Shown here: positions 1-64,000 of the stretch, one piece after another | Layout: every line of letters begins with the position of its first letter | Numbering within the stretch: position 1 is the first letter of the stretch | DNA from: Clostridia bacterium | GTDB lineage: Bacteria; Bacillota; Clostridia; Oscillospirales; Acutalibacteraceae | Assembly (NCBI GenBank): GCA_030526115.1 | Contig: JAUNDK010000006.1 | Span: 1 to 64,000, forward strand | Reading direction: 5' to 3' | DNA length: 64,000 nucleotides | The notes under the pieces: generated by a model | What the model saw: only the letters and a program-made list of their open reading frames with translations | Told to the model about the DNA's origin: nothing | Database searches by the model: none | Position numbers and translations under genes: made by a program

Positions 1-41
1 CTCCCGACCTCTTCGCTTCCGCTCTCGTCGAGTGCTTGGCT

Positions 42-70
42 ATTATATCGAATATGCTTTTAAATGTCAA
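42..70 (-). promoter_or_regulatory. Consensus sigma-A promoter leaving the window leftwards
   Basis: On the minus strand a perfect TTGACA (65-70) is followed after 17 bases by a perfect TATAAT (42-47). Transcription would start near base 35 and run out of the window. A fully consensus promoter is typical of rRNA, tRNA or other very highly expressed units, but the transcribed gene is not in view, so its nature is unknown. Confidence 0.75.
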
Positions 71-100
71 GAACTTTTTTGTTTTTTCGAAAAAATTTTT

Positions 101-682
101 TTACTGTTTATCTTTCGCTTTTTCCTCTTCTTCTATCTTCGTTTTAGATACATTTCTTAACATATCTCTTAACTCTTTCATATAAGGAAACTCTTCACAC
201 TCTTTGGTTCCGTAAGTCATCTGTAAATCGTATTCAAAAGGTAGCCAGGTGTTTATATCTGACTGATTATGCTGATCTAATGCTTCACACTTATCAAGCG
301 CTTTTGCGAGCCTGCCCTCAGTAGTACTCTGATTCTCGTATTCATAATAAAGCTCTTTAAGTTCATCACCTATATATTTAGGCATATCAGCGAATATTTT
401 ATCTATTGCTTTCTGCTCTGTCAGTTCATCACTCTCTGTTTTCTCGAAGGTGGGTATATCCCCCGTTATTGCTTCACCCAAATCATGGACAAGGCATATC
501 TTTATAAGTCGGTCAGTATCAATCCCCTGTATTTTATCTTTTATAAGAAGTGCCATCATGGCAAGACGCCAGCAATGTTCCGCTACGCTCTCTCGCCTTC
601 CTTCCGGACTCCAGCAATGACGCGGAGTGTCTTTCAGCTTTGAGAGCAGAGCCATATATTTTAGTAACTCTTCAGGATTCAT
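101..682 (-). CDS. HD-domain phosphohydrolase, YfbR/HDDC2-like (5'-deoxynucleotidase family)
   Basis: A 193-residue soluble protein with the HD metal-dependent phosphohydrolase signature: His36 in the AEHCW motif, the His66-Asp67 doublet in HDLGEAITGD, and Asp130 in KALDKCEALDQH. This is the layout of YfbR and HDDC2-type 5'-deoxynucleotidases, which remove the 5' phosphate of deoxynucleoside monophosphates in the cytoplasm. The ATG at 682 follows a GGGAGG ribosome binding site by six bases. It is divergent from proB and appears monocistronic. The C-terminal 20 residues are charged (Lys/Glu) and probably disordered. The HD family call is firm; the exact substrate is inferred from family resemblance. 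Confidence 0.85.
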   Translation of the reverse strand: MNPEELLKYMALLSKLKDTPRHCWSPEGRRESVAEHCWRLAMMALLIKDKIQGIDTDRLIKICLVHDLGEAITGDIPTFEKTESDELTEQKAIDKIFADMPKYIGDELKELYYEYENQSTTEGRLAKALDKCEALDQHNQSDINTWLPFEYDLQMTYGTKECEEFPYMKELRDMLRNVSKTKIEEEEKAKDKQ

Positions 683-719
683 ATCATACCTCCCGATTCA
701 ACAAATATCTATATTTATG

Positions 720-748
720 TTGTTTTATGCGCTTTACTATGGTAAAAT
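720..748 (+). promoter_or_regulatory. Promoter of proBA
   Basis: TTGTTT at 720-725, 17-base spacer, then TAAAAT at 743-748 preceded by TG (extended -10). It lies 30 bases upstream of the proB start in the divergent gap with the HD-domain gene. Confidence 0.6.
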
Positions 749-764
749 CTCAATAATATATTTT

Positions 765-770
765 AAGGAG
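765..770 (+). promoter_or_regulatory. Ribosome binding site that fixes a TTG start for proB
   Basis: AAGGAG at 765-770 overlaps an upstream in-frame GTG (770), so that GTG cannot be the start codon served by it. The in-frame TTG at 779 lies eight bases downstream, at ideal spacing. Confidence 0.7.
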
Positions 771-778
771 TGATTATT

Positions 779-1579
779 TTGGAAATCACAAAAGCAAATA
801 CCATAGTTATCAAAGTTGGTACATCCACTTTAACATATCCAAGCGGAAAACTCAACCTGAGAGGAATGGAATCTCTGTGCAAGACTATTTCGGATTTACA
901 GAACTCCGGCAAGAAGATTATTCTCGTATCATCAGGTGCCATCGGTGTAGGTATGGGTAAAGTCGGAATGACAGAAAGACCAACAGAGAACTCCAAGAAG
1001 CAGGCTCTCGCAGCCATAGGTCAGTGCGAGCTCATGTTTATGTATGATAAGCTCTTCGGAGAGTATGACAGAAAGGTTGCCCAGGTACTCCTTACTAAGG
1101 ATGTAACCACCGACCCTATCAGAAGAAAGAACGCCACCAACACTTTCCGTGAACTTCTTGAGATGGACATTATCCCCATCGTAAACGAGAACGATACCGT
1201 CGCCACAGACGAACTTGAGGGAATCAAAATCGGTGACAACGATACACTCTCCGCAATTGTTGCGGAACTTACAGGAGCTGATGCGCTGGTTATTCTCACT
1301 GATATTGACGGAATGTATGACGATAACCCAAAGACAAACCCTGACGCAAGGCGTATTCCTTATGTAAGGGAAATCACCCCTGAGATTGAAGCCCTCGCAG
1401 GAGGAGCAGGTTCCAGCCTTGGAACAGGCGGAATGGCAACAAAGGTAAGCGCCGCCAAAATTGCAACATCCGCAGGAATACTCACAGCAATACTCTCCAG
1501 TGACAGAGCCGAAAATCTCTACGATTTACTGGAAGGCAGAGACATCGGTACCATATTCGCCGTACCGTGGAAAAGATAA
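779..1579 (+). CDS. proB: Glutamate 5-kinase, short form without PUA domain
   Basis: ATP-dependent phosphorylation of L-glutamate to gamma-glutamyl phosphate, the first step of proline synthesis in the cytoplasm. The 266 residues form one amino acid kinase fold: N-terminal IKVGTSTL nucleotide-binding segment, VSSGAIGVG, VNENDTVA, and GTGGMATKVSAA near the C-terminus. The protein ends just after the kinase domain, so it lacks the C-terminal PUA domain of the 367-residue E. coli enzyme; short ProB forms are common in Firmicutes. TTG at 779 is chosen as start because of AAGGAG eight bases upstream. It is followed by proA after 33 bases, forming a proBA operon. Confidence 0.95.
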   Translation: MEITKANTIVIKVGTSTLTYPSGKLNLRGMESLCKTISDLQNSGKKIILVSSGAIGVGMGKVGMTERPTENSKKQALAAIGQCELMFMYDKLFGEYDRKVAQVLLTKDVTTDPIRRKNATNTFRELLEMDIIPIVNENDTVATDELEGIKIGDNDTLSAIVAELTGADALVILTDIDGMYDDNPKTNPDARRIPYVREITPEIEALAGGAGSSLGTGGMATKVSAAKIATSAGILTAILSSDRAENLYDLLEGRDIGTIFAVPWKR

Positions 1580-1612
1580 ATTCTATACTATATATAGAAA
1601 AGAGGGAAAGAT

Positions 1613-2851
1613 ATGACAGCTTTGGAGCTGATGGGCAGACAGGCTAAAATCGCCGCAAGAAAGATTAACGCAGAGAGCGAAAAGAGAGAAAAAGCACTCA
1701 ATGCCATGGCCACCGCCCTTATTGAAAATACGGATGCAATCCTCAAAGCAAATAATGAGGATTTAGCAGCCGCAAAACAGAACGGCATGAGCGAGGCTCT
1801 GCAGGACAGACTGAGACTCACCGCAGACAGAATCAAGGGAATGGCAGACGGAATTCTCGCCGTAAACTCCTATAATGATCCCATCGGAAAAATTCTTGAC
1901 GGTCGCACTCTGAAGAACGGACTTAAAATTGAGAGAATCACCGTTCCTATGGGTGTAATCGGAATCATATACGAGGCAAGACCTAATGTAACCAGCGATG
2001 CCGCCGCCCTGTGCCTGAAGGCAGGCTCCGCATGTATTCTGCGTGGCGGTAAAGAGGCATTCAACTCTAACAATGCAATCACAGAGGTTCTGCGTGGGGC
2101 GATAAAGTCAGCAGGTCTTGACGAAAACTCCGTTCAGCTTGTTCAGGACACCACAAGAGCTTCCGCAACAGAGCTGATGAACCTGACAGAATACCTCGAT
2201 GTACTTATTCCAAGAGGCGGTGCGGGACTTATCAGAGCAGTTGTGGAGAATTCAAAGGTTCCTGTAATCGAGACCGGTGCAGGCAACTGCCACATTTATG
2301 TTGACAGTGATGCGGATATAGACATGGCAAAAGAAATAGTCTTTAACGCAAAGACTTCCCGTCCATCCGTATGCAATGCCGCAGAAAAACTCCTCATTCA
2401 CAAGGATATTTACGAGAAAGCTCTGCCGATAATTGCAGAGAGACTTGCCGAAAAAAATGTTGAGCTTCGTGGTGATGAAAGAGCGGTTAAGCTTCTTGAC
2501 TGTATTCCTGCCACAGATGATGACTGGGCAACCGAGTACAACGACTACATCATGTCCGTTAAGGTTGTCGATTCTATTGATGAAGCTATAGATCACATTG
2601 ACAGATACTCCACCCGCCACAGCGAGGCGATTATTACAAAGAACCTGAAATCCTCCGACTACTTCACAAAGAATGTGGACAGCGCCTGCGTATATGTAAA
2701 TGCCTCCACAAGATTTACAGACGGTGGAGAGATGGGACTCGGTGCGGAAATCGGTATTTCCACCCAGAAGCTTCATGCAAGAGGACCCATGGGTCTTGAG
2801 CAGATAGTCTCCTACAAATATATCATTCACGGTGACGGTCAGGTAAGATGA
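1613..2851 (+). CDS. proA: Gamma-glutamyl phosphate reductase
   Basis: NADPH-dependent reduction of gamma-glutamyl phosphate to glutamate 5-semialdehyde, the second step of proline synthesis. The 412 residues match the usual family length and carry the aldehyde-dehydrogenase-like fold motifs: IYEARPNVT, LIPRGGAGLI, the catalytic Cys in RPSVCNAAE, and the C-terminal ALGAEIGIST-type segment (GLGAEIGIST). A purine-rich AGAGGGAAAG ribosome binding site precedes the ATG. Its stop overlaps the start of the GtrA-like remnant by the ATGA arrangement, so that remnant was once translationally coupled in this operon. Confidence 0.97.
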   Translation: MTALELMGRQAKIAARKINAESEKREKALNAMATALIENTDAILKANNEDLAAAKQNGMSEALQDRLRLTADRIKGMADGILAVNSYNDPIGKILDGRTLKNGLKIERITVPMGVIGIIYEARPNVTSDAAALCLKAGSACILRGGKEAFNSNNAITEVLRGAIKSAGLDENSVQLVQDTTRASATELMNLTEYLDVLIPRGGAGLIRAVVENSKVPVIETGAGNCHIYVDSDADIDMAKEIVFNAKTSRPSVCNAAEKLLIHKDIYEKALPIIAERLAEKNVELRGDERAVKLLDCIPATDDDWATEYNDYIMSVKVVDSIDEAIDHIDRYSTRHSEAIITKNLKSSDYFTKNVDSACVYVNASTRFTDGGEMGLGAEIGISTQKLHARGPMGLEQIVSYKYIIHGDGQVR

Positions 2852-3155
2852 ACAGGGAATTGCTCAGAACCATTAAGTTCACCCTGTTTTCGGTGAGTGC
2901 CGGGATAATACAGATTGTTTCGTTCACTCTGCTGACAGAATTTTCCGGCATGAAATACTGGCCATGCTGAAGGTTGCCGCATTTTATGCCGTATTCACTC
3001 CGCTTACCACTGTGGGAGGAAGTTTCCTCGCTGATAAACTCATGTGGAATGCCTATCTTGTCGAAATACTCTCGATGGTACTGAATTTTATCACAGAATA
3101 TCTTTATGACAGATTTGTGGTATTCGGAAAAACTATTGATACAGCGGTAAAATAG
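2848..3155 (+). pseudogene. GtrA-like small membrane protein, broken by an internal deletion with frame change
   Basis: The ATG at 2848 overlaps the proA stop (ATGA) and opens a frame of 41 codons with a membrane segment (KFTLFSVSAGIIQIVSF) that ends at a TGA just after KYWPC. A second frame from 2964 to 3155 continues with 63 codons of a typical GtrA-family C-terminal half, including NFITEYLYDRFVVF. The second piece has no ribosome binding site of its own. Intact members of this family place roughly 30 more residues, a second membrane helix and a NRxFTF-type segment, between these two parts. Those are missing here, so the gene looks inactivated by a deletion of about 100 bases that also changed frame. 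GtrA proteins are membrane proteins linked to polysaccharide synthesis. An assembly error cannot be excluded. Confidence 0.75.
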
Positions 3156-3197
3156 ATTTATAATAGTCTTCAGAATTAAAGGAAAGGATGATTCACC

Positions 3198-3518
3198 ATG
3201 ATTAAAATTTACGGAATGTCCACATGCCCGGACTGCACTTATCTTTACGATCAGATTGAGGGCAAAGAAGATACATTCGAGTATATCGATATCGGCTCCC
3301 ATGTAAGAAAGCTCAAGGAGTTCTTAAAGATAAGAGACAACAACCCTCTCTTTGCTGAGATTCGTGAGGCAGGCAGAGCAGGAATTCCATGCTTCCTCCT
3401 CGAGGACGGCACAGTAACCCTCAAGCCTGAGGATGTAGGCCTTAAGGCAAGACCTGAAGATGACGTTGCACCTGCATGCTCCATTGCGGACCACCTCGCA
3501 GGCAAACCGGGATGCTGA
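3198..3518 (+). CDS. Glutaredoxin-like thiol-disulfide protein
   Basis: A 106-residue cytoplasmic protein that begins with a thioredoxin-fold strand and a CPDC redox motif at residues 10-13, followed by the cis-Pro segment GIPCFLLEDG near residue 68. Glutaredoxin-like proteins with CPxC centres reduce disulfides or handle metal or thiol adducts. It is somewhat longer than classical glutaredoxins (about 80 residues) because of an insert with ERx-type charged residues after the second helix and a Cys-ending tail (KPGC). AAAGGAAAGG precedes the ATG. The partner and physiological substrate cannot be read from the sequence. Confidence 0.75.
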   Translation: MIKIYGMSTCPDCTYLYDQIEGKEDTFEYIDIGSHVRKLKEFLKIRDNNPLFAEIREAGRAGIPCFLLEDGTVTLKPEDVGLKARPEDDVAPACSIADHLAGKPGC

Positions 3519-3537
3519 AATATCAATAAACAAAATG

Positions 3538-3573
3538 AGCGGCTCTCACTTGTATGTGGGTGCCGCTTTCTCT
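3538..3573 (+). terminator. Rho-independent terminator after the glutaredoxin-like gene
   Basis: AGCGGC-T-CTCAC pairs with GTGGG-T-GCCGCT (11 pairs with one T-T mismatch, loop TTGTAT) and is followed by TTTCT. Confidence 0.8.
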
Positions 3574-3608
3574 ATAATATAATTACGCTATTTTTATGAG
3601 GTGTGGTT

Positions 3609-4208
3609 ATGATTAAAGCTGTAATTCTTGATATGTACGGAGTAATTCTGAAAGATACCGGCGACAGCCTTCTCCCCTATATCAACGAGACTTTTCCGGA
3701 GAAAAGTTTTGACGATGTATATTCCTACTGGAACAGGTGCAATGTGGGTGAACTGCCGTCCATAGAGATATTCAGAGGTCTGGGTTACGAGGGCGATTTG
3801 GAGAAAATCGAAAAAGATTACCTTAATACCATAGAGCTCAACGAAGACTTCCCGGTTTTCTGTGAGGATATGAGAGGCAAAACAAAACTTGCACTTATCT
3901 CCAATGATGCCGCCGAGTGGAACAGATTTCTGCGGAACAAATATGACCTCAACAAATACTTCGATGTACTGCATGTAAGCGGAGAACTGGGAATTAAAAA
4001 GCCTGACCCTGATATTTTCCTTTTAACCCTCGAAAAGCTGGGGCTTAAAGCCGAAGAATGCGTGTATGTTGATGACAGGCGAAAAAATCTTTATGCCGCC
4101 GAAAGTTTAGGTATGACACCTATACTGTTTAACACGAGAAATGTGGACTATGACGGAATTATTATAGAGAGCTTTGATGATCTCAAAGAGTATGTGCTAA
4201 ATAACTGA
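3609..4208 (+). CDS. HAD-superfamily (subfamily IA) hydrolase
   Basis: A 199-residue phosphatase-like protein with the four HAD motifs: Asp8 in LDMYGV (motif I nucleophile), Ser in LALISND (II), Lys in IKKPDPDIF (III) and the acidic pair in VYVDDRRKN (IV). In motif I the residue two after the nucleophile is Tyr instead of the usual general-acid Asp, a variant also seen in the DxGN-type HAD-IA enzymes such as YihX. The ATG at 3609 has GAGGTG five bases upstream; an upstream GTG overlaps that site. It stands alone between two terminator/promoter regions. The substrate is unknown; sugar or nucleotide monophosphates are typical. Confidence 0.85.
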   Translation: MIKAVILDMYGVILKDTGDSLLPYINETFPEKSFDDVYSYWNRCNVGELPSIEIFRGLGYEGDLEKIEKDYLNTIELNEDFPVFCEDMRGKTKLALISNDAAEWNRFLRNKYDLNKYFDVLHVSGELGIKKPDPDIFLLTLEKLGLKAEECVYVDDRRKNLYAAESLGMTPILFNTRNVDYDGIIIESFDDLKEYVLNN

Positions 4209-4275
4209 CACATATTTCTGTACTTATTATTCATTCTAAATCCGTCTGAATAGCGAAATAAAGACACATATTTCT
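4207..4275 (+). repeat. Direct repeat GACACATATTTCT, two copies 56 bases apart
   Basis: The 13-base word GACACATATTTCT occurs at 4207-4219 and again at 4263-4275, upstream of the ABC exporter promoter. The first copy overlaps the end of the HAD gene. It may be a regulator site or chance in AT-rich DNA. Confidence 0.4.
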
Positions 4276-4306
4276 CTAATTTGATGATATATTTATTTTT
4301 ATAAAG

Positions 4307-4315
4307 TGATATAAT
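4307..4315 (+). promoter_or_regulatory. Extended -10 promoter of the ABC exporter operon
   Basis: TG at 4307-4308, one base, then TATAAT at 4310-4315. No good -35 hexamer at 16-18 bases, as is allowed for extended -10 promoters. It lies 40 bases before the ATPase start, just after the second direct repeat. Confidence 0.55.
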
Positions 4316-4355
4316 AGCAATATCGAATTGATGATTTTGAAACTGGAGGTTTATT

Positions 4356-5063
4356 ATGTTAAAGATAGATCATCTCACAAAAACATTCGGAGAGAAAAAG
4401 GCGGTTGATGACTTAAGCCTTCACATTGAAAAAGGTGAAATTTACGGATTCATAGGTCACAATGGTGCAGGTAAAACCACAACCCTCAAGAGCATTTGCG
4501 GTATTCTTAAATTTGATGAGGGTGAAATCACCATCGACGGTCACTCCATCAGAAAAGAACCCGTTGAGTGCAAGAAAAATATTGCATACATTCCGGATAA
4601 CCCGGATTTATACGATTACATGACAGGTATTCAGTACCTTAACTTTATCGGCGACATCTACGGAGTTGAACCGAATGTAAGACAGGAGCGCATAAGAAAA
4701 TATGCGGATACCTTTGAACTTACAAAGGATCTTGCCCAGCCCGTAAGCGCATATTCCCACGGCATGAAGCAGAAACTCGCTATTATCAGCGCATGGATTC
4801 ACGAGCCTAAGTTAATCATCATGGACGAGCCTTTCGTCGGACTTGACCCTAAGGCTTCACATCTCCTCAAGGAAATGATGAGAGAAGTCTGTGATAACGG
4901 CGGAGCTATTTTCTTCTCCACCCATGTTCTTGAGGTTGCCGAGAAGCTCTGCGACAAGGTGGCAATTATCAAGGGCGGTAAGCTCATAAGAAGCGGAACC
5001 ATGGACGAGGTTAAGGGTGACGATTCCCTCGAAGAAGTATTCCTCGAGCTGGTTGAAGAATAA
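4356..5063 (+). CDS. ABC transporter ATP-binding protein (ABC-2/EcsA-like exporter)
   Basis: A 235-residue ATPase: Walker A GHNGAGKTT at 34-42, signature YSHGM at 133-137, Walker B LIIMDEP at 153-159 followed by the D-loop, and the switch His in FFSTHVLE. The signature differs from the usual LSGGQ; YSHGMKQK is characteristic of the ATPases that work with large ABC-2-type permeases such as EcsA. It energises export through the membrane protein encoded 28 bases downstream. AACTGGAGGT provides the ribosome binding site. The exported substrate cannot be deduced. Confidence 0.92.
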   Translation: MLKIDHLTKTFGEKKAVDDLSLHIEKGEIYGFIGHNGAGKTTTLKSICGILKFDEGEITIDGHSIRKEPVECKKNIAYIPDNPDLYDYMTGIQYLNFIGDIYGVEPNVRQERIRKYADTFELTKDLAQPVSAYSHGMKQKLAIISAWIHEPKLIIMDEPFVGLDPKASHLLKEMMREVCDNGGAIFFSTHVLEVAEKLCDKVAIIKGGKLIRSGTMDEVKGDDSLEEVFLELVEE

Positions 5064-5091
5064 TTTCAACTGAAAAGAGGTAAATAAAAAT

Positions 5092-6696
5092 ATGTTAAAA
5101 GCTTTACTTAAAAAGCAGCTGTTCGAGATAAACTCTGCTTACTTTATGAATAACAAGACCGGCAAAAGACGAAGCACCGCCGGCACAGTGGGATTTATCT
5201 CTCTGTTCGCCTTCGTTTTTCTCAGCGTCGCATTTATGTTTTTCGGCATAGGATCCATGATGGGCGATGCACTCATAAATGGAACCACCGACTGGCTATT
5301 CTTTGCTCTCATGGGAATGATGTCAATACTGCTGGGCACTTTCGGTTCCGTATTTAACACCTACACAAGTTTATATAAGGCAAAAGACAACGAAATGCTT
5401 TTAAGCATGCCGATACCCGCATCGAAAATTCTTTTTGTAAGAGTTATCGGAGTTTTCCTGATGAGCCTGCTTTACACCACTCTGGCATGGATTCCATCAT
5501 CCATGGTCTACATGACAATAACAGGATTCACAGTTACAAAACTTGCAATAGCATTGATACTCGATGTTTTCATCACCGTATTTGTATCGGTTCTCACCTG
5601 CCTGCTCGGATGGGTTGTTGCCCTTGCATCCGGCAGAATGAAAAACAAAAACATAGTAATCACAATTCTTTCAGTGGCAATATTCGCACTTTATTACTAT
5701 GTATGTATAAAACTCAACTCCCTGCTTCAGTCCATGCTCTTATACACAGAGCAGATAGGCTCTGCAGTAAAAAGCTGGATATGGCCCATCTATCAGCTCG
5801 GTATGGCGGCAACAGGAAACCTTGTTTCTCTGCTCCTCTTTGTAGGATTCACAACAATACTCTTTGCAGTATGCTGTTATGTGCTTTCCAGAACATTTAT
5901 CAGAATTACAACTTCTTCCGAAAATACAGTAAAGGCTGTTTACAGAGAGAAGAAAGCCCAGATGAAGAGCACATCTTCCGCATTGTTATCAAGAGAACTG
6001 AAGCACTATGCCTCCAGCACAGTTTACATGCTTAACACAGGTCTTGGACTTGTAATTTTACCTGTGCTTGCGGTACTGGCAATTATCAAGAAAGATTTCC
6101 TTCTCTCCTATATCGCAATGATAGCCACCGAGCTTCCCGGTGTTGTCGCTCTGGTACCTGCGATTATAATTGCAGGTTTATGCACCATCATATCCACAAA
6201 TGCGGTTAGTGCACCGAGCGTATCCCTTGAAGGTAAAAACATCTGGATTGCCCAGACCTTACCGGTGGATACTTACTCCGTATTAAAGGCAAAGTTACAG
6301 CTTCACATGGTTCTCAATTTTATTCCGACAGTATTTACAGCCATAGTACTCAGCACTGTTCTCGGTGTGGGAATTCCTATGACAGTAATCATCACTGTAC
6401 TTGCTGTTATATATATCCGGTTCTCGGCAGAGTTCGGCCTTATGATGAACCTCTTAAAGCCAAACCTCACATGGACAAATGAGGCTTACCCCGTAAAGCA
6501 GAGCATGAGCGTATTTATCGCATTATTCGGCGGATGGTTTATATCCCTTGCGATTTTCGGTGCATGCTTCCTGATGAACAAAATTATGCCTATGGCCGCC
6601 GCAATGTGCGTATGTGTTGTTGTTCTCGCTGCCGCAAGCCTCTTAATCAACAGATGGATTAAAAACAAGGGCTGTGAGATTTTCACTAATCTGTAA
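5092..6696 (+). CDS. ABC-2-type transporter permease
   Basis: A 534-residue polytopic membrane protein with about twelve hydrophobic segments arranged as two blocks separated by a cytoplasmic region near residue 285 (YREKKAQMKSTSSALLSRELKHY). The sequence KDNEMLLSMPIPASKILFVR near residue 100 and LEGKNIWIAQTLPV near 385 are coupling-helix-like segments typical of this permease family. The ATPase gene lies immediately upstream and both end at a strong bidirectional terminator, so the two form a complete exporter. The substrate is unknown; related systems have been linked to antibiotic or peptide resistance, which is only a family-level suggestion. Confidence 0.88.
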   Translation: MLKALLKKQLFEINSAYFMNNKTGKRRSTAGTVGFISLFAFVFLSVAFMFFGIGSMMGDALINGTTDWLFFALMGMMSILLGTFGSVFNTYTSLYKAKDNEMLLSMPIPASKILFVRVIGVFLMSLLYTTLAWIPSSMVYMTITGFTVTKLAIALILDVFITVFVSVLTCLLGWVVALASGRMKNKNIVITILSVAIFALYYYVCIKLNSLLQSMLLYTEQIGSAVKSWIWPIYQLGMAATGNLVSLLLFVGFTTILFAVCCYVLSRTFIRITTSSENTVKAVYREKKAQMKSTSSALLSRELKHYASSTVYMLNTGLGLVILPVLAVLAIIKKDFLLSYIAMIATELPGVVALVPAIIIAGLCTIISTNAVSAPSVSLEGKNIWIAQTLPVDTYSVLKAKLQLHMVLNFIPTVFTAIVLSTVLGVGIPMTVIITVLAVIYIRFSAEFGLMMNLLKPNLTWTNEAYPVKQSMSVFIALFGGWFISLAIFGACFLMNKIMPMAAAMCVCVVVLAAASLLINRWIKNKGCEIFTNL

Positions 6697-6712
6697 TAAA
6701 TCATATTAACAT

Positions 6713-6750
6713 AAAAAGACCATCCGAAACTGAAAATCGGATGGTCTTCT
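6713..6750. terminator. Bidirectional terminator between convergent genes
   Basis: AGACCATCCGA (6717-6727) pairs perfectly with TCGGATGGTCT (6737-6747). A-run on the left and TTCT on the right allow it to serve both the permease (plus) and the small gene at 6778 (minus). The stem resembles that at 12234-12263. Confidence 0.85.
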
Positions 6751-6777
6751 CAATTCAGGCACAGTAATGTATTTACA

Positions 6778-7038
6778 TCACCAGTCCTCGTCTTCATCTG
6801 TTTCCGGAATCATATCATCAAGATATTTATAATACTCTCCCCATTCACCGTTATACCTTTCTTTATCATCGGTATCCGTTACCATTTCATCGAGGATTTC
6901 ATTTCCTTTTGTTACGCTGTATCCGATAAAGTCCGCCATGTACTGGGCGTTTATCTCGGTGCCGTCTTCAAGTGTGAGTTTCTTTATTACATCCATGAAG
7001 CCTGAGTCTGTGCTCTGTGATACTATATTAAGTTTCAT
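6778..7038 (-). CDS. Small acidic protein of unknown function
   Basis: I do not recognise this 86-residue protein. It begins MKLNIVSQSTDS and has a short alpha/beta-looking N-terminal half (DVIKKLTLEDGTEINAQYMADFIGY), then a strongly acidic C-terminal half rich in Asp, Glu, Tyr and Trp (WGEYYKYLDD near residue 66, ending DEDEDW). There is no signal peptide or membrane segment. The ATG at 7038 is chosen because AAGGAGAA lies just upstream; a longer frame to 7077 lacks such a site. It is monocistronic and shares a terminator with the ABC permease. The good ribosome binding site supports it being a real gene. Confidence 0.65.
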   Translation of the reverse strand: MKLNIVSQSTDSGFMDVIKKLTLEDGTEINAQYMADFIGYSVTKGNEILDEMVTDTDDKERYNGEWGEYYKYLDDMIPETDEDEDW

Positions 7039-7131
7039 TACCGATTCTCCTTTTTTATATTGTTCTGAGTATAACATATTATAGCTTTATTTTCGTCTCA
7101 TGTATATTTGTAAATAAAATTATGTGAAATA

Positions 7132-7160
7132 TTGTTATATTCGATTTGTTCTGATATAAT
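7132..7160 (+). promoter_or_regulatory. Promoter of the diguanylate cyclase gene
   Basis: TTGTTA at 7132-7137, 17-base spacer, TATAAT at 7155-7160 with an upstream TG (extended -10). Confidence 0.65.
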
Positions 7161-7208
7161 GGTCATAATAAGTAATTTTATGGTTTTAGGTATGATAAGT
7201 TACAGGAG

Positions 7209-8360
7209 GTGAAGACACTGCACCTTACATATTATTTTCAGACAAATCTGTTCTGCATTGTTCTTATTCTGCTGATGTATGCAAACATCAGTCAGGCAAA
7301 GCCGTCCCGTTCCGACCAGCGGATATTCAGAGCACTTCTGAAACTTTCGGTGCTGTTTGGCATTTCCGATATGACCACATGGGCCATAAACGGAACAGAC
7401 ATGAGATTTGCTAATATTTTTGTTCATCTCGCAAATATGATTTTCTTCATAACATCCACAGCAATAAGTTACGGCTGGTTCATGTATGTTATGTACCAGG
7501 TTAATCCCAACAGGGAACGGGTAAAGAAAATCAACATATTTGCATCCCTGCCCATGATGATTTTCATCGTTCAGGTGATTATATCTCCGTGGACAAAAAT
7601 TTTATATTATATTGATAAAGATAATGTATATCACCGTGGCTTCGGAATATACTCCCACTGGATAGTCAGCTGGGGATATATGGTTGCGGTAACCTCAATA
7701 ATTCTTTATAATATACGCAAAGCCGAATCCCGCATGAAAAAAAGAGAACTTGCTCCAATGCTTCTCTTTCTGTTTTTCCCCATGATCGGCAGCCTGGCAC
7801 AGGTCTTTTTTTACGGAACCTCGGTTATTCTCTGCGGACTGACAATATCCATTCTGATTATCTTTATAAGACATCAGAATTCACAGATAAGCATTGATGC
7901 TCTTACAGAAACCAATAACCGCAGACAGCTGAACAGATATCTTGATGACAGAATCACCAATTCAAAAAGCGACGATTCCATTCTGCTTATTATGATGGAT
8001 ATCGACGGATTCAAGAAAATCAACGATGTCTACGGACACCTTGAAGGTGACAAAGCCCTTGTTACCATTGCGCAGCTTCTGAAACAGGTATGCGGAAAAG
8101 TGAACGGAAAGCTTTTCCTCGCAAGATTCGGTGGCGATGAGTTTGTTTATGTGGCTACCGGAAAAAATATTCCTTCTGCAGATGCCGTTATTTCAGAAAT
8201 CAAAGCAGGTCTTGAACATATCAACAGTAATTCCAAAACCGACTACAAGCTTGGAATAAGCGCAGGTTATGTTTCGGATAAAATCAGTGCTTTCAATTCA
8301 CTGGATGACATTCTCAGTCAGGCCGATAAAAACATGTACACAGAAAAAAAGAAGAAGTGA
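7209..8360 (+). CDS. Membrane-anchored diguanylate cyclase (GGDEF)
   Basis: Makes cyclic di-GMP from two GTP. About 383 residues: six to seven predicted membrane helices over residues 12-222 form an unclassified sensor, followed directly by a GGDEF domain (DALTETNNRRQL at 230, MMDIDGFKKIND at 262, intact RFGGDEF at 306-312). The inhibitory RxxD site that should lie just before GGDEF is absent (NGKL occupies the position), so feedback inhibition through that site is not expected. The start is uncertain: the AGGAGG at 7204-7209 overlaps the GTG at 7209, and the next well-spaced in-frame codon is a CTG at 7218. Its product may feed the c-di-GMP riboswitch upstream of the pilin gene. Confidence 0.92.
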   Translation: MKTLHLTYYFQTNLFCIVLILLMYANISQAKPSRSDQRIFRALLKLSVLFGISDMTTWAINGTDMRFANIFVHLANMIFFITSTAISYGWFMYVMYQVNPNRERVKKINIFASLPMMIFIVQVIISPWTKILYYIDKDNVYHRGFGIYSHWIVSWGYMVAVTSIILYNIRKAESRMKKRELAPMLLFLFFPMIGSLAQVFFYGTSVILCGLTISILIIFIRHQNSQISIDALTETNNRRQLNRYLDDRITNSKSDDSILLIMMDIDGFKKINDVYGHLEGDKALVTIAQLLKQVCGKVNGKLFLARFGGDEFVYVATGKNIPSADAVISEIKAGLEHINSNSKTDYKLGISAGYVSDKISAFNSLDDILSQADKNMYTEKKKK

Positions 8361-8426
8361 TGTGTGACATTCATGATATTCAATCCGCCAGTCTGACAGG
8401 TTAGATATCAAAAACAAAAGTTTACC

Positions 8427-8464
8427 AAAGGACCGTACTTCGAAAGAGGTACGGTCCTTTTTTA
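8427..8464. terminator. Bidirectional terminator
   Basis: AAAGGACCGTAC (8427-8438) pairs with GTACGGTCCTTT (8449-8460), 12 pairs, with T/A tracts on both sides. It separates the convergent GGDEF and rhomboid genes. Confidence 0.9.
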
Positions 8465-8485
8465 TGCACAGCATCACTTCTTATT

Positions 8486-9052
8486 TCACTTTTTATTGAA
8501 TATATATCCGAGAACGGAACCGATTACACCACCTGTTATATGGGCAAGGTTAGAAATATTATCCTGCACGAAAATTCCGTCATATACCTGCTGTCCGAGA
8601 TATACTACCGCAACGAGAATGAATGTAAGTGGAATTTCCCCTTCTCTGAACCCTGTAAAACTTGAGAGCAGTATGAAAGCAAATACTATTCCGCTGGCTC
8701 CGCAAAGAGCAACCGACGGAAAGAACACATAATTAATCACAGCTGTTATGAGTGCGGTGAGAGCCATAACCTCAACAAGAGCCCTTGAACCGTATTTTTC
8801 TTCCAGCATAGGACCAAGAAGAAGTATGTAACAGGTATTGCCTATGAAATGATCCCAGCCGCTGTGACCGAGAACATGGGTGAAAAAGCGTATATAGGTC
8901 ATGGGGCTTCTCAGGCTTGAATGATATGTCATAAAGAAACTTCTTGTAATTTCCTGCCCTGTCATTATACCGACAAGTGTTACAAGAAATGCGATTATTA
9001 CAAAACTTAATGTTACCGGGGCATTAAAACTCAGTCTTACTCTTCTTTTCAT
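8486..9052 (-). CDS. Rhomboid-family intramembrane serine protease
   Basis: A 188-residue membrane protein with about six helices. It keeps the rhomboid catalytic dyad: Ser120 in LCGASGIVFAF and His171 in NLAHITGG, together with the oxyanion-side segment HFIGNTCYILLLGPMLEE (His68, Asn72, matching the HxxxN region of GlpG). Rhomboids cleave single-span membrane substrates inside the bilayer. The length fits the minimal six-helix core without cytoplasmic domain. GAGGAGAA precedes the ATG. Candidate substrates in the same window would be the single-span envelope proteins, but nothing in the sequence links them. Confidence 0.9.
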   Translation of the reverse strand: MKRRVRLSFNAPVTLSFVIIAFLVTLVGIMTGQEITRSFFMTYHSSLRSPMTYIRFFTHVLGHSGWDHFIGNTCYILLLGPMLEEKYGSRALVEVMALTALITAVINYVFFPSVALCGASGIVFAFILLSSFTGFREGEIPLTFILVAVVYLGQQVYDGIFVQDNISNLAHITGGVIGSVLGYIFNKK

Positions 9053-9212
9053 TACTGTTCTCCTCTTCTGAATTAGGATTATTATATCACATCAGGTAAC
9101 TGCAATAAAGCTGAAAATAGAAAACAAAGTTCTGAATTATCTATTATTAGATTCTTTCAGCAATATTTAGTAATTGGAAATAAATTCATATGCTTTATTT
9201 TTTTCATAAAAA

Positions 9213-9221
9213 TGGTATAAT
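9213..9221 (+). promoter_or_regulatory. Extended -10 promoter of the acetyltransferase/BrkB genes
   Basis: TGG followed by TATAAT (9216-9221), 36 bases before the GNAT start. No clear -35. Confidence 0.5.
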
Positions 9222-9257
9222 TAAATTTAAATCTTTATAATATCGGAGGAATATCTC

Positions 9258-9737
9258 ATGGAACTGCGAAAAATTTCTCAGCTGAATGTGTGGGATATAC
9301 TCAGGCTTAAAGTTCGTAACAATCAGAAATGCTTTGTCGCACCGAATGATATAAGCATAATCGAGGCTTTTGCAGTTAGAGAAGACGGCTTTGTGGCAAT
9401 GCCCTTCGGCATTTATGAGGACGGCATGCCGGTAGGCTTTGCAATGCTCGGTTACGGTGCCACAGGCGCCCCGGAAGAACCTGCTGTTGCGGAAAACGGA
9501 TACTGCCTCTGGCGCTTTATGATTGATGAACGCTTTCAGGGCAAAGGCCTTGGCAGAAAAGCCATGAATATCATTCTGGATTATATTCGGACTTTCCCCT
9601 GTGGCAAGGCAGATCACTGCTGGCTGTCTTATGAACCCGAAAACACAGGTGCAAAAGCACTTTACAATAAAATGGGATTTATCGAAAACGGCGAGATGTG
9701 CGGCGGGGAAATTGTCGCGGTAAAATTATTCCGATAA
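9258..9737 (+). CDS. GNAT N-acetyltransferase, spermidine acetyltransferase-like
   Basis: A 159-residue acetyl-CoA-dependent acetyltransferase. The acetyl-CoA pyrophosphate loop QGKGLG lies at residues 94-99 after the RFMIDERF strand, and the C-terminal YEPENTGAKALYNKMGF strand-helix is typical of GNAT. The N-terminal segment with KCFVAPNDISIIEAFA resembles the polyamine acetyltransferases of the BltD/PaiA kind. Start ATG has GGAGGAAT upstream. The BrkB-like gene follows after 31 bases, so both may be cotranscribed. The polyamine specificity is a suggestion from sequence resemblance only. Confidence 0.85.
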   Translation: MELRKISQLNVWDILRLKVRNNQKCFVAPNDISIIEAFAVREDGFVAMPFGIYEDGMPVGFAMLGYGATGAPEEPAVAENGYCLWRFMIDERFQGKGLGRKAMNIILDYIRTFPCGKADHCWLSYEPENTGAKALYNKMGFIENGEMCGGEIVAVKLFR

Positions 9738-9768
9738 ACTTTTTATCACTTTGAGAGGAGGGCGGAAA

Positions 9769-10818
9769 ATGCTGAAAATACTCCGAAAGCATATCTACGG
9801 CTTTATCAGAAAAATGAGCCGCGACCGTTGCGATGCTCTGGCGGCACAGGTTGCCTTCTTCATTTTCACATCCTTTGTCCCTCTCATGATGTTCCTTTTA
9901 AGCATACTCCAGACAATTGAAATTGACGGCATGAGCCTGCTGACAGGTCTCATATCAAAGCTGCCTGTTACCGCATCGGGATTTCTTCTGTCGGTCTTCC
10001 GTGAAGAACGTCAAACCTTTGCCCTGCTCTCGGTTACTGCTATTTCAACCCTTTGGTCAGCATCAATGGCTATGTTTGCTCTTATCAAGGGTATGAATGA
10101 TATTTTTCTCAGTCGTCTCAACAACAGATACTGGAAAGCAAGAGGATTGTCACTTGTCTACACATTTCTGTTCCTGCTTGCCATTGCAATTTCTATTTTC
10201 GCTTTCGTTTTCGGAAACACTTTTGTTGACGGAATAAGGCCGAATCACCCTGAGCTTGCAAGAATTTTCGATAAACTCATGACGGGAATCGGATTCCTTG
10301 CAATCTTCATTTTCTTCGTTTTCTCTTTCAAGATTATCCCCATAAAAGCCAAGGTGAAAATGCGAAATGCAGCTTTGGGAGCCCTTGTAAGTACCCTCGG
10401 CTGGTGGATGTTTTCCTTCTTCTTCTCAATATTTGTGGAAAACTTTTCGAATTATGCCAGTGTTTACGGAAGCCTCGCCGCCATAATAGTACTGATGGTA
10501 TGGCTTTATTTCTGTATGTATATCATGTTTATATCCGGTGAGATTGTAGCCTGGCTTCAGATAAGCTCACTCAAGCGGGATGTTTCTGAGTATATACTCA
10601 AGAAAAAAACAGAAAAAGAGAAAATAAGAAAACAGAAGCAGGAAGAAAAACGCAAATCCAGAATTCTCAGAAAACACGAAAAAAATCCTGAGAAATTCCC
10701 GTTGCCTGAAAATTTCGATGAAGATTTTGAGGAAGAACAGGCCGATGAAACACCGGATGTTCCCGTTCCCCGCTCCACACCCGTATCAAGAACGGAAATT
10801 CCGGAAAAATATATATAA
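9769..10818 (+). CDS. YihY/BrkB-family integral membrane protein
   Basis: A 349-residue membrane protein with six helices and the family hallmarks: RCDALAAQVAFFIFTSFVPL near the start, SALWSAS-like segment (STLWSASMAMFALIKGMNDIF), and the terminal YGSLAAIIVLMVWLYFCMYIMF helix. Members were once annotated as ribonuclease BN, which is not supported; their function is still unsettled (transport or envelope roles proposed). A charged 80-residue cytoplasmic tail (Lys/Glu then Asp/Glu/Pro rich) follows the last helix. ATG at 9769 has GAGGAGGG six bases upstream. No terminator separates it from the sigma factor gene. Confidence 0.88.
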   Translation: MLKILRKHIYGFIRKMSRDRCDALAAQVAFFIFTSFVPLMMFLLSILQTIEIDGMSLLTGLISKLPVTASGFLLSVFREERQTFALLSVTAISTLWSASMAMFALIKGMNDIFLSRLNNRYWKARGLSLVYTFLFLLAIAISIFAFVFGNTFVDGIRPNHPELARIFDKLMTGIGFLAIFIFFVFSFKIIPIKAKVKMRNAALGALVSTLGWWMFSFFFSIFVENFSNYASVYGSLAAIIVLMVWLYFCMYIMFISGEIVAWLQISSLKRDVSEYILKKKTEKEKIRKQKQEEKRKSRILRKHEKNPEKFPLPENFDEDFEEEQADETPDVPVPRSTPVSRTEIPEKYI

Positions 10819-10875
10819 TTTAATGTAACATTTTCGCTCAACACAGCGTATTAATAATTGAAAGGAGGAATTTAT

Positions 10876-11352
10876 GTGACAATGGCCGTCATGCGACCTG
10901 ATTTTGATCAGGCGTGGTCAGACTATTACGACATGGTTTACCGTGTGGCATTCATTCACATAAAAAAGCCGGATGATGCCGGCGATGTTGCTCAGGAGGT
11001 ATTTATAAAATTTCTCTTATGCAAAAAAGAATTTGAAACCGAGGAGCACAAAAAAGCGTGGCTGCTCCGCACAGCTCACAATGCAACCATGGATTATTTC
11101 CGCACCAAGATGCGTAAAAACATAAGAATCAAGGACATGGAAGCCATGCGCCTTCCGTTTGTTATTGATGAAACCCTCGAGGTTCTGCTCACCATGCCGG
11201 AGCGTTACAAAACACCAATGTATATGTATTACTACGAGGGCTACAAAACAGAGGAAATTGCAAAAATACTCCACAAGCCCAAGGCAACCGTGAGAGTTAA
11301 TCTCTCCCGTGGCAGAGACTTGCTCAGAAAAAAGCTGGGAGGTGAAGACTGA
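10876..11352 (+). CDS. ECF-type RNA polymerase sigma factor
   Basis: A 158-residue sigma-70 family protein with region 2 (YYDMVYRVAFIHIKKPDDAGDVAQEVFIKF, then KAWLLRTAHNATMDYF) and region 4 helix-turn-helix (LPERYK-like TMPERYKTPMYMYYYEGYKTEEIAKILHKPKATVRVNLSRGRDLLRKKL). Such factors redirect RNA polymerase to envelope or stress genes. The start is GTG at 10876, seven bases after AGGAGG (10863-10868); an out-of-frame ATG immediately followed by TGA overlaps it. The next gene overlaps the stop by one base (TGATG) and encodes a single-span protein likely to be the anti-sigma factor. Confidence 0.92.
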   Translation: MTMAVMRPDFDQAWSDYYDMVYRVAFIHIKKPDDAGDVAQEVFIKFLLCKKEFETEEHKKAWLLRTAHNATMDYFRTKMRKNIRIKDMEAMRLPFVIDETLEVLLTMPERYKTPMYMYYYEGYKTEEIAKILHKPKATVRVNLSRGRDLLRKKLGGED

Positions 11353-12218
11353 TGAAAAATCCCGAGAAAGAATTAATAAAAAAGATTGCCAGTGAGGCTA
11401 ATGAATACATAGATAACTCCGATCTTACTCCCGAGAGTGCAGAACCTGTCGAGTATCAGCCCGAGGACACAAGAAGCACCGATGAGAAGATAAGAGATGC
11501 CTTTAAAACGGTTATTCCTGCCGATCACTTGAAAAACCGTGCTTATTATGAGGTTAAGCGTCATGTGAATGATAAAAAGTATATGGCAAAGGCAAAGTGG
11601 ACCTACAAAAAACATGTTTTTGACAGATATGTTCCTGCCCTTGCCGCTGTATGCATATGCTTTGTTGCTTACGCCTTTTATGCGGTAAGCAACGGCTGGC
11701 TCACCGGTCAGAAATATGTTGAGAGCACCAGGGCCGCCCAGAACGAAGGCTATGTATATGAGGGCGAGGACGAAACCCTCAAGGCTGTAAAGGAATACCT
11801 TGGTGTCGAGGAAGAAACAGCAGCTGAAGAAGAACCTGTCCTAACCGCAGCAGGCGAAGCGGAAAACGACGAAGATTATGTTGTGTATGACAGCGCCGAA
11901 AGCGAAGGATTACCGGTTTACTCCATGACGGAAAACGGTAAGATATATACGCTTTACGAAATTCCCGAAGATTATTTCGCCCTCTTTGATGAGATGAAAT
12001 CCATAGGTGCGATACCTGAGGAAGTTGAGCTCAACACCTACTCGGTAGATTCTGCAGATGCACAGAACGAAGTGCTGGTTCTTGATTTCAACGATGCAAT
12101 AAATAATTACACCGACGGACTTAAATCTATTGCAGACTCCGTATTCAATTATCAGTCAGAATACAAAACAATCAGATTCACTGTGGGTGAAACCGTATTG
12201 GAAGAGATTTCAAAATAA
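11352..12218 (+). CDS. Putative membrane anti-sigma factor / sigma-associated protein
   Basis: A 288-residue protein with a cytoplasmic N-terminal region (1-90, including IRDAFKTVIPADHLKNRAYY, an N-terminal helical segment suited to bind a sigma factor), one membrane helix at about 93-113 and an extracellular acidic domain. The outer part ends in a compact segment (GKIYTLYEIPEDYFALFDEM onward) without a family I recognise. Its start overlaps the stop of the ECF sigma gene by one base, which is the usual coupling for anti-sigma factors. That role rests on this context and topology, not on a recognised anti-sigma motif. A terminator closes the pair. Confidence 0.7.
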   Translation: MKNPEKELIKKIASEANEYIDNSDLTPESAEPVEYQPEDTRSTDEKIRDAFKTVIPADHLKNRAYYEVKRHVNDKKYMAKAKWTYKKHVFDRYVPALAAVCICFVAYAFYAVSNGWLTGQKYVESTRAAQNEGYVYEGEDETLKAVKEYLGVEEETAAEEEPVLTAAGEAENDEDYVVYDSAESEGLPVYSMTENGKIYTLYEIPEDYFALFDEMKSIGAIPEEVELNTYSVDSADAQNEVLVLDFNDAINNYTDGLKSIADSVFNYQSEYKTIRFTVGETVLEEISK

Positions 12219-12230
12219 TTACAATAGCAG

Positions 12231-12268
12231 AAAAGACCATCCGAACTCAAATCCGGATGGTCTTTTTA
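12231..12268. terminator. Terminator of the sigma/anti-sigma operon
   Basis: AGACCATCCG (12234-12243) pairs with CGGATGGTCT (12254-12263), followed by TTTTATT; the flanking A-run makes it usable from the other side for the small minus-strand gene. The stem is nearly the same as that at 6717-6747. Confidence 0.9.
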
Positions 12269-12291
12269 TTAACTGAATCAGACTGATTTAA

Positions 12292-12510
12292 TTACTCGCC
12301 TCTTCTCTCGGCGATAACCTTACCCATATTCCAGAGCCAGGCTGCCTGCTTTTCGGCTTCTTTCTTTTCCTCATCGTTATCGTACTTGATGAAAGCTGTT
12401 GTGGAGCCGCAGTTACCGCATACGGCATAAAGGCACCAGCCGCCCTCTGTCTCTATATAGCCGCAATCTTCGTGACAGATTCGGCAAGGAAGAAGTTCGT
12501 TCTCGTCCAT
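12292..12510 (-). CDS. Small zinc-ribbon protein, Lar-like
   Basis: A 72-residue protein with two Cys pairs, C9xxC12 and C31xxC34, that would bind one zinc, followed by an acidic helical tail containing AAWLWNMGK. The arrangement (LxPCxxC, then VCGNCGS, then a helix with a WN pair) resembles the Lar restriction-alleviation zinc-ribbon family, often found on phages, although many chromosomal copies of unknown function exist. AAAGGAGTA precedes the ATG. No other phage gene is nearby, so the anti-restriction role is not supported by context. Confidence 0.6.
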   Translation of the reverse strand: MDENELLPCRICHEDCGYIETEGGWCLYAVCGNCGSTTAFIKYDNDEEKKEAEKQAAWLWNMGKVIAERRGE

Positions 12511-12645
12511 GATATATACTCCTTTTCGTTTTTGATGAGTTTTATTTTATCATAATCGGCATAAAGAATAAAGATATATTTTAAATATATAAAAAGAAAG
12601 CTCCACATTATAGTGAAGCTCTCTGTGAAAACGACTGTAAACTCT

Positions 12646-13302
12646 TTACCTCGGTTTCGAGCTCATCTCCCAGAAATGAAGCTCATGAAAACAGCTCTCT
12701 CGGAAAATTTCCGCAAGTCTTGCCTTTTCCTTTTCATTCTTATCATTGGCATAAGCGTTCATGCGCGCTGCCCAGTTTTTGCAGAAGCGGTCATTCAGTT
12801 CACCGGTGTAGTCCTTAACAAGAGGACCGTAAACCGTGTTCAGTATATTCGGGTTCGCCTTGAGCACATTCTCGAAAATATACTGATATGTTACCATACA
12901 TGGCAGCATAGCGGCGAAAACCTCTGCCGCACCCTCGGTTTCTCCGACCTTCTGCATGAAATCGGTGTAAGCCTTGCTTTCTTTTCTTGCTGACAGCCTG
13001 TCTATATCTTCGTCATTCATACCAAATCTTCTGAGATACTGAAGTCTTGTACTTCCTTCACCCTCATTCATAAAGTTGAGGCATCTGCAGTAAAACTTTA
13101 CATCCTCCATATTATGGGACTTTATTATTGCCCAGGAGAACACCTTGCAGTATTCCTTTAAATATATGCTGTCATCTATGATATAACCCTTTAAGCACTC
13201 CTCGGGGAGAGTTTCATTTATAAGTCCTGTGATGAACTCACTTTCGAGGCAGGCATTCCACACATCAAGGTTATCTTCTACAAGTTTATCGTAAAATGTC
13301 AT
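12646..13302 (-). CDS. tenA: TenA-family aminopyrimidine aminohydrolase (thiaminase II)
   Basis: Hydrolyses aminopyrimidine thiamine breakdown products to HMP for thiamine salvage. The 218 residues are all-helical with the expected catalytic set: Cys135 in AMLPCMVTYQ, exactly the position of the B. subtilis nucleophile, Asp44 and Tyr47 in IDDSIYLKEY, and a C-terminal Glu in the ESCFHELHFW helix. The gene starts at the last base of the thiD stop, so both are cotranscribed from the TPP riboswitch leader. The product HMP is the substrate of ThiD, which gives the pair a coherent salvage function. Family naming is firm; the exact aminopyrimidine is not determined. Confidence 0.88.
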   Translation of the reverse strand: MTFYDKLVEDNLDVWNACLESEFITGLINETLPEECLKGYIIDDSIYLKEYCKVFSWAIIKSHNMEDVKFYCRCLNFMNEGEGSTRLQYLRRFGMNDEDIDRLSARKESKAYTDFMQKVGETEGAAEVFAAMLPCMVTYQYIFENVLKANPNILNTVYGPLVKDYTGELNDRFCKNWAARMNAYANDKNEKEKARLAEIFRESCFHELHFWEMSSKPR

Positions 13303-14099
13303 TATTTTGCAAACTCCGAGTTAAGGTCAAACATGTGATTCATAGGTCCGCTGCCGGCACCTAAATCGAGCATAGCTGCAAGAGCGCCTGAGATATAATC
13401 CTTTGCTCTCTTTACGGATGTGTTGAGGTCATAACCCTTTGCGAGGTTTGCTGCAATTGCACTGGAAAGTGTGCAGCCTGTACCGTGGGTATTTCTGTTA
13501 TCTATTCTCTTACCGTGGAACCATACAGGTGTTCCGTTTGCATATAAAAGATCGTTGGCGTCGTTTACCTTGTGACCACCCTTGCAGAGTACGGCACAGC
13601 CGTACTTCTCGTGGATGATTTTTGCGGCTGCCATAAGTCCCTCACCGGATACTATTGTAATACCAGAGAGGATTTCTGCCTCCGGAATATTCGGTGTGAG
13701 AAGTGTTGCAAGTGGGAAAAGCTCCTCTTTGAGAGTTTCGATGGCATCTTCGCTTATGAGTTTTGCTCCGCTTGTTGCTACCATTACAGGGTCAACAACA
13801 ATGTTCTCTGCCTTATACTCCTTAAGCTTTTCGGAAATCACTTTGATAAGTCCGATGGAGGATACCATTCCGATTTTAACGGCATCGGGACGAATGTCTG
13901 TGAAAACGCTGTCGATCTGCTGTGCTAAAAATTCAGGGGATACTTCTGAAATTGCCTGAACACCGATTGTGTTCTGCGCTGTTAATGCGGTAATCGCACT
14001 CATGGCATAAACGCCGTTTGCCGACATGGACTTAATGTCAGCCTGAATTCCTGCGCCACCGCTGGAGTCACTGCCTGCTATTGTTAATGCAGTTTTCAT
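13302..14099 (-). CDS. thiD: Hydroxymethylpyrimidine/phosphomethylpyrimidine kinase
   Basis: Phosphorylates HMP to HMP-P and HMP-PP for thiamine pyrophosphate synthesis. The 265 residues show the ribokinase-like fold: TIAGSDSSGGAGIQADIK at the N-terminus, VVDPVMVATSG near residue 112, and the anion hole NTHGTGCTLSSAIAA near 213 that contains the catalytic base. Length is normal. The ATG follows AAAGGAAT. It is the first gene after a TPP riboswitch and attenuator, so it should be repressed when thiamine pyrophosphate is abundant. tenA overlaps its stop by one base. Confidence 0.95.
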   Translation of the reverse strand: MKTALTIAGSDSSGGAGIQADIKSMSANGVYAMSAITALTAQNTIGVQAISEVSPEFLAQQIDSVFTDIRPDAVKIGMVSSIGLIKVISEKLKEYKAENIVVDPVMVATSGAKLISEDAIETLKEELFPLATLLTPNIPEAEILSGITIVSGEGLMAAAKIIHEKYGCAVLCKGGHKVNDANDLLYANGTPVWFHGKRIDNRNTHGTGCTLSSAIAANLAKGYDLNTSVKRAKDYISGALAAMLDLGAGSGPMNHMFDLNSEFAK

Positions 14100-14121
14100 A
14101 GGTAATAATTCCTTTCAAATA

Positions 14122-14162
14122 TATAAATAAACACAGAGTTATTCCATTGGAAAAACCCTGTG
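14122..14162 (-). terminator. Attenuator hairpin of the thiD leader
   Basis: On the minus strand CACAGGGTT... pairs with ...AACTCTGTG (14132-14162) around a TTCCAATGGAA core, followed by TTTATTTAT. It lies between the TPP aptamer and thiD, so it is the likely expression platform (transcription termination when TPP is bound). Confidence 0.75.
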
Positions 14163-14169
14163 CATTAAG

Positions 14170-14256
14170 CCGATGGATTTTTGCTGTACGGCATTACCCG
14201 TTCAGCTGTGGTCAGAACGAAAACAGTTCTTTCTCAGCCCCTTTGGAAGCTCCCTT
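14170..14256 (-). ncRNA. TPP riboswitch (THI element) upstream of thiD-tenA
   Basis: Read on the minus strand the element has GGGAGC, the conserved GGGGCTGAGA, a short P3 hairpin (AGAAC/GTTCT), GACC, then TGAACGGGTAATGCCG and a closing TCC-type end. CTGAGA and the GGTAATGCC helix are the pyrimidine- and pyrophosphate-sensing parts of the thiamine pyrophosphate aptamer. It is followed by a terminator-like hairpin and thiD. The usual TGATCTGG is TGAACGGG here, a small deviation. Confidence 0.88.
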
Positions 14257-14432
14257 TTTATGTGTGTTGCTTTATGATTATATCACCAAATTAAACCGAA
14301 TACAATTAGTAATAATCAACAAAATTTATCGTGGTGTTCACTTTGCATTTCTATTGCATTTTGTTCACAGAATATTCAGTGTTGTTTACAGATATTTCAA
14401 AAACTCATTAATTCTTTTTCATAATTGCTCTG

Positions 14433-14438
14433 TATAAT
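14433..14438 (+). promoter_or_regulatory. Candidate -10 box of the 14.4-kb noncoding RNA
   Basis: TATAAT at 14433-14438 in AT-rich DNA; no convincing -35 at the right distance. It would start transcription near 14445, just ahead of the structured region. Confidence 0.4.
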
Positions 14439-14444
14439 CTGAGC

Positions 14445-14690
14445 ATAAACTTCAAGGAAGATAAATCCATACAAAATGATTTATGAAAAAGGAAAAATGA
14501 GGTTGTGACAGACTGAAATCCAGCAGGACTTCAGGCAGGACCCCGTTCGGTAAAAAGCTTACCGGTTTGGATATTTCACTTTGAGTTAAATTTACTGCCC
14601 TTTCGTTTTTTACGAACTGAGGCAGACAAAATATTCCGCCGAATACGATGGCATCAGTTAAATTCAGAGTACAAGGCGTTTTTTAATATA
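14445..14690 (+). ncRNA. Putative structured noncoding RNA, possibly of the raiA-motif class
   Basis: The 540 bases between the thiD leader and gatB hold no gene, but about 245 of them on the plus strand look like a folded RNA. Visible helices: ATAAATC/GATTTAT (14461-14484); GAAATCC near 14514 with GGATATTTC near 14569, extended by GTG/CAC; CGGTAA/TTACCG (14548-14564); CTGCC...GGCAG (14595-14625) with inner TTCGT/ACGAA; and AATTTACTG near 14589 with CAGTTAAATT near 14655, which would make a pseudoknot. Opening words such as GAGGTTGTGACAGACTGAAA and a closing ACAAGGC recall, from memory only, the raiA-motif RNA of Clostridia. No ribosome binding site or long frame is present. Being a structured RNA is fairly likely; the class is tentative. 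Confidence 0.55.
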
Positions 14691-14748
14691 TTCTTTTCTT
14701 TCATTTTACCCGGTGAAAATCCGGAATCCTCAATCAGAATTAGCAAAC

Positions 14749-14795
14749 CGAAGGTCGGACCAAGGCATTATGCACGGTCCGACCTTCGGCGTTTT
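14749..14795. terminator. Strong bidirectional terminator between the noncoding RNA and gatB
   Basis: CCGAAGGTCGGACC pairs with GGTCCGACCTTCGG (14 pairs, loop AAGGCATTATGCAC) and is followed by CGTTTTG on the plus strand and TTTGC on the minus strand. It can end both the gatB transcript and the plus-strand RNA. Confidence 0.9.
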
Positions 14796-14798
14796 GTG

Positions 14799-16235
14799 TT
14801 ATATAAGCGAAGCTGTAAATTCTTCTGTAATCTCGTTGAGAAGCTGAGGGTTGGCTCTTCCGCCTGTCTCCCTCATTACCATGCCCTGAATGGACTTGAT
14901 GGCTGCCTTTTTGCCTGCTTTGTAGTCAGATACAACCTTCGGGTTGCTCTCCACAGCCTTATCAAAATAAGACTTAAGCAGAGTTTTGTCGTTAATCTGA
15001 CCTAAGTTGTTCTCTGTTACATAAAGAGCCGGGTCAATATCTTTACCCCAAAGGGTCTTAATGAGCTTTTTACCTGTGGAGGAGTTGATATCCCCTGCAC
15101 CTGTCATCTCGGCAATTTTAGCGAGGGCTTCGGGGCTTATCTTGATCTCAGGTTCTTCTGCGGTTGTAATTGAGAAGCAGTCACCTATCAGCAGGTTTGC
15201 AAGAATCTTTGAGTAAGAGGTATTCTTAACTGCTCTCTCAAAGTAATCGGATATATCCATATCCTCAACTATCATCTCGGCATCGTAGGCTGTGAGACCG
15301 TATTTTTCCATATACTTTGCTTTTCTTGCATCTGGAAGCTCGGGAATCTGTGCCTTGAGCTCAAGTATATGCTGATATGGGCTGATTATTGGTGCAAGAT
15401 CCGGGTCAGGGAAATAACGGTAATCGTTGGCATCTTCTTTTTTACGCATGGAGAAGGTTTTGCCGCTTGCCTGGTCGAATCGTCTTGTCTCCTGAACTAT
15501 CTCCTCACCGCTCTCAATTGCCTCAACCTGACGCTTGTACTCATACTCAATAGCCTTGGCAATAAATGTGAAGGAGTTGAGGTTCTTCATCTCGGTTCTT
15601 GTGCCGAATTTTTCTGTGCCTTTCTTTCTTACGGAAAGGTTTACATCGGCACGCATGGAGCCTTCCTGCATTTTGCAGTCGGATACGCCTGTGTAGAGAA
15701 TAACCGCACGAAGCTTTTTAAGATATGCCACAGCCTCTTCCGCGCTGCGAATGTCAGGCTCGGATACTATCTCTATAAGAGGAACGCCGCAACGGTTTGC
15801 ATCAAGCATGGTGCCGTACTCGTCATCGTGAACAAGTTTACCAGCATCCTCCTCTATATGGATTCTTGTAATGCCTATGCGCTTAGAGCCCTTTTCGGTC
15901 TCGATATCAAGGTGACCGTGCTGACAAAGGGGTAAATCATACTGGCTTATCTGGTATGCCTTTGGAAGGTCCGGGTAAAAGTAGTTCTTTCTGTCGGACT
16001 TTGAGAACTCTGTGATGGAGCAGTTTGTGGCCAAACCTGCCTTAATGGCATAATCCACAACCTGTCTGTTCAGCACAGGAAGAGTACCCGGCAGACCTAA
16101 GCAAACAGGACACACATGGGTGTTTGGTTCTGCCCCGAATGTTGTCGGGCAGGAGCAGAATATTTTGGTCTTTGTCTTAAGCTCCACATGAACCTCAAGA
16201 CCTATGACCATCTCGTAATCTTTTATCATGTTCAT
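14799..16235 (-). CDS. gatB: Asp-tRNA(Asn)/Glu-tRNA(Gln) amidotransferase subunit B
   Basis: Kinase/tRNA-binding subunit of the GatCAB amidotransferase, which phosphorylates the misacylated Asp-tRNA(Asn) or Glu-tRNA(Gln) before amidation. The 478 residues are normal length: MVIGLEVHVELKTKTKIFCSC and HVCPVCLGLPG carry the zinc Cys residues, RKNYFYPDLPKAYQISQ and MRADVNLSVR follow, and the C-terminal YqeY-like tail (VMRETGGRANPQLLNEI) contacts tRNA. It follows gatA after 17 bases and is the last gene of the T-box operon. Its ribosome binding site is weak (GGATAG), so translation coupling to gatA is plausible. Confidence 0.96.
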   Translation of the reverse strand: MNMIKDYEMVIGLEVHVELKTKTKIFCSCPTTFGAEPNTHVCPVCLGLPGTLPVLNRQVVDYAIKAGLATNCSITEFSKSDRKNYFYPDLPKAYQISQYDLPLCQHGHLDIETEKGSKRIGITRIHIEEDAGKLVHDDEYGTMLDANRCGVPLIEIVSEPDIRSAEEAVAYLKKLRAVILYTGVSDCKMQEGSMRADVNLSVRKKGTEKFGTRTEMKNLNSFTFIAKAIEYEYKRQVEAIESGEEIVQETRRFDQASGKTFSMRKKEDANDYRYFPDPDLAPIISPYQHILELKAQIPELPDARKAKYMEKYGLTAYDAEMIVEDMDISDYFERAVKNTSYSKILANLLIGDCFSITTAEEPEIKISPEALAKIAEMTGAGDINSSTGKKLIKTLWGKDIDPALYVTENNLGQINDKTLLKSYFDKAVESNPKVVSDYKAGKKAAIKSIQGMVMRETGGRANPQLLNEITEEFTASLI

Positions 16236-16252
16236 AATCTATCTATCCATTA

Positions 16253-17674
16253 TCAGGCCTGCTCGAAGCAATAGCCTGCTCTGTAAAGCATTTTTTCTGA
16301 GAACAGCGGACCTATGAGCTGCATGCCTATCGGCAGATTGTTCTTTCCTGTGCCGCATGGCATAGATAAACTTGGAACACCTGCAATATTGACGGGAACG
16401 GTGTAAATATCACCGAGGTACATCTCAAGAGGATCGCCTGTTTTTTCACCTAATTTATAAGCTGTTGTCGGACTTACAGGAGAGAGTATGAAATCACAGC
16501 TCTCGAAAGCCCTGTTGAAATCGTTGATGATGAGGGTTCTTACCTGAAGTGCCTTTTTGTAGTAGGCATCGTAATAACCACTGGAAAGAGCAAATGTACC
16601 GAGCATTATTCTTCTTTTTACCTCGGCACCGAAGCCCTCGCTTCTGGAGTTCTTGTAAAGCTCTGTTATGTCGTCATATTTTTCACTGCGGTAGCCGTAT
16701 CTTGCACCGTCGAATCTTGCAAGGTTTGAGCTTGCCTCGGCAGAGCTTATTACATAGTAGGCAGGCAGAGCGTAATCAAGTCTCGGAATGCTGAGCTCCA
16801 CCAGCTCTGCGCCCATGCTCTCATAGGTTTTTGCGGCATTCATTACGGCTTCTTTAACCTCGTCACTTATGCCCTCGCCGAAGAACTCTTTTATAATACC
16901 TATCTTCATGCCCTTTACGGACTTGCCTATCTCCGATGTGAAATCATCGTAAGTTCTTTTTACGGATGTGGTATCTCTCTCGTCATGACCTGTTATGGTG
17001 TTTAAAACTATGGCGTTGTCCTCAACACTCTTTGTGAGTGGGCCTATCTGGTCGAGGGAGCTGGCAAAGGCAACAAGACCGAATCTTGAAACACTGCCAT
17101 AGGTCGGTTTCATTCCCACAACACCGCAGAAAGAGGCGGGCTGGCGTATGCTTCCGCCTGTATCGGACCCGAGGCTGTAAACACATTCATCAGCGGCAAC
17201 TGCGGCGGCACTTCCGCCTGAGGAGCCACCCGGAACATGAGCTGTATTGCGTGGGTTCTTTGTCTTTCTGAATGCGGAGTTCTCGCAGGTGGAGCCCATT
17301 GCGAATTCATCCATGTTGAGCTTGCCGAGCATTACCGCACCTTCATCAAAGAGCTTTCCTGTAACATGTGCCTCATAAGGAGGAACAAAGTTATATAACA
17401 TTTTGGATGCGCAGGTGGTCTTTACACCCTTCGTGCAGATATTGTCCTTTACTGCCATCGGAATGCCTGTGAGGGGGCTTCCGCCGCCCTCGGCAATTAT
17501 GGCATCTGCCTTTTTGGCCATACCAAGAGCCTTTTCCTCGGTTATACTGAGGAATGCCCCTATTTCTTCATCTTTCTTTTTTATCTCATCAAGGTAGAGC
17601 TTTGTGAGTTCCACGCTTGTGAACTCTTTGCCCCTCAATCCCTGGGATAATTCCCTAATGCTTTTCTTTATCAT
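16253..17674 (-). CDS. gatA: Asp-tRNA(Asn)/Glu-tRNA(Gln) amidotransferase subunit A
   Basis: Glutaminase subunit of GatCAB that releases ammonia from glutamine and channels it to GatB. The 473 residues include the amidase-signature Ser-cisSer-Lys triad: Lys76 in [11 protein letters not shown], Ser151 in [11 protein letters not shown] and Ser175 in [11 protein letters not shown]. It begins 14 bases after the stop of the AspRS-GatC fusion. No separate gatC exists in the operon, so GatA must assemble with the GatC domain fused to AspRS. Confidence 0.96.
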
Positions 17675-17688
17675 TTTTACTTACCTGT

Positions 17689-19773
17689 TTATTCAAATGC
17701 CTTTGGCACATAGATATATTCTTCGGTGTGGGTAGGTGCGTTCATCAGCATCTCTGCCCTTGAGTAGTCGCTTCTCGGAATATCCTCACGCATGACATTT
17801 GTCTGCTCCACAACATGGGCTGTTGGTTTTACATCTTCAATATCAAGCTCTGAGAGCTTGTCGGCAAATGCGATTATGCTCTGCATCTGTGATGGCATCT
17901 CTGTCATCTCTTCCTTTGTCAGGCTCAATCTTGCAAGGTTTGCGACATTCTGAATATCAATCTGTGGTTTCATTTTTTTCTTAGCTGCCTTTCCGTCTGA
18001 AAGTTCGGGGGCCTTGAAAGCCTCAGCTAAGTTTAACACCTCAAGCTGCTCTGTGTCTACTGTGTTCGGAGCATCTGTGAGCGGACAGCTTGCGTCCTTT
18101 ACCTTTGGGAATGCTATTACATCTCTTAATGAGTCTGCCTTTAAAAGTAACATTGTGAGTCGGTCGAGACCGAATGCGAAACCGCCGTGAGGAGGTGTGC
18201 CGTAACGGAAAGCGTTTACCATGAATCCGAAGCGTTCCTCAATCTCTTCATCGCTGAAGCCTAGGGCTTCGAACATAGCCTGCTGAACATCGGGACGATG
18301 AATTCTTATGGAGCCAGAACCAAGCTCTGTGCCGTTTAATACAACATCATAGGCCTGGGCACGAACTCTGCCCGGATCTGTCCTGAGGAACTCTATGTCT
18401 TCCTCGTAAGGCATTGTGAATGGATGGTGGGTTGCAACCCAGCGTTTTTCTTCTTCGCTGTACTCAAACTCAGGGAAATCCGTGACGAAGAGGAACTTGT
18501 ATTCATCTCTGCGTAAGTGGAGCATATCCGCAATATCGAGTCTGAGTCCACCGAGGGTTCTTCTTACTGTGGAAAGCTTATCCGCACAGAAGAGAATGAA
18601 GTCGCCCTCTTTTGCATTTACTCTCTCAATGAGTTCCTGCATGAGCTCAGGCTCAAAGTACTTTGTGAGAACGGAATAAAGTTCACCGTCGGGGCGTATG
18701 CTTATCCATGCCATACCGCCTGCACCATAGGAGAGTGCCTTTTCGGTGAGTTCTTCAATCTGGCTTCTTGTGAAGCTGTCACCGCCCGGAACATTGATGG
18801 CTCTTACTATTCCACCGCTTTTTACAACCTTGTTGAAAACTGTGAAGGAACATTTTCCTGCAATGTCTGTAATATCAACAATAGGAAGCTCAAAGCGTAA
18901 ATCAGGCTTATCACTGCCGTAAACATCCATGGCTGTATGCCATGTCATGCGCTCAAACGGCTCTGTAATCTCCTCGTGCATGAGCTCTTTCATGATGTGC
19001 TTGAAGAGCTTTTCGAGGTGAATGAAAATATCCTCCTGCTCCACAAAGCTTAATTCCATATCAACCTGAGTGAATTCAGGCTGACGGTCGGCACGAAGAT
19101 CCTCATCACGGAAGCACCTTGCAACCTGATAGTATTTATCGAAACCACCCACCATGAGAAGCTGTTTGAATATCTGCGGTGACTGTGGCAGGGCGTAGAA
19201 CGTTCCCGGATGAACTCTTGACGGAACAAGGTAATCTCTCGCACCCTCAGGAGTGGATTTTGTGAGGTAAGGTGTTTCCACCTCGATGAAATCATCGTTG
19301 TCAAGATAATCTCTGACTACCTTTGTGAGCTGATGGCGAAACTTTAAATTTCTAACCATCTCGGGACTTCTTAAATCGAGGAACCTGTATTTTAATCTTA
19401 AATCTTCACGGACCTTGTTTCTGTCGTCCATGTTGTACGGCAAAGATGTACAAGTACTTAAAAGCTTAATGCTCTCTGCCGCAAGTTCTATTGTACCTGT
19501 GGGAAGTTTCGGGTTGTAGGTTTCTTCGTCTCTCCTGCGAAGTAAGCCGCTTACTTCAATTACAGACTGGTTTCTGAGAGTTTCGGCAATATGGAATTCT
19601 TCCTCTGTGAGATTCGAAGCGTTGAACACAACCTGCAAAGTACCCTCTCTGTCTCTGAGGTCGATAAAAATAACGCCGCCCATATCTCTCTTTGTCTGCA
19701 CCCAGCCGGCAAGGCTTATTTTACTTCCCATTTCTTTTTCGGTAAGCCTGCCGCAATAATGAGTTCTGTTCAT
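17689..19773 (-). CDS. aspS-gatC: Fusion of aspartyl-tRNA synthetase with GatC
   Basis: One uninterrupted 694-residue frame. Residues 1-590 are a full bacterial class II AspRS: OB anticodon-binding domain (NRTHYCGRLTEK, GWVQTKRDMGG), motif 2 ARCFRDEDLRAD, a GAD insertion and motif 3 GFAFGLDRLTM. After a short Lys/Ala linker (DGKAAKKK), residues 601-694 are a complete GatC of normal length (IQNVANLARLSLTKEEM, then MREDIPRSDYSRAEMLMNAP). The synthetase would charge tRNA(Asn) with Asp, and the fused GatC would tie it to GatA/GatB for amidation. No good internal ribosome binding site precedes Met601, so separate GatC synthesis is not obvious. GAAGGAAG precedes the ATG. Confidence 0.95.
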   Translation of the reverse strand: MNRTHYCGRLTEKEMGSKISLAGWVQTKRDMGGVIFIDLRDREGTLQVVFNASNLTEEEFHIAETLRNQSVIEVSGLLRRRDEETYNPKLPTGTIELAAESIKLLSTCTSLPYNMDDRNKVREDLRLKYRFLDLRSPEMVRNLKFRHQLTKVVRDYLDNDDFIEVETPYLTKSTPEGARDYLVPSRVHPGTFYALPQSPQIFKQLLMVGGFDKYYQVARCFRDEDLRADRQPEFTQVDMELSFVEQEDIFIHLEKLFKHIMKELMHEEITEPFERMTWHTAMDVYGSDKPDLRFELPIVDITDIAGKCSFTVFNKVVKSGGIVRAINVPGGDSFTRSQIEELTEKALSYGAGGMAWISIRPDGELYSVLTKYFEPELMQELIERVNAKEGDFILFCADKLSTVRRTLGGLRLDIADMLHLRRDEYKFLFVTDFPEFEYSEEEKRWVATHHPFTMPYEEDIEFLRTDPGRVRAQAYDVVLNGTELGSGSIRIHRPDVQQAMFEALGFSDEEIEERFGFMVNAFRYGTPPHGGFAFGLDRLTMLLLKADSLRDVIAFPKVKDASCPLTDAPNTVDTEQLEVLNLAEAFKAPELSDGKAAKKKMKPQIDIQNVANLARLSLTKEEMTEMPSQMQSIIAFADKLSELDIEDVKPTAHVVEQTNVMREDIPRSDYSRAEMLMNAPTHTEEYIYVPKAFE

Positions 19774-19828
19774 TTTTTTACTTCCTTCTTTCCAAAAGCG
19801 ACCTGTCCGATGTTAAGTCACGACAAAC

Positions 19829-20124
19829 AAAAAAGCCGCCCATCCCTAACTTAATAGGGACGAACAGCTCAAAATTATATGGCTATCCGCGGTACCACCC
19901 ATAATAGACCACGTCTTTGTGTTCCGCTCACACCGTACTGACATACAGTTCTGCCTTTAACGCTGCAGTTGCGTCTGAGTCTACTTGCAAATCTGCTTTC
20001 GGTCAGCGGCTCCGAGATGTTCTTCCACCGTAACTCCGTGCTGAACTCACACCAACCGTCAGCTCTCTGAAACTTCTGTTTCGGCTTACTCTTCTCATCA
20101 TTGCCTTTTCGCTTTTTTAATTAT
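19829..20124 (-). ncRNA. T-box riboswitch of the aspS-gatC/gatA/gatB operon
   Basis: The minus-strand leader of about 295 bases has all T-box landmarks: an AGTA-type start region with AATGATGAGAAGAGTAA, stem I with GGTTGGTG and CTCGGAGC, and the invariant T-box core GGGTGGTACCGCGG (19887-19901) that pairs with uncharged tRNA acceptor ends. A terminator follows. In the specifier region near 20019-20022 the sequence GAAC offers overlapping GAA (Glu) and AAC (Asn) codons. tRNA(Asn) control suits the gene products. The class call is firm, the specifier reading is inference. Confidence 0.92.
19835..19868 (-). terminator. T-box regulated terminator
   Basis: Minus strand: GCTGTTCGTCCCTA pairs over all 14 positions (with G-T pairs) with TAGGGATGGGCGGC, loop TTAAGT, followed by TTTTTTG. 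It is mutually exclusive with the antiterminator that uses the T-box core just upstream. Confidence 0.9.
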
Positions 20125-20130
20125 AGTCGC

Positions 20131-20159
20131 ATTATAGTATTTCATGTCCGTTTTGTCAA
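20131..20159 (-). promoter_or_regulatory. Consensus promoter of the T-box operon
   Basis: Minus strand TTGACA (20154-20159), 17-base spacer, TATAAT (20131-20136): a perfect sigma-A promoter placing the start near 20124, directly before the T-box leader. Confidence 0.9.
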
Positions 20160-20311
20160 TATGAAATTTTTAATCTGCAATCCTGCATTTTGTGCGATTC
20201 AGGTATTACCGCATCATATAATACTCTACAAATGATTGACTTTAACCTTACAACATAGTTTATATTAATTCAGAAATAATAAAATCAGAAATATTGCTTC
20301 TGTTAATGCTA

Positions 20312-20340
20312 TTGACACTTTAATCTTTTCGATTTATAAT
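20312..20340 (+). promoter_or_regulatory. Consensus promoter of the amino acid ABC importer
   Basis: TTGACA (20312-20317), 17-base spacer, TATAAT (20335-20340): perfect sigma-A consensus. The leader would be about 150 bases. Confidence 0.85.
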
Positions 20341-20364
20341 GCATATGGTAACGATACCGCATGC
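20341..20364 (+). promoter_or_regulatory. Operator-like palindrome covering the transcription start
   Basis: GCATATGGTA - ACGA - TACCGCATGC is a 24-base palindrome with eight of ten arm positions matching. It begins immediately after the -10 box, where a bound repressor would block the perfect promoter. The regulator is unknown. Confidence 0.55.
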
Positions 20365-20450
20365 GATAATATACATTAATATTTTCTCATACCATAAAAA
20401 ATGTAAAATGGAGTTTATTACCTAAAAATGTGGATATATACATCTGTTAA

Positions 20451-20459
20451 TGTTATAAT
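20451..20459 (+). promoter_or_regulatory. Second, extended -10 promoter of the ABC importer
   Basis: TGT followed by TATAAT (20454-20459), 41 bases before the permease start. The word TCTGTTAATG lies just before it and again at 20300, upstream of the first promoter. Confidence 0.45.
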
Positions 20460-20500
20460 ATTAATTCAGGTGTATGTTAATAAAAGTGAGGAGAATTTTT

Positions 20501-21175
20501 ATGGACGGAAGACTATGGTCTATACTTTTGGAGTCGTTTCCGAAAATACTCATGGCAGGTATTAAAGTCACCATACCGCTTACGGTTATTTCCTTTGTAC
20601 TTGCACTTTTTATATCGGTTGTTGTTGCCATGATTCAGTATGCGGATGTTCCCGTGCTGAAGCATATATGCAGGTTCTACATCTGGCTTATCAGAGGCAC
20701 ACCAATGCTTGTTCAGTTATTCGTTGTGTTCTACGGTCTGCCGGGTGTGGGAATTAGCCTTGAGGCTTTTCCTGCGGCGATACTGGTACTTGCATTCAAC
20801 GAAGGAGCCTACATGGCGGAAAGTGTGCGTGGAGCCCTTGAATCTGTGCCTGTCGGCCAGCTTGAAGCCGGTGAATGCGTGGGTCTCAGCTATTTTCAGA
20901 TTATGTACAGAATAGTACTGCCACAGGCGTTCAGGGTTGCTTTTCCGGCACTCTCAAACTCTCTCATATCCATGGTAAAGGGTACATCACTTGTAACCAC
21001 AGTTACCATTACAGAGATGCTTCAGACAGCAAAAATCATCAACTCCAGATACTACCAGCCCATGGGACTTTACTGCGAGGTTGCCCTTGTTTATCTCATG
21101 TTCTGCTCTGTTCTGACATTGTTACAGAGAGTTGTTGAGAAGAAACTGAATTCTTACGGAGGCAGAAGCAAATGA
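20501..21175 (+). CDS. Polar amino acid ABC importer permease
   Basis: A 224-residue inner membrane permease of the HisM/TcyB type with about five helices. The motif RGTPMLVQLFVVFYGLP and the coupling loop EAGECVGLSYFQIMYRIVLPQAFRVAFP are diagnostic for polar amino acid importers. ATG at 20501 is used because GTGAGGAG lies seven bases upstream; an earlier ATG at 20474 lacks one. The ATPase gene overlaps its stop (ATGA) and a lipoprotein receptor follows, giving a complete importer of permease homodimer type. Confidence 0.93.
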   Translation: MDGRLWSILLESFPKILMAGIKVTIPLTVISFVLALFISVVVAMIQYADVPVLKHICRFYIWLIRGTPMLVQLFVVFYGLPGVGISLEAFPAAILVLAFNEGAYMAESVRGALESVPVGQLEAGECVGLSYFQIMYRIVLPQAFRVAFPALSNSLISMVKGTSLVTTVTITEMLQTAKIINSRYYQPMGLYCEVALVYLMFCSVLTLLQRVVEKKLNSYGGRSK

Positions 21176-21924
21176 CCCTGGAAGTTAAGAATTTACACAA
21201 AAACTTTGACGGAAAAGAGGTTCTCAAGGGAATTGACTTTGAAGTCAGGGACGGTGATGTTGTCGCCGTGCTCGGTCCCAGCGGATCGGGTAAAACAACC
21301 ATATTGAGATGCATTAATTTTCTTGAAAAAGCCGACGATGGTAAGCTGATATTTGACGGTGAGAGTTTCAATCTTGCAAAAATCAGCAAAAAAGACAAGA
21401 AACGTCTGAGAATGAAAACATCCTTCGTTTTCCAGAATTACAATCTGTTTCTCAATAAGACAGTTCTTCAGAATGTAACTCTCGGCTTAACCGCTGCAAG
21501 AAAAATAAGCAGGCAGGAAGCCGAGGCAAAGGCAATTGCAATGCTGGAAAAGGTTGGCATGGCAGACAGGCTCGATGCTTACCCGTCTCAGCTTTCAGGC
21601 GGACAACAGCAGAGAGTAGCCATTGCAAGGGCATTGGCAACAGACCCGGAGATTATTTACTTCGATGAACCCACATCTGCCCTTGACCCTGAGCTTATTG
21701 GTGAAGTTCTTGCCGTTATGCGACAGCTTGCGGAGGACGGCATGACAATGATAGTCGTAACCCACGAAATGAACTTTGCAAGAAATGTATCCAACAGAAT
21801 AATCTTTATGGAAAACGGCAATATAATAGAGACAGGATCTTCAAAGGAGTTCTTTGAGAACCCTAAGAAAGAGAGATCCAGAGAATTTGTTCGTTCAATC
21901 ACGGCAGACAGAACCGCCGATTGA
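21172..21924 (+). CDS. Polar amino acid ABC importer ATPase (GlnQ/TcyC-like)
   Basis: A 250-residue ABC ATPase: Walker A GPSGSGKTT, Q-loop VFQNYNLFLNKTVLQNVTLG, perfect signature LSGGQQQRVAIARAL, Walker B IIYFDEPTSALDPEL, and switch His in VVTHEMNFA. These, with its overlap to the permease gene, identify the energy-coupling subunit of a polar amino acid importer. The substrate is set by the lipoprotein downstream. Confidence 0.95.
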   Translation: MTLEVKNLHKNFDGKEVLKGIDFEVRDGDVVAVLGPSGSGKTTILRCINFLEKADDGKLIFDGESFNLAKISKKDKKRLRMKTSFVFQNYNLFLNKTVLQNVTLGLTAARKISRQEAEAKAIAMLEKVGMADRLDAYPSQLSGGQQQRVAIARALATDPEIIYFDEPTSALDPELIGEVLAVMRQLAEDGMTMIVVTHEMNFARNVSNRIIFMENGNIIETGSSKEFFENPKKERSREFVRSITADRTAD

Positions 21925-21961
21925 TATATTCTTTTTCTAATACACAAGGAGGAAAACATAA

Positions 21962-22879
21962 ATGAAAAAGATTATCGCACTCATTTTAGCTCTTGCAGTA
22001 TGCACAGCTGTATTTACAGGATGCACAGTAAAAGAGAAGGAAGAGTCCACAACAGCTGAAGTTGTCGAAGTAACAGACGAAGCATCAGAAGAAGAAGTTT
22101 CCGAAGAAGCTTCCGAAGAAAAGACAGATGCAGAGCAGTCAGAGCTTGAAGCTCTCCTCGCAAATGCAGACGGCAAGCTCGCTGATATTATTGAGGCAGG
22201 CACTATCACAATCGCAACAGAAGGCGCATGGTCCCCATGGACTTACCACGATGAGACATCAGACGAACTCACAGGTTTTGATGTTGAAATGGGCAAAGAG
22301 ATTGCCGCAAGACTCGGCGTTCAGGCAGATTTCAAAGAGACAACATGGGATGCCATCCTCTCAGGTGTTCAGTCCGGCAGATTCGACATTGCATGCAACG
22401 GTGTAGGTTACACAGAGGAAAGAGCAGAGAGCTACAACTTCTCCGAGCCATATATCTACACAAAGCAGGTTCTTCTTGTAGGTGCAGACAACGAGGATAT
22501 CACATCTTACGAGGACCTCAAGGGCAAAACAACAGCCAACTCCGTTGGTTCCACTTATGCCGCTGTTGCAGAGGAATACGGCGCAACCGTAACAAATGTT
22601 GATACTCTCGACCAGACTATCGAACTTCTCCTTCAGGGCAGAATCGATGCAACTATCAACGCTGAGGTTTCTTACCTCGACTACATCAATGTTCACCCGG
22701 ATGCAGCCATCAAGGTTGTTGCAAAGAGCGAAGGTGAGAAGGTTGCAATTCCAACAGCAAAGGAAAACACTGACTCCCTCGTTAAGGCTATCAACCTCAT
22801 TCTTGAGGATATGAGAGCAGACGGAACTCTCACAGCTCTCTCCGAGCAGTTCTTCGGCGGAGATATTACAAATCCGTAA
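21962..22879 (+). CDS. Amino acid ABC importer substrate-binding lipoprotein, cystine/polar amino acid type
   Basis: A 305-residue receptor. Residues 1-20 form a lipoprotein signal (ALAVCTAVFTGC), with lipidation predicted at Cys20; then an acidic Glu/Ser/Ala linker (25-60), then a type II periplasmic-binding fold. The ligand motif GAWSPWTYHDETSDELTGFDVEMGKEIAARLG is followed by WDAILSGVQSGRFDIACNGVGYTEERAESYNFSEPY. The overall pattern resembles cystine-binding TcyA/FliY proteins, but the ligand is not certain. It is the third gene of the importer operon and ends before a terminator. Confidence 0.92.
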   Translation: MKKIIALILALAVCTAVFTGCTVKEKEESTTAEVVEVTDEASEEEVSEEASEEKTDAEQSELEALLANADGKLADIIEAGTITIATEGAWSPWTYHDETSDELTGFDVEMGKEIAARLGVQADFKETTWDAILSGVQSGRFDIACNGVGYTEERAESYNFSEPYIYTKQVLLVGADNEDITSYEDLKGKTTANSVGSTYAAVAEEYGATVTNVDTLDQTIELLLQGRIDATINAEVSYLDYINVHPDAAIKVVAKSEGEKVAIPTAKENTDSLVKAINLILEDMRADGTLTALSEQFFGGDITNP

Positions 22880-22902
22880 TTCATTGGAAATATAAATTTT
22901 CA

Positions 22903-22939
22903 GGCAGGATTTACCTCAAAAGGCAGGTCCTGCCTTTTG
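22903..22939 (+). terminator. Terminator of the amino acid importer operon
   Basis: GGCAGGA (22903-22909) pairs with TCCTGCC (22928-22934), then TTTTG. An alternative AAAAGGCA/TGCCTTTT hairpin lies inside. Confidence 0.8.
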
Positions 22940-22984
22940 TTATGCTCAAGAGTAAACGGCATTATTAAGTGCTTCGTATTCATA

Positions 22985-23029
22985 AATAAAACAAGGCAGG
23001 ATTCGCCTTTACGCAAAACCCTGCCTTGT
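22985..23029 (-). terminator. Terminator of the ppk1-pfkA operon
   Basis: Minus strand ACAAGGCAGG...CCTGCCTTGT (arms 22991-23000 and 23020-23029) followed by TTTATTTATG. Confidence 0.85.
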
Positions 23030-23049
23030 CAATAATTCTTAATTGTTCA

Positions 23050-24123
23050 TCAGTCACCGAAGCTGATTCCTGTAAGCTTTGCCTGCTTTACGATATCGCT
23101 CTCAGGATCGACATACTTGAGCTTGCCTGCGATTTCCGCGAGAGGAATATCCACAATCTCTGTACCCTTGAGGGAAACCATCTTGCCGAAGTCTTTGCTG
23201 ATGATATGCTCTGCGGCAGCCGCACCAAGTCTTGTGGAGAGGACTCTGTCATAAGCACATGGCTGACCGCCTCTCTGGGTGTGACCCGGAACGGTAACTC
23301 TTGCCTCAACGCCTGTCTCTTTTACAATCTGATCCGCAATCTCATAGGCAACGGAAGGATATTCTCTGCTTGCTACCTTTGCTTTGTACTCCTTCTTCTT
23401 GAGCTTTGCGTCCTCCTTGGATATTGCACCCTCGGCTACTGCAAGAATTGTAAACTTCTTGCCCGCCATCTTTCTGTTCTCAATGGCCTTGCATACCTTC
23501 TTGATATCATAAGGAATTTCAGGCAGGAGGATAACATCGGCACCGCCGGCTATACCTGCATAAAGGGTAATCCAGCCGACCTTGTGGCCCATAACCTCGA
23601 CAATGAATACACGGCTGTGAGATGCCGCTGTTGTGTGAATACAGTCTATTGCCTCTGTGGCAATCTCTACGGAGGAATGGAAACCAAAAGTCATGTCCGT
23701 ACCCCAGACATCGTTATCAATGGTCTTTGGGCAACCCACAACATTAAGGCCTTCTTCGCTTAATCTGTTTGCGGTCTTTAACGAACCGTTACCGCCGAGT
23801 ACAACAAGGGCATCAAGACCTAATTTCTTGTATGTCTCCTTCATAGCCTTGACCTTGTCGATTCCTTCAGGGGTTGGCTTGTCGAGATCTTTGAAAGGTG
23901 TTCTGGATGTGCCTAAAATGGTACCGCCCACAGTGAGTATGCCCGAGAAAGACTTTGGCTTGAGAAGCTTGTAATTGCCGTAAATCATTCCCTTGTAACC
24001 GTCGATGAAACCGTAGATTTCAACATCATCCACTTTGTTGTATAAAGTTTTTGCGACACCTCTCATTGTTGCATTAAGTGCCTGACAGTCGCCACCGCTT
24101 GTTAAAATTCCAACTTTTAACAT
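23050..24123 (-). CDS. pfkA: 6-phosphofructokinase
   Basis: Phosphorylates fructose 6-phosphate to the 1,6-bisphosphate in glycolysis. The 357 residues carry the PFK fold: GILTSGGDCQALN at the N-terminus, GGNGS at 110-114, PKTIDNDVWGTD from 132 with the catalytic Asp in TIDND, and VMGHKVGWITLYAGIAGGAD. The phosphoryl-donor positions read Gly in GGNGS and Lys in PKTIDND. Gly suggests ATP, Lys is typical of the PPi or clade III enzymes. The usual acidic residue of GGDGS is Asn here. ATP use is likely but not certain. It follows ppk1 after 33 bases with AAGGAGGA before its ATG. Confidence 0.93.
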   Translation of the reverse strand: MLKVGILTSGGDCQALNATMRGVAKTLYNKVDDVEIYGFIDGYKGMIYGNYKLLKPKSFSGILTVGGTILGTSRTPFKDLDKPTPEGIDKVKAMKETYKKLGLDALVVLGGNGSLKTANRLSEEGLNVVGCPKTIDNDVWGTDMTFGFHSSVEIATEAIDCIHTTAASHSRVFIVEVMGHKVGWITLYAGIAGGADVILLPEIPYDIKKVCKAIENRKMAGKKFTILAVAEGAISKEDAKLKKKEYKAKVASREYPSVAYEIADQIVKETGVEARVTVPGHTQRGGQPCAYDRVLSTRLGAAAAEHIISKDFGKMVSLKGTEIVDIPLAEIAGKLKYVDPESDIVKQAKLTGISFGD

Positions 24124-24156
24124 AGTTTTATCCTCCTTGTGAAAAATCCGTATATT

Positions 24157-26385
24157 TTAATCTGTTGCTGTAATTCCTGCCTTTTCCGCTTCTTCGTAGG
24201 CCTCCCTGAAGAATATCTCCTGAGAGTTGAGCTTACCACCTTCGTGGTGCAGGTCTCTGTCCACATACAGACCCTCTCTTGACTGCATTTTGCCCTTCTC
24301 GTCATCGAGCATACCTGTATCGAAAATATGACGGATACGATTCTTTATACCCTCGTCATAAATCGGTACACCTATCTCGACACGGCGAACGGTGTTTCTT
24401 GTCATAAAGTCGGCAGAAGCTATGTAAATCTTCTCCTCCTCACCCTTGCCGAAGCGGTAAATTCTTGAATGTTCGAGGTATCTGCCCACTATGCTGATAA
24501 TGGTGATGTTATCTGTCTGCTCGGGAATTCCCGGTTTCAGACAGCATATACCTCTGACGATAAGTTCTATTTTTACTCCTGCTTTACTTGCCTCTATGAG
24601 CTTTTTGATAATCTTCTTGTCTGTGAGGGAGTTTATCTTTGCACCGATATATCCCTCTTTGCCATCCTTAGCCTTCTTAATCTCATCATCCATCATCTCG
24701 AGGATGCGGTTCTGCAGGCAGTTAGGTGCAACAAAAAGATGATTCATATCCTGAACTGTCTCACCCATTAAGAGTGCGCCGAATACCTTTGCCCCCTCTG
24801 CGCCGATATCCTGATTTGCGGTAATAAGAGAAAGGTCGGTATAAAGCTTTGAAGTTTTCTCGTTGTAGTTACCTGTGCCTATCTGGGTGATGTAGCTTAC
24901 TTCACCGTTGATTTTTCTTGTGATTAAGCACAGCTTGGAATGAACCTTGAGTCCCGGCAGACCGTAGATGACATTACATCCCGCATACTCAAGACGACGG
25001 CTCATCTCTATGTTGTTCTCCTCGTCGAATCTTGCACGAAGCTCAATGAGAACATCAACCTCTTTGCCGTTTTCGGCTGCTTCCACAAGAGCCTCAATAA
25101 TCTTTGAACGCTCCGCAACTCTGTAAAGAGTCATCTTTATGGAAACAACGCTGTCATCCTCTGCCGCCTCGTGTAACAGGCGGATAAATGCCTTCATATC
25201 GTTGAATGGATAAGAGAGAAGCACATCCTTTTTCTCAATCTGAGGAATGAGTTTTTCTTTTGCATTGAGCTGACAGCTCTGGCGGGGGCTTCTCTTATCG
25301 AAGAAAAGCTCCGGCTTGTTTCTCAGGTAGTCCTGAAGCTGGAACACAAACTTTAAGTCAAGCGGTGTATCCACCTTGATTACATGGGAAAGTCCTGTCT
25401 TTAACAGCTTTGAAAGGTCTGCCCTTGCACCCTTGGAGAGTTCTCTTGAAAGCTCTATTCTTACAGGGTTGAGTCTCTTTCTCTGCTTGATTAAATGCTC
25501 CATAGCCTCACGGTATTCAAGCTCTTCATCGTAGGCTTCTTCTGTATCTATATCCGCATTTCGTGTTACACGGATTATGGTTTTCTCCAGCACCTCATAT
25601 TTCCTGTAAAGCTTTGAGGCAAAGTGAAGAATAAGCTCCTCTGAGAGCATAAAGTTACCGGGTCTTGAAGGAATCTCAATAAGTCTCTTGAAAACAGAGT
25701 TTGTGCATGGAACTATGCCTATTCTCTGCTTATCGTTACGGTTCTTGAGCATAACCATGGCATACAGCTCTTTGTTATTTAGGAATGGGAAGGGCTGAGC
25801 CTTGCTTATTACCATAGGTGAAAGATAAGGGGCAATGTTCTTATCGAAGTATTTCTCCAGCAGTTCACCCTCCTGCTTTGAGAGCTTGTTGAAGTTGATA
25901 ATTCTGATTCCCTTAGGCTCCAGCTCGCCCATGAGCTGTTCGTATATCTTCGCCTTCTTTTTCTCAAGAGCCTTAACACGTCTTAGAATTGCGGAAATCT
26001 GCTCACTGCTTGTCATGTTGGTCTTATTCTCACGGTAATCGGGGTCTGCATCCCTCTGATCCATAATAGAACCCACTCTTACCATAAAGAATTCATCGAG
26101 ATTTGTCTGGAAAATAGAAGCGAATGTAAGTCTTTCCGCAAGAGGAACCGCGGGGTTGCCCGCCTCGTTCAGACATCTCTCATTGAACTGTAACCATGAA
26201 AGTTCTCGGTTTGTAAAGCAGTTTGCATCGTTGGTTTTGTTTACCTGTTTGTCCATAAAGTCTTTCTTTCTCCCGAATAGTAAATTATAACTCTGAACGG
26301 GATTTATTTGCTCTTCGGCTGTTTTTGTCTGCCTGTTTTCTTTTCTCAGTAATAGCGAAATCAATCTGCTGAAGAATTTTGCCAT
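24157..26385 (-). CDS. ppk1: Polyphosphate kinase 1
   Basis: Reversibly polymerises the gamma-phosphate of ATP into inorganic polyphosphate. The 742 residues include the PPK N domain (TNRELSWLQFNERCLNEAGN), the catalytic His in GLKVHSKLCLI, a second conserved His in YLEHSRIYRFG, and the LIELRARFDEENNI segment. Residues 1-43 are an extra N-terminal stretch with an amphipathic start (AKFFSRLISLLLRKE) not seen in typical PPK1. The ATG at 26385 is nonetheless preferred since a perfect AGGAGGT precedes it, while the internal Met44 has only a distant GGGAG. It probably forms an operon with pfkA. Confidence 0.95.
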   Translation of the reverse strand: MAKFFSRLISLLLRKENRQTKTAEEQINPVQSYNLLFGRKKDFMDKQVNKTNDANCFTNRELSWLQFNERCLNEAGNPAVPLAERLTFASIFQTNLDEFFMVRVGSIMDQRDADPDYRENKTNMTSSEQISAILRRVKALEKKKAKIYEQLMGELEPKGIRIINFNKLSKQEGELLEKYFDKNIAPYLSPMVISKAQPFPFLNNKELYAMVMLKNRNDKQRIGIVPCTNSVFKRLIEIPSRPGNFMLSEELILHFASKLYRKYEVLEKTIIRVTRNADIDTEEAYDEELEYREAMEHLIKQRKRLNPVRIELSRELSKGARADLSKLLKTGLSHVIKVDTPLDLKFVFQLQDYLRNKPELFFDKRSPRQSCQLNAKEKLIPQIEKKDVLLSYPFNDMKAFIRLLHEAAEDDSVVSIKMTLYRVAERSKIIEALVEAAENGKEVDVLIELRARFDEENNIEMSRRLEYAGCNVIYGLPGLKVHSKLCLITRKINGEVSYITQIGTGNYNEKTSKLYTDLSLITANQDIGAEGAKVFGALLMGETVQDMNHLFVAPNCLQNRILEMMDDEIKKAKDGKEGYIGAKINSLTDKKIIKKLIEASKAGVKIELIVRGICCLKPGIPEQTDNITIISIVGRYLEHSRIYRFGKGEEEKIYIASADFMTRNTVRRVEIGVPIYDEGIKNRIRHIFDTGMLDDEKGKMQSREGLYVDRDLHHEGGKLNSQEIFFREAYEEAEKAGITATD

Positions 26386-26408
26386 TATTACCTCCTGACA
26401 GGAAAATA

Positions 26409-26434
26409 TCCACAGCAGGAATACCTGCCGTGGA
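26409..26434 (-). promoter_or_regulatory. Hairpin in the ppk1 leader
   Basis: Minus strand TCCACGGCAGG pairs with CCTGCTGTGGA (ten of eleven) around TATT, followed by TATTTTCC, 24 bases before the ppk1 ATG. It could be an attenuator or an mRNA-stabilising 5' stem. Confidence 0.55.
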
Positions 26435-26479
26435 CAGAAAAAACTTCAGATTCCGGTATCCTTATTACTGTTACTCGAA

Positions 26480-26508
26480 ATTATACTCCCGTTTCAGTAT
26501 ATTTTCAA
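26480..26508 (-). promoter_or_regulatory. Promoter of ppk1-pfkA
   Basis: Minus strand TTGAAA (26503-26508), 17-base spacer, TATAAT (26480-26485). Confidence 0.75.
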
Positions 26509-26593
26509 TGGTAATATAATACATAATTATATAAAATCTATGAAAGACATATAAAAATCCTGTGGATTTCAGGTTAAACAAATCCGAATGCAG

Positions 26594-26626
26594 AAAAATA
26601 TCCCACCGAATAAATCGATGGGATAT
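26594..26626 (-). terminator. Terminator after the zinc-ribbon membrane protein gene
   Basis: Minus strand ATATCCCA...TGGGATAT (26598-26605 with 26619-26626) followed by TTTTTC. Confidence 0.8.
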
Positions 26627-26630
26627 TCCG

Positions 26631-27422
26631 TTATTCCATATTCAGTGCTGCCTCATATAGTTTTGTGTTTATTCTTCCCAAAACTTCGATATAGTATGCG
26701 TACTCCTCTGTGGTGAGGTCATCATCTGCTATATCGTCCAGCTCCTTCATGGTTTTTGTGTATTTACCGAGAAAATCGGAATACTCAAGAATCATGTTAA
26801 AATCCGCACTATCCTCTGAGAAAGAATTCATAAACTCTATGTATTCATCAAAAAATTCCTCGTAAGCATCCATTGCCTCTTTGAACTCGGGGCTGATTCC
26901 GGAGCGTTCTTCCACCGGTACTTCAGTGGGTTCCGGAGAAGGCTCTTCAGTTGGTTCCGGTGTTGGTTCTTCGGTCGGCTCCGGAGTAACTTCTTCAGCA
27001 GAAGCCTCACTCGGTATTTCATCATCTTCTTCAATTTCCTCTGCTACCGGTGTCGCTGTGGGTTTTGGAGTGGACGCTTTCTTCTTTTCCTCAACTATAT
27101 CAGAAACAGTTGTTTTATGGCTTTCGGTAATCTTTGATGGCTTTGTACCTTCTTTTACCACAAAATACGTGAACCCTGCAAATCCGATTACGGCAATCAG
27201 GATTATTGTGAGAAAGAATTTCAGGCATCCGCGTCTTTTCTTCGGCTTTGGTCTTTCCACATATCGCGGCAGAACTATCGGCTGTGGCGGTGCGACTGTC
27301 TTTGGAATTTCCACTTTCGGTTCTTCTTTTTTCTCCTCGGTAAGAGTTCCGAAATTAAAACCGCACTCCGGACAGAATTTCGCTTCGTCGGGAATCTGTT
27401 TTCCGCATTTGATACAGAACAT
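26631..27422 (-). CDS. Zinc-ribbon, single-span membrane protein with PT/E repeats (DUF6591-like C-terminus)
   Basis: A 263-residue protein with four parts: a cytoplasmic zinc ribbon (CxxC at 3-6 and 17-20, MFCIKCGKQIPDEAKFCPECG), a Pro/Lys-rich linker, one membrane helix at about 67-88, and an outside portion made of Pro-Thr-Glu repeats (EPTEEPTPEPTEE, residues 145-170) leading to a helical C-terminal domain (SPEFKEAMDAYEEFFDEY onward). This last domain resembles DUF6591, whose function is unknown. No neighbour suggests a role; it has its own terminator. The Pro/Glu spacer resembles those of the M23 hydrolase at 51-53 kb, which suggests a cell-wall-spanning stalk. Confidence 0.7.
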   Translation of the reverse strand: MFCIKCGKQIPDEAKFCPECGFNFGTLTEEKKEEPKVEIPKTVAPPQPIVLPRYVERPKPKKRRGCLKFFLTIILIAVIGFAGFTYFVVKEGTKPSKITESHKTTVSDIVEEKKKASTPKPTATPVAEEIEEDDEIPSEASAEEVTPEPTEEPTPEPTEEPSPEPTEVPVEERSGISPEFKEAMDAYEEFFDEYIEFMNSFSEDSADFNMILEYSDFLGKYTKTMKELDDIADDDLTTEEYAYYIEVLGRINTKLYEAALNME

Positions 27423-27535
27423 GTTATCATACCTTTCAATAATATATTTGATTGGAAATCAGTTTTATATTAACAGCATAACAATGTAATATTGTTGTCT
27501 TAAGAACACAGTTTTCCTGATTCTCATTACTATAT

Positions 27536-27576
27536 GACAAAAGACAGGATTCACCATTTTACTGTAAATCCTGTCT
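27536..27576 (-). terminator. Terminator of the Sel1-like protein gene
   Basis: Minus strand AGACAGGATT...AATCCTGTCT (arms 27542-27551 and 27567-27576) followed by TTTTGT. Confidence 0.8.
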
Positions 27577-27620
27577 CAATTTATCTGTATATGATTTTTT
27601 CGGAATATGCTGCCGGAACA

Positions 27621-29597
27621 TCAGTCCTGAACTTTTCTCACAATCTCTTTATACTGCTCCAGCGGTCTTATAAGTTCGCTCTGTCTTATGACGAATATAC
27701 TCTCAACGGTTACTTCTTTTTCACCTTCTGATGTGATTACTATAACCTTATCTCCCTCATGAATTTTATCATCTTCGCAGATATAGTTATAGGTGTTTCC
27801 GCCCTCTTCAAAACTTACCGCCGCAAAGCGAATTGTAGGCTCTGCTTTTCTTGCTCTGTCCACTCTGAATGTGTATTTACGTGCCTTTACATAAGCTACC
27901 AGCTCATCATACAGATAAAATTCGTGTCTGTTGTAATCCGCATTGAAAACTATATGATTGTAGACAAATCTGCCTGTGTTCATACACCAGAATTTTTCAG
28001 GTCTGTCGCAGTACAGATTGACTTCATCAAGCAAATCACAGTAAGCAAGCTCCGGAACAGTAATCAGATTTGCCGTATATGCCCTTGTGCCGTCATGCTC
28101 CAGAAGTGCCATGGTGAATTTTATCATGTCTTTTCCTATTTTATGATAAAGCACCTCAACTCTTCTTCCGCCTGCTGTCATCTGTCCGCAAAGCCACGGA
28201 AAGTTCATGCTGAACGTATCTCTTGTATGGCTCACTTTATCACCAAGCATACTTTCGACATTTCCGAGTCGCTCGGTAATCTCTTCTGAGAGCTTTTTAT
28301 CATGATACCACTCGGCACATTCTATTCTCTTTCGGATTGCAAGATCCGCCTGAAGGTAGTAAAGATAAGCAAGACGCATATCTTTTTCGGTGCCTATTCC
28401 CTCTTCGGCACCTCTGCCGAGTCGGTATGCGGCATCGGCAAATTCATAGTCAAATCTTTTCTGACGGAAATCATCAAAAGTGCTGTTATACACTTCTGTC
28501 CACAGCTTGTTTGCAATATACGGCTGTTTCTTTACACCGAGTCCGTAGGCAAACATATCGCCCATAGTGTAATTTGATTCATAGAATCCGGCAAATGCAC
28601 CGATTGTGAAATATTTGTATGCCTTCTTATAATCGGGCTTACCTGTAACTCTTCCGTAAAATGCAAGATTACCGAGGAAATTTGCGGTAAAAGGATCGCC
28701 GTCCATATCATAAAGGCGCTTGAAGCATTCCTCACATGCCACCCAGTCCTGCTCATAGGCACGATTTCCGTTACCGAAACAGCCTATGGCTTTTTTTCTC
28801 AGTGCTACGGGATTGCCCCTCTCACTGAGTTCATCGGTAAACAGCCTGTATAATCCGATTTCTCTGTCTGTTGCCGACATCATTGCTGCTTTCTCACTGA
28901 AAACATCGATATATTTTTCCATTATAAAATCGGGAAAATATTTCAGCTCTGTTTCATACCTGCTGCTTTTTATGTGACAGTCAAGAAAATCCTCAAATTT
29001 AAACATATCCTCAACTGTAACAGCAGAGGGCTTTTTGGAAACATTGTTCACAACAAATCTGACAATGTCGGAATCTTCAAGGCACAGAATCTCTTCTGCC
29101 TTTTCTGTGATTCCTTCAGGAAGAATTTTTTCCTCATCGCCGAATTTTCCCACTGTTTTCACCACATAGATATATTCAAGGAAATTATAGACACAGTTTC
29201 TGTCCATACTATCAATGAAATATCTGATGGCATTTAACAGCATTCTGGGCGTAATATCCAGTCTGCATTTTGAAGAAATTGAAAACGGAAGCATAACATC
29301 GCCGTAAAGCTCCTCTAAATCCACTTTCAGTTTCAGATATCTGCCGGCATCCGCCGAAGTCATCTTTATCGGCTCGATGCGACCGGTTTTATTCTGTAAT
29401 ATATCGTTGTCTATAAGATCATACTCTGTATCATCGGTTTCGAACATGAAATCAAATGATTCGGCAGCATCGGAATTCATGGCCTCAAGAAGCCAGACTC
29501 CGGTTTTGTTGCCCGAAAAGCTGTCATCTATCTTTGCAAAAAAATGCCCGAACTCATCGTTCAGCAGCACCATATCCCCTTTTTTATATTTAAGCAT
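27621..29597 (-). CDS. Large cytoplasmic protein with Sel1/TPR-like repeats, unknown function
   Basis: A 658-residue soluble protein without signal peptide. The middle (about residues 290-430) has helical repeats of the Sel1 kind: KKAYKYFTIGAFAGFYESNYTMGDMFAYGLGVKKQ and YRLGRGAEEGIGTEKDMRLAYLYYLQAD. The N-terminal part (KGDMVLLNDEFGHFFAKI) and the C-terminal part (EGDKVIVITSEGEKEVTVESI) are beta-rich and look like small barrel modules. Sel1 repeats serve as protein-binding scaffolds. I do not recognise the rest. AAGGAAAT precedes the ATG, and the gene is monocistronic between two terminators. Confidence 0.7.
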   Translation of the reverse strand: MLKYKKGDMVLLNDEFGHFFAKIDDSFSGNKTGVWLLEAMNSDAAESFDFMFETDDTEYDLIDNDILQNKTGRIEPIKMTSADAGRYLKLKVDLEELYGDVMLPFSISSKCRLDITPRMLLNAIRYFIDSMDRNCVYNFLEYIYVVKTVGKFGDEEKILPEGITEKAEEILCLEDSDIVRFVVNNVSKKPSAVTVEDMFKFEDFLDCHIKSSRYETELKYFPDFIMEKYIDVFSEKAAMMSATDREIGLYRLFTDELSERGNPVALRKKAIGCFGNGNRAYEQDWVACEECFKRLYDMDGDPFTANFLGNLAFYGRVTGKPDYKKAYKYFTIGAFAGFYESNYTMGDMFAYGLGVKKQPYIANKLWTEVYNSTFDDFRQKRFDYEFADAAYRLGRGAEEGIGTEKDMRLAYLYYLQADLAIRKRIECAEWYHDKKLSEEITERLGNVESMLGDKVSHTRDTFSMNFPWLCGQMTAGGRRVEVLYHKIGKDMIKFTMALLEHDGTRAYTANLITVPELAYCDLLDEVNLYCDRPEKFWCMNTGRFVYNHIVFNADYNRHEFYLYDELVAYVKARKYTFRVDRARKAEPTIRFAAVSFEEGGNTYNYICEDDKIHEGDKVIVITSEGEKEVTVESIFVIRQSELIRPLEQYKEIVRKVQD

Positions 29598-29674
29598 ATA
29601 ATCATTTCCTTAAAATAACATAGTGGGCTTATTATATCGAAAATTCCCCATTACTGCAAGATAATAAGGCATAA

Positions 29675-29708
29675 ATAAAAGACAGACTTATAGGAAAAGT
29701 CTGTCTTT
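29675..29708. terminator. Terminator of nudC
   Basis: AAAGACAGACTT (29678-29689) pairs with AAGTCTGTCTTT (29697-29708), 12 pairs. Minus-strand reading gives a TTTATTTATG tail. Confidence 0.85.
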
Positions 29709-29718
29709 ATACACATTA

Positions 29719-30606
29719 TCATACCTGAAACTCAGGCTTTGCATCATATATGGATGTTGCTATTGCATCTTCATCCTTGTTCTGCTTGAATGTCTGCATC
29801 ATTGTGGCGGTTAAGCTCATAAGATTCTCCCTGAGCGGAATATCTTCTCTGTCATACCAGTCGGCTGTGGCAAGTTCACTCTCCTGTCGGATTATGGTAT
29901 CGTCACCGTCAAGGTCGGCATAAAAGCCAACGAGAATATTTCGTGAATATCCCCACGGCTGACTGCCAACATATCTGATATTTTTAACCTTAACACCGGT
30001 TTCTTCCATTACCTCGCGACGAACGGTGTCTTCCAGAGTTTCACCGGGCTCCATAAATCCTGCAACCAGCGCATAATGTCCCGTTCTTGAACCGGCATAC
30101 TGAGTAAGAAGAAGTTTGTTTCCGTTTCTCACACCTACAATTACCGCCACGCTCATATCATGATAACGGATATTGCCGCAATCCGGGCAAACCATGCTTC
30201 TCTCGTTTTCATGGTGAACCATGGGTTTTCCGCAAACTCCGCAGAACTTGTTGTGCTCATAAAAATAAGCGAAATGAAGTGCTGTTGTGCATCCGAAATA
30301 TCTCCAGTCGGGAATTTCAAACTCGACTTCACTGTGAAGATTATGGAACATAAACTCATCATTTTCCGTAATACTCTCGGCATCTTTATTCATAAGTAAT
30401 ACAAAACCCTGCTCATCTATGCTGAAAAGGTAGATGAGTTTTTCCCTGTCAACACAGAGTTCAGATACTCGCGGAAGGTCTATTTCCGGTCTGACTTTCA
30501 TGAGGAGTTTCGGGCCCCTGAAAACCATTATGTAATCTTCATCTTTTGCTTTGCGTTCCGGTATAAAATCCGGATTATATTTTCTGTTTCCTATATCCTG
30601 TAACAT
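29719..30606 (-). CDS. nudC: NADH pyrophosphatase-type Nudix hydrolase
   Basis: A 295-residue Nudix enzyme that splits NADH, or NAD-capped RNA ends, to mononucleotides. A Cys4 zinc ribbon (CGVCG then CPDCG) sits before the Nudix fold, as in NudC. The Nudix box GFMEPGETLEDTVRREVMEETG is complete. The family selector after it reads SQPWGYSRNI instead of the usual SQPWPFPxS, so the first four residues are conserved but the rest differs, a pattern seen in divergent Firmicute members. GAGGAAT precedes the ATG. Substrate assignment is likely but not proven given this change. Confidence 0.85.
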   Translation of the reverse strand: MLQDIGNRKYNPDFIPERKAKDEDYIMVFRGPKLLMKVRPEIDLPRVSELCVDREKLIYLFSIDEQGFVLLMNKDAESITENDEFMFHNLHSEVEFEIPDWRYFGCTTALHFAYFYEHNKFCGVCGKPMVHHENERSMVCPDCGNIRYHDMSVAVIVGVRNGNKLLLTQYAGSRTGHYALVAGFMEPGETLEDTVRREVMEETGVKVKNIRYVGSQPWGYSRNILVGFYADLDGDDTIIRQESELATADWYDREDIPLRENLMSLTATMMQTFKQNKDEDAIATSIYDAKPEFQV

Positions 30607-30682
30607 TATTTATTCCTCTTTTTTCATTTTAGTCAAAATGAAGTTTATCACTATTAACTGCAAAATTCAAGTTTATGGCTGA

Positions 30683-30718
30683 GTAAAAGGACGGAAGAGC
30701 TCTGCGGCCGTTCCGTCC
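30683..30718 (-). terminator. Terminator of the type IV pilus operon
   Basis: Minus strand GGACGGAA...TTCCGTCC (30689-30696 with 30711-30718) followed by TTTTAC. Confidence 0.85.
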
Positions 30719-30759
30719 CTATAATTACCGTATTGTAAATTGAAACCTGTTTATTTTTA

Positions 30760-32430
30760 TCAAACTGAATGGTATGCCACCTTGATAAGCTCTTCCATTG
30801 TTGTAACACCCTGCTCAACAAGATCGGTTGCACTTTCTTTAAGAGTTCTGAATCCCTGATTCTGCTTTGCATAATCGGTCATCTTCTGAACACTTGCACC
30901 CTCGGAAATAAGCTCACTAAATCCTTTGTCTACGGTGACTATTTCATGAATGGCTGTTCTTCCGTTATAGCCTGTATTATTACAGTATGGACAACCAACA
31001 GGTTTTCTGATTTTCTTAATATCTCTGCCGAAGAAAGCTCTCTCTTCATCACTTGTTTCCACCCATGTGCTGCAATGAGTGCATACCTTTCGCATAAGTC
31101 GCTGGGCAACAAGACCGACCAAAGAGTTGGCAATAAGATACTGCTCAACGCCCATGTCACGAAGTCTGACTATGGATGAAATTGCATCGTTGGTGTGAAG
31201 TGTGGAGAGAACAAGGTGACCTGTAATCGCCGCTCTTACGGAGATGGATGCGGTCTCGTTATCTCTTGTTTCACCAACCATTATGATATCGGGGTCCTGT
31301 CGCAGCAGGGCACGAAGTCCCAGCTCGAATGTGAGACCGGACTGGTTATTGACCTGCATCTGATTTACCTTAGGAACATTCTTTTCAACAGGATCCTCAA
31401 TGGTGGAAATATTAACATTTCCGCCCGAGAGATGCTCGAGTATCATGTAAAGTGTTGTTGACTTGCCTGAACCGGTCGGGCCTGTAATATATACTATTCC
31501 GTTCGGTGTGTTGAGTATTGGGGCAAATTTTCTGTAATCACTCTCGTTCATTCCGAAGTGGCCGGCATTATCAACACTGCCCTTGGTGGCGAGAATTCTC
31601 AGAACCGCCTTTTCGCCGTAAACTGTCGGAATTACCGAAATTCGGATATTTACATTCTGACCGTCTATTTTTGTCTTATAGTGTCCGTCCTGAGGAATAC
31701 GCTTTTCGGCTATGTCGAGGTTGGACATAATCTTGATTCTTGCAATAACCGACTGATGAATCGAGGTCTGAAGCTGAACATAATCAACAATCACACCGTC
31801 AACTCTCATTCTGACGAGAGTTTTATCCTCAAAAGGCTCAATATGAATATCGGATGCTCCGGTGTTATAACCTCTTATGATAAGGCTCTGTACCAGTCTG
31901 ATGATTGGGGCATCTCCGTCACCATCATCAACGTTAAGCTCTTCAAGTTCCTCTTCACTTCCTGTGGAATTGGCATTTTTTGCCGCTTCTCTGGCACTTA
32001 TCTCAGAATAATAGAAATTTATCGCTCCGAGAATAGGACCTTTCTCACACAGGTGAACACTGAGTGTCATTCCGACAGCCTGGCTTACCTCCTCAAGGCC
32101 GTACATGTTCAGCGGATCGCTGGTTATAACCTCGAGGGTGTTTCCGTTCAGCTTGTATGCAATTATATTATTTTCTTCGGCAAGTCCTCTCGGAATCATG
32201 CCGACGGCATTAATATCAAAGTCTGTTCTGCCTATGTCTATCATTGGCAGAGAAAGTCTCTGAGCAAGGGCATTAAGCTTCTGCCCCTCAGTAACAAAGC
32301 CCAGCTCCTCGACTATCTCACCTATTCTTTTATTTTTATGCTCTCGCTGATATTCAAGGGCCTGCTGCAGCTGTTCCTCTGTAATATAACCCTGCTGCTT
32401 CAGAACCTCGCCTATAGGTATATTTGCCAT
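30760..32430 (-). CDS. pilB: Type IV pilus / type II secretion assembly ATPase PilB (GspE family)
   Basis: Cytoplasmic hexameric ATPase that powers pilus polymerisation. The 556 residues contain an N-terminal MshEN/GspE domain (GEVLKQQGYITEEQLQQALEYQ), then the motor: Walker A GPTGSGKST, Asp box, Walker B IIMVGETRD, His box TGHLVLSTLHTNDA, and a Cys4 zinc module (CTHC...CPYC) near residue 445-480. It is the last gene of the pilus operon, 14 bases after pilO. Some MshEN domains bind c-di-GMP; whether this one does cannot be read reliably. Confidence 0.93.
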   Translation of the reverse strand: MANIPIGEVLKQQGYITEEQLQQALEYQREHKNKRIGEIVEELGFVTEGQKLNALAQRLSLPMIDIGRTDFDINAVGMIPRGLAEENNIIAYKLNGNTLEVITSDPLNMYGLEEVSQAVGMTLSVHLCEKGPILGAINFYYSEISAREAAKNANSTGSEEELEELNVDDGDGDAPIIRLVQSLIIRGYNTGASDIHIEPFEDKTLVRMRVDGVIVDYVQLQTSIHQSVIARIKIMSNLDIAEKRIPQDGHYKTKIDGQNVNIRISVIPTVYGEKAVLRILATKGSVDNAGHFGMNESDYRKFAPILNTPNGIVYITGPTGSGKSTTLYMILEHLSGGNVNISTIEDPVEKNVPKVNQMQVNNQSGLTFELGLRALLRQDPDIIMVGETRDNETASISVRAAITGHLVLSTLHTNDAISSIVRLRDMGVEQYLIANSLVGLVAQRLMRKVCTHCSTWVETSDEERAFFGRDIKKIRKPVGCPYCNNTGYNGRTAIHEIVTVDKGFSELISEGASVQKMTDYAKQNQGFRTLKESATDLVEQGVTTMEELIKVAYHSV

Positions 32431-32443
32431 TTTGCTACCTCTG

Positions 32444-33055
32444 TTACTTGTTTAACATATATACATCTGCGCTAAGGTTCAGAGAACTCTCGCCTTTACC
32501 CGCAGAATCATCAATTCTGTATGATGTGATTCTTATGGAAGGATATGACACAAAAATATCGTCAATAAGCTTTTCAATATCTTTTCTGTTTCCCTTTGCC
32601 TTAATTCCTGTGCCAAGGGTCAGAATCGGTATATAGGATTTGCTGTAATCAACTGTTTCCTCTGTTAATCCGAGGTAATAAGGAGTAAGCAAAGCCTCTG
32701 CCGTGCCCATCTCAAGGCTTGTCATACTGAGATTATGCTCCTCTGTAACCAGAGTTGTGAGAAGCTTATCCACCTCATAGTTCTCCATATATTCAAAGAA
32801 ACTGTCAGTCGCCTCAGCATATCCCTCTTCGGCCTTTGTGCTTATATCTCCGAGTTTTGAGAGTGAAAGTATAGCCGCTTCCATCGGGAGCTTCTGCTCC
32901 TCGAGCTGAATAATCTGCTCGTCAAGCTTGTCGGCTCTGTCCATCTGCGGATTAATTCCAAGTTTGAGGAAAAGAAACAGCGCAACAACTATTGCGAGTA
33001 CATAGAGGAGAACTTTATCTCTGTGGGTAAGTTCCGATGATATTACAAGTTTCAT
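32444..33055 (-). CDS. pilO: PilO-like pilus assembly protein
   Basis: A 203-residue bitopic protein: short cytoplasmic start, one membrane helix (KVLLYVLAIVVALFLFLKLGI), a coiled-coil stretch (LDEQIIQLEEQKLPMEAAILSL) and a C-terminal ferredoxin-like domain ending in ADVYMLNK. That is the architecture of PilO/GspM, the alignment-complex partner of PilN. Position after the PilM-PilN fusion and before pilB supports the assignment. ATG at 33055 lies seven bases after the previous stop with GAGGAG just ahead; an in-frame GTG at 33076 inside the previous gene is an alternative. Confidence 0.75.
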   Translation of the reverse strand: MKLVISSELTHRDKVLLYVLAIVVALFLFLKLGINPQMDRADKLDEQIIQLEEQKLPMEAAILSLSKLGDISTKAEEGYAEATDSFFEYMENYEVDKLLTTLVTEEHNLSMTSLEMGTAEALLTPYYLGLTEETVDYSKSYIPILTLGTGIKAKGNRKDIEKLIDDIFVSYPSIRITSYRIDDSAGKGESSLNLSADVYMLNK

Positions 33056-33062
33056 ATTCTCC

Positions 33063-34511
33063 TCACTTTCCTGCACCGGTATTCAAAGAACACGATACAT
33101 TGATATTGTAGCTTTCTCCGTCAGAGAGAAGCTGGTAACCTGAATACTCAACGTCCATAAAAAGGCCTGTTTCATTAAGCGCCTTGATGAATTCGTTTAT
33201 TGTTGTAGGGTCTGTTCCCACAGCTGTAAAGTTAATGGTACCGCTTATACTGTCGTAGCTTCTGATGTTTACATCTGCTATTCCGGTTCCGCACTTTGAG
33301 ATGGTATCTCCGAGGGAGCTCATGGCATATGGGTAAGAATCAATGGCATCTCTTATTCTCTGGGCTGTTGCTTTATTGCTGTTCAGCTCCGCCGCAGATT
33401 CAATTCCTCCGCTGTATGTATCATAGGCTTTACGGTTGAGCTCGTTGCCGACAAAGGTCTGAAGGCTGTCGAGCTGCTGCTGTTTTTTATTGTTTTTCAG
33501 GGTAAGAGTGCTGGTAAATATTGCCAGAATCGCACACAATGCAAGTATCGGAAGAACAGTCAGCAGTTTTCTGTCTCTTTCTTTTATTCTCTCTGCATCT
33601 GTGCTTGTCTCTGCCATCAGATTACATGATTTATCGGCAAGAACGAAAATACCGGCATGTGAAAATGTTTCTGCCAAAGTACCCTCTTTTATTATCAGAG
33701 CTCCGCCCTCTGCAATTGTGTTGGCAGAAAGACCGAGTCCCTTTACCTGCGGAGCAGATACATCATAGTCTTCATCACTGAATCCAAGGAAGAAAACCTC
33801 TTTTGCCGGATGTTCAGACCTCTGTGAACTCTGGAACTGCATGAGCTGAGATACATTTCGTGTTACCTCTCCACCGAATCCCTCGCTGCCATGGGGTGTG
33901 AACAGTCTTACTGTGGATAAGTTGACATATTTACCCTGTTCTATGAGGATTGAAGAGAGCACTTCACCCTGCAGTGAGAGAACTATGCAGTCTTTTTCTT
34001 TGACATCATCCACGAAGTTCAGAGTATTGATAATTCCGCAGCGCACAGATGTGATATATCCGAGCTTGACCCCTGCTTTCTCAAAAGCCTGTTGAAGCTC
34101 AAGAATATATGTTTTCTCGGCGCACATGGCGAGAACCTGTGCCTGACCGTTTTCCTTTGAGAGCAGCATATATGCACTTGCCTGCTCTTCCACCGTCATT
34201 ACATTATCGCTGAACTCGTTGAGTATTATCTTTTTTATCTGCTTGTAACCGACTGCGGGAACATTCATCTGTCTTGAACGTATGTGGTTTCCGTCCACAG
34301 CAAGAATAATATCCTTTTTGGGAAGATTGTGTTCTTCCCATGTGGTTTTTATGCCCTCGGCAAAAACATCTACATCGGTGATAACTCCGTTGATAACGCA
34401 GTTAACGCTGAATTCGACATCTATTTTCTTTTCAATGGTTATGGAATTCTCGGCACCGCTTCCGCAAAGCACCTGAACCCTGTTTCCGGTAAAAGTTACA
34501 ATAGTTTTCAT
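33063..34511 (-). CDS. PilM-PilN fusion (GspL-like) pilus assembly protein
   Basis: A 482-residue protein combining two usually separate pilus proteins. Residues 1-300 look like the actin-like PilM (MKTIVTFTGNRVQVL start, DIILAVDGNHIRSRQMNVP, IVLSLQGEVLSSILIEQG). A membrane helix lies at about 318-340 (LLTVLPILALCAILAIFTSTL), and residues 345-482 are a PilN-like periplasm-facing part: coiled coil, then a ferredoxin-like domain (INEFIKALNETGLFMDVEYSG). The layout equals that of GspL of type II secretion. Neighbours pilC and pilO confirm the pilus context. A separate pilM or pilN is not seen in the operon. Confidence 0.82.
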   Translation of the reverse strand: MKTIVTFTGNRVQVLCGSGAENSITIEKKIDVEFSVNCVINGVITDVDVFAEGIKTTWEEHNLPKKDIILAVDGNHIRSRQMNVPAVGYKQIKKIILNEFSDNVMTVEEQASAYMLLSKENGQAQVLAMCAEKTYILELQQAFEKAGVKLGYITSVRCGIINTLNFVDDVKEKDCIVLSLQGEVLSSILIEQGKYVNLSTVRLFTPHGSEGFGGEVTRNVSQLMQFQSSQRSEHPAKEVFFLGFSDEDYDVSAPQVKGLGLSANTIAEGGALIIKEGTLAETFSHAGIFVLADKSCNLMAETSTDAERIKERDRKLLTVLPILALCAILAIFTSTLTLKNNKKQQQLDSLQTFVGNELNRKAYDTYSGGIESAAELNSNKATAQRIRDAIDSYPYAMSSLGDTISKCGTGIADVNIRSYDSISGTINFTAVGTDPTTINEFIKALNETGLFMDVEYSGYQLLSDGESYNINVSCSLNTGAGK

Positions 34512-34535
34512 TGTTATACCTTTATGATTTTTATT

Positions 34536-35753
34536 TTACATTATGTTTCCGTAGTCTGAGCCTGAACCGGCTATGGAGTTATATGAGCCGAATATAGGAA
34601 TCAGAACCGCGAGCATGATAACACCAACCAGCAGGCCCATAACAATAAGCATGAGCGGTTCCATCATTGTTACAAGTCTGTTTATGGCAAGTTCAGATTC
34701 ATAATCATAAGAATCGGCTATTACGTCGAGCATTTCTCCGAGGTTTCCGGTTTCCTCACCGACATTTACCGAACTTACAAGTTTAAGCTCGAAACCATCG
34801 ATGGTTTTTATGGCTCCGGCAAGACTTTCACCCCTCTTGATGAGTCTGACGGCTTCATCAAACTGAGCGTTGATATAGGCATTGCCTACGGTTCTTCCGG
34901 CTGTAACCATGGAATTTACAATCGGTACTCCGCTTCCGTAAAGGCTTGAGAGAGTTCTTGCAAATCTTGCGGTGTAAATTGTACGAAGAAGTTTTCCCAC
35001 AACGGGAAGCTTCAGCTTTATCTTATCCCACATTATTCTTATATGGGTGATTTTCATGATTATTTTCATCAATGCTACAAGCACAAATGCGAGTATTATG
35101 AGCAGATACCAGTATGAGGTTATGACATCGCTCAGTCCCATAACCGCCTTTGTTATCACAGGCAGTTCCATGGAAGCAAAAATATCATCAAACTGCGGAA
35201 GAATATAAACACAGCAGAAAATGATAATTCCAACCATCATTACCGCCAGCACGGCAGGATAAACCATGGCAGACTTTATCTTTGAATTGGTTTTGTGCTC
35301 TTTATCGTAATGAGCAGCCATACGTTTTGCGGTTTTATCTATGGATCCTCCGGTTTCGGCAGACCTCATCATATTAACAAGAAGTTCCGGGAATGCAGGA
35401 GCTTCTTTTTCCATGGCATCTGAAATAGATTCACCTCGGCGTATGTTTTTCAACAGTCCGGTGTAAACATTTTTCTCGGATTTTCTGAGATTTTCTTCAC
35501 CGGCAATTATGGTGAGAGCTCTTACGAGAGGAACACCTGCCCCGAGCAGAGTTCCAATCTGACGGCAGAAATCAGCTATAACGGGAGTTTTCAGCTTTAC
35601 ATTGTGCTTTTTCTCCTTAAGTTCTTCGCATTCCGTAAGGAAAAAACCATCCTGTTTAACTTTTTCCGCCACGGCACTTCTGTCCTGAGCAACGGTTCTG
35701 CCACGGATAGTCTTACCGTTCTGACCGATTGCAGTATATTTAAATTCAGGCAT
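34536..35753 (-). CDS. pilC: Type IV pilus inner-membrane platform protein PilC (GspF family)
   Basis: A 405-residue polytopic platform protein that couples the PilB motor to pilin insertion. It has two T2SSF repeats, each a cytoplasmic helical bundle (FCRQIGTLLGAGVPLVRALTII and FARTLSSLYGSGVPIVNSMVTAG) followed by membrane helices, and an N-terminal FKYTAIGQNGKTIRG strand segment typical of PilC/GspF. The Met at 35753 is used since it matches the family start; its ribosome binding site (GCGGGG) is weak. It lies 29 bases after pilD. Confidence 0.92.
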   Translation of the reverse strand: MPEFKYTAIGQNGKTIRGRTVAQDRSAVAEKVKQDGFFLTECEELKEKKHNVKLKTPVIADFCRQIGTLLGAGVPLVRALTIIAGEENLRKSEKNVYTGLLKNIRRGESISDAMEKEAPAFPELLVNMMRSAETGGSIDKTAKRMAAHYDKEHKTNSKIKSAMVYPAVLAVMMVGIIIFCCVYILPQFDDIFASMELPVITKAVMGLSDVITSYWYLLIILAFVLVALMKIIMKITHIRIMWDKIKLKLPVVGKLLRTIYTARFARTLSSLYGSGVPIVNSMVTAGRTVGNAYINAQFDEAVRLIKRGESLAGAIKTIDGFELKLVSSVNVGEETGNLGEMLDVIADSYDYESELAINRLVTMMEPLMLIVMGLLVGVIMLAVLIPIFGSYNSIAGSGSDYGNIM

Positions 35754-35782
35754 GGTAAAAACCCCGCTTTCATTCAGAGTGA

Positions 35783-36574
35783 TTAAAACATGAACAAAGC
35801 AAGATACCACTCAAGTATCTGTGCTCCGTAAAATAAACCTGTAACAATTCCCAGACAAAGGAAAGGACCGAATGCAAAATGCTCTTTTCTCTCCTTTTTA
35901 CCGGATACAAGCAGATACACCGCATAAGCGCCTCCGCTTATCAGTGCAAAGAAAAGCGAAACAAGGCTGAGTTTCCAGCCGAGCATAATTCCTGCGGCAG
36001 CCATCAGTTTGATGTCTCCGCCGCCAAAGGCTCCGTCAATAACAAGACACATCAGAAACATGGGAAGACTTACACAGAACACACCGATTACCCTCTCAGC
36101 TATTCCCATATTATGGAAACAGAATGCCGAGGCTATTCCCAACAGGGCAAGAACAAGGGGAAATCTGTTCGGAATCTCCATGGTATCGGCATCGATGAAT
36201 GCTGTACATGTAAGCACACATATAACAGCAAAATAAAGTACAGCTCCGATGATTGCTTTATGGTCTCCAAAAGCTGTCAGTCTGAGACCGGTGAAATACC
36301 ACAGGCAGAACAAAGCGGAAAAGCCGCCCAGAAGCTCCATGAAAGCATATCTGAAGGAAATTTTTGCTTTGCAGTAAGCACATTTTCCACCGAGCAGAAA
36401 CCATGAGAACACGGGAACCATGTGGTAAGATTTAAGTTTTTTCCCACATGATGTGCACAGCGATCTTCCGGATATATAATTCATGCCTCTCGGAAGGCGG
36501 TAAATAACCACATTCAGAAAACTGAACACAGCTGCCCCCAGCATGAAAACAAGAAAACAAATAAGAAATACCAT
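35783..36574 (-). CDS. pilD: Prepilin peptidase / N-methyltransferase
   Basis: Membrane aspartyl protease that removes the prepilin leader and methylates the new N-terminal residue. The 263 residues show the N-terminal methylase part with paired cysteines (CTSCGKK and CAYCKAK) and the two catalytic aspartates, in FIDADTMEIPNRF and in FGGGDIKLM. Eight membrane helices fit the family. Its substrates are the four prepilins encoded just upstream. A terminator lies between the pilin gene and pilD, so pilD and the assembly genes should be transcribed at lower level than pilin. Confidence 0.95.
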   Translation of the reverse strand: MVFLICFLVFMLGAAVFSFLNVVIYRLPRGMNYISGRSLCTSCGKKLKSYHMVPVFSWFLLGGKCAYCKAKISFRYAFMELLGGFSALFCLWYFTGLRLTAFGDHKAIIGAVLYFAVICVLTCTAFIDADTMEIPNRFPLVLALLGIASAFCFHNMGIAERVIGVFCVSLPMFLMCLVIDGAFGGGDIKLMAAAGIMLGWKLSLVSLFFALISGGAYAVYLLVSGKKERKEHFAFGPFLCLGIVTGLFYGAQILEWYLALFMF

Positions 36575-36581
36575 TATATTG

Positions 36582-36614
36582 TAAAAAAGAGGGTCCCTTA
36601 AAAGAAACCCTCTT
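36582..36614 (-). terminator. Intra-operon terminator between the major pilin and pilD
   Basis: Minus strand AAGAGGGT...ACCCTCTT (arms 36587-36594 and 36607-36614) followed by TTTTTTAC. Partial read-through would give high pilin and low assembly-factor levels. Confidence 0.85.
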
Positions 36615-36631
36615 GCATTTTCAGTTTAGTT

Positions 36632-37042
36632 TTATGCTTTGCTCCAGCCGCCTGTTACGCTGTTGTAAACATATATGCTGCCACCTGTTGTTGTGTAGTT
36701 GATAGCTGAAATGTATGGGTGTCCGTTCTTGGATTCAACTGTTACGGAATTGATAATTCCCTCAACATCCGCAATCTGAGCAACACCTGCGATGAATGTC
36801 TCATCCTGAATACCATCTTCTACTATTCCGAGACCGTATGCCTCATTGAGCTGAACATCAGCTGCAAGAAGAACGTTTCTGCACTCTGCCGAAACACTCT
36901 CATCCTTCGCCTTATCGATGAATCCGAGCATGGATGGAACAACCGCTGCGGCAAGAATAGCAATAATTACGAGCACAACGAGAAGCTCAACAAGAGTAAA
37001 GCCCTTTTTATTGTTTTTTCTGAGTTTCTGAATCTTGGTCAT
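36632..37042 (-). CDS. pilA: Major type IV prepilin (PilA-like)
   Basis: A 136-residue prepilin. Basic leader KLRKNNKKG is cut before FTLVELLVVLVIIAILAAAVVPSM, with the canonical Glu at mature position 5. The globular part is short (about 105 residues) and ends in an aromatic YVYNSVTGGW segment, similar to the ComGC/PilA-type pilins of Gram-positive bacteria. ATG at 37042 has AAAGGTG upstream; a GTG at 37054 overlaps that site. It directly follows the c-di-GMP-I riboswitch and is followed by its own terminator, which is consistent with a highly expressed main subunit. Confidence 0.9.
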   Translation of the reverse strand: MTKIQKLRKNNKKGFTLVELLVVLVIIAILAAAVVPSMLGFIDKAKDESVSAECRNVLLAADVQLNEAYGLGIVEDGIQDETFIAGVAQIADVEGIINSVTVESKNGHPYISAINYTTTGGSIYVYNSVTGGWSKA

Positions 37043-37077
37043 TGTTCTTTTCACCTTTCTGATTTTGCAATAAGTAT

Positions 37078-37104
37078 ATCTGTTTATACACAGACTAAAC
37101 AGAT
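37078..37104 (-). other. Perfect hairpin in the pilin leader
   Basis: ATCTGTTTA and TAAACAGAT form a 9-pair hairpin with loop TACACAGAC, 36 bases before the pilin start and after the riboswitch terminator. It has no T-tract, so it may protect or space the mature mRNA 5' end. Confidence 0.5.
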
Positions 37105-37117
37105 TTGTGAAGCAATT

Positions 37118-37160
37118 TCAAAAAATACAAAAGAGCCTCACAGCAGTGGCTGCAAAGCTC
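37118..37160 (-). terminator. Riboswitch-linked terminator before the pilin gene
   Basis: Minus strand GAGCT...GGCTC with inner GCAGCC/CTGC pairing (37133-37160) followed by TTTTGTATTTTTTG. It stands between the c-di-GMP aptamer and pilA and is the likely expression platform. Confidence 0.75.
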
Positions 37161-37257
37161 CGATAAACCCAATATTTGCGTATAAACCAGAATTTATGTT
37201 TTTATATGCATGTTATGTATCTGAAGCTTACTTTTATACATGCTTTAACTTAAATAC

Positions 37258-37341
37258 AACTGGCTACCACATACCGATGAAACTACGGCATTCAGGCCCT
37301 TTAGCTTTGCGTCACTGAATTTCTCCAGCTTTGCCTTTTAA
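37258..37341 (-). ncRNA. c-di-GMP-I riboswitch (GEMM-I) upstream of the pilin operon
   Basis: Minus-strand sequence has all the hallmark segments in order: GGCAAAGC, a GAAA tetraloop, GTGACGCAAAGCTA, GGGCCTGA, CGGTA and GGTAGCC closing on the first GGC. These match the Vibrio Vc2-type aptamer that binds cyclic di-GMP. A promoter sits just upstream and a terminator downstream, so the element controls transcription of pilA and, by read-through, pilD-pilC-pilMN-pilO-pilB. Whether c-di-GMP turns it on or off cannot be settled by eye. Confidence 0.93.
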
Positions 37342-37353
37342 ATTTATAGAATT

Positions 37354-37381
37354 ATTATAACATTTAAAGAATATATTTCAA
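37354..37381 (-). promoter_or_regulatory. Promoter of the riboswitch-pilA transcript
   Basis: Minus strand TTGAAA (37376-37381), 16-base spacer, TATAAT (37354-37359) with TG one base upstream. It lies between the minor prepilin genes and the aptamer, making the riboswitch a separate transcription unit. Confidence 0.75.
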
Positions 37382-37396
37382 TAGGTAAACTGAAAT

Positions 37397-37960
37397 TTAG
37401 TTTTCAAAATAAATCTCATCACTCACCATAACCGGCGTCACCGAGATTTCCTCTGTATTATGGCATTCTATTATTTTCTCGGTTGAATATGCCACATTAA
37501 GTGTTCTGTGCAATACCGTCAGATTTATCCTGACCAGATTATCTCTTACTTTTGTGAACCTGAGATTATCCACCGTAAATCCACGGTAAGATGCACTTTC
37601 AAGCTTATGATCTACCGCTTCACTCACCGTTTCTCCGTTCTCGATAAGCTCGGCATAGTGAATAAGCAGTTCTCCGTCTTTTGCATACAGATATGCGGAA
37701 TCGAATGAGATAATCTTCCCGCTTTCATCAATGGTAACATTGTTTCCTGCGGTGCTTATGTCAACTGAAATTCTGTCCAGTATAATATCGCTGACAACAG
37801 CTGCCTCGTTCAGCGTTTTCATGTTACTGTATATTCTGAAGCCCGGTGTTATCACCACTATGGCCCCAACCGTAAATATTGCTGTAAGCGCAAAAGTTAT
37901 CAGCAGCTCCGCAAGGGTCACTCCGCTTTTGCCACGCAGTATAAGTTTTGTTTTTTTCAA
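37397..37960 (-). CDS. Minor prepilin with N-terminal methylation motif
   Basis: A 187-residue prepilin-like protein. The basic leader KKTKLILRGKSG is followed by VTLAELLITFALTAIFTVGAIVVI, with Glu at mature position 5, so PilD should process it. The rest is a beta-rich globular domain (TLNEAAVVSDIILDRISVDI onward) of the GspJ/PilW size class. TTG at 37960 is preferred as start: GGGAG lies eight bases upstream and the leader then has a normal length. It is the third of three minor prepilin genes and lies just before the riboswitch promoter. Confidence 0.82.
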   Translation of the reverse strand: MKKTKLILRGKSGVTLAELLITFALTAIFTVGAIVVITPGFRIYSNMKTLNEAAVVSDIILDRISVDISTAGNNVTIDESGKIISFDSAYLYAKDGELLIHYAELIENGETVSEAVDHKLESASYRGFTVDNLRFTKVRDNLVRINLTVLHRTLNVAYSTEKIIECHNTEEISVTPVMVSDEIYFEN

Positions 37961-38004
37961 AATACAGTCTCCCAAAAGAATTTATCTTTTTATCGATGCT
38001 TCGG

Positions 38005-38334
38005 TTACTCTCTGTCTCCGAAATAGTACACACTTCCATGTCTGCTTTCATAAACTCCCGTGGATGAATCAACGCTGAATGTTCCGTTATCACCGGAAAA
38101 GACGAGCCTTGTTCCCGTTGCTCCCGGAACCTGTTCGGAATCAGTATAAAAATCCGAGTAGAGTATTTCCGTTCTTTTTCTCATATCGTCACATCTCTGA
38201 AACACTCTTCCCGAAAGCCTGACAGCAGAAGCGTACATGGCAAGAACCATCATAAGTATAAAGAAAGCAACCAGCACATTTGCCATGGTTACTCCGGATT
38301 TTTCCGAAAGTATCAGTCTGATTTTCTTTATCAT
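38005..38334 (-). CDS. Minor prepilin lacking Glu5
   Basis: A 109-residue prepilin-like protein. Leader KKIRLILSEKSG precedes VTMANVLVAFFILMMVLAMYASAV; the fifth residue after the cut is Asn, not the usual Glu. Such pseudopilins (PilV/GspI or GspK position) often sit at the pilus tip. The globular part is very small (about 70 residues), with a Tyr-rich end (SVYYFGDRE). It starts three bases after the stop of the upstream prepilin gene, showing cotranscription. Confidence 0.75.
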   Translation of the reverse strand: MIKKIRLILSEKSGVTMANVLVAFFILMMVLAMYASAVRLSGRVFQRCDDMRKRTEILYSDFYTDSEQVPGATGTRLVFSGDNGTFSVDSSTGVYESRHGSVYYFGDRE

Positions 38335-38337
38335 AGT

Positions 38338-38886
38338 CTATCTCCTTTCGGATAATTTCCAGCTGAGGTTATCACCGTAGGCAGTAAGCTTATACATACT
38401 TCTCACCATATGTTTTTCACCGCTTTTTTCCGCAGTAACATCCACGTGCAGAATAATATCGTTAAGTGTTCTGCCACCTGAATATTCCCAGTAGAGCTTC
38501 AGGGTGATTTCTCCGCTGTTCTTAATAAAATCTTCAGGCTCGGTCATCTCAAACTCTCTGGTAGCTTCTGTGCTTCTGTGGCCGTATTCGTTTTCATCCA
38601 GATATGGCCATCCGACAGAATAACCAAGAGCGTTATTCTTTATGGTATCAGTAACATATTTATATATTCCGTCGCCGCCGTCAACGAGATTGTATTCCAG
38701 CTCTTTTGAAACACTCACACTGCTTACTCTGCACTGTTCCCTGTTACCAAGAGCGGTTGCCCTTTTCATCAGCATGGAACTTGAAAGAAACAGTGAAAGA
38801 CACAACACCATGAATATGGACATTATGCATATAGCCAGAACCATAGCGGCACCGTCTTTTTTCTTCAATATATTTTTACTGTTCAT
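38338..38886 (-). CDS. Minor prepilin, PilX/GspK-like
   Basis: A 182-residue protein with a short basic leader (NSKNILKKKDG) and hydrophobic helix AAMVLAICIMSIFMVLCLSLFL; the mature position 5 is not Glu, as in PilX/GspK tip pseudopilins. The C-terminal domain (TREFEMTEPEDFIKNSGEITLKLYW) is beta-rich. First gene of the three-gene minor prepilin operon, directly after a TTGAAA-N17-TAAACT promoter. Confidence 0.72.
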   Translation of the reverse strand: MNSKNILKKKDGAAMVLAICIMSIFMVLCLSLFLSSSMLMKRATALGNREQCRVSSVSVSKELEYNLVDGGDGIYKYVTDTIKNNALGYSVGWPYLDENEYGHRSTEATREFEMTEPEDFIKNSGEITLKLYWEYSGGRTLNDIILHVDVTAEKSGEKHMVRSMYKLTAYGDNLSWKLSERR

Positions 38887-38916
38887 AGTAACTTTCCTAT
38901 AAAAATATTTGAATAT

Positions 38917-38945
38917 AGTTTATCACAGTAAAGAAATAATTTCAA
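38917..38945 (-). promoter_or_regulatory. Promoter of the minor prepilin operon
   Basis: Minus strand TTGAAA (38940-38945), 17-base spacer, TAAACT (38917-38922). Confidence 0.6.
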
Positions 38946-38959
38946 AGCTTTTCGAAAAC

Positions 38960-38990
38960 AAAAAGGGACATCGGCATAAACCGACATCCC
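38960..38990 (-). terminator. Terminator of prs
   Basis: Minus strand GGGATGTCGG...CCGATGTCCC (38981-38990 with 38965-38974, two central mismatches), followed by TTTTTG. Confidence 0.85.
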
Positions 38991-39007
38991 TGGAATTAGT
39001 TTATATA

Positions 39008-40144
39008 TTACTGAGCGTTTCTTGTCTCAATGAGAGCAGAAATCTTTGCATGGGAATCTACGAGAGTTCCGATGGATACATCATGGTTAAGTGCGGAGAT
39101 GTAGTAAGCTGCAAACTTGGAGCAGTCTACCTCATGGAACCATGGTCTGTCCTGAAGCTCAGGCATGAGGTAAGTGAGGTTGGAACCGAATACGCCATCG
39201 ATAACGCCGTCCTCATAAGCCTTGTCGAACTTCTCAAGACCTGCTGTGAAGATTGTGAATGTTGCGTAGCAGAGGAACTTATCTGCGCCTGCTGCCTTTG
39301 CCTTGTAAGCGATATCGAGCATAGACTCACCGGAAGCGATGATATCATCAGATACGAATACTGTCTTGCCCTCCATGCTCTCACCGAGGTACTCGTGAGC
39401 AACAATTGGGTTTCTTCCGTTTACAACTCTGGAGTAATCACGGCGCTTGTAGTACATGCCGAGGTCACAGCCGAGTGTGGATGCATAGTACATGTTTCTG
39501 TTTAATGCACCCTCATCAGGAGAGATAACCATGAAGTGGTCTTTATCGAACTTCTGCTCAGGAAGATCCTTGAACATCTCTTTGAGAACCTGATATGTTG
39601 GCATGAGATTGTCAAAGCCGAGAAGCGGAATAGCATTCATAACTCTTGGGTCATGAGCATCAAATGTAACAATGTTGTTTACGCCCATGCTCTGGAGCTC
39701 CTGAAGTGCATATGCGCAGTCAAGGGACTCTCTGTATGATCTTCTGTGCTGTCTGCCGCCGTAAAGGAGAGGCATAACAACGTTGATTCTGTGAGCCTTA
39801 CCGGAAGCAGCCTGGATAAGTCTCTTAAGATCCTGATAGTGATCGTCAGGAGACATACGGTTCTTGCCACCGAAGTAATCGTAAGTGATGCTGTAATTAC
39901 CTACGTCAACGATGAAGTAGAGATCATAACCTCTTACTGTCTCTGTGATCATACCCTTACTGTCACCGGACTGGAAACGTGGGCATACGTTGTCAATCAT
40001 GAATGTCTTGCACTCACAACCTGCTTCTTTTGCCCATCCGAGGAGATAATACTCAATCTTCTTTGCAAGTTCTCTTGCACCCTCAAGGGCAACAATACCG
40101 ATTGGAGCAACACTGCTTGAAGGGTCAAAATATTTCTTTTCCAT
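39008..40144 (-). CDS. prs: Ribose-phosphate pyrophosphokinase (PRPP synthase), long divergent form
   Basis: Makes phosphoribosyl pyrophosphate from ribose 5-phosphate and ATP for nucleotide, His and Trp synthesis. The 378 residues are longer than the usual 315. Conserved segments: MPLLYGGRQHRRSYRESLD (ATP-side flexible loop), VTFDAHDPRV, ISPDEGALNRNMYYA, and the PRPP-binding loop VFVSDDIIASGESMLDIA. An extra N-terminal region and the DDHYQDLKRLIQA insert distinguish it from standard Prs; such long forms occur in Clostridia. GAAAGGAACG precedes the ATG; monocistronic with own terminator. Confidence 0.9.
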   Translation of the reverse strand: MEKKYFDPSSSVAPIGIVALEGARELAKKIEYYLLGWAKEAGCECKTFMIDNVCPRFQSGDSKGMITETVRGYDLYFIVDVGNYSITYDYFGGKNRMSPDDHYQDLKRLIQAASGKAHRINVVMPLLYGGRQHRRSYRESLDCAYALQELQSMGVNNIVTFDAHDPRVMNAIPLLGFDNLMPTYQVLKEMFKDLPEQKFDKDHFMVISPDEGALNRNMYYASTLGCDLGMYYKRRDYSRVVNGRNPIVAHEYLGESMEGKTVFVSDDIIASGESMLDIAYKAKAAGADKFLCYATFTIFTAGLEKFDKAYEDGVIDGVFGSNLTYLMPELQDRPWFHEVDCSKFAAYYISALNHDVSIGTLVDSHAKISALIETRNAQ

Positions 40145-40288
40145 CTTACTCGTTCCTTTCGCCAGAAGTTTTTGTTTTTAACGAATTATTTAAGTCTGGT
40201 CGTGAGGAGATTATCCTCGCTCCCAAGATTTTAACATATATTTTGTCAATTTTCCATAAAATTTATATGGCTTTTTCATTTTTGGAAA

Positions 40289-42352
40289 TTATGATAATAC
40301 TTTAACCTGATAAGGCTCAAGTTTAATTGATTTTACCCTTATGCCGTCGAGTATATCAAGATACTCATTCGGAAGCATGAGTTCTTTTTCCTCACCTGAG
40401 TAGTTTTCGACGAATACAAATTCTGTGCCGTCATCAGCTGTTCTTGTATGGACCGTTACACCGTAAGGAAGTTCTGTTTCGAGATTTCTCTTTACACCGG
40501 CTTCGCTTACAAGTACATCATAGAACTTATCGAGGAAATCACCGTCTGCCTGAGTTGCGAGATAGTAGGCTTTACCCTGACCAAACTTATTGACAGTCAG
40601 GCATGGCTCTCCCTCATAGAAATCACTTCCGTATGTTGCGAGAACCTCAGCACCTCTTGCGTGGATGATACCGCAGAGTTCACTGCATCTGAACGAGCCG
40701 TCAAACGGAGAGTTCTCTGACATTACCATGCTGTTCTCGTCCTCATCCCAAAGGCCGTCTATGCTCTCGTTCCAGATTCCGAAAACTTCCATAAGTCCCG
40801 CACCCGGCCATCCGCCTAAGAAGCAGAGGTCTGTGTCATCAACTATACCTGAGTTTGCGGTCATGAGTATTTTACCGCCACCCTCAACGAAAGCCTTAAT
40901 CTTATCGCCGAAGTTATTTCTGAGCATGTAGAGCATAGGTGCGATAACCAGCTTGTAACCGCTTATATCGTCTTCCATATCCACGAAGTCGACATTTATA
41001 CCCTTGTTCCACAGGGCTCTGTGGTGCTTTAAGACTGTCTCTATGTAGTGAATTCCGTCACCCTTGCCGTCCCAGCTCTTGCTTCTTGAGCCGTAGCGTG
41101 GGCCCTGGGCATTCTCCACCGCCCAGCGGTTTTCCCAGTCATAGATTACAGCTACTTCAGCCTTAACTTCACTTCCGTAGATTTTATCTGTAAGAGCCTC
41201 GAGGGTCTTGCCGACCTCTGTTACGTCCCTGAATACTCTTGTCTCATCTGTCCCCACATGGTCAACGACAGCACCATGGAATTTCTCGGAGGAACCCCTT
41301 GACTTTCTGAACTGGAAATACTGAACAGACTCTGAACCGTGGGCAACAGCCTGTAAAGATGCGGCAAGGTGCATACCCGGTCTCTTGAGCTTTGAGGCAG
41401 GAACCCAGTTTACTGTGCTTGGGGTGTTCTCCATAAGAAGAAAGTTCTGATGTTTTACACTGCGCATTACATCGTGACAGGCACCGCTTCTTGCGGCTAT
41501 GTCCACATTATTTCCCCTGTGCCACTGTGGGTAATTATCCCATGAAACTACATCAAGGCAGTCGAACTTGTTATAGTCGAGCCCGTCATAGAAGTGCATG
41601 AGGTTTGCTGTGCATGGTATTTCAGGGTTTACAGCCTTTACGGCATCCATCTCCACCTTCATGAAATCAACGGTCTGATGGGTTACAAAGCGCTTCCAGT
41701 CGAGGTTGAGTCCGTGAATTGACAGCTCACCGTTGGAGAAAGGCGGATTTATCTGATCCCAGCTCCGGTATGTGTGGGACCAGAAATGGGTCCACCATGC
41801 GTGGTTAAGGTTATCGAGGGTCTGATATTTCTCCTTGAGCCACTCACGGAAGGCATTCACACAGTTAGGACAGTAACACTCACCGCAGAACTCATTGCTG
41901 AGATGCCACAGCACAACACCGGGATGATGTGAAAATCTCTCTGCGAGTTTTGTGTCCATCTGTTTTACCTTCATGCGGTAATATGGAGATGTGTAGCAGT
42001 GGTTGTGTCTGTCACCGCTCTTGTCACGCACACCGTCTTTTGACACTCTGCGAACTTCCTCGTACTTCTCGCTCATCCAGAGGGGCTTTGCGCCGGAAGG
42101 TGTGGCGAGAACTGTGTAAATTCCGTTATCGTAAAGATTGTTGATAATCTCCTCTAGCCAGTCGAAGTCGTAAACTCCCTCCTGTGGCTCCAGATGTGCC
42201 CATGAGAATATTCCAACGGAAACGGAATTCATGTGAGCCTTTTTGAGCAGCTCTATGTCTTTCTTTAATATATCAGGGTAACTGAGCCACTGTTCCGGGT
42301 TATAGTCAGCACCATGAATGAGCTGCGGAAATTTTGGTGTAAGTTTTTTCAT
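40289..42352 (-). CDS. Beta-galactosidase, glycoside hydrolase family 42
   Basis: Retaining cytoplasmic enzyme that removes beta-galactosyl residues. The 687 residues show the GH42 (alpha/beta)8 barrel start HGADYNPEQWLSYPDILKKDIELLKKAHMN, the acid/base Glu in LWHLSNEFCGEC, a metal-binding Cys cluster (CGECYCPNC), and the nucleophile Glu in FLLMENTPSTVNW. Trimerisation (VIAPMLYMLR) and C-terminal domains are present at normal length. No signal peptide, so substrates must be imported. It follows the acylation cassette but is separated from it by a terminator-like hairpin; no transporter lies beside it. GAGGAG precedes the ATG. Confidence 0.95.
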   Translation of the reverse strand: MKKLTPKFPQLIHGADYNPEQWLSYPDILKKDIELLKKAHMNSVSVGIFSWAHLEPQEGVYDFDWLEEIINNLYDNGIYTVLATPSGAKPLWMSEKYEEVRRVSKDGVRDKSGDRHNHCYTSPYYRMKVKQMDTKLAERFSHHPGVVLWHLSNEFCGECYCPNCVNAFREWLKEKYQTLDNLNHAWWTHFWSHTYRSWDQINPPFSNGELSIHGLNLDWKRFVTHQTVDFMKVEMDAVKAVNPEIPCTANLMHFYDGLDYNKFDCLDVVSWDNYPQWHRGNNVDIAARSGACHDVMRSVKHQNFLLMENTPSTVNWVPASKLKRPGMHLAASLQAVAHGSESVQYFQFRKSRGSSEKFHGAVVDHVGTDETRVFRDVTEVGKTLEALTDKIYGSEVKAEVAVIYDWENRWAVENAQGPRYGSRSKSWDGKGDGIHYIETVLKHHRALWNKGINVDFVDMEDDISGYKLVIAPMLYMLRNNFGDKIKAFVEGGGKILMTANSGIVDDTDLCFLGGWPGAGLMEVFGIWNESIDGLWDEDENSMVMSENSPFDGSFRCSELCGIIHARGAEVLATYGSDFYEGEPCLTVNKFGQGKAYYLATQADGDFLDKFYDVLVSEAGVKRNLETELPYGVTVHTRTADDGTEFVFVENYSGEEKELMLPNEYLDILDGIRVKSIKLEPYQVKVLS

Positions 42353-42365
42353 GATTTTAACTCCT

Positions 42366-42403
42366 CAAAAGAAAAGAAAGCTATGAGCAATTTGCCCACA
42401 GCT
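42366..42403 (-). terminator. Terminator-like hairpin between the acyl carrier protein and GH42 genes
   Basis: Minus strand AGCTGTGGGC...GCTCATAGCT (42379-42403, one mismatch and a G-T pair) followed by TTCTTTTCTTTT. The T-rich tail is imperfect, so some read-through is possible. Confidence 0.65.
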
Positions 42404-42416
42404 CCCTCTGAATAAA

Positions 42417-42662
42417 TTACTTACTTGCTCTCTGGGCAATAATCTGAGCCATCTCGCCTACGTTCTTCATGGAAGAAATCTCACCCATCTTGAACTTCAT
42501 GCCGAACTCTCTCTCAACTGCGGAGATGAGTGTGATGTGCTCAAGGCTGTCCCAGTCTTCAATGTCATTTGCTGTTGTCTTTGGTGTGATTCTGATGCTT
42601 GCATCATCGAATACATCCTGGAAAACTCTGTTAAGTCTTGTAAATAATGTCTTTGCGTCCAT
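42417..42662 (-). CDS. Acyl carrier protein of the envelope acylation cassette
   Basis: An 81-residue acidic carrier protein. The phosphopantetheine site is Ser39 in DWDSLEHITL, with helices typical of ACPs (VEREFGMKFKMGEI). It is not next to fatty acid synthesis genes; it follows the FkbH-like gene by 15 bases in a cassette with MBOAT and DHHW proteins. By analogy with DltC, it probably carries a small acyl group loaded by the FkbH-like protein to the membrane acyltransferase. GGAGGT precedes the ATG. Confidence 0.88.
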   Translation of the reverse strand: MDAKTLFTRLNRVFQDVFDDASIRITPKTTANDIEDWDSLEHITLISAVEREFGMKFKMGEISSMKNVGEMAQIIAQRASK

Positions 42663-42677
42663 GGTATGAACCTCCGT

Positions 42678-44465
42678 TTAATTTATTTCTTCAACTACGT
42701 TGATATATTTGTTCTTGTTCTCGTAAGAAGTGATATCCAGCTCCCATACGGTGTTGCCTTCTTCGTCCTCTTTTGTCTTTGTGAAACCGAAGGTGCCGTA
42801 AAGCTCACGAACCATGTTGTTCTTCGCTGTTGGATAATAGTAACCTGTGAGTTTCTCTATACCCTGAGCCTTTGCCTTCTCGACAAGTTTATCGAGCATT
42901 GCAAGTTCCATGTCTCTCTTGAGTACTCGGCAGCTCATGAGCCAGAGATCTATGTTAAGGTTATTGCCGTCTTTCTTTCCGATTACTACGGATACAACAC
43001 CGTTATCACCGAATTTATCTATCAGCTTGCCGTAAAGACGGATATACTCATCACTCTCGAATACCTGCTCCATCTCGGCAGGAGTGTAACGCTTTGTTGT
43101 AACATTGAACTGGTTTGATTTATTTGTGAGCTGAGTGATACGGGCGATGTAAACCGGCTTGAAGTCGGCGATTTCACCTGTCATTTCAAGGCTCTTTAAA
43201 TATTCACCGTAATCACCGAAAGAAGCCAGCTGCTGATTTCTCAGCACATTCTTCTTGTACATTTCGTTGCGCTTGAGGTCATCATCACTGAAGCTTGTAA
43301 CCTCAAAGAAACCGGAGCGGTCTATTATGTTGATGTAGTTCTCAACGCCCTCCATCTCAGGCACGGCACATCCTGCAATCTGAGCGGATACTATGGCACG
43401 TTCCGCAGGGTTATCGTCTGCGAAAACAATGGCATCCTGACCGATGTTAAGCTCAAGGGCTGTTTCCGCAATGTTTCTGTCCTTATTCTCCCAGTTTGCC
43501 TTTATGATGATGAAATCATCCGGTTTTAATGCTCCTTCAGGATGATTTAAACCTGCAATGGCATTCTCATGGTCATTCTTGGAGCATACTGTGAGAACTA
43601 TACCGAGCTGCTTAAGTTCCTTAACATAGCTCTGGAACTCGTAGTAGGACTGGCTTACGCCTGTCTCCTGACCGATTTCGATTCCGTCAACACCATCGTC
43701 ACCTACAACTCCACCCCAGAGGGTATTGTCGAGGTCAAGGGCAAGGGCCTTCTTGTTCTTACCGAATATGGACTTGATGATATTTGCCACGCTGAAAGAG
43801 AAGCTTGGAATAGCCTCGAAGCACATGGCATACTTGTACATATTCCAGAAAAGCGGATTTGACCACTCCTTCAGGCCGTAGTCCGCAGAGATAAAGTTGA
43901 GGTCATTTACATAGAAGCTCTCGTTCTCTCTTGCGTAGGAGTAAATATAATCGTTAAGTCTTGTAATAAAGTTTGTTCTGCCGTGAATATCCCATGCATC
44001 TCTGTTTCCGAGGAGACGGTAAAGCGGCATCTCAAAGTTATTCTGGATAATCGGGCAGTGGAATTTCTCTTTGACGCTCTCCCACATTACATGGAACTTC
44101 TGAGCCTCAGCATTGAACTTCGCCTCTACGTCCTCGGCAGAGTCTGTCATAACAGGATAGTTTGTAATGTTTCTGTTGGATGTGTGAATGAACACAATAT
44201 CAGGGTTAAAGTTCATCAGATGTTCATCAGGGAACATTGCATCCTGCCAGTACTGAGCATACTCAGACTCATAGAACTCCGGCTCAATTCCGTAGTTTAA
44301 AAGGAACAGTTCCAGTATGCTGATAATATTCGCTGTGGTGGAGCCACCGAGAACCGCAATCTTCTTTTTGATTCTTGTAGTTCCGTCAGCTTTCAAAGCC
44401 TTTTTTATAGACTTCTTTTTGTTGATTATATATCCCGCATCAAATGGGTATTCAAGTTCTTTCAT
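42678..44465 (-). CDS. FkbH-like HAD-IIIC protein with SGNH-like and GNAT-like domains
   Basis: A 595-residue three-domain protein. Residues 30-225 look SGNH-like (VLGGSTTANIISILELFLL), the middle is the FkbH HAD domain (ALDLDNTLWGGVVGDDG with Asp244 and Asp246; VCSKNDHENA; VFADDNPAERAIV), and the end resembles GNAT (NQFNVTTKRYT, MSCRVLKRDMELAMLDKLV, LYGTFGF). Known FkbH enzymes take 1,3-bisphosphoglycerate, remove phosphate and load the glyceryl group on an acyl carrier protein. An ACP gene follows directly, and MBOAT and DHHW genes precede it. The acyl group here (glyceryl or related) is inference. Confidence 0.85.
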   Translation of the reverse strand: MKELEYPFDAGYIINKKKSIKKALKADGTTRIKKKIAVLGGSTTANIISILELFLLNYGIEPEFYESEYAQYWQDAMFPDEHLMNFNPDIVFIHTSNRNITNYPVMTDSAEDVEAKFNAEAQKFHVMWESVKEKFHCPIIQNNFEMPLYRLLGNRDAWDIHGRTNFITRLNDYIYSYARENESFYVNDLNFISADYGLKEWSNPLFWNMYKYAMCFEAIPSFSFSVANIIKSIFGKNKKALALDLDNTLWGGVVGDDGVDGIEIGQETGVSQSYYEFQSYVKELKQLGIVLTVCSKNDHENAIAGLNHPEGALKPDDFIIIKANWENKDRNIAETALELNIGQDAIVFADDNPAERAIVSAQIAGCAVPEMEGVENYINIIDRSGFFEVTSFSDDDLKRNEMYKKNVLRNQQLASFGDYGEYLKSLEMTGEIADFKPVYIARITQLTNKSNQFNVTTKRYTPAEMEQVFESDEYIRLYGKLIDKFGDNGVVSVVIGKKDGNNLNIDLWLMSCRVLKRDMELAMLDKLVEKAKAQGIEKLTGYYYPTAKNNMVRELYGTFGFTKTKEDEEGNTVWELDITSYENKNKYINVVEEIN

Positions 44466-44467
44466 AA

Positions 44468-46306
44468 TTATTCCTCATCTGTGCTATCGTCTGTGTTTTC
44501 TTCTGTGGTATCTGCAGTAGTATCTGTGTTCACAGAAGTGCTTGAATTTTCATCCTCAAGGGCTTCGTCATAAAGAGTCTGACCCTTTGCCTGAGTGAGA
44601 AGGTAAGGAATGTTCTCGGAGTTACCGCCGACAACAGAGTAAGAACATGTTGAGAACAGTACATCTGTTGTACCTGTGAAGTTGATGAAATCAATGAGAT
44701 TAAGCTCAAAATATCTGAGGTCAACAACCCAGATTTCCTCGAAGGATGCCACATACCACGGAATTTCCGCATTTCCGTAGGAATCCTTGATAACCATAAG
44801 CTTTCTGCCGTTGTTTGCAGTACCTTTGACCTTCAGAATCTGATCGTCACCGCCTATGAACATCATGTAGGAGTTCGGTGTATCTGTCTCAATAAAGAGA
44901 CTGTCACTGTACTGATAGTTGAAGTATCTGTCGTAGGAATATGTATCAACAGTCTGCTTTGGCTTATAGTAGGTAAAATCTTCAGGGTCGTTGAGAATAC
45001 GGTAATCCTCGGTGTAACCGTAGTAAGAACCTATGTAGCCCTCATTTACACCCTTCTCGAAGGTATCTATATCAGCAAACGGAACACCCGCCGCCTCCGC
45101 AAATGTTCTTGCGGCATAGTATGCACCAAGCTGACTCCAGTGGTGGTCTGTTCTTAAGTAGATATCTTCTTCTGTATGTTTTGCGAGAACAGGACAGACA
45201 TTTATTGATGTAATGCCGGCATCAAGCTCGCCTGCAATTTCCTCGAATCTGTCATTGTGGGAATAGGTGTATTCCATTGCATTTGCCGGAGTGTAAAACT
45301 CTGATGCAAGAGGACAAGGCATGCTCCAGATATTAATATTACTGTCAAGAGCCTTGCGTAAATCGTTAAGACCATTTACATAGTCGGTGGAATCACCGTA
45401 ACCGAAGAGACCGAGAACACGATAGTGACCGTCAACGTTTACTATGATAAGACCGTCGGACCAGTCAAATTCGTTATCCTGCTTTGTAAAGTCGGTCTGT
45501 TCTGCCTCAGTGTCGGCAATTGTACCGATTTTGATATGCTTGCTTCGTCTGCCGGCAGATCCCTTAAGCTTTGCGTCGGAATATTCTTTTCCACCGGCTG
45601 AAGTATTTGCGGTTTCAGCTGTTGCGGTCTCGAAAATACCTGTTGTATCCACAGGAGTTTCTTTTTCCTGAACATTTACATTTACAGGAGCATCAGCCTT
45701 TTCTTCCTTATCGGTATTGTTTACCGGAGGTTCGTTTGTTTTCTTTGTGGCATTGTTAACGAAGATGATGTCATCCTCGCTGCTGGGAAGACCGAATGTG
45801 GACTTGATAGAGTATCCTGCATTCTTTAATTTATCTCTGTTGGGAATTGTATCTGTAAACCACTCTGTAATTCTTGTTGTAAATTCTGCTTTGAAGTATG
45901 AACCGAATGAGAAGGATGGAAACTTTGCCAGAGTACGCTTCTCAATCTGAGATACATGAGACTTTGGGAAAAACAGCATGTATATTACAAAGAAACAGAA
46001 TACCGGAATGAGTATCGCCATTGAGAGAAGAGAGATTCTTGTCTCCATAAGCTTACGCCTGTGCTTTTCTTTCTTCTCTTCCGGAGATTCCTCTTCGGCT
46101 CCACCGAAAAGATCAAAATCTCCGAAATCCATATCATCGTAATCGGATGTATCTTCATCAGCTGCGGATGACATGGAAAAGTTTTCCGCATCAAAACCAA
46201 AATCTCCGTGCTCCTCCTTCGGCTTCTTTGAAGAAGGGCTGAAATCTGAGAAGAGATCGTCCAGATTAATATCACTGAACATATCTTTATTGTTATTATT
46301 ATCCAT
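44468..46306 (-). CDS. DHHW/AlgX-like membrane-anchored acyltransferase
   Basis: A 612-residue protein: acidic disordered cytoplasmic tail (1-85), one membrane helix at about 90-113, then a large external domain. It starts with SQIEKRTLAKFPSFSFGSYF and FTTRITEWFTDTIPNRD, the DHHW-family entry, and carries the SGNH-like catalytic residues: Asp/His in YLRTDHHWSQLGAYYAARTF and Ser in VIKDSYGNAEIPWYV. AlgX/AlgJ proteins of this type transfer acetyl groups to extracellular polysaccharide. A Ser/Thr/Asp-rich tail ends the protein. It starts 18 bases after the MBOAT stop and ends two bases before the FkbH-like gene, so the cassette is one operon. Confidence 0.85.
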   Translation of the reverse strand: MDNNNNKDMFSDINLDDLFSDFSPSSKKPKEEHGDFGFDAENFSMSSAADEDTSDYDDMDFGDFDLFGGAEEESPEEKKEKHRRKLMETRISLLSMAILIPVFCFFVIYMLFFPKSHVSQIEKRTLAKFPSFSFGSYFKAEFTTRITEWFTDTIPNRDKLKNAGYSIKSTFGLPSSEDDIIFVNNATKKTNEPPVNNTDKEEKADAPVNVNVQEKETPVDTTGIFETATAETANTSAGGKEYSDAKLKGSAGRRSKHIKIGTIADTEAEQTDFTKQDNEFDWSDGLIIVNVDGHYRVLGLFGYGDSTDYVNGLNDLRKALDSNINIWSMPCPLASEFYTPANAMEYTYSHNDRFEEIAGELDAGITSINVCPVLAKHTEEDIYLRTDHHWSQLGAYYAARTFAEAAGVPFADIDTFEKGVNEGYIGSYYGYTEDYRILNDPEDFTYYKPKQTVDTYSYDRYFNYQYSDSLFIETDTPNSYMMFIGGDDQILKVKGTANNGRKLMVIKDSYGNAEIPWYVASFEEIWVVDLRYFELNLIDFINFTGTTDVLFSTCSYSVVGGNSENIPYLLTQAKGQTLYDEALEDENSSTSVNTDTTADTTEENTDDSTDEE

Positions 46307-46324
46307 TTATATTCGCCTTTCGTC

Positions 46325-47746
46325 TTAGAATCGGAAATAGAGGAATACGTTGTTTGTAGTGTCAACAAGAAGTATGCTGAGTATGACAAGCAATGCGAGG
46401 CAACCCACAACACTGCCTATTCTGCCTGCGGCATAAATAGTCGGATTCTTGTTCTCGAGAACATACTGCTTGAGCTTTGGAAGCACCGGCATGGAAATAA
46501 CCGCCGCAACCAGAATAAGGAACAGATTTTCTTTAAAGCTTGAAAATGTAACCATATCAAAGAAACCGGTTTTGTTTATAAACATGTTAATTCCCAGAAT
46601 GTTAAGGAAGAACTGACCAAGCTGCTTCAGATTCTCAAAATAGAAAATACCGAAACCTATTACAATAATAAGTTTGGAATAGATATGCTTCCACCATGTA
46701 GGCCAGCTTTTCAGAACCTTTTTGCCGAGTCTCTGCTCGAAGAAAATCCAGCATCCGAAATAAAGGCCCCAGATGATGTAGTTCCATGCGGCACCATGCC
46801 ACATACCTGTGCAGAACCATACAAGGAAAAGTCCCATGTATTTTCTCGGTTTGCCGAAAATCGGAACATAAAGAAGATAATCACGGAAGAATGAACCGAG
46901 GGAGATGTGCCATCTCTGCCAGAACTCCGCAATTGTCTTGCAGGCGAACGGATGAGTGAAGTTTTCATCAAAGTGGAAACCGAACATTCTGCCAAGACCT
47001 ATGGCAATATCGGAATATCCGCTGAAATCGAAATAAACATAGAGAGAATATACGATAACAGTGTACCATGTTCCCATTGTTGAAAGGCCCGAAATATCTC
47101 CTCCGAAGAAAGTGGTTACAATGCTGTAAAGATTATTAGCAAGAATAACCTTCTTTGCAAGGCCCATGATCACTCTGAGGGCACCGTCACAAAGATCGTT
47201 TACAGTAACACGTCTGTTATCAATCTCATCTTCGATTACGCTGTAACGGACGATAGGACCCGCAATCAGCTGTGGGAAAAGAGAGAGATAGAGGAGGAAT
47301 TTATAGTAGTCATGCTGAACCTTTACGCTGTCCCAGTAGCAGTCGAGAATATATGAGATTGCCTGGAATGTAAAGAAGCTTATGCCTATCGGAAGGGTAA
47401 TTCTCGGAACAGGTATGGATGAGCGGAAAAGTGCATTGATGTTCTCGACTATAAAGCCCGAATACTTGAATATTATAAGCAGGGCAATATCAACCGTAAC
47501 ACCCAGAGCGACCGAGGCTTTTGCGCCCGGTGTACCTTTGGTTTTTTCAATACTCAGGCCTATGAACCAGTTGAACGCCGAGCTGAACAACAGAAGTATA
47601 ATCCAGAGCGGCTCACCCCATGCATAGAAGATGAGGGAAAAAACTATCAGGACAATGTTCTTGGTTTTCAGATTCTTCGCCGCAAGATAACTTATCAGAC
47701 AAAGCGGCAGAAAGAAGTAGATAAAAAACAGATCTGCGAATACCAT
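46325..47746 (-). CDS. MBOAT-family membrane acyltransferase (AlgI/DltB-like)
   Basis: A 473-residue polytopic enzyme with about eleven helices. The family signature is complete: FYAWGEPLWIILLLFSSAFNWFIG early, LPIGISFFTFQAISYILDCYW, WQRWHISLGSFFRDYLLYVP, and the catalytic His in GMWHGAAWNYIIWGLYFG. AlgI and DltB move acyl groups across the membrane for transfer to surface glycans or teichoic acids. First gene of the MBOAT-DHHW-FkbH-ACP operon, so the donor is probably the ACP-bound acyl group. Target polymer is not identifiable from the window. Confidence 0.93.
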   Translation of the reverse strand: MVFADLFFIYFFLPLCLISYLAAKNLKTKNIVLIVFSLIFYAWGEPLWIILLLFSSAFNWFIGLSIEKTKGTPGAKASVALGVTVDIALLIIFKYSGFIVENINALFRSSIPVPRITLPIGISFFTFQAISYILDCYWDSVKVQHDYYKFLLYLSLFPQLIAGPIVRYSVIEDEIDNRRVTVNDLCDGALRVIMGLAKKVILANNLYSIVTTFFGGDISGLSTMGTWYTVIVYSLYVYFDFSGYSDIAIGLGRMFGFHFDENFTHPFACKTIAEFWQRWHISLGSFFRDYLLYVPIFGKPRKYMGLFLVWFCTGMWHGAAWNYIIWGLYFGCWIFFEQRLGKKVLKSWPTWWKHIYSKLIIVIGFGIFYFENLKQLGQFFLNILGINMFINKTGFFDMVTFSSFKENLFLILVAAVISMPVLPKLKQYVLENKNPTIYAAGRIGSVVGCLALLVILSILLVDTTNNVFLYFRF

Positions 47747-47825
47747 TCTTTTAACTTTCCTTTACAATTTTTTATAGCTGAAATGGCTGAATTCCATAAT
47801 TACCCATTATTTAGATTCAAACTTA

Positions 47826-47854
47826 ATTTTATTATATATGTTTTGTATCGTCAA
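47826..47854 (-). promoter_or_regulatory. Promoter of the acylation cassette
   Basis: Minus strand TTGACG (47849-47854), 17-base spacer, TAAAAT (47826-47831); leader about 75 bases. Confidence 0.6.
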
Positions 47855-47914
47855 GCAGTTTTTCTTTACAGCACATTAATTTTATTCGTTATCATTCAAT
47901 TTTATATTTTATGT

Positions 47915-47942
47915 TTGCAAGAGCTGTTTTTTGTGGTAAAAT
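47915..47942 (+). promoter_or_regulatory. Promoter of ddh
   Basis: TTGCAA (47915-47920), 16-base spacer, TAAAAT (47937-47942) with extended TGG. Confidence 0.6.
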
Positions 47943-47998
47943 ATTAAAGTATTTTAGTTGAAACTGCTTTATATAAGCTAAAGAAAGAAGGATAAAAA

Positions 47999-48973
47999 AT
48001 GATCAGAATCGGTATTCTCGGTTACGGCAACCTCGGAAGAGGAGTTGAGAAGGCTGTTAACGCCAGCCCTGATATGGAGCTCAAGGCCGTATTCACAAGA
48101 AGAGACCCATCTACACTCAAAATCGCAACTGCAGGTGTTCCTGTATATGCTGAGGCTGATGCAGAAAAAATGAAGGACGAAATTGATGTTCTCATTCTCT
48201 GTGGCGGTTCTGCAACAGACCTCCCAACTCAGGGACCAAAGTATGCAAAAATGTTCAACACCATCGATTCCTTTGATACTCATGCAAAAATTCCTGAGTA
48301 CTTCCCTGCTGTTGATGCAGCCGCAAAAGAGGGAAACAACGTTTCCGTTATCAGCGTAGGCTGGGACCCCGGTATGTTCTCACTCCAGAGATTACTCGGC
48401 AACTGCATTCTTCCTGACGGAAAAGACTACACATTCTGGGGCAGAGGCGTTTCTCAGGGTCATTCCGATGCAATCCGCCGCATAGAGGGCGTTCAGGACG
48501 CAAGACAGTACACAGTTCCTGTTCCTGAGGCAATCGAGGCTGTAAGAGCCGGTAAGAATCCTGAACTCTCCACAAGAGAAAAGCACACAAGAGAATGCTT
48601 TGTTGTAGCAAAAGAAGGCGCTGACCTCAAGAAGATTGAGGAAGAGATTGTAAACATGCCAAACTACTTTGCAGATTACAACACAACTGTAACATTCATC
48701 TCTCAGGAAGAACTGAACGAAAAGCACAGCGGAATTCCTCACGGCGGTTTCGTTATCCGCTCCGGTGCAACAGGCGACATGAAGCACATCATCGAGTACT
48801 CCTTAAAGCTCGATTCCAACCCTGAGTTCACATCCAGTGTTCTCGTAGCTTACGCAAGAGCTGCTTACAAGCTTGCAAGCGAGGGCAAGAGCGGTGCCAT
48901 GACAGTATTTGATATTGCTCCTGCTTACCTCTCACCACTTTCCGGCGAGGAGCTCAGAAAAACACTTCTCTGA
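47999..48973 (+). CDS. ddh: Meso-diaminopimelate dehydrogenase
   Basis: NADPH-dependent one-step amination of tetrahydrodipicolinate to meso-diaminopimelate, for lysine and peptidoglycan. The 324 residues are normal length: Rossmann GYGNLGRGVEKAV, LILCGGSATDLPTQGP, FNTIDSFDTHAKIPEYF, the SVGWDPGMFSLQRLLG substrate segment, and GRGVSQGHSDAIRRIEGV. AGAAGGA lies ahead of the ATG. Monocistronic with its own promoter and bidirectional terminator. Confidence 0.97.
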   Translation: MIRIGILGYGNLGRGVEKAVNASPDMELKAVFTRRDPSTLKIATAGVPVYAEADAEKMKDEIDVLILCGGSATDLPTQGPKYAKMFNTIDSFDTHAKIPEYFPAVDAAAKEGNNVSVISVGWDPGMFSLQRLLGNCILPDGKDYTFWGRGVSQGHSDAIRRIEGVQDARQYTVPVPEAIEAVRAGKNPELSTREKHTRECFVVAKEGADLKKIEEEIVNMPNYFADYNTTVTFISQEELNEKHSGIPHGGFVIRSGATGDMKHIIEYSLKLDSNPEFTSSVLVAYARAAYKLASEGKSGAMTVFDIAPAYLSPLSGEELRKTLL

Positions 48974-48994
48974 TATTTTTCAACATAAAGCAAA

Positions 48995-49026
48995 AATCCG
49001 GTGGAAAAATCCACCGGATTATTTTT
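48995..49026. terminator. Bidirectional terminator after ddh
   Basis: AATCCGGTGGA (48995-49005) pairs with TCCACCGGATT (49010-49020), followed by ATTTTTT; A-run on the other side serves the convergent gene at 49026. Confidence 0.92.
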
Positions 49027-50108
49027 TATTTCTTGTCCTCACCGAGAACATCTCTTAACAGTGAATCAATATCTGCTGTATCATACTTGGAAGAGGACTT
49101 TGCCTTCTTCTGCTGTGCTACTGTATTAACAACATTAATTGAACCTGTTGCACCGCTTGCCTTTGGCTTTCTTGTCTTCTGAACATTTCCGCTTGGCTTG
49201 ATTGCACCTGTATTTCCGACAGGCTTTACAGGACGCTGAGCTGTTCTTCCCTTACTCTGAACATATGAATAGTTATCATCATAGCTGTATGGGTTGGACG
49301 GAGCAGCTTTCTTTGCCTTTTCACGCTGAGCATTATCTCTTGAAGCATTTCCTACTGTTTCATAGATTTCATCAATCTCATCTTTTTCTCTGTCTCTTGT
49401 TGCGGCAGACCAGATAATCACACAGAGTATGCCCACAACACCTACTGCAATGAGAATGATTCCCCACAGACCGAAGTCTCCGCTGAAGCGTGTTTCCCTT
49501 TCACTTATCTGTCCGATAATCTGATAATTGGGACCGGAATTGCTGTTTTCAGCCTCAGGTGTAGGTGAATTCGCAGGTTTTTCGCTCGGCTTTGCCTCAG
49601 GACTTGCACTTGGCTTTTCGGTTGGCTTTGAAGTCGGAGCGGGAGTTGTGACTCCGGCAGGTTTCGGTGTTGCAGGAGCAACAGTCGGCTGAGTTTCGGA
49701 AGACTCCTCACCTTCATATACAGAAGTATCCCCGTTATCATCATAATCATAATCATAGTCATAATTATAATCATTGTTATCAGGTTCACTGTAATCATCT
49801 ATGACAAGATCTTCATAGTCGTTACCGCCGTTCCAGCCTTCGTAGCCGCTGGTAGTGCCGTCATTATTCAGGTCCTGATTGGAAAATTCTCCGTCACCTG
49901 ATGTTTCATCGGATGTTTCATCGCTCCAGTCATCTGACGAAGTATCATCTTCATCATAAATTCCGTCATCGTAACCATCATCAAAACCACCCTCATCTGT
50001 GGTATAGTCAGGTACCTCTGTTTCGTCTGCGGAGATGCTTAAGGCAGAAAATGAAAATACGAGCATTACTGCCATAAAAAGGGTTGCTAACTTCTTCCAG
50101 TTTTTCAT
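49026..50108 (-). CDS. Acidic secreted/membrane-anchored protein of unknown function
   Basis: A 360-residue envelope protein. Signal peptide at 1-27 (KNWKKLATLFMAVMLVFSFSALSISA), then about 110 residues very rich in Asp, Gly, Tyr and Asn (YDYDYDYDD), a Pro/Thr/Ser/Lys linker (APTSKPTEKPSASPEAKPSEK), one membrane helix at about 214-235 (LWGIILIAVGVVGILCVIIW), and a basic cytoplasmic tail with a short conserved-looking end (TADIDSLLRDVLGEDKK). ATG at 50108 has AAAGGAGTGA upstream. No family recognised. It shares its architecture with the gene at 53006, so the two may be paralogous in design. Confidence 0.68.
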   Translation of the reverse strand: MKNWKKLATLFMAVMLVFSFSALSISADETEVPDYTTDEGGFDDGYDDGIYDEDDTSSDDWSDETSDETSGDGEFSNQDLNNDGTTSGYEGWNGGNDYEDLVIDDYSEPDNNDYNYDYDYDYDDNGDTSVYEGEESSETQPTVAPATPKPAGVTTPAPTSKPTEKPSASPEAKPSEKPANSPTPEAENSNSGPNYQIIGQISERETRFSGDFGLWGIILIAVGVVGILCVIIWSAATRDREKDEIDEIYETVGNASRDNAQREKAKKAAPSNPYSYDDNYSYVQSKGRTAQRPVKPVGNTGAIKPSGNVQKTRKPKASGATGSINVVNTVAQQKKAKSSSKYDTADIDSLLRDVLGEDKK

Positions 50109-50250
50109 AAAATCACTCCTTTGTATATTGCTTATATAATTCACCCTCCGGGAATTTTTCTGCATATTATCACATAATAATATATTTTATTTTATCATAA
50201 CGCCATGGATTATTCAACTTAATTTCTCAGAAATACATGACATATCAGGA

Positions 50251-50577
50251 TTATACGGGAATCATTGGCAGTAACAGCTCTACCAGAAGAGCTGCCCCAC
50301 ACGCCGATAGCGCAACAGTAGTCAGCGATCTGTTTAGCAGTGCCGCCACCACCGCCGCAATTAGCCCTGCCGCCGCGGAAATAATACTGCTTGTTCCGAA
50401 TAATATTGCCGGGAATGTCATGGCACTAAGCACGGCATATGGAACATAGTACAGAAATGAAAGAATAAAACGGCTTGTTATTTTCTTTCTGAATACCGTC
50501 AGCGGAATCATTCTTATTAAATATGTAGTTACAGCCATAACAAGAATGTATGGCAGAAATTTCATAAACAGACTCAC
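50251..50577 (-). CDS. azlD: Branched-chain amino acid exporter small subunit AzlD
   Basis: A 108-residue four-helix membrane protein (YILVMAVTTYLIRMIPLTVF, FLYYVPYAVLSAMTFPAILF) of the AzlD family, the partner of AzlC in branched-chain amino acid or azaleucine export. GTG at 50577 overlaps the azlC stop (GTGA) and has GAGGAGG seven bases upstream; the ATG at 50565 is the alternative. Length is normal. Confidence 0.9.
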   Translation of the reverse strand: MSLFMKFLPYILVMAVTTYLIRMIPLTVFRKKITSRFILSFLYYVPYAVLSAMTFPAILFGTSSIISAAAGLIAAVVAALLNRSLTTVALSACGAALLVELLLPMIPV

Positions 50578-51278
50578 CCTGCATCCTCCTCTATCGGATA
50601 TTTCCATGCACAGAAAGCAGAAGCAATAACCGCACATATAATCACAGAAATTCCGGATGAAATAAACTTAAGAGCAGGAACAAACCATACCAGAGTGCTT
50701 AGAACCGCCGATATGACAATACAGCACAGCACAGACCTGTTCTGCTTTGCAGGAGGAATGATGATTGCTATAAACATTCCGTAAAGTGCAATGCCGAGAA
50801 CTGCTGTTATATTGGATGGAAGAACATTACCGAAGAAAGCGCCCAGAAATGTTCCAAGCGCCCAGCCGAAATATGGCAGCAGGAAAAGTCCTGAATAAAA
50901 CCTGAGAGTTATTCTCTCTTTTCTTGATACCATAACCGCAAAAATTTCATCGGTTATTCCAAAGGCGATAAACAATCTTCCGGGTGTGTTTATTCTCTCA
51001 TCGAGTTTCTGAGAAAGTGTTATGCTCATCAGGGCATATCTCATGTTTATGACAATCTGACATATAATAAGCTCTATGAAGCTTCCCACAGCCGCCATTA
51101 TGATAAGTCCGTTGGCCTGACCGGCAGATGTTACATTTGTCATGGATGTAAGCAATGCCGATAGAACAGGCACACCCTTGGAAACAGCAAGCATACCGAA
51201 GGAAAAAGAAACAGACAGATAGCCGAGTGCTATCGGTATTCCGGATTTGAGTCCCTCAGAGAACTGCTTATCTTTCAA
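50574..51278 (-). CDS. azlC: Branched-chain amino acid exporter large subunit AzlC
   Basis: A 234-residue polytopic protein. The opening GLKSGIPIALGYLSVSFSFGMLAV and the SAGQANGLIIM and FGITDEIFAVM segments mark AzlC/YgaZ proteins, which export branched-chain amino acids with AzlD. The start is TTG at 51278: AGAGGAGG lies seven bases upstream and overlaps an earlier in-frame ATG. azlD overlaps its stop by four bases. Confidence 0.92.
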   Translation of the reverse strand: MKDKQFSEGLKSGIPIALGYLSVSFSFGMLAVSKGVPVLSALLTSMTNVTSAGQANGLIIMAAVGSFIELIICQIVINMRYALMSITLSQKLDERINTPGRLFIAFGITDEIFAVMVSRKERITLRFYSGLFLLPYFGWALGTFLGAFFGNVLPSNITAVLGIALYGMFIAIIIPPAKQNRSVLCCIVISAVLSTLVWFVPALKFISSGISVIICAVIASAFCAWKYPIEEDAG

Positions 51279-51310
51279 ACTGTTTCCTCCTCTCATTTTT
51301 CAATAGATTA

Positions 51311-51334
51311 GCCGTGAATATGGGAATTCACGGC
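51311..51334 (-). terminator. Weak terminator-like hairpin after the M23 hydrolase gene
   Basis: GCCGTGAAT (51311-51319) pairs with ATTCACGGC (51326-51334), but the minus-strand tail TAATCTATTG is a poor T-tract. Confidence 0.45.
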
Positions 51335-51345
51335 ATTACATTATA

Positions 51346-52827
51346 TCAAAAGTAGTTTGCAGGGTCAATTCTTGAACCCCACTGATAAAGTTCAAAATGA
51401 AGATGTGGTCCGGTTACATTACCCGTCATACCTACATATCCGATAAGCTGACCGGCATAAACATATTCACCCTCGCTTACAGCTACCGCACTCATATGGG
51501 CATATCTGGTGGAATATTCACTGTTATGGTACAGGAACACATAATATCCCCAGCTTTGACCCCATTCATCGCTGTCATTTGCCATAGATACATAACCATC
51601 TGCCGCAGCATAAATCGGTGTTCCGTAGGATGCAGCCATGTCCATTCCGTAGTGACCCTCATATCCGCCGTAACCCGCTGAAATATATACATATCCCGGG
51701 CATGGCCATGTCAGAGAGAAACTACTGTCACCGGAAGTATCCTCTTCCTCGTAATAATCATCTTCCTCATCATCATAACCATCGTCTTCCTCGGGTTCTT
51801 CTTCCGGCTCGTCTTCAGGTTCCTCCTCGTCAAAGTCTGCATCCTCTTCATCAAAAGATGTATCGTCCTCAGATTCTTCAGGTTCCGTTTCGGTATCTTC
51901 GACAGGTTCCGGTGTGGGTTCTTCAGTTGGTTCAGGCGTTGGTTCCTCAGTTGGCTCCGGTTCCGGACTTTCTTCCGGCTCCGAATATTCCTCATCGGAA
52001 GTATCGGGTTCCAGCTCGAGCTCCGGTTCCTCATATACCTCGGGTTCAGGCTCCGGAGTAGGTTCCGGTGTCGGCTCAGGTGTCGCCATTGCCTCTACCA
52101 TCTCCCAATAAAGATTATCCGCATATTCATTGGCTTCATCAAGATCCGCATTTGCGGTGATTTTCTTTTCTGCGATTTCTGTGAGAAGAACTTCATTCTC
52201 TTCGTAAAGAGTTTTAAGGGCTTCACTCTTTGTTTCAAGCGTAATTTTAAGTGCCGCAACCTCATTTTTTTCCTCGTTTAGCTGAGTTCTCTCTTCTTTG
52301 GTTTCTTCCATAAACTTATTGATTTCATCCATAAGTTCCTTGTCATGCTCTGAAACCTTCTGCATTACTTCAACCCTCATCATATAATCAGAGTAGCTCT
52401 CTGCATTGAGGAGAATTTCAAGTGTACCAACGCTGCCTGTTTTATAAATAGCCTTGATTCTTTCTTTCAGCATATCGAAAGTATCTTCATAGGCAATTTT
52501 TGCCTCTTCAATTTCGGCTGTCAGGTTTTCTATACTTGAATCAAGTGTATTAATGTCTTTAGTTGTAGTGTTGATCTGCTGTGCCATGGTGAGCATCTGA
52601 GCCTGAATAAGTTCGGCTTTTGCCTCAGCGTTCTCTTCTTCGTCGCTGAGCTCATCAATCTGTGCCTGAAGATCAGCCTGTTTCTGTTCAAGCTCCTCCT
52701 GGTCGGCTATGATATCATCGAGAGTTCTGGTATCATCCGCCTTTATCTGAGGTGATTTATATACAAATGTACTGAACAGCAGTGCCAGGCTTAAAAACAG
52801 AGAAATTATTCTTGTTTTCTTATCCAT
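51346..52827 (-). CDS. Secreted M23 peptidoglycan hydrolase with coiled coil and acidic Pro/Glu spacer
   Basis: A 493-residue cell-wall enzyme. Signal peptide 1-30, long coiled coil 35-245 (EELEQKQADLQAQIDEL to ENEVLLTEIAEK), a spacer 250-375 of Pro/Glu/Thr/Asp repeats (EPTPEPTEEP then long Glu/Asp runs), and a C-terminal LytM domain. The zinc ligands are intact: HxxxD in EGHYGMDMA and HxH in GPHLHFEL, with YAHMS between. Coiled-coil M23 proteins of this kind act at division sites, often under FtsEX control; no ftsEX lies nearby. The acidic spacer is unusually long. Confidence 0.9.
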   Translation of the reverse strand: MDKKTRIISLFLSLALLFSTFVYKSPQIKADDTRTLDDIIADQEELEQKQADLQAQIDELSDEEENAEAKAELIQAQMLTMAQQINTTTKDINTLDSSIENLTAEIEEAKIAYEDTFDMLKERIKAIYKTGSVGTLEILLNAESYSDYMMRVEVMQKVSEHDKELMDEINKFMEETKEERTQLNEEKNEVAALKITLETKSEALKTLYEENEVLLTEIAEKKITANADLDEANEYADNLYWEMVEAMATPEPTPEPTPEPEPEVYEEPELELEPDTSDEEYSEPEESPEPEPTEEPTPEPTEEPTPEPVEDTETEPEESEDDTSFDEEDADFDEEEPEDEPEEEPEEDDGYDDEEDDYYEEEDTSGDSSFSLTWPCPGYVYISAGYGGYEGHYGMDMAASYGTPIYAAADGYVSMANDSDEWGQSWGYYVFLYHNSEYSTRYAHMSAVAVSEGEYVYAGQLIGYVGMTGNVTGPHLHFELYQWGSRIDPANYF

Positions 52828-52972
52828 TTAATCATTTCCTTTTCCTGAATTTCAGGCGCAAAGCACCTGATTTTATTGTTATACATGGTACATTCTATGC
52901 CTGTCAGTAATGTGTATTTTTCTGATTTAGAAATATGCAACTATTTTGCACAATGGTAATATTTCTTTTGCA

Positions 52973-52999
52973 GCAAAAAAGCAGCTGAATCAGCTGCTT
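52973..52999 (-). terminator. Terminator after the acidic membrane protein gene at 53006
   Basis: Minus strand AAGCAGCTG...CAGCTGCTT (52979-52987 with 52991-52999), then TTTTTTGC. Confidence 0.9.
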
Positions 53000-53005
53000 A
53001 AGGTC

Positions 53006-53545
53006 TTATCTGTATTTATTATTGCGGTAACCGCTTGTTATTATAAGTTTTGGCTGAACAACTCTGTTTTTTTCCTCAATTTTGGTTCTGATTACATTAT
53101 AAATCGAGTAGAAAACAATAAACACTATTGAGACAAGAACCAGTATCCACATGGTGTAACCCGTTGCATTGGCATGTTCTGACTCATGCTGTGTTCCTAT
53201 GGTTGAATCTGTAAAAGTTCTGTCGGAATTAGGATCTGATTCCTCAACGGTAATAAAAGGGGTTGGCTCCGGGGTGCTTACATTGGTTGTACTGAAAATA
53301 TCGTTTTCAGCACCGTCATCGGCATAATTCTCGACATATTCTTCCTCGGATGTATCTGCGTATTCATCTGTATATCCGTCAAGAATATCATCGGAATAAT
53401 CATCCGTATAATCATATTCATCAGCACCACTCGTTTTATCCACTATATTAAATCCGCCTTCTTCCTCGGCAGTTGCAACCATACCTGCTGTCATAATCAG
53501 TAAAGATACAGACAGTAACATAATAAGCTTTCCGAATTTTTTCAC
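53006..53545 (-). CDS. Acidic secreted/membrane-anchored protein of unknown function
   Basis: A 179-residue envelope protein. GTG at 53545 is the start, seven bases after AGGAG. Signal peptide 1-26 (KKFGKLIMLLSVSLLIMTAGMVATA), an acidic Tyr/Asp/Glu stretch (DYTDDYSDDILDGYTDEYAD), a short STPEPTP linker, one membrane helix at about 130-150 (MWILVLVSIVFIVFYSIYNVI) and a basic tail (TSGYRNNKYR). No family recognised. Same plan as the 360-residue protein at 49026, in smaller form. Confidence 0.65.
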   Translation of the reverse strand: MKKFGKLIMLLSVSLLIMTAGMVATAEEEGGFNIVDKTSGADEYDYTDDYSDDILDGYTDEYADTSEEEYVENYADDGAENDIFSTTNVSTPEPTPFITVEESDPNSDRTFTDSTIGTQHESEHANATGYTMWILVLVSIVFIVFYSIYNVIRTKIEEKNRVVQPKLIITSGYRNNKYR

Positions 53546-53620
53546 ACTGAATCTCCTATAATGATATATTGCTATTATAACCGTCCGAATATAATCCGTA
53601 AAGCAAATAAAAGGCAAAAC

Positions 53621-53656
53621 AAAAAGCCCCCGGTCATCCTTACGGATTCCGAGGGC
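53621..53656 (-). terminator. Terminator of the spc/alpha ribosomal operon
   Basis: Minus strand GCCCTCGG...CCGGGGGC (53649-53656 with 53626-53633) followed by TTTTTG. Confidence 0.88.
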
Positions 53657-53701
53657 ATTGTTCGTTATTATAGATTAAAGCTTATAAATCAGCAGACTCT
53701 A

Positions 53702-54043
53702 TTAAACGAGCTCCATAATAGCCATCTCTGCAGCATCACCACGGCGTGGGCCAATCTTTGTGACTCTTGTGTAACCACCGTTTCTGTCTACATACTTAGG
53801 TGCAACCTCTGTGAAGAGCTTGTTAACAACAGCTTCCTTAGTGATGAAAGCTAAAGCCATTCTTCTGTTGTTGAGGTTATCAACCTTAGCAATTGTGATG
53901 AACTTCTCTGCTAAAGCCTGTACTTCCTTAGCACGAGTATATGTAGTCTCAATCTTGCCATTCTCGATGAAGAATGTTACAAGACCTCTGAGCATAGCTG
54001 TTCTATGAGCAGTGTCTCTACCAAGTTTTCTTGTTCCCGGCAT
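53702..54043 (-). CDS. rplQ: Ribosomal protein bL17
   Basis: Large-subunit protein of 113 residues near the exit tunnel. It begins [40 protein letters not shown], the family signature, and ends with the [22 protein letters not shown] segment. Last gene of the block, 11 bases after rpoA, before the terminator. Confidence 0.98.
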
Positions 54044-54054
54044 GATATCACTCC

Positions 54055-55023
54055 TTATTCCTTATATGATTTGTCGTCGTCCTTGCGGAGGTCGAATCCC
54101 AGATTCTTCATCTTCCAAACAACCTCATCGAGGGACTTTCTACCAAGGTTTCGGACCTTCATCATGTCTTCTTCAGACTTGCTGATAAGATCCTCAACAG
54201 TATTGATTCCTGCACGCTTGAGGCAGTTGAAGGAACGAACTGAAAGATCGAGCTCTTCAATTGTCATACGGAGAATTGCATCATTATCAGTTTCATCCTT
54301 TTCAACCATAATCTCAGTTGTCTTACCTGCCTCTGAGAGGTCAACAAAAAGGCTGAGGTGGTCTGTGAGGATTTTTGCTGCCATTGATACAGCTTCCTGT
54401 GCATTTATAACACCGTTTGTCCAAACCTCGAGTGTAAGCTTATCGTAATCGATGCTCTGACCAACTCTTGTTGGAACAACACTGAAGTTTACCTTTAAAA
54501 CAGGTGTGTAAATTGAATCAACCGCTAATTCGCCGATAACACCGGCAGGCATAGTCTGCTTGTTTCTCTCACCGGAAACATAGCCTCTGCCCTTATCGAT
54601 AGTAAGCTCCATGAAAAGCTTAGCATCTGTATCACAGGTTGCGATATGCAGGTCAGGGTTGAGAATCTCAACTTCGCTGTCTGCCTTGATATCGCCGGCC
54701 TTAACCTCGCCAACACCCTCGTGATCGATGATGATGGTCTTTGGTCCTTCGCCGTGAAGCTTTGCTACTATACCCTTGATGTTAAGAATAATCTCAGCGA
54801 CATCTTCCTTAACACCCTTGATTGTGGAGAACTCGTGAACTACGTCACGGATCTTGACAGACTTTACTGCAACACCCGGGAGGCTTGAGAGAAGAACTCT
54901 TCTCAGGCTGTTTCCGAGAGTTGTGCCGAAGCCTCTCTCGAGAGGCTCGACCACAAATCTACCGTAGTTCTCTTCTTCTTTGATCTCTTCGACTTTTATA
55001 TTAGGTCTTTCTATCTCAATCAT
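54055..55023 (-). CDS. rpoA: RNA polymerase alpha subunit
   Basis: Assembly platform of RNA polymerase and contact for promoter UP elements and activators. 322 residues: N-terminal dimerisation domain ([29 protein letters not shown]), and C-terminal domain with helix-hairpin-helix motifs ([44 protein letters not shown]). The 82-base gap to rpsD contains a GAAAGAAA/TTTTCTTTC hairpin on the minus strand and an AAAGGAGGA ribosome binding site. Confidence 0.98.
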
Positions 55024-55105
55024 CGCGATCCTCCTTTACACTAAGCAACATGCTTTGTATGTCTGAAAGAAAATAATTTCTTTCCATGCCTTCCAATTAG
55101 GGGCA

Positions 55106-55711
55106 TTACTTGGAGTACAACTCGACGATGAGGTGCTCTTCAACTGGGAAGTCGACATCGGAACGAACAGGAAGTCTTGCTACAACTGCCTTGAGCTCGT
55201 CCTTGTTAGCTCTGTCGATCCACTCAGGGAGAAGAACTGCAGGTGCATCTGCACCAACGAACTTATTGAATCTTGCGGAAGAACGGCTCTTCTCACAAAC
55301 TTCGATAACATCGCCAGCCTTGATCTGATAGGATGGGATATCAACTTTCTTTCCGTTTACGAGGAAGTGGCCGTGTGTAACGGACTGTCTTGCCTCGCGG
55401 CGTGTTGTTGCGAAACCTGCACGGAATACTACGTTGTCAAGACGTCTCTCGAGGAGAACGAGAAGGTTTTCACCTGTCATGCCCTCAGCTCTTTCAGCCT
55501 TGTTGTAGTACTCGTGGAACTGCTTCTCGAGAACGCCATATACAAACTTAACCTTCTGCTTCTCATTGAGCTGCATGCCGTACTCGGACTGCTTACGACG
55601 CATTGTGCCCTTTGGGTTGCGGATAGTTGTCTTCTTGGAGTAACCCATTACTGCGGGTGACAGGCCAAGTGCTTTGCAGCGCTTAGCGATTGGCTGCATA
55701 TTCTTTGCCAT
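55106..55711 (-). CDS. rpsD: Ribosomal protein uS4
   Basis: Primary 16S rRNA-binding protein, 201 residues, with the S4 RNA-binding domain ([36 protein letters not shown]). The N-terminus is the zinc-free type. In many bacteria S4 represses its own operon translationally. Preceded by an AGGAGGT site. Confidence 0.97.
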
Positions 55712-55745
55712 AATATGTTACCTCCTAATATCGGTTTATGTTCGA

Positions 55746-56150
55746 TTATACACGTCTTCTCTTTGGAGGACGGCATCCGTTGTGTGGGATTGGTGTTACG
55801 TCCTTGATCATTGTAACATCAAGGCCTGCTGCCTGAAGAGCACGGATTGCTGCTTCACGACCTGCTCCCGGTCCCTTAACATAAACTTCAACTGTCTTCA
55901 TACCATGCTCCATAGCTGCCTTAGCTGCTGTCTCAGCAGCGGACTGTGCTGCGAATGGAGTAGACTTTCTGGAACCACGGAAACCGAGCTCACCAGCGGA
56001 AGCCCAGGATACTGCGTTGCCCTGAATGTCTGTGATTGTTACGATTGTATTATTAAAAGTGGACTGGATATGAGCAGCTCCACGTTCAATGTTCTTACGC
56101 TCACGGCGTCTGCGAACGGTAGTAGCTTTCTTACCTTTTACTGCTGCCAT
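55746..56150 (-). CDS. rpsK: Ribosomal protein uS11
   Basis: Small-subunit platform protein of 134 residues: [46 protein letters not shown] and the [15 protein letters not shown] end are diagnostic. It follows rpsM after 15 bases. Confidence 0.98.
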
Positions 56151-56165
56151 TGTGAATCCCTCCGA

Positions 56166-56534
56166 TTACTTCTTCTTGTTTGCCATTGTCTTTCTAGGAC
56201 CCTTGCGTGTTCTTGCATTAGTCTTAGAACGCTGACCTCTAACCGGGAGGTTCTTTCTGTGACGAACTCCACGGTAGCATCCGATCTCGATGAGTCTCTT
56301 AATGTCGAATGCGACATCACGACGGAGATCACCCTCAACAACACAGTGCTGATCGATGTAATCTCTGATCTTCTGAGCATCATCCTCGGATAAGTCTCTT
56401 ACTCTGATGTCAGGATCTACGCCTGTGTTAGCGCAGATGTCTGTTGCTGTCTTACGGCCGATACCGTAGATGTATGTAAGAGCAATCTCGATTCTTTTGT
56501 CTCTTGGTAAGTCAATACCTGAAATACGAGCCAT
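56166..56534 (-). CDS. rpsM: Ribosomal protein uS13
   Basis: Small-subunit head protein of 122 residues that contacts uL5 and t[27 protein letters not shown] at the start, helix-two-turn-helix region, and [28 protein letters not shown] tail. 34 bases after rpmJ. Confidence 0.98.
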
Positions 56535-56568
56535 GCTTTTGCACCTCCATTATGATTGCACCGGGGAA

Positions 56569-56682
56569 TTAGCCCTGGCGCTGCTTGTGCTTAGGGTTCT
56601 CACAAATAACCATGATCTTACCCTTGCGCTTGATAACTTTGCATTTTTCACACATTTTCTTAACAGAAGGTCTGACTTTCAT
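56569..56682 (-). CDS. rpmJ: Ribosomal protein bL36, zinc-binding form
   Basis: A 37-residue protein, [20 protein letters not shown] to the end KHKQRQG, with the zinc ligands Cys11, Cys14 and Cys27 and His32. AAGGAGG precedes the ATG at 56682. Its position between infA and rpsM is canonical. Confidence 0.97.
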
Positions 56683-56728
56683 TTGTGTGCCCTCCTTTAA
56701 ATAGGGATTTTATTATTATCTTTAATTC

Positions 56729-56947
56729 TTACTTTGAACGCCATGTGATACGACCCTTTGTGAGATCGTATGGTGACATTTCAACTGTTACCTTGTCACC
56801 CGGAAGAATTCTGATGTAGTTCATTCTGAGTTTTCCGGAAATGTGAGCAAGGATACAATGACCGTTAGGAAGCTCTACATTGAATGTAGCATTCGGAAGA
56901 GCCTCTTTTACGACACCTTCAAGTTCAATTACATCCTGTTTAGACAT
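56729..56947 (-). CDS. infA: Translation initiation factor IF-1
   Basis: 72-residue OB-fold protein that binds the A site of the 30S subunit. [25 protein letters not shown] and [25 protein letters not shown] are diagnostic. ATG at 56947 has GGAGGG upstream; a TTG at 56959 overlaps that site. Confidence 0.98.
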
Positions 56948-56959
56948 ATTACCCTCCAA

Positions 56960-57196
56960 TTAGTCAGCATACTCTTTCAATGCCGCTCGGATTTTTTTAT
57001 CTGTCGCAAGCTGCTCCTCTTTAAGTACTCTGTTCGTTTTCTGAACATGTACTGTATTCTTGAGCTTGGGACTTAACAAACTGCGATGATTACCGTCTGC
57101 AAGAAGCACATATCGTTCTTCCGCTTTGAGTACCACCATGAAGCAGCCTTTTTCTTTGCCCGCTTTCGCCAGAACTATCTGTCCTCTCTGAAACAC
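56960..57196 (-). CDS. KOW-domain RNA-binding protein, L14e/L6e/L27e-like
   Basis: A 78-residue protein starting FQRGQIVLAKAGKEKGCFMVVL, a KOW-like beta-barrel with the GRDKG-type loop (AGKEKG). Similar genes sit between map and infA in many Clostridia and are annotated as L14e-like or KOW proteins. They may act on the ribosome or RNA, but the role is not established. Spacing is 8 bases after map and it ends 12 bases before infA, so it is an integral part of the operon. Confidence 0.85.
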   Translation of the reverse strand: MFQRGQIVLAKAGKEKGCFMVVLKAEERYVLLADGNHRSLLSPKLKNTVHVQKTNRVLKEEQLATDKKIRAALKEYAD

Positions 57197-57204
57197 TTTA
57201 CACC

Positions 57205-57960
57205 TCAGTCATCAAGACTTGTCAGAATGACAGGTCCGTCTGTTGTGATTGCAATCATGTGTTCAAAATGGGCAGAAAGTTTACCATCAATAGTCTGTGT
57301 TGTCCAGCCGTCGCTCAGAACCTTAACTCTGAAATCGCCGACATTGACCATAGGCTCGATAGCGATAACCATGCCCGGTAACAGACGTACTCCTCTTCCC
57401 GGAGTACCGTAATTTGGAACACTGGGGTCTTCATGTAGCTTTGCGCCTACTCCGTGGCCGACAAAATCTCGTACAACCGAGTAGCCGCGAGCTTCGACAT
57501 ACTCCTGCACTGCATGACCGATATCGCCAATTCTGTTTCCAACTCTGGCTTGTTCAATACCCTTAAACAGTGCCTCTCTCGTTGTATCCATAAGCCTCTG
57601 GGCTTCTTCGCTAACCTCGCCACAGGCGAAGGTCCATGCGTTGTCACCGTTGAATCCGTTAAACAAAGCTCCTGTATCAATTGATACGATGTCGCCTTTT
57701 TTAAGAATCTGCTTTTTGGACGGTATGCCGTGGATGACCGTGTTGTTTACTGATATACATGCGCTTGCAGGAAAATCGCCGTAACCGAGGAAGTTGGGCT
57801 TAGCGCCCGACTTCTCGATATACTCGCGGATTATTTTATCTATCTCCCAGGTGGAAACACCCGGTTCGACAGCTTCTCCTCCAAGTCTTAATGCACGCTG
57901 GGATATCCTGCCTGCTTCTCGCATAATTGCGAGCTCTCGACTTGTTTTAAGAATTACCAT
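57205..57960 (-). CDS. map: Methionine aminopeptidase, type I
   Basis: Removes N-terminal Met from nascent proteins. 251 residues with the five metal ligands: Asp in VSIDTGALFNGFNGD (two Asp), His in VGHGVG, Glu in IEPMVN and a final Glu-equivalent region at SAHFEHMIAI. It starts three bases after the adk stop. Confidence 0.97.
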   Translation of the reverse strand: MVILKTSRELAIMREAGRISQRALRLGGEAVEPGVSTWEIDKIIREYIEKSGAKPNFLGYGDFPASACISVNNTVIHGIPSKKQILKKGDIVSIDTGALFNGFNGDNAWTFACGEVSEEAQRLMDTTREALFKGIEQARVGNRIGDIGHAVQEYVEARGYSVVRDFVGHGVGAKLHEDPSVPNYGTPGRGVRLLPGMVIAIEPMVNVGDFRVKVLSDGWTTQTIDGKLSAHFEHMIAITTDGPVILTSLDD

Positions 57961-57963
57961 GAA

Positions 57964-58596
57964 TTATGCCTCAAGTGCCTTAAGAACAGCCTCTGTGATT
58001 TCTTCAACGGAACCTTCGCCGTCAACAGAAACGAGCTTTGACTGCTTCTCGTAATAATCCTTAAGAGGTTCTGTCTGCTTGTGATAGTTTACAAGTCTTG
58101 CTAATACTGTAGACTCCTCGTCATCCTTACGCTGAACAAGGGTGCCGCCGCATGAGTCGCAGATTCCATCCTTGGATGGCTTCTTATACATTACGTGGTA
58201 AGAAGCACCGCAGCTCTCGCAGACACGGCGTCCGGACATTCTCTTGACGATAGATTCATCGGCAACCTCAATGTTGAGGCACTTGTCGATTTCTACGCCC
58301 ATATTGTCCAGAGCCTCGGCCTGAGGAATTGTTCTTGGAAAACCATCGAGAATGAAACCATTCTGGCAGTCGTCCTCAGCAAGTCTGTCCTTGATGATCT
58401 CGATGAGAACCTCATCGGGAACGAGAGCACCGCTCTCCATGTAAGACTTTGCCTTAAGACCAATCTCAGATCCGCTCTTCAGCGCAGCACGGAGAATATT
58501 TCCCGTGGAGATTGTTGGTATGTTATAAGCTTCGCAGATTTTTTCTGCCTGGGTGCCTTTACCGGCACCAGGAGCACCTAAAAGAATTAGCTTCAT
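57964..58596 (-). CDS. adk: Adenylate kinase, zinc-LID form
   Basis: Interconverts ATP + AMP and 2 ADP. 210 residues: P-loop LLGAPGAGKGTQAEKI, AMP-binding STGNILRAALKSG, FILDGFPRT, and a LID with four Cys (CESCG...CDSCG) that binds zinc, common in Gram-positives. Lies between secY and map as usual. Confidence 0.98.
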   Translation of the reverse strand: MKLILLGAPGAGKGTQAEKICEAYNIPTISTGNILRAALKSGSEIGLKAKSYMESGALVPDEVLIEIIKDRLAEDDCQNGFILDGFPRTIPQAEALDNMGVEIDKCLNIEVADESIVKRMSGRRVCESCGASYHVMYKKPSKDGICDSCGGTLVQRKDDEESTVLARLVNYHKQTEPLKDYYEKQSKLVSVDGEGSVEEITEAVLKALEA

Positions 58597-58611
58597 TGAA
58601 GTTCCTCCTAA

Positions 58612-59925
58612 TTAATCAAGGAAACCTTTGTAATGGCGCATCATCATCTGAGACTCGATCTGCTTTGTAGTCTCAAGAGCAACACCAACCATAATGATTA
58701 CGGATGTACCACCCATGGACATGTTAGGCATGCCAGCGATGTTACCGTAGATAATCGGGATGATTGCTACGACTGCAAGGAAGAGAGCACCGATGAGAGT
58801 TACCTTTGCTAAAATCTTGCTGATGAAATCAGCTGTTGGTCTACCAGGTCTGATACCCGGAATAGTACCGTTGCTTGTTCTCAGGTTGTTTGCAATCTCG
58901 ATAGGATTGTACTGAATGCTCATGTAGAAATAAGCAAATACAATGATAAAGAGGAAGTAAAGAACTGAATAGAGCCAGCCTGTAGAAGAGAAGGCATGGA
59001 AGAAAGCGGAAGCAAAACGTCCCGGATTCTTAACAAACAGCTGAATTGTGCTTGGAATTGAAAGGATAGCGGAAGCGAAGATGATTGGCATAACACCGCT
59101 CATTGTAACCTTGATTGGTAAATGAGAAGCCTGGCCGCCGTACATCTTTCTGCCGACAACTTTCTTTGCGTACTGAATCGGAATTCTTCTCTCAGCATCA
59201 TTCATGAAGATGATAACCCAGACAACTGCAAGGAAGAGAACGATGAACAGTGGAGCAAATACGAAGTACTTGCCATAGTTTGAAGGATCATCGATAGCTG
59301 CCTTGAAATATGTCCAAAGCTGAGAGCCTGTAGCAGGAAGTCTTGAAACAATACCTGCGAAAAGTATGATGGAGATACCATTGCCCACACCATACTGGTT
59401 TATCTGTTCACCCATCCACATGATGAGGGCTGTGCCTGCTGTGAATGTGAGAATGATAACAATAGCTGTGAATACTGCGCTTGCACCGTGAGAATAAACG
59501 GTAATACCGGAATTCTTGAGGTAGAAGTAGTAAGCAGTACCCTGAACAAGACCGAGACCGACTGTTACATATCTTGTGATAGCAGCAATCTTCTTGCGGC
59601 CTTCCTCTCCATCTTTAGCCATTCTCTCAAGTGCAGGAATTGCAACGGAGAGCAGCTGCATGATGATGGAAGAGTTGATGTATGGGGTAATACCAAGTGC
59701 GAACAGGGTTGCGTATGAGAACGCACCACCTGTAAGCATATTGATATAACCGAGTGCAGTTCCGCTTTCGTTTACGCTTCTCATCAGCTCACCGAGAGCA
59801 GATGCGTTAAGGAACGGAACAGGAACTACTGAACCGAAACGGAATGCCACGACGATCAGGAGAGTGAAAAGAAGTTTCTTTCTCAGATCCGGAATCTTCC
59901 AGGCGTTTCTGAGTGTGTTAAACAA
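58612..59925 (-). CDS. secY: Protein translocase channel subunit SecY
   Basis: Ten-helix protein-conducting channel of the Sec translocon. 437 residues: LRNAWKIPDLRKKLLFTL start, ALGITPYINSSIIMQLL in helix 2, and C-terminal GTSVIIMVGVALETTKQIESQMMMRHYKGF. One base separates it from rplO, so the two are coupled. Confidence 0.98.
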   Translation of the reverse strand: MFNTLRNAWKIPDLRKKLLFTLLIVVAFRFGSVVPVPFLNASALGELMRSVNESGTALGYINMLTGGAFSYATLFALGITPYINSSIIMQLLSVAIPALERMAKDGEEGRKKIAAITRYVTVGLGLVQGTAYYFYLKNSGITVYSHGASAVFTAIVIILTFTAGTALIMWMGEQINQYGVGNGISIILFAGIVSRLPATGSQLWTYFKAAIDDPSNYGKYFVFAPLFIVLFLAVVWVIIFMNDAERRIPIQYAKKVVGRKMYGGQASHLPIKVTMSGVMPIIFASAILSIPSTIQLFVKNPGRFASAFFHAFSSTGWLYSVLYFLFIIVFAYFYMSIQYNPIEIANNLRTSNGTIPGIRPGRPTADFISKILAKVTLIGALFLAVVAIIPIIYGNIAGMPNMSMGGTSVIIMVGVALETTKQIESQMMMRHYKGFLD

Positions 59926-59926
59926 C

Positions 59927-60367
59927 TTAGATCACCTCTGCCTTTCCTCCTGCTGCTTCAATCTTGGCCTTAGCAGCTTCGGAGTAAGCGCCAACCTGAA
60001 CAGTCAGCTTCTTTGTGAGCTCGCCATTGGAAAGAACCTTTACGTTCTGAGTGTTTCTTCTGACGAGTCTTGCCTCGATGAGAGCAGCTACGTCAACTGT
60101 AGCGCCGTCCTCAAACTTGTTGAGGTCAGCAACGTTGATTGCTGTCCACTTCTCAGCGAAGATGTTGTTGAATCCTCTCTTTGGGATTCTTCTCTGAAGT
60201 GGCATCTGGCCGCCTTCAAAGCCAGGACGGAAGCCGTGACCGGCTCTAGCCTTCTGACCCTTGTGTCCCTTACCGGCTGTTTTGCCGTTACCGGAACCGT
60301 GGCCTCTACCAATTCTCTTAGCCTCAGTTGTTGAACCTGGGACTTTTGTGAGTTCGTTAAGCTTCAT
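59927..60367 (-). CDS. rplO: Ribosomal protein uL15
   Basis: 146 residues with the Gly/Lys-rich N-terminus [24 protein letters not shown] and the [17 protein letters not shown] segment; large-subunit assembly protein. Directly upstream of secY. Confidence 0.98.
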
Positions 60368-60385
60368 TATCGCGCACCTCCTTGC

Positions 60386-60553
60386 TTACTTTTCAACAGC
60401 AACAAGGTGAACAATCTTGTGAACCTTGCCGGCTGTCTGAGCATTATCAGGCTGCTCAGTTGTGTCACCGATCTTCTTGAGACCAAGTGCGTAGGCGGTT
60501 GCGATCTGATCCTTCTTAGCGCCGATGAGGCTCTTAACAAGAGTAATTTTCAT
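60386..60553 (-). CDS. rpmD: Ribosomal protein uL30
   Basis: A 55-residue protein, MKITLVKSLIGAKKDQIATA onward, with the GLKKIGDTTEQPDNAQT segment and VHKIVHLVAVEK end. AAGGAGGA precedes the ATG at 60553. Canonical place between rpsE and rplO. Confidence 0.97.
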   Translation of the reverse strand: MKITLVKSLIGAKKDQIATAYALGLKKIGDTTEQPDNAQTAGKVHKIVHLVAVEK

Positions 60554-60570
60554 AATCGTAATCCTCCTTC

Positions 60571-61071
60571 TTATAAGATCTCTTTTACGGACTTTCCGCG
60601 AAGAGCAGCAACCTCTTCTGCAGAGCGAAGTGCATTAAGTCCAGCAAGAGTTGCACGTACTACGTTGCATGGATTGTTTGTTCTGAGAACCTTGGTTCTG
60701 ATATCTGTGATACCAACACACTCAACAACCTGACGAACTGCACCGCCGGCGATAACACCGGTACCAGGAGCAGCAGGCTTGAGGAGAACTCTACCTGCAC
60801 CGAACTCGCCGATAATCTCGTGTGGAATTGTGGATCCCTTGAGGGAAACCTTGATGAGGTTCTTCTTTGCGTCCTCAATACCCTTGCGGATCGCATCCGG
60901 AACTTCACCGGACTTACCTATACCAAAGCCTACGATGCCGTTGCCGTCACCAACAACTACGAGAGCAGCGAACTTATAGATTCTACCACCCTTAACAGTC
61001 TTGGAAACACGGTTGATAGCAACAACACGCTCTTTTAAATCTAAAACAGATGCATCAATTTTACTAGCCAT
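60571..61071 (-). CDS. rpsE: Ribosomal protein uS5
   Basis: 166 residues with the double-stranded-RNA-binding-like N domain ([34 protein letters not shown]) and the [22 protein letters not shown] segment; involved in decoding accuracy. Confidence 0.98.
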
Positions 61072-61083
61072 AATACCCTCCTA

Positions 61084-61443
61084 TTAGAAGTTCAGGCCGC
61101 CCTCACGGGCGCCAGCGGCCAGCTCTGCGACACGGCCATGGAATATGTAGCCACCACGATCGAAAACAACATCTGTGATGCCCTTCTCGAGCGCTCTCTT
61201 AGCGATCATCTCGCCAACCTTCTTAGCAGCGACCTTGTTACCTCCGTTACCCTCGAAGTCCTTCTCAACTGTAGAAGCAGCTACGAGTGTTACGCCCTTA
61301 GTATCGTCGATAATCTGGGCATAGATGTTAGCGGATGAACGGTAGACATTAAGGCGAGGTCTTTCTGCTGTGCCTGAAATCTTGCCGCGAACTCTCTTGT
61401 GGCGGCGAAGTCTAGCTGCGTTTTTATCAGCCTTAGAAACCAT
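61084..61443 (-). CDS. rplR: Ribosomal protein uL18
   Basis: 119-residue 5S rRNA-binding protein: [36 protein letters not shown] and the C-terminal [24 protein letters not shown]. Confidence 0.98.
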
Positions 61444-61461
61444 TTATAACACTCTCCTATC

Positions 61462-62004
61462 TTATTTGCCCTTACCGGCTTTACCTTCTTTGCGACGGAT
61501 AACTTCGTCGACATACTTGATACCCTTGCCCTTATATGGCTCCGGTGGTCTCTTCTCGCGAACCTCAGCTGCGAACTGACCAACCTTCTGCTTGTCAGGA
61601 CCGTGGATAATGATCTTGTTTGGAGCTGGAACATCAATCTTGATGTCTGCAGTCTCGCTTACCTTAACAGGATGTGAGTAACCGAGTGTCATAACGAGCT
61701 CTGTGCCCTGCTTTGCAACTCTGTAACCAACACCGTTAACCTCGAGCTCCTTCTTGAACTCCTCTGTAACACCTGTTACCATATTTGCAATAAGTGTTCT
61801 TGTGAGTCCGTGGAGTGATTTGCATTCCTTTGACTCGTTGGGTCTTGTAACAATAATCTCTGTGCCCTCAACTGCAACGTTAATCTTGGAGTTGATCTTC
61901 TGTGTAAGTGTGCCCTTAGGACCCTTAACAGTAATCACAGAACCGTCAAAGTTAACCTCAACGCCTGCGGGAATATTTATAGGTTTTCTTCCAATTCTAG
62001 ACAT
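61462..62004 (-). CDS. rplF: Ribosomal protein uL6
   Basis: 180 residues, two L6 repeats; [16 protein letters not shown] start and the [25 protein letters not shown] signature near the C-terminus. Confidence 0.98.
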
Positions 62005-62023
62005 GTTATTGCACCCCCTTCGA

Positions 62024-62422
62024 TTACCAGATGAATGCGAGAACTTCGCCGCCTACATTCTGCTTGCGAGCCTCACGGTCTGTCATGATGCCCTTAGATG
62101 TAGAAACGATTGCGATACCAAGGCCCTTCATGACCTTTGGAAGCTCTGCTGCATTTGAATAGATGCGGAGGCCAGGCTTGGAAACTCTCTTGAGTCCCTT
62201 GATAACAGCCTCTTTGCCTGCTGCATACTTAAGAACGATTGTAATAATACCCTGCTTGCCGTCTTCTTCTACTGAAAAGCTTCTGATGTAACCTTCGTCA
62301 ACAAGAATCTGGCAGATTGCCTTCTTCATGTTGGAAGCAGGAACTGTAACAGTATCATGCTTCGCGGACTGAGCGTTGCGAATACGGGTAAGAAGATCTG
62401 CGATTGGATCTGTAATCTGCAT
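62024..62422 (-). CDS. rpsH: Ribosomal protein uS8
   Basis: 132-residue 16S-binding protein: [23 protein letters not shown] and the C-terminal [31 protein letters not shown]. In E. coli S8 represses the spc operon. Confidence 0.98.
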
Positions 62423-62446
62423 GATTTTGTCCTCCTATATTCTTTC

Positions 62447-62632
62447 TTACCAGCTTGCCTTCTTGATTCCAGGAATCTGGCCCTTGTAGGCGAGTTCACG
62501 GAAGCAGATACGGCAAATGCCAAACTTACGAAGGTAGGCATGCGGTCTGCCGCAGATCTTGCATCTGTTGTATTCTCTTGTGGAGAATCTCTGAGCCTTC
62601 TGCTGCTTGAGTTTCATAGCTGTCTTTGCCAC
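62447..62632 (-). CDS. rpsN: Ribosomal protein uS14, zinc type
   Basis: A 61-residue zinc-binding S14 (C+ form): [20 protein letters not shown] gives the four Cys ligands; [13 protein letters not shown] precedes. The short zinc form at the spc position is typical of Firmicutes. Confidence 0.98.
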
Positions 62633-62646
62633 AGTGCGTTACCTCC

Positions 62647-63186
62647 TTACTTCTCAAACGGAGCACCCATGAGAGTTAAGAGCTCACGAGCCTCTTCGTC
62701 TGTCTTAGCTGTTGTTACGAAGCAGATATCCATACCACGAACCTTGTCGATCTTATCGTACTCGATTTCTGGGAAGATAAGCTGCTCTCTGATACCCATG
62801 TTGTAGTTTCCGCGACCATCGAAGGAGTTAGGATTAATTCCTCTGAAGTCACGAACTCTTGGGAGTGCTACGTTGAACAGTCTGTCCATGAACTCCCACA
62901 TCTTCTCACCACGAAGAGTAACTTTTACGCCGATTGGCATACCCTCACGGATTTTGAAGTTAGCAACGGACTTTCTTGCCTTACAAACCATTGGCTTCTG
63001 GCCAGTGATCTTGCCGATGTCGTTGCTGATTGCATCGATAATCTTTGCATTATCTTTAGCTTCGCCGGCGCCTACGTTGATAACGATCTTATCAAACTTA
63101 GGAATCTCCATTACACTCTTATATGAGAACTTATTCATAAGTGCAGGAGCGACTTCGGCTTTATACATTTCCTTAAGTCTTGCCAT
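62647..63186 (-). CDS. rplE: Ribosomal protein uL5
   Basis: 179-residue 5S rRNA-binding protein contacting P-site t[56 protein letters not shown] and [17 protein letters not shown]. Confidence 0.98.
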
Positions 63187-63203
63187 TTCTTACTGTCCTC
63201 CTA

Positions 63204-63521
63204 TTAAAGTGTTTCGCCGCACTTCTTGCAAACGCGCTCTTTTGTGCCGTCCTCAAGAATCTTGTGTGCTACTCTTGTTGCCTTGCCGCATCTTGGGCAG
63301 ACAATCTGAACCTTGCAAGAATAGATAGCGGACTCAGCATTGATGATGCCGCCCTGCTCGCCCATTCTTCTTGGCTTAACATGCTTGCTTACCATGTTGC
63401 AGCCTTCAACGATAACCTTACCCTCTTTTGGGGAGACAGCAAGAACCTTGCCCTGCTTGCCTCTGTCCTTACCTACGAGGATTGTAACGGTGTCACCGGT
63501 CTTTACATGAACTTTAGCCAT
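63204..63521 (-). CDS. rplX: Ribosomal protein uL24
   Basis: 105 residues with a KOW motif (GDTVTILVGKDRGKQGKVL) and a C-terminal Cys-pair segment (CPRCGKATRVAHK, then CKKCGETL) that may bind zinc. Early 50S assembly initiator. Confidence 0.98.
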   Translation of the reverse strand: MAKVHVKTGDTVTILVGKDRGKQGKVLAVSPKEGKVIVEGCNMVSKHVKPRRMGEQGGIINAESAIYSCKVQIVCPRCGKATRVAHKILEDGTKERVCKKCGETL

Positions 63522-63536
63522 TTCAGTGCACCTCCA

Positions 63537-63905
63537 TTAAAGAACTTCCGGAGCAAGTGAGAGAATCTTGAGGTATTCCTTGTCGCGAAGCTCTCTTGCG
63601 ACTGGTCCAAAGATTCGTGTGCCCCTTGGGTTTTTGTCTTCCTTGATGATAACGGCTGCATTCTCATCGAAACGAATGTATGTGCCGTCTTCGCGGCGAA
63701 CGCCAGACTTAGATCTTACGATAACTGCCTTTACAACGTCGCCCTTCTTTACAACGCCGCCGGGTGCTGCCTTCTTAACAGAAGCAACTACGACGTCGCC
63801 GATATTAGCGTACCTCCTGCCGGTACCGCCAAGAACTCTTATGCACATAAGCTCCTTAGCTCCGGTATTATCGGCAACCTTGAGGTATGTCTGCTGCTGA
63901 ATCAC
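63537..63905 (-). CDS. rplN: Ribosomal protein uL14
   Basis: 122 residues: [27 protein letters not shown] start and [25 protein letters not shown] end, both diagnostic. Located between rpsQ and rplX as expected. Confidence 0.98.
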
Positions 63906-63958
63906 AGTGAGTTCCTCCTTTGCTTAAAGCCAAATAACTCTATCTTCTTACTGCCAAA

Positions 63959-64000
63959 TTACTTGGCCTTCTCAATAATCTCGACTAAACGCCATCTCTT
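63959..64000 (-). CDS. rpsQ: Ribosomal protein uS17, C-terminal end only
   Basis: The last 13 codons (KRWRLVEIIEKAK, then TAA) are in the window and match the C-terminus of S17. The gene continues past the right edge. Position directly upstream of rplN is canonical for the spc operon. Confidence 0.9.
   Translation of the reverse strand, partial: KRWRLVEIIEKAK

Follow-up and report, generated by a model that had tools for sequence, protein, structure and literature searches.

The window analysed here is a 64,000-nucleotide stretch of a Clostridia bacterium genome (contig JAUNDK010000006.1). At 42417-47746, on the reverse strand, it carries an operon in the order MBOAT, DHHW (SGNH-type), FkbH and acyl carrier protein (ACP), with the catalytic residues intact. 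The genes and their flanking signals are as follows.

46325..47746, (-): MBOAT membrane O-acyltransferase, 473 aa (PF03062 over cut-off)
44468..46306, (-): DHHW-family SGNH-type acyltransferase, 612 aa (PF14286, ALGX)
42678..44465, (-): FkbH-type glyceryl transferase/phosphatase (HAD-IIIC and GNAT-like C-domain), 595 aa (TIGR01686)
42417..42662, (-): dedicated acyl carrier protein, 81 aa (PF00550)
42409-42373, (-): terminator-like hairpin 3' of the ACP gene, 17-pair stem and T-rich tail (consensus scan only)
47826..47854, (-): promoter-like site upstream of the MBOAT gene, TTGACG-17-TAAAAT, 10/12 match

The genes are separated by 18, 2 and 15 nt, in that order. As judged from the consensus scan only, the strong hairpin marks the operon end and parts the ACP gene from a downstream GH42 gene, which does not adjoin the cassette in relatives. 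The promoter-like site is weak, as the scan yields no more such sites than expected by chance. At its 5' end the operon faces a divergent diaminopimelate dehydrogenase gene (47999, +). Only direct neighbours were annotated, and among these no glycan cluster adjoining the operon was found.

The MBOAT scores 67.9 bits against PF03062 (cut-off 27). Against the DltB equivalog model TIGR04091 it reaches 149 bits, below the cut-off of 375, and does not qualify as a member. Its universal catalytic His317 (WHG) is encoded at 46796-46798, and its C-terminus ends in an acyl-shuttle motif, FLYFRF with Tyr470 (46328-46345). A C-terminal FXYXXF together with the invariant universal His317 places it among the PatA/AlgI-type fused-shuttle MBOATs. 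The nearest solved structures are those of DltB, by PDB sequence (8jem/6bug) as well as by fold. The predicted model (pLDDT 81, pTM 0.81) has low confidence in the last eight residues; such a tail may be compatible with a mobile shuttle, but is no evidence by itself.

The DHHW protein matches PF14286 (122.3 bits, cut-off 25) and ALGX PF16822 (46.6 bits). It has one transmembrane helix at residues ~86-118, followed by an extracellular domain. TDHHW (386-390), KDSYGNA (Ser509) and DLRY (529-532) supply the DHHW block V, the Ser block I and the DxRY block II of PatB1-like DHHW proteins, as these blocks are defined in PMC9487903. In the PDB, the protein matches 4nzk (242 bits) and, more weakly, PatB1 of B. 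cereus (5v8e, 37 bits).

The FkbH protein scores 268 bits against TIGR01686 (cut-off 146.65) and also matches FkbH_N PF21211. An N-terminal FkbH_N domain is followed by a HAD-IIIC domain and a C-terminal GNAT-like acyltransferase fold. A Foldseek search with its AlphaFold model (mean pLDDT 76) returned 3slr first (1.7e-23), followed by numerous GNATs at ~1e-6. The protein carries DLDNT 244-248, SKN 295, W325..K328, DD350-351 and an SCR motif with Cys512 (codons at 42927-42935). Across 36 FkbHs of widely differing contexts, D244, D246, S295, K296, W325, K328, D350, D351 and SCR/Cys512 are invariant, and three short forms retain most of these residues, including Cys512. One short form, L150, has genes for 3-hydroxyacyl-CoA and acyl-CoA dehydrogenases beside it, an arrangement known from methoxymalonyl-ACP operons; the residues common to it and the window FkbH are all retained. 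The Cys of the VCSKN motif was rejected as acyl acceptor, since it varies across FkbHs whereas Cys512 does not. The bisphosphoglycerate-binding residues are not defined by any ligand-bound entry of the PDB version searched (only 3slr is available, without the GNAT domain). With a TIGR01686 match, the DxDxT/K/DD residues, the SCR cysteine and a partner ACP, the sequence features of an FkbH glyceryl-S-ACP synthase are all present, the glyceryl transfer itself being inferred.

The ACP matches PF00550 with 23.1 bits (cut-off 20.8), and its phosphopantetheine Ser39 lies in WDSL (42543-42551). The 2.59 Mb genome encodes one FkbH and two ACPs, the other ACP being AcpP-like and carrying ADSL instead of WDSL. 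The FkbH-ACP pair is thus left without another recorded partner. A polyketide or NRPS role was rejected because the sole other carrier protein is AcpP-like.

A sequence-only reading of this DNA had described four genes in one operon at 42417-47746, an ACP with Ser39, an MBOAT with its catalytic His, and a DHHW protein with the Asp/His and Ser of a transferase. All of this held: the genes lie at those coordinates, family searches agree and the motifs were located. The claim that FkbH stands in for DltA as loader is supported in its logic; the FkbH is confirmed, and the loading itself is inferred. The analogy with Dlt also held in its logic, but the machinery is corrected to a PatA/PatB1-type MBOAT-DHHW pair with a fused FXYXXF, which needs no DltX. 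The reading had overlooked the FLYFRF motif of the MBOAT and had given the DHHW protein the role of DltD; its kin is B. cereus PatB1.

The linkage of the four genes is real and not due to chance, as most of 80 relatives show the same order. These loci, of Oscillospirales type, came from an FkbH scan of genome contigs at 68-81% identity, most of them under the labels Ruminococcus, Oscillospiraceae or Clostridia, and the MBOAT is present in the same gene order in 59 of them, the DHHW gene in 73 and the ACP in 75. Most missing cassette genes coincide with contig ends; four loci (L013, L022, L042 and L047) have no MBOAT or DHHW match despite at least 9 kb of upstream sequence. Every relative examined retains the carrier serine, the HAD motif of FkbH and the shuttle motif of the MBOAT, with WDSL in 75/75 cassette ACPs and the shuttle in all 59 MBOATs (FLYFRF in 51/59, FLYWRF in 8/59). 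Its distribution is uneven: in our sample, FkbH occurs in the window's genome and in just two further members of the same family. The sequence-only reading had named a non-conserved neighbourhood and an FkbH without the bisphosphoglycerate-binding residues as outcomes that would refute it; neither was observed, the second as judged from the residues that the FkbH has in common with a methoxymalonyl-type FkbH.

An order-level sample of 197 genomes provided 33 full-length FkbH loci for classification, the window included. With adjacency defined as an MBOAT, AT3 or DHHW gene no more than 8 kb away on the same strand, 28 of the 33 adjoin an acyltransferase or SGNH partner (23 MBOAT, 1 AT3, and 4 with DHHW only, namely L152, L158, L160 and L161). 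By our own arithmetic, 5 MBOATs in 2.59 Mb give a chance expectation of ~3% for an adjacent MBOAT. The remaining five loci (L135, L138, L143, L148 and L149) have neither MBOAT/AT3 nor DHHW beside FkbH.

The arrangements differ between loci. Besides the window's type, MBOAT-DHHW(1-3)-FkbH-ACP, we find FkbH-ACP-MBOAT followed by a 'GDSL/DltD-like' gene (weak Pfam matches; GSS and DxxH motifs), FkbH-ACP-VOC-MBOAT-SGNH with a PLP enzyme in front, FkbH-ACP-MBOAT-DHHW, in which the FkbH belongs to another clade, and AAC3-like-FkbH-VOC-ACP-AT3. Outside the order, L122 has MBOAT-GDSL-FkbH-ACP-VOC adjoining glycosyltransferases. In PLSDB, the marine alphaproteobacterium SC52 carries ACP-FkbH-MBOAT-SGNH-like-VOC amid sulfotransferase genes, and 40 Sinorhizobium records match VOC-MBOAT-SGNH-like-ACP-FkbH, including pSymB of the model symbiont S. 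meliloti (strains 1021 and 2011), where the set lies at 631-637 kb, close to K-antigen export genes. The SC52 and Sinorhizobium sets retain all of the FkbH residues, WDSL and FXYXXF; their SGNH-like genes were so labelled from GxS and DxxH motifs picked out by eye, without a Pfam match.

In the FkbH tree, cassette types A-E fall into one clade and type F lies outside the main clade. The ACP-linked MBOATs are polyphyletic (AU p = 4.1e-5; at least 4 changes). Modular re-pairing is therefore shown: FkbH-ACP has been paired several times with envelope acyltransferases, alongside several SGNH types (DHHW, GDSL/DltD-like and others), and once with AT3. As a control, distant phylum-level genomes have FkbH-ACP pairs without an MBOAT. 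The pair alone consequently implies no envelope role, but its repeated re-pairing does. A separable, re-paired FkbH-ACP is the behaviour expected of a loader/carrier module for a transmembrane acyltransferase.

These data bear on another explanation, in which the MBOAT and DHHW proteins perform ordinary O-acetylation from acetyl-CoA, as PatA1/PatB1 do, and FkbH-ACP makes a separate small metabolite and merely shares the operon. In its favour, the genome's other MBOATs with a fused FXYXXF adjoin DHHW genes without an ACP, and other clades have FkbH-ACP pairs without an MBOAT. Against it stand the independent, repeated linkage of FkbH-ACP to MBOAT/SGNH and AT3 in different orders and phyla, the lack of any PKS, NRPS or dehydrogenase gene beside the window's pair, and the AcpP-like nature of the only other ACP. 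We regard this explanation as very unlikely.

On balance, we favour the reading that the operon encodes an envelope acylation system of the MBOAT-SGNH kind that depends on a carrier protein and draws its acyl group from glycolysis, with the glyceryl group and the acceptor inferred. In the proposed route, FkbH would dephosphorylate D-1,3-bisphosphoglycerate and place the glyceryl group on the Ser39 phosphopantetheine of the ACP; Cys512 in the GNAT-like domain of FkbH is the probable relay, a role that is inferred. Through His317, the MBOAT would then move the glyceryl group, on the cytoplasmic side, from the ACP to Tyr470 in its own FLYFRF. In the extracellular DHHW protein, Ser509 would take over the tyrosyl ester, and this protein would finally esterify surface-glycan hydroxyls. 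The loading chemistry is established family knowledge from Tmn16 and its relatives, and the two transfers are likewise known from Dlt and PatAB; neither is data from the window. Tmn16, an FkbH homologue, forms glyceryl-S-ACP from D-1,3-bisphosphoglycerate on discrete ACPs in vitro (PMC3625739), and acyl-Tyr shuttling by FXYXXF was demonstrated for DltX and PatA (PMC12148441). Joining the two yields the proposed route.

D-glyceryl is the likeliest group by analogy, through homology to Tmn16-type enzymes; it is inferred and not shown. Direct evidence is absent for glyceryl or for any acceptor, and the donor preference of the MBOAT is likewise not shown. The same carrier-MBOAT-SGNH route could instead move another group, derived from a different acyl phosphate or from ACP-bound remodelling (epimerised, dehydrated or methylated). 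Such remodelling of FkbH products occurs in methoxymalonyl-ACP pathways (PMC7489565), an epimerase-type VOC gene is present in L122, L136, L145, L146, S. meliloti and SC52, and L145/L146 have a PLP enzyme. However, the window operon has no remodelling enzyme among its four genes, and in its catalytic residues the FkbH agrees with a methoxymalonyl-type FkbH; enzymes of this class use bisphosphoglycerate. For the window this alternative is unlikely; in the variants with extra VOC and PLP-enzyme genes, the transferred group may possibly differ.

The acceptor of the favoured glyceryl route, a surface polysaccharide, is also inferred. Wall teichoic acid was rejected as the obvious candidate, since the genome has no Glyphos_transf (PF04464). 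Its one LtaS-like sulfatase-fold protein reaches 34.8 bits against an LtaS model cut-off of 970. Without PF04464 and a clear LtaS, teichoic acid is not an obvious acceptor. A secreted small molecule, lipid or protein could be acylated instead of a surface polymer: MBOATs acylate lipids and proteins, and in suomilide biosynthesis one acts on a natural-product sugar beside an FkbH-bearing NRPS (PMC13122637). We consider this improbable, as characterised fused-shuttle MBOAT-SGNH pairs act on envelope polymers (PMC12148441) and variants of the cassette adjoin glycosyltransferases (L122), sulfotransferases (L180) and K-antigen export genes (S. meliloti). Decoration of a surface polymer with a glyceryl or related hydroxyacyl group, as the sequence-only reading had predicted, remains the likeliest reading, with group and acceptor still inferred.

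A 2025 paper on MBOAT-SGNH systems (PMC12148441) states that a carrier protein plus a fused shuttle is absent outside Dlt, and that non-Dlt systems have no carrier protein and run on acyl-CoA. The window operon is a hybrid that has both together, and is an exception to this statement. In the open-access literature searched, 5.39 million papers, we found no description of an FkbH-ACP-MBOAT-SGNH set. FkbH/HAD-IIIC with MBOAT/DltB appeared only in cyanobacterial peptide clusters, where they act separately; subscription literature was not covered. This agrees with the sequence-only reading, which knew of no described system with the exact set, but the set is not unique to the window's clade. Glyceryl esters are known on bacterial polysaccharides, for example gellan. 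A glyceryl transferase gene for gellan-type esters was not found in the open-access literature searched, and the operon is a candidate genetic basis for such esters. If true, gut and rumen bacteria would couple a central glycolytic intermediate directly to their cell surface. In a bolder reading, FkbH and ACP form a portable 'glycolytic acyl-donor module' that MBOAT-SGNH and AT3 systems in different phyla have taken up on several occasions, making surface-glycan glycerylation a widespread, undescribed modification whose level could report glycolytic flux. This bolder reading, taken as a whole, could as readily fail as hold.

The overall logic of the operon resembles that of DltABCD(X). Both combine a loader, a discrete carrier protein, a catalytic-His MBOAT, an extracellular SGNH-type transferase and acyl-Tyr shuttle chemistry, and the window meets the Dlt-type definition of carrier protein, MBOAT and SGNH-type transferase in one operon. 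However, the loader is an FkbH (glyceryl phosphatase/transferase), whereas that of Dlt is the adenylating DltA. The shuttle motif is fused to the MBOAT without DltX, whereas in Dlt it sits on a separate DltX (PMC12148441), and the SGNH partner is of DHHW/PatB1 type and not DltD. Canonical Dlt identity was rejected because the MBOAT falls under the DltB cut-off and no DltA (TIGR01734) in the genome exceeds its cut-off (best 101.6 bits vs 559.85).

When compared with PatA/PatB and with PatA1/PatB1, which O-acetylates the secondary cell wall polysaccharide of B. cereus, the operon has the same MBOAT with C-terminal FXYXXF and, as in PatB1, a DHHW-family transferase with TDHHW, DxRY and KDS. Whereas these systems are described as acetyl-CoA users without a carrier protein, the window operon has its own ACP and loader and does not fit the PatA/AlgI type with an acyl-CoA donor, although donor use is inferred. 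Each of the two soluble-domain enzymes has a relative of solved structure, 4NZK (Eubacterium siraeum EUBSIR_00411) for the DHHW protein and 3SLR (Bacteroides fragilis BF1531) for FkbH, neither with an assigned function.

The FkbH of ~600 aa with a discrete ACP of ~80 aa is reminiscent of Tmn16/Tmn7a, AbyA2/AbyA3 and OzmB of tetronate and methoxymalonyl pathways; the window pair is similar in length to AbyA2 (622 aa) and AbyA3 (78 aa) (PMC3625739; PMC7489565). The methoxymalonyl-type FkbH of L150 has the HAD residues and the SCR cysteine in common with that of the window. Whereas the tetronate and methoxymalonyl pairs deliver their product to a polyketide synthase or to dehydrogenases, the product of the window pair would pass to an envelope MBOAT.

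The genome of the window encodes four MBOATs besides that of the cassette, on contigs C117, C111, C6 and C62 (L129, L131, L132 and L133). All four end in an FXYFXF-type motif and two are adjoined by DHHW-like genes; none is accompanied by a carrier protein. Downstream of the cassette ACP lies a GH42 gene, with a terminator-like hairpin between the two; in relatives GH42 and the cassette are unlinked.

Window 40289-42352, (-) strand as ACP, 64 nt downstream of ACP: GH42 beta-galactosidase gene

Tandem DHHW genes, two or three per cassette, occur at L151, L152, L154, L160, L161, L162, L164 and L165, of which L152, L160 and L161 (one genus) have no adjacent MBOAT. In one relative, a stop codon breaks the FkbH reading frame (L141:5658-7460), which may reflect assembly error or decay. 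A different arrangement is seen at two loci, where a short FkbH (about 350 aa) adjoins an MBOAT with FLYFNF; no nearby ACP was detected for these pairs.

L168:5425-10053: MBOAT (FLYFNF) and short FkbH
L170:1641-6188: MBOAT (FLYFNF) and short FkbH

Several variants, as well as alphaproteobacteria, share a recurring neighbour of FkbH-ACP-MBOAT/AT3: a VOC/glyoxalase-4 gene, methylmalonyl-CoA-epimerase-like, which is absent from the window. Where present, the VOC protein could epimerise the ACP-bound acyl group.

L122:7240-7626: VOC gene
L136:3089-3478: VOC gene
L145: VOC gene
L146: VOC gene
L177:3437-4045: VOC gene
L180:11909-12337: VOC gene

The FkbH-ACP-VOC-MBOAT-SGNH variant begins with a PLP-dependent enzyme. 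A single cluster (L136:451-4914) combines an AAC(3)-like acyltransferase, FkbH, VOC, ACP and the membrane acyltransferase AT3, which apparently replaces MBOAT as the enzyme served by FkbH-ACP.

L145:8966-10333: PLP-dependent enzyme (PALP, TrpB-like)
L146:225-1613: PLP-dependent enzyme (PALP, TrpB-like)

A related set also occurs in S. meliloti.

S. meliloti 2011 pSymB 623219-640670 (L177): VOC-MBOAT-SGNH-like-ACP-FkbH set
S. meliloti 1021 NC_003078.1 631072-636671: VOC-MBOAT-SGNH-like-ACP-FkbH set

Its SGNH-like gene is annotated 'TonB-dependent receptor' in one strain, probably wrongly. In this model symbiont, the set lies near K-antigen export genes.
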